Assembly (NCBI GenBank): GCA_016932895.1
Contig: JAFGCA010000589.1
Span: 1 to 5,338, forward strand
Reading direction: 5' to 3'
Length of the DNA stretch: 5,338 bases
Source: Sedimentisphaerales bacterium
Lineage (GTDB): Bacteria > Planctomycetota > Phycisphaerae > Sedimentisphaerales > SG8-4
The stretch's first letter is position 1. Every line of letters starts with the position of its first letter. Of this stretch, positions 1 through 5,338 are shown one piece after another. Below the pieces are notes generated by a model. The model was given only the letters and a program-made list of their open reading frames with translations. It was not told the DNA's origin and ran no database searches. The translations under genes were made by a program, and so were the position numbers.

Positions 1-180
1 ATGTCCCTCGGAGAAAATCCTCGGCACGCCGTCCAACAACTGCCGCTTCCACTTGGTGATCTGGTTGGCATGGACCCCGAACGTACCAGCCAACTCGCCC
101 ATCGTCCGGTCCCCTTTCACCGCCGCCAACGCCACTTTGGCCTTGAACGATCCGTTAAACTTCCTACGCTTGTTCTCCAT
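1..180 (-). CDS. IS3-family transposase OrfA (partial, N-terminal 60 residues)
   Basis: The reverse-strand frame starts MENKRRKFNGSFKAKVALAA and continues through MGELAGTFGVHANQITKWKR to FSEGH at the window edge. This is the N-terminal HTH_Tnp_1 domain of IS3-family OrfA. The family hallmarks visible are the K.R.F...FKAKVALAA.KG opening and the helix-turn-helix GVH.NQI..WK. OrfA binds the terminal repeats and is normally fused to the OrfB catalytic integrase by a -1 ribosomal frameshift. An ATG also occurs one codon upstream (183-181), but the ATG at 180-178 sits 6 bases from an AGGAGA Shine-Dalgarno (187-192) and is preferred. No stop lies within the window, so the gene runs on to the left. 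Family assignment is sure; the subgroup is not. Confidence 0.9.
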   Translation of the reverse strand, partial: MENKRRKFNGSFKAKVALAAVKGDRTMGELAGTFGVHANQITKWKRQLLDGVPRIFSEGH

Positions 181-234
181 CATTCGTCTCCTGAATACAC
201 TTGCCGTTCAGGCAACGAATCCACCTTAACCGGT

Positions 235-263
235 GGTCCAGATTTTGGGGAGTATTATAGACA
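235..263 (-). repeat. IS3-type terminal inverted repeat (orfA side)
   Basis: Read on the minus strand, the end starts TGTCTATAATACTCCCCAAA and continues ATCTGGACC. The CCCC-AAAATCTGGACC core is typical of IS3-family ends. A perfect TATAAT lies inside it (plus 254-259), placed where an assembled junction promoter of a transposon circle would have its -10 box. The partner repeat is outside the window. Confidence 0.65.
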
Positions 264-279
264 TCTTGTCCGCGAGTGC

Positions 280-315
280 CGCGGCCGTCTCGGCCGCGCA
301 CGGGTGGGACGCCCG
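280..315. repeat. Pair of compact GC hairpins
   Basis: Two adjacent stem-loops lie just outside the IS end. The first is CGCGGCCG-TCT-CGGCCGCG (280-298), a perfect 8-bp stem with a 3-base loop. The second is CGGGTG-GGA-CGCCCG (301-315), with one G-T pair. Neither is followed by a T tract, so they are unlikely to be classical terminators. They resemble dispersed hairpin repeats common in planctomycete genomes (recalled, not searched). Confidence 0.5.
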
Positions 316-359
316 CGACGCAACGAGGAGCGGCTCCCATACCCATTCTCCATCAATTG

Positions 360-372
360 GGAACGGAGTTCC
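360..372. repeat. Small hairpin with GGA triloop
   Basis: GGAAC-GGA-GTTCC is a perfect 5-bp stem with a GGA loop, 57 bases downstream of the end of the Mom-like gene. There is no U-run on either strand. Apart from the hairpins, the 165 bases from 264 to 428 show no gene that I can support. Confidence 0.3.
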
Positions 373-428
373 TTGCTCGCTTCAGCGTAGTGACTGTTGT
401 ATGAGTAATCTCCCTAACCGGCAATGAG

Positions 429-1034
429 TCACCTGACGCACCATTGTGGGAATCGCATCCGCAACTCTCTTCGCGATGTACGCGACAGCGGTCTTGCGAA
501 TCGGAACTTCCCCGGCAACCGTAATTGTGTGTACCCCGCGTCAACGATCTGCTGTTTCGTCATCCCTTTTGAGCCGCTGTGAAATCTCCTCCTCGCAATG
601 ACTTGGCCGTGGCGGTCACGATAGGCTCTCCTCTCGTCGCATTGGCCCAGGAAGACCCACGAGGCGGCGCGATAGACGCCTCCGGAGTGGCCCACGTTGG
701 GATCGGCGTAGGATACGAGGATGTCGGGACGTTCAAGCTTCACGAGTACTTTGATCGCATAGGAAATTGCCTCCGTCAACAGGTTTCTCCGGTGACCGTC
801 TGGGGCCCACAAACGGGAGAGCTCCCAAACGACGGCGTTGCGGCCAAGCAAGAACCTACCGATGTTCTTGTTCGCTGGAATCGCCCAACAGACTATCGCG
901 CTATCCCATGCGACATAGTGGCTCTTCCCACTTGGAACACTATGTGTATAGTGATGTTTCTCGATTATGCCGATTGCCTCACGACGCTCTTCGCCGAGAA
1001 GCAACCCCGGCTCGTCGATGTTCCACAGCAACAT
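429..1034 (-). CDS. Mom-like DNA adenine modification protein (GNAT fold)
   Basis: A 201-residue protein resembling the phage Mu Mom family, whose founder converts adenine in DNA to a methylcarbamoyl derivative and so blocks restriction. Recognisable landmarks are HHYTHSVPSGKSHYVAW (27-43), a W70-ELSRLW-76 strand, and the diagnostic SYADPNVGHSGGVYRAASW (108-126). A C-terminal HSGSKGMTKQQIVDAG segment is followed by LPGKFRFARPL. In Mom relatives the ADP..GH.G..Y.A..W block forms the acetyltransferase-like core. Length is close to that usual for the family (about 200-230). The start at 1034 has AAAGG 6-7 bases upstream. It follows the HTH gene on the same strand with overlapping frames, so the two are probably one operon. 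No restriction endonuclease is adjacent. Fold and family are inferred from motifs; the exact chemical modification is not proven. Confidence 0.8.
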   Translation of the reverse strand: MLLWNIDEPGLLLGEERREAIGIIEKHHYTHSVPSGKSHYVAWDSAIVCWAIPANKNIGRFLLGRNAVVWELSRLWAPDGHRRNLLTEAISYAIKVLVKLERPDILVSYADPNVGHSGGVYRAASWVFLGQCDERRAYRDRHGQVIARRRFHSGSKGMTKQQIVDAGYTQLRLPGKFRFARPLSRTSRRELRMRFPQWCVR

Positions 1035-1279
1035 GTCGTACCTTTCGGTGAGTCAGGTTGTTCAATGCCGTCCCAATGCATCCAGGATTGCGGCCCGAGC
1101 CACGTGAATCCTGATGCGCAGTGGATGGTCGCAATTCGGGTGTGTGGAGACGCGCCGCGTTCGATCAGGCTGACGTAGGTCCTGTGGACCCCGGCGTCGA
1201 AGCCGAGTTGTTCCTGGCTGATCTGCTTTCTGCGGCGGCAGGCTTTGAGCTCGGCGCCGACGGCTTCTTCAAGGTTCAT
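965..1279 (-). CDS. Xre/controller-type HTH regulator, probably frameshifted
   Basis: The first 45 residues are a clear Xre helix-turn-helix: AVGAELKACRRRKQISQEQL (6-25), then AGVHRTYVSLIERGASP (29-45). The wording RTYVSLIERG is typical of the controller (C) proteins of restriction-modification systems. After about residue 53 the frame stops looking like the family, and its last part merely overlaps the Mom-like gene by 70 bases. In the minus-strand frame two bases further on, codons read LRIRIHVARAAILDALGRH and end in TGA at 1064-1062. That matches the expected fifth helix (L..AL.V.PA.LL) and leaves a normal 27-base gap to the mom start. A small indel near 1115-1145 therefore probably truncated an original protein of about 71-72 residues. 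GGAG lies 7 bases before the ATG. It likely regulates itself and mom through the palindrome at 1334-1347. Confidence 0.75.
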   Translation of the reverse strand: MNLEEAVGAELKACRRRKQISQEQLGFDAGVHRTYVSLIERGASPHTRIATIHCASGFTWLGPQSWMHWDGIEQPDSPKGTTCCCGTSTSRGCFSAKSVVRQSA

Positions 1280-1333
1280 AGAGCTGCTCCATTCGATACA
1301 GGGCAGGGTACAGGGGACCGGACGGGATATCCT

Positions 1334-1347
1334 CAGACTATAGTCTG
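1334..1347. promoter_or_regulatory. C-box-like palindromic operator
   Basis: CAGACTATAGTCTG is a perfect 14-bp palindrome 55 bases upstream of the HTH start codon. Its GACT...AGTC half-sites are those known for C-boxes bound by controller proteins of several R-M systems (for example C.PvuII, C.AhdI and C.Esp1396I). It contains TATAGT on the minus strand, which could itself be a -10 box, so binding there would compete with RNA polymerase. A second, shorter palindrome, GGATATCC, abuts it at 1325-1332. The operator role is inferred. Confidence 0.6.
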
Positions 1348-1618
1348 CATGTGGAAAAAAGAGGGCGGCCGGGGGATCGCGTGGACGCGCGAAAGCGTAG
1401 AAGCGTGGATGCGTGCCGGCGGGACGCCGGAGGGTGGGTTTCGAAGCCCGGCGCTCGTGTCCCGGCCGGAGGACGGAGATTGCCGCGCTTCGCTCGGAAT
1501 GACCTGACCGCCGCGGTTCGCCCGCGAAGCAACAATCGACGGATGAACAGGGGAGTCCTCAGTTCCTGGGTTCCTGTGGTCGGTCGCCCCCGTTACGGCC
1601 CTGGCAGCGGGGATTTCC
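1348..1618. other. Non-coding spacer with dispersed-repeat remnants
   Basis: There is no convincing gene here. The long plus-strand frame through it simply runs into another frame of the nucleotidyltransferase gene and has arginine-rich, family-less translation. The region contains the hairpin at 1416-1430 and a tail at 1475-1503 (GGAGATTGCCGCGCTTCGCT, then CGGAATGAC) that resembles a commonly seen dispersed bacterial repeat. The spacer separates the divergent mom and HEPN/MNT units and holds their upstream regions. Confidence 0.5.
1416..1430. repeat. GC hairpin with GGA triloop
   Basis: CCGGCG-GGA-CGCCGG is a perfect 6-bp stem with a GGA loop, built like the hairpins at 301-315 and 360-372 and, on the opposite strand, 3545-3565. 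Confidence 0.45.
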
Positions 1619-1647
1619 TTTACAGGACGGGCGTTTGGGGCGATATT
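1619..1647 (+). promoter_or_regulatory. Promoter of the MNT/HEPN operon
   Basis: TTTACA (1619-1624), a 17-base spacer and GATATT (1642-1647) form a sigma70-type promoter, with 5/6 and 4/6 matches to consensus. Transcription would start near 1654, giving a leader of about 40 bases before the ATG at 1694. Confidence 0.5.
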
Positions 1648-1663
1648 GGGCGTTCAAGATGTG

Positions 1664-1679
1664 GCGGTGATCGCACCGC
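1664..1679. promoter_or_regulatory. Inverted repeat between promoter and MNT start
   Basis: GCGGTG-ATCG-CACCGC is a perfect 6-bp inverted repeat with a 4-base centre, just downstream of the predicted start of transcription and four bases before the GAGG Shine-Dalgarno (1683-1686). It could be an operator for autoregulation of the toxin-antitoxin pair or a leader hairpin. Function is inferred from position only. Confidence 0.3.
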
Positions 1680-1693
1680 ACTGAGGTCAGAGT

Positions 1694-2002
1694 ATGGTGA
1701 GTCGGAACATCGATATCCCGAGGGACAGGATCGAAGGGTTCTGTCGGCGGTGGAAGATCCGGGAGTTCTCCCTGTTCGGGTCCGTCCTGCGCGAAGACTT
1801 CGGGCCCGAGAGCGACGTGGACGTGCTGGTGAGCTTCGAGCCGGACAACGAATGGGACTTGTTCCACATGGCCCAGATGCGCGACGAGTTGATGGCCCTC
1901 TTCGGCCGGGACGTGGACCTGGTCGAGAAGGAGGGGCTTCGGAACCCGTTTCGCCGGCGCACGATCCTGGACACGCGGGAGGTGATCTACCATGCCGCGT
2001 GA
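1694..2002 (+). CDS. mntA: MntA-type nucleotidyltransferase antitoxin
   Basis: A 102-residue minimal nucleotidyltransferase. The catalytic signature GSVLREDFGPESDVDVLV occupies residues 29-46, with metal-binding Asp41 and Asp43. The third carboxylate is Asp75 in GRDVDLVEK. Proteins of this family, paired with HEPN toxins, act as antitoxins by transferring AMP groups to a tyrosine of the toxin. All three acidic residues are present, so the enzyme should be active. Length is normal for the family. GAGG lies 7 bases upstream of the chosen ATG. The stop overlaps the next gene by 11 bases, so the two are almost certainly translationally coupled. The gene symbol is given for family type, not proven orthology. 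Confidence 0.88.
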   Translation: MVSRNIDIPRDRIEGFCRRWKIREFSLFGSVLREDFGPESDVDVLVSFEPDNEWDLFHMAQMRDELMALFGRDVDLVEKEGLRNPFRRRTILDTREVIYHAA

Positions 2003-2339
2003 GCGGGACGATGCCTCCTTGCTCTGGGACATGCTCGACGCGGCGGGCAAGGTCCGCCAGTTCGTCGCGGGCAAGACCTTTCACGACTACTCGCGCGATG
2101 AAGTGCTTCAGGCCGCCGTGGAACGGAAGGTGGAGATCATCGGCGAGGCGGCTCGTGCTGTCTCAGACGGCTTCCAGAAGGACCATCCGGAGATCCCCTG
2201 GCGCGCGATCATTGCCCAACGGCACTTCCTGGCCCATGAGTACGGTGAGGTTCGACAGGAGAAACTCTGGCGCGTCGCCACGGCGCGCATCCCTGAGTTG
2301 ATCGACCTCCTGGAGAAGCTGATTCCACCACTGTCTTAG
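1992..2339 (+). CDS. hepT: HEPN-domain RNase toxin (HepT, DUF86)
   Basis: A 115-residue all-helical HEPN protein. The active-site motif R-X4-H-X-Y is intact as RHFLAHEY (Arg77, His82, Tyr84). In characterised HepT toxins Arg and His cut RNA, and the Tyr is AMPylated by the MntA partner to silence it. The usual RN after the conserved helix is RH here. The upstream VERKVEIIGEAARAVS (43-58) and PEIPWRAIIAQ (66-76) segments are typical of DUF86. The ATG lies 11 bases inside the end of the nucleotidyltransferase gene, the standard antitoxin-first order with overlap. The protein ends 66 bases before the convergent HNH gene. Family and partnership are well supported; toxicity itself is inferred. Confidence 0.88.
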   Translation: MPRERDDASLLWDMLDAAGKVRQFVAGKTFHDYSRDEVLQAAVERKVEIIGEAARAVSDGFQKDHPEIPWRAIIAQRHFLAHEYGEVRQEKLWRVATARIPELIDLLEKLIPPLS

Positions 2340-2341
2340 AA

Positions 2342-2367
2342 GGGGGGTGGGCACAGCGGGCCCCCCC
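2342..2367. terminator. Possible bidirectional stem-loop between convergent genes
   Basis: GGGGGG (2342-2347) can pair with the run of C at 2361-2367 around a GGGCACAGCGGG-type loop. It sits in the 65-base gap between the convergent hepT and HNH genes, where a shared terminator would be expected. Neither strand has a proper T tract after the stem, so this is weak. Confidence 0.3.
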
Positions 2368-2404
2368 AAACGCGATTTCCTGCGTCTGGGAACCCGAGCC
2401 TATC

Positions 2405-3352
2405 CTACCGCCGAGGCCGCGTACGGGCCTTGTTCGCCGTTCGCTTGGGCGCTCTGCGTCCCTGCGTCTTGGCGTGCGGCTTGGTCTTTGTAGCCCGTGG
2501 CTTGTGACCGGCGGCCCGGGGCGGCTTTTTCGCCTTTCGTCGTGCGGGGCGCGTCGTGCGTGCTGCGACGGGCTTATTGTCTCGTCGTGCGGGGTGCGCC
2601 GTGCGTCCTGCGACGGGCTTCTTACTTTTGCTCTTTGCCTTTGCCTTGCTCGGCAACCGGCGCTGCGCGTAGACTTCGGCGCGGCGTTCGGGCGGCCACT
2701 CCCTGGGGAAGTTCACGCGGGCGAACTCGCCGAACCATTCGACCGCCCGGCGGTCGTAGGCGCGGGCGGCGGCGACCTCGTCGTCGCCGAAACCGCCCAG
2801 GCCGTAGTTCCTGCCCTTGTACCGGCAGTGAGCGCCCCACTTGCCCGTCCGCCGGTCCAGATAGACCCCCTTGTACTTGGAGACGGACCGGGTCTGCTTG
2901 CGCTTGTTGTACCGGTTCTGATCGCGGGTGCAGACGCGGAGATTGAAGCGGCAGTTGTTGGCCTTGTGGCCGTTCTTGTGGTCGACGATCATACCCTTGG
3001 GCGGGTTCATGATCTGGCGGTGCATGAGGATCAGCCTGCCCTTCTCCGAGCGTGCGGCGTAGCCACCGCTCAGGTGCCAGGGCCACTGGCGGAGCCATTC
3101 GTAATCGGCGGCGTCCACGTAGACGTAGCCGCCGTCGTCGAGCGGGATGCAGCGGACGTTTTCGCCCTCGGGCGGTTCGGGTCGGGGCCGGTAGTTGCGA
3201 CAGGGCACGCCGGGAACGTCGTGCATCCGGCCCGGCCATTGGGGATGGTTGCCGCACTGCGGCCAGATCGACTCGCCCGCCCAGACCAAGCGCAGCCAGC
3301 GGCACGGATCGCAGACGGCATAGACGCAATTGTGACAGGTGTACTCGGCCAT
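2405..3352 (-). CDS. HNH endonuclease with AP2 DNA-binding domain and basic tail
   Basis: A 315-residue protein in four parts. Residues 1-51 form a cysteine-rich head (C6, C9, C14, C17, C33, C51) that probably binds zinc. Residues 68-105 contain a DYEWL..W.WH segment that usually precedes HNH_3 domains. Residues 110-149 are the HNH nuclease (His111, Asp124-His125, Asn137, Asn146), and 158-216 an AP2-type DNA-binding domain (YKGVYLDRRTGKWGAH...GGF...AARAYD). From about 230 the chain is lysine/arginine/alanine/proline-rich like histone H1 tails and carries two 15-residue repeats. HNH-AP2 pairs are typical of freestanding homing-type nucleases, and many copies occur in planctomycetes (known, not searched). 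The ATG has GGGAG 4 bases upstream and lies about 77 bases from a good promoter. Biological role is unknown: selfish nuclease or domesticated DNA-binding protein. Confidence 0.85.
   Translation of the reverse strand: MAEYTCHNCVYAVCDPCRWLRLVWAGESIWPQCGNHPQWPGRMHDVPGVPCRNYRPRPEPPEGENVRCIPLDDGGYVYVDAADYEWLRQWPWHLSGGYAARSEKGRLILMHRQIMNPPKGMIVDHKNGHKANNCRFNLRVCTRDQNRYNKRKQTRSVSKYKGVYLDRRTGKWGAHCRYKGRNYGLGGFGDDEVAAARAYDRRAVEWFGEFARVNFPREWPPERRAEVYAQRRLPSKAKAKSKSKKPVAGRTAHPARRDNKPVAARTTRPARRKAKKPPRAAGHKPRATKTKPHAKTQGRRAPKRTANKARTRPRR
2538..2620. repeat. 45-bp tandem repeat in the HNH basic tail
   Basis: Two units begin at 2538 and 2583. Over their first 38 bases they differ at only three positions. 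On the minus strand they encode KPVAGRTAHPARR and KPVAARTTRPARR. The period of 45 bases keeps the reading frame, so tail length can change by unit duplication without breaking the protein. Confidence 0.8.
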
Positions 3353-3436
3353 AGCTCTCCCTTTCCCTTTGTGGTTGTCCCCGGCCGGCCGTGAGGCGAC
3401 GCGCCGGTCCGAACGGCGTCACGCGACGTTGGCCGT

Positions 3437-3465
3437 AGAATAAATGACCATGCGTCCTGTGTCAA
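3437..3465 (-). promoter_or_regulatory. Promoter of the HNH-AP2 gene
   Basis: On the minus strand, a perfect TTGACA (plus 3460-3465) is followed after 17 bases by TATTCT (plus 3437-3442). Transcription would begin near 3430, with a leader of about 77 bases. The surrounding DNA is AT-richer than its neighbours, as expected for a promoter. Confidence 0.65.
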
Positions 3466-3503
3466 TAGAAAAACGGTCGAACTCCGTCAAATATTTCATC
3501 ATA

Positions 3504-3522
3504 CCGGGGAGGTCCGGGGAGG
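3504..3522. repeat. Short direct repeat
   Basis: CCGGGGAGG occurs twice, at 3504-3512 and 3514-3522, separated by one base. No function is evident. Confidence 0.4.
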
Positions 3523-3544
3523 CATAAGAAGTCATCCTGTCGTG

Positions 3545-3565
3545 GCATGGGCATCCTGCCCATGC
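3545..3565. repeat. Perfect 9-bp hairpin with TCC triloop
   Basis: GCATGGGCA-TCC-TGCCCATGC is a perfect 9-bp stem with a 3-base loop. On the opposite strand the loop reads GGA, as in the hairpins at 301-315, 360-372 and 1416-1430. This GCATGGGCA/TGCCCATGC form is, to my knowledge, a frequent dispersed repeat in planctomycete genomes. There is no T tract. Confidence 0.6.
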
Positions 3566-3600
3566 ATTCCTGCACCGTCCCCGCGGGCAGGGAGATCACG

Positions 3601-3614
3601 GACCGGGCCCGGTC
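3601..3614. repeat. 14-bp perfect palindrome
   Basis: GACCGGGCCCGGTC is a perfect palindrome in the gene-free stretch 3566-3744. That stretch has no ORF with recognisable coding character, and I see nothing else in it that I can support. Confidence 0.4.
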
Positions 3615-3744
3615 GCCACGAGGCGAGGGGTTGTGAGGAGCCGGGCGGAAGAAATGAGTTGGGGGCCGCGAGGCGGGTCGTGCACGCGGCTGCGAATCCT
3701 TCGGTTCTCCGCCGGCCCGTCGGGCGGGACGGTTTGGCGCCGGG

Positions 3745-3816
3745 CTACTTCCGCCCGTAGGCGAAGACCAGCGTCAGGAGAACGGCAACCTGCAGGATAA
3801 CGAGCACCAGGTTCAT
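3745..3816 (-). CDS. 23-residue single-pass membrane peptide (candidate)
   Basis: The ORF begins MNLVLVILQVAVLLTLVFAY and ends GRK before TAG. Residues 2-19 form one unbroken hydrophobic helix, followed by a positively charged C-terminus (Arg-Lys), so it should span the inner membrane with the tail in the cytoplasm. A strong Shine-Dalgarno, AAGGA (plus 3824-3828), lies 7 bases before the ATG. The ATG overlaps the stop of a 33-codon upstream ORF as ATGA. The combination of ideal SD, transmembrane helix and charged end is unlikely by chance in GC-rich non-coding DNA, but no family is recognised. It resembles small membrane modulators such as KdpF only in size and topology, and no kdp gene is nearby. 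Confidence 0.5.
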   Translation of the reverse strand: MNLVLVILQVAVLLTLVFAYGRK

Positions 3817-3914
3817 ACGAACGTCCTTAGTTCAATGCCTTTACTCTTACTAAGGCATCGCGCGGATGCTCGGTAACACCGGCACGGGGTGCCGGCGCGG
3901 TTTGTGGCGTTCAT
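3813..3914 (-). CDS. 33-codon leader ORF upstream of the membrane peptide (candidate)
   Basis: The ORF starts at ATG 3914-3912, preceded by GAAGAAGGG at a short distance. It encodes a cysteine- and arginine-containing peptide beginning MNATNRAGTPCRCYRASARC. Its TGA overlaps the ATG of the membrane peptide by four bases (ATGA), a classical coupling arrangement. It covers both alternative hairpins at 3825-3858, so translating ribosomes would affect which one forms. No protein family is recognised. It may be a leader peptide or not translated at all. Confidence 0.25.
   Translation of the reverse strand: MNATNRAGTPCRCYRASARCLSKSKGIELRTFV
3825..3858 (-). promoter_or_regulatory. Two mutually exclusive leader hairpins over the SD
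   Basis: On the minus strand the sequence ATGCCTTAGT (plus 3849-3858) can pair in two ways. Its ATGCCTT part matches AAGGCAT (plus 3835-3841, 7 bp, 10-base loop). Its CCTTAGT part matches ACTAAGG (plus 3825-3831, 7 bp, 17-base loop). The second pairing buries most of the AAGGA Shine-Dalgarno of the membrane peptide; the first frees it. A translational switch is inferred. Confidence 0.35.
3879..3895. repeat. Perfect 7-bp hairpin
   Basis: CCGGCAC-GGG-GTGCCGG is a perfect 7-bp stem with a 3-base loop inside the leader ORF. Neither side has a T tract, so it is more likely a hairpin repeat or a leader structure than a terminator. Confidence 0.4.
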
Positions 3915-4239
3915 AGTCCCTTCTTCCAAGTCCGGCGTCCGATAATGGCCTGTTTCACGTAGACCGTTGCAGGACTGGCCCCGGACAAGTATAGTGTAGG
4001 AAGTAATTGGGGCACTGGGGGTCTTGCCGGCGCATTTCTTCGGCATATCTCGCCAAGAGCCGGGAGGGGCCCGCTCTCTCGGGAACACAAAGGTACGTGA
4101 CGAGAGCCACGAATCCGGGCCGGTCGCACGCAACTCGTTGTCTGGAAATGAGATACGAGGACTACGCAGGTCGGGATCGAGTTCTCCTGCACCGACGGCG
4201 AATCCACCTGCGGCACGGACTACCGGTGACGGGATTTTG
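3915..4239. other. Intergenic region between divergent units
   Basis: There is no supported gene. Minus-strand frames here are proline/arginine/serine-rich and family-less. A lone -10-like TATACT on the minus strand (plus 3988-3993) could serve the small ORFs, with transcription starting near 3981, but no good -35 is seen. Confidence 0.35.
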
Positions 4240-4269
4240 TTGGACCGACCTCCTCTTTGCCGGTACAAT
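4240..4269 (+). promoter_or_regulatory. Promoter of the pseudopilin gene
   Basis: TTGGAC (4240-4245), an 18-base spacer and TACAAT (4264-4269) match sigma70 consensus at 4/6 and 5/6. Transcription would start near 4276, leaving a leader of roughly 110 bases. Confidence 0.5.
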
Positions 4270-4388
4270 GATCTGAGGTTGGCAGTCGTCCGAATCACAG
4301 CTTCGTTTGTCGCGATGGGCCGGCCGCTCCGCCGGGGCGAGAAGCGGGAGGCTCCGGGCGGTCGGGCCGGAGACAGGTGGGTGAGGAT

Positions 4389-5147
4389 ATGGACAGGCAA
4401 CGGGCATTCACACTGATCGAGCTTCTGGTCGTGGTCGCCATCATTGCTCTTCTCATGGCGGTCCTCATGCCGGCGCTGCAGCGGGTGAGAAGACAGGCCA
4501 AAGCGGTGATCTGCCAGGCACACCTCGGGCAATGGGGGCCCGTCTGGTCCATGTACTGCGAGGACAACCGCGGCTATTTTCCCAAGCGGATCTCTATCTG
4601 GCACGACGTGGTGCGCCCGTACTACTCGGACACCGAGATCTGTTTCTGCCCGATGGCGACGAAGCTGTACAGTCAGGGAGGCCGGTGGGGCTACGGCGCC
4701 TGGGAGCTGGATACCATGAGCGGCAGCCTCGGGCTGAATCAGTGGGTGCTGGATCCGCCCAAGACCAGCACGGTGGAAGGCCGGCGCGTGCCCGAGAATA
4801 TGTGGCGGACCCCCAACGTACAGAATACGAACAGTGTCCCCTTGTTTCTCGACTGCGCCACGATCGGCGTGACGCCCTACCCTGAGGACAATCCCCCGGA
4901 ATACGACGGGCAGTACTGGCCCTATACGGGCAACAACTACGACGAGATGCGACGGGTGTGCCTGAACCGGCACGACGGCTGCGTCAACAGTCTGTTCCTG
5001 GATTACAGCGTCCGCAAGATCGGGCTGAAAGAGCTGTGGACGCTGAAGTGGCATCGCAAGTACAACACCGCGGGATTCTGGACCCGGTCCGGCGGCGCCG
5101 AGCCCCAGGACTGGCCCGAGTGGATGAGAGCGTTCAAGAACTACTGA
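4389..5147 (+). CDS. Type II secretion pseudopilin-like protein (prepilin N-terminal motif, H-X9-D C-terminus)
   Basis: A 252-residue protein. Its N-terminus is a class III signal: MDRQRA then FTLIELLVVVAIIALL (7-22), with Glu11 as the conserved +5 residue. Cleavage and methylation by prepilin peptidase would fall between Ala6 and Phe7; Ala instead of Gly at -1 is tolerated but less usual. A periplasmic globular domain follows, with CEDNRGYFP and CFCPMATK blocks. The planctomycete-type ending is H195-D-G...F-L-D205, then SVRKIGLKELWTLKWH. The H-X9-DG motif appears as H-X9-DY. The start could also be GTG at 4377; the ATG at 4389 is preferred because AGGTGG lies 8 bases upstream and the leader stays short. 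It probably assembles in or with a type II secretion or pilus-like complex. The specific role is unknown. Confidence 0.85.
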   Translation: MDRQRAFTLIELLVVVAIIALLMAVLMPALQRVRRQAKAVICQAHLGQWGPVWSMYCEDNRGYFPKRISIWHDVVRPYYSDTEICFCPMATKLYSQGGRWGYGAWELDTMSGSLGLNQWVLDPPKTSTVEGRRVPENMWRTPNVQNTNSVPLFLDCATIGVTPYPEDNPPEYDGQYWPYTGNNYDEMRRVCLNRHDGCVNSLFLDYSVRKIGLKELWTLKWHRKYNTAGFWTRSGGAEPQDWPEWMRAFKNY

Positions 5148-5165
5148 GTTGAGAGGCACGACACA

Positions 5166-5225
5166 GGAGGAAGGTCTGGCGTGCGGCATCTGGTGTTCGA
5201 TGATAGTCTGGCATCTGGAGGAAGG
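5166..5225 (+). repeat. Duplicated SD-like block before the last gene
   Basis: GGAGGAAGG occurs at 5166-5174 and 5217-5225, and GGCATCTGG at 5185-5193 and 5210-5218. The first GGAGGAAGG is 6 bases from a GTG at 5181 that is in frame with the ATG at 5235, so two starts are possible for the next gene. Confidence 0.6.
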
Positions 5226-5234
5226 AGAACGATC

Positions 5235-5338
5235 ATGGGTAGAAGAATGGTTGGCTTGATTCCCTGGGTTTTGGCTTTGTGTGCAGTCTTGACGACGATC
5301 GCGACTGCGGCGCTGCCGGATGCGGCCGGCTGGTGGCG
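5235..5338 (+). CDS. Secreted protein, N-terminal fragment with signal peptide
   Basis: Thirty-four codons are visible. They begin MGRRMVGLIPWVLALCAVLT and continue TIATAALPDAAGWW to the edge. The basic n-region, hydrophobic core and A-T-A-A site make a clear Sec signal peptide, cleaved about residue 25. AAGGAG (5222-5227) lies 7 bases before the ATG. The mature start DAAGWW resembles the W.LDEGSG opening of LamG/concanavalin-like proteins that are common in planctomycetes, but too little is seen to be sure. It lies 87 bases after the pseudopilin on the same strand and may be cotranscribed with it. An alternative GTG start at 5181 would add 18 residues ahead of the signal peptide. Confidence 0.75.
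   Translation, partial: MGRRMVGLIPWVLALCAVLTTIATAALPDAAGWW

Follow-up and report, generated by a model that had tools for sequence, protein, structure and literature searches.

A Mom-family gene from a phage-rich clade behind a conserved C-box and a broken C-protein-like regulator

Closest described systems and layout of the locus

Mom is a phage counter-defence protein. The C proteins of restriction-modification (R-M) systems carry a five-helix XRE HTH domain, and the C protein of bacteriophage Mu is unrelated to them. Among the open-literature papers listed on Mom, on controllers and C-boxes, and on controllers with planctomycetes or defence islands, none describes a C-box-controlled Mom in its title or the start of its abstract. 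In Mu, according to the passages cited, mom is activated by the transactivator C (PMC4461284) and by Com (PMC6483171). The optimal C-box of C.Esp1396I is given, in the part of PMC3758141 that is cited here, as GAC and GTC separated by TATA.

The window (the whole stretch of DNA analysed, 5,338 nucleotides) contains a Mom-family gene, an HTH remnant and a C-box-like operator. The features are sorted by coordinate and all are on the minus strand.

1..183, minus strand: beginning of a transposase ORF, which runs off the window (PF01527, HTH_Tnp_1 'Transposase', E 1.3e-7).
429..1034, minus strand: intact 201-aa ORF for a DNA modification enzyme of the Mom family (PF25680, phrog_1384 and PDB 8bv8 matches).
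965-1279, minus strand: HTH ORF from the ORF list, 104 aa, containing RTYVSLIERG.
1035..1153, minus strand: leader between the HTH remnant and Mom.
1154..1279, minus strand: C-protein-like XRE regulator remnant; the first ~42-47 codons are conserved, the rest of the HTH domain is lost.
1305..1310, minus strand: TACCCT, a candidate -10 element with TG in front of it, located 25 nt beyond the operator.
1329..1331, minus strand: GAT, which may be a second half-site, 4 nt beyond the palindrome (GTC-TGAR-GAY).
1336..1345, minus strand: C-box-like operator GACTATAGTC, identical to the GAC-TATA-GTC of C.Esp1396I.

The HTH ORF continues to position 965, overlapping the start of Mom in another frame. 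Within the leader, AAAGG is read 6 nt before the ATG of Mom. The transposase ORF, taken by the author to be IS3-type, begins 245 bp past the Mom stop. Mom occupies the place held by a methyltransferase in three related loci (L036, L037, L038). None of the seven window proteins scanned against Pfam is a methyltransferase, and their only nuclease-type matches are a HepT-like RNase and an HNH-AP2 protein from a multi-copy family; the methyltransferase and endonuclease that a type II R-M label calls for are not found among these seven. The initial annotation had stated that no nuclease was visible, and this stands: the 201-aa protein has no nuclease domain, and no partner nuclease is visible in the window. 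The DNA of positions 184-1500 has no match among plasmids and phages.

Other genes of the window are as follows. On the plus strand at 1694-2339, between the HNH gene and the C-box, overlapping ORFs encode an MntA-like nucleotidyltransferase and a HepT-like ribonuclease (PF01909, PF01934), a type VII-like toxin-antitoxin pair; NCBIfam MntA/HepT matches are below cut-off, and PADLOC gives PDC-S09 for the first protein. The HNH protein (2405-3352, minus strand) carries a CHNC motif at its N-terminus and matches AP2 below threshold. It has 18 and 13 matches in the Phycisphaerae genomes G001 and G002, respectively (up to 61% identity), and none in G260; it belongs to a multi-copy, homing-endonuclease-like family. 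Its presence upstream of the HTH in the window and in L037 was considered as a shared module and rejected because the family is multi-copy. A protein with an N-terminal methylation motif (PF07963), pseudopilin-like, is encoded at 4377-5147 (plus strand).

C-box operator and its regulator family

A perfect palindrome ahead of the HTH had been claimed from the outset. It is present: GACTATAGTC at 1336-1345 is identical to the optimal C-box GAC-TATA-GTC of C.Esp1396I (PMC3758141, in the part cited) and is the core of a longer perfect palindrome of 14 bp, CAGACTATAGTCTG, at 1334-1347. The window HTH has a C-box palindrome upstream of its own gene. Perfect palindromes of at least 14 bp are expected 0.49 times per window (first-order Markov simulation) and two are observed; the palindrome, not being rare by this expectation, proves nothing alone, and its significance comes from conservation.

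In L036, L037 and L038, ACTATAGTC is again found 55 nt before the start of the HTH; in the window the distance is 56 nt. The alignment of these four upstream regions has ACTATAGTCTGARGAY at the same distance (55-56 nt). L036 and L037 are Phycisphaerae MAGs; L038 is an Omnitrophota MAG. The position of the second half-site is GAT or GAC in all four, and by analogy with C-protein operators the GAT of the window may be a weak second operator. TACCCT or TACGCT is found at about the same position in L036-L038. TACCCT is a weak candidate for a -10 element: the sigma-70 consensus scan of the minus strand at 900-1500 found no promoter. Of 397 Phycisphaerae genomes, two contain the 15-mer ACTATAGTCTGARGA (reversed control: 0), in both just upstream of one of the two best matches of the HTH-family search (G001:C89 and G260:C50). 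L036 comes from G001, which leaves G260 as the one independent case.

A box within one mismatch of GACTATAGTC, at most 120 nt upstream of the domain start, is found for 12 of 42 HTH-family matches; 200 shuffles gave a mean of 0.105 boxes (maximum 2), and 5 of 444 control ORFs in the same loci have a box. Three loci contribute two matches each to the 42. Before the count, seven loci that were also present under another id were left out, as were matches with less than 80 nt of upstream DNA and those repeating an identical final 60 nt. The box is present in all nine HTH matches with E<1e-20, the window included, at a threshold that was chosen after seeing the list. Two of the 12 box-bearing matches are on viral contigs (L109, 263-514; L110, 5980-6213). 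In nine further matches (L075, L076, L078, L080, L081, L085, L089, L090, L093), AACTATAGTT is found 22-23 nt upstream of the domain start and possibly represents a second operator class; for most other weaker members among the 42 matches, no site was found. Given these nine and the weaker members without a site, the box goes with one branch of the HTH family.

The operator pattern was also searched in viral contigs. It was found in 13 stretches, none of which has an HTH-family ORF in the fetched DNA (0/13), and these occurrences are therefore put down to chance or to something unrelated. A GCGCGGCAATC-type repeat is found upstream of the C-box in the window (1478-1488, minus strand), in L036 (4922 and 5811) and in L038 (244).

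The HTH had initially been described as controller-type. This holds for its family; the window copy is broken at its C-terminus. The family is C-protein-like because the full-length L036 protein matches C.BclI (E 3.7e-13), C.AhdI (E 6e-7) and 3clc, the C.Esp1396I complex (E 3e-4), in PDB. The window remnant matches PADLOC Control_protein (E 5e-8). Its XRE HTH domain is incomplete: Pfam matches cover only positions 2-41 of 64 (HTH_31) and 1-36 of 55 (HTH_3), and the family sequence breaks off after ..SLIERG, where full-length relatives continue SPTLGVLFRLCxALDVPPAKFVxNVQLR. This family C-terminus was found in no other frame of the window above chance level. The window HTH being truncated, a working controller in cis is unlikely.

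The HTH protein search gave 69 homologues among 71 candidates, the window's own included; for the remaining 68, the alignment covers 37-71% of the query, in most cases residues 1-47. Phycisphaerales/Phycisphaerae MAGs are among the relatives that have names in public records; more distant ones are from Omnitrophota, Methylomirabilales and Chloroflexota. An interruption within or ahead of helix 4 is seen in about 25 of 84 HTH-family proteins, in some perhaps owing to contig ends (the script pattern gave 31; six were taken out on inspection, five because they look complete and P0199 without a judgement). Interrupted copies with other tails are thus common, and HTH remnants may adjoin many things. 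P0142, P0143 and P0179 all depart from the HTH sequence after PTAL and continue with similar tails (ASFPHPTSRGLRLFRHVSTLPRSNAAPH in P0143), as though one and the same short repeat had inserted at this point.

The genes beside the box and the HTH were listed in the relatives. L036: HTH, C5 cytosine methylase, HNH protein, Vsr. L037 has the same order with a NOV_C protein in place of the HNH protein. In L038, the HTH and C5 methylase are followed by a HATPase protein, a protein that matches nothing in Pfam, and Vsr; beyond these comes a second HTH, inverted and truncated, which has an operator of its own. The two L038 copies (5269-5595, minus strand; 498-734, plus strand) are inverted and flank the C5 methylase/HATPase/Vsr module. 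In two Phycisphaerae genomes, a PDC-S41 candidate defence gene is directly behind the C-box and HTH (L104, 6213-8204, E 3e-246; L105, 4286-6289, E 7e-237). In L106, the HTH is divergent from the gene of a SIR2/ThsA-like protein; in L108, a type II methyltransferase is encoded ~1 kb from the HTH on the other strand. R-M genes adjoin the HTH in L036-L038 and not in the window.

The methylase/Vsr, PDC-S41 and SIR2 neighbours make the HTH family a defence-linked regulator family. Together with box conservation (9/9 best matches) and the C.BclI/C.AhdI match, they bear out the C-protein and C-box logic that the initial annotation had ascribed to the locus, and give the regulatory side firmer support than could be read from the sequence alone. 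As the first gene behind the HTH in L036-L038 is a methyltransferase, a logic of delayed expression of a toxic gene is not shown for this family.

Mom protein, its relatives and their surroundings

By its matches, the 429-1034 product belongs to the Mom family, as had been claimed; the profile search proposed at the time gave 83.4 bits for PF25680, over the curated cut-off of 27.1 (E 2e-23, residues 17-194). Other matches are phrog_1384 (PHROGs; Mom-like DNA modification protein; E 1e-30) and PDB 8bv8 ('Methylcarbamoylase mom'; sequence match, E 1.2e-9, residues 46-191), which we take to be the Mom of bacteriophage Mu. NCBIfam and PADLOC gave no match for this protein. Its AlphaFold2 model has a mean pLDDT of 88.2. 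A 38-row alignment, window included, has 54 invariant columns and the blocks HYTHSVPSGKSHY, WELSRLWAPDGH and SYADPNxGHxGGVYRAAS.

The protein search with Mom gave 785 matches among 952 candidates. Among the 120 listed of these 785, the closest full-length proteins are P0001-P0006 (75-87% identity, 201 aa each); P0080 is a 127-aa fragment, 87% identical to the window Mom; the remaining relatives have 58-68% identity. Viral contigs scanned with the Mom alignment A1 gave 35 loci (52-63% identity). The same alignment gave 33 pattern matches in genome contigs, none of which was confirmed as a relative. Searched as a protein, Mom matches 98 phage records, all below 60% identity, and one plasmid record (28% identity).

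In Phycisphaerae, Mom is found in 17 of 397 genomes at E<=0.001 (16 over cut-off), far from the window protein (best, 37.7 bits). The window Mom has weak matches in 3 of 161 genomes of the order of G001 (25-29% identity), and alignment A1 in 1 of 161 genomes, weak again, of the order of G002, apparently the same order. P0003 has matches in 4 of the 392 genomes of the phylum searched (26-36% identity). The close Mom clade was found in none of the genome sets searched (genome contigs, Phycisphaerae, order, phylum); its contexts beyond that of the window are therefore deduced from protein tails.

The FastTree tree includes 159 proteins, with four distant Mom proteins from Phycisphaerae as the root. 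In it, the window Mom clusters with P0001-P0006 (7 proteins, support 0.92), in a clade nested within a radiation that holds all 35 viral proteins; the 142-member node above this clade (support 0.93) contains 24 of the 35, and some deeper nodes are weakly supported. Judged from this tree, the window Mom comes from a phage-rich clade. Around Mom, 120 ORFs are listed in 14 viral loci, of which 46 from 12 loci were run on PHROGs (the L007 Mom itself included). Among the 25 families listed of 70 matched, these neighbours include five members of DNA polymerase phrog_17, four of helicase phrog_16, three of exonuclease phrog_69, two of DNA methyltransferase phrog_498, and terminase with one each.

The initial annotation had proposed comparing homologues for a recurring layout of HTH, palindrome and Mom; this layout is not seen in Mom loci at large. 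The HTH family or the exact box is found in 0 of 35 viral Mom loci (L001 and L014 hold less than 70 nt upstream), and the HTH family in 0 of 22 Phycisphaerae Mom loci (at most ~1.5 kb on each side). Single-mismatch boxes are found in seven of the 35 viral loci: inside the Mom ORF in L005; 1.6-2.1 kb upstream in L009-L013, whose Mom proteins score identically, and in L017; L013 has a second one ~5 kb downstream. One of the 22 Phycisphaerae loci (L063) has such a box at its far end, ~1.4 kb from Mom. The missing HTH and box, which the initial annotation had named among its grounds for refutation, count against the layout for Mom in general, not for the small clade of the window. The HTH, C-box and Mom architecture is rare.

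Three HTH proteins bear on that clade. Around the Mom start, a different frame of the window is matched by the P0166 tail (1107-1018, 41 bits) and, weakly when taken alone, by the P0133 tail (1065-1021, E 0.19); the two proteins align whole-length with 60% identity. On the author's back-translation, both tails can encode the Mom start MLLWN (ATG-Leu-Leu-Trp-Asn) out of frame. The HTH part does not stop at the same place in these two proteins: in one it ends after about VKSR, in the other after about LFRLCR. P0137 (HTH) and P0004 (Mom) have a common contig tally (8 contigs, longest 48,866), which suggests a third HTH-Mom case. By contig tally, P0001-P0003, P0005 and P0006 have no HTH partner, and no Mom protein among those listed shares a tally with P0133 or P0166.

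Proposed origin, rival readings and known systems

The proposed origin is the capture of a phage-type mom by a Phycisphaerae-like bacterium, where the gene landed behind the C-box promoter of a defence (R-M) module under C-protein control. This reading is given a probability of just under 60%. The parts it joins are observed (Mom identity, C-box identity and conservation, C-protein-like family, R-M and other defence neighbours in relatives, broken window HTH, phage-rich clade). The Phycisphaerae-like host is suggested by the HTH relatives in Phycisphaerae MAGs and by the HNH-AP2 matches in G001 and G002. The gene would have taken the position held by a cytosine methyltransferase in the relatives, and the C-box promoter would drive it. 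The ancestral unit would have comprised C-box, intact controller and mom, an arrangement that would delay and self-limit the expression of a possibly harmful enzyme. Later the controller would have decayed independently in several lineages, mom being kept intact; mom would today be either unregulated or under an intact family member encoded elsewhere in the genome. The enzyme would modify adenines of the cell's own DNA, and this mark may be a solitary protection (self-protection or anti-restriction). A wider generalisation is put forward tentatively and is doubtful: some Phycisphaerae would have a C-protein-type defence regulon whose modification gene was exchanged for a phage-derived Mom, with the C-box promoter kept, the local controller repeatedly lost and Mom constitutive or controlled in trans.

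The locus could instead be the remnant of an R-M-like system of which Mom is the modification arm, the cognate nuclease being lost or displaced beyond the transposase gene, outside the window. Behind the same C-box and HTH, L036 indeed has methyltransferase, HNH and Vsr genes and L037 and L038 have methyltransferase and Vsr, and the window ends at a transposase gene 245 bp past Mom. The 245 bp before that ORF are short for a nuclease gene, however, the 201-aa protein has no nuclease domain and the HNH-AP2 protein of the window is from a multi-copy family, not a specific partner; this origin is judged unlikely. That mom is decayed prophage cargo, a leftover phage gene beside an unrelated HTH remnant without regulatory link, is quite improbable: the tails of interrupted HTH ORFs on two other contigs fit the same Mom start, no phage structural family is found among seven window proteins (Pfam) and three (PHROGs), and the Mom ORF is 201 aa throughout P0001-P0006. 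These points are set against relatives that lie in viral contigs (35 loci) with none confirmed in genome contigs, the frequency of HTH-family fragments with unrelated tails, and GC3 values of Mom (0.67) and of the HTH remnant (0.70) below those of four other window genes (0.79-0.90).

The high conservation of the operator, the start codon and the first 42 codons would agree with a working C-protein-mom switch, in which the truncated HTH still functions or an intact controller is hidden by a frameshift or assembly error. Against it, no other frame of the window shows the family C-terminus above chance level, and the HTH is interrupted in P0166, P0133 and P0137 too, at positions other than that in the window. 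This last reading is given very little credence.

If the capture of mom behind the C-box is true, a host Mom on an R-M controller promoter would be a counter-defence gene captured by a defence regulatory network, and a host-owned Mom would predict that adenines of the host's DNA carry a bulky mark. The pair formed by GACTATAGTC and a C.BclI-like HTH is a search handle for several kinds of defence modules in planctomycetes.

Compared with known systems, the window protein is of the same family as Mu Mom (profile and direct match, residues 46-191) and differs from it in being encoded on a bacterial contig, behind a C-box. C.BclI, C.AhdI and C.Esp1396I are matched in sequence by a full-length relative of the window HTH, and the operator is GAC-TATA-GTC (PMC3758141, passages cited); the window protein differs in being truncated, and the downstream gene is mom, not a REase or MTase gene. 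In the jumbo-phage Mom-REase fusions, as presented in the part of PMC7824862 that is cited, Mom is likewise the modification arm in conflict systems; unlike them, the window has no nuclease fusion and no partner nuclease identified. RptR, in the corresponding part of PMC12255303, is likewise small and autoregulatory, and short palindromes precede the R-M and other modules with which it occurs; its site is TAGCTA, whereas the window family is C-protein-like and is associated with GACTATAGTC.
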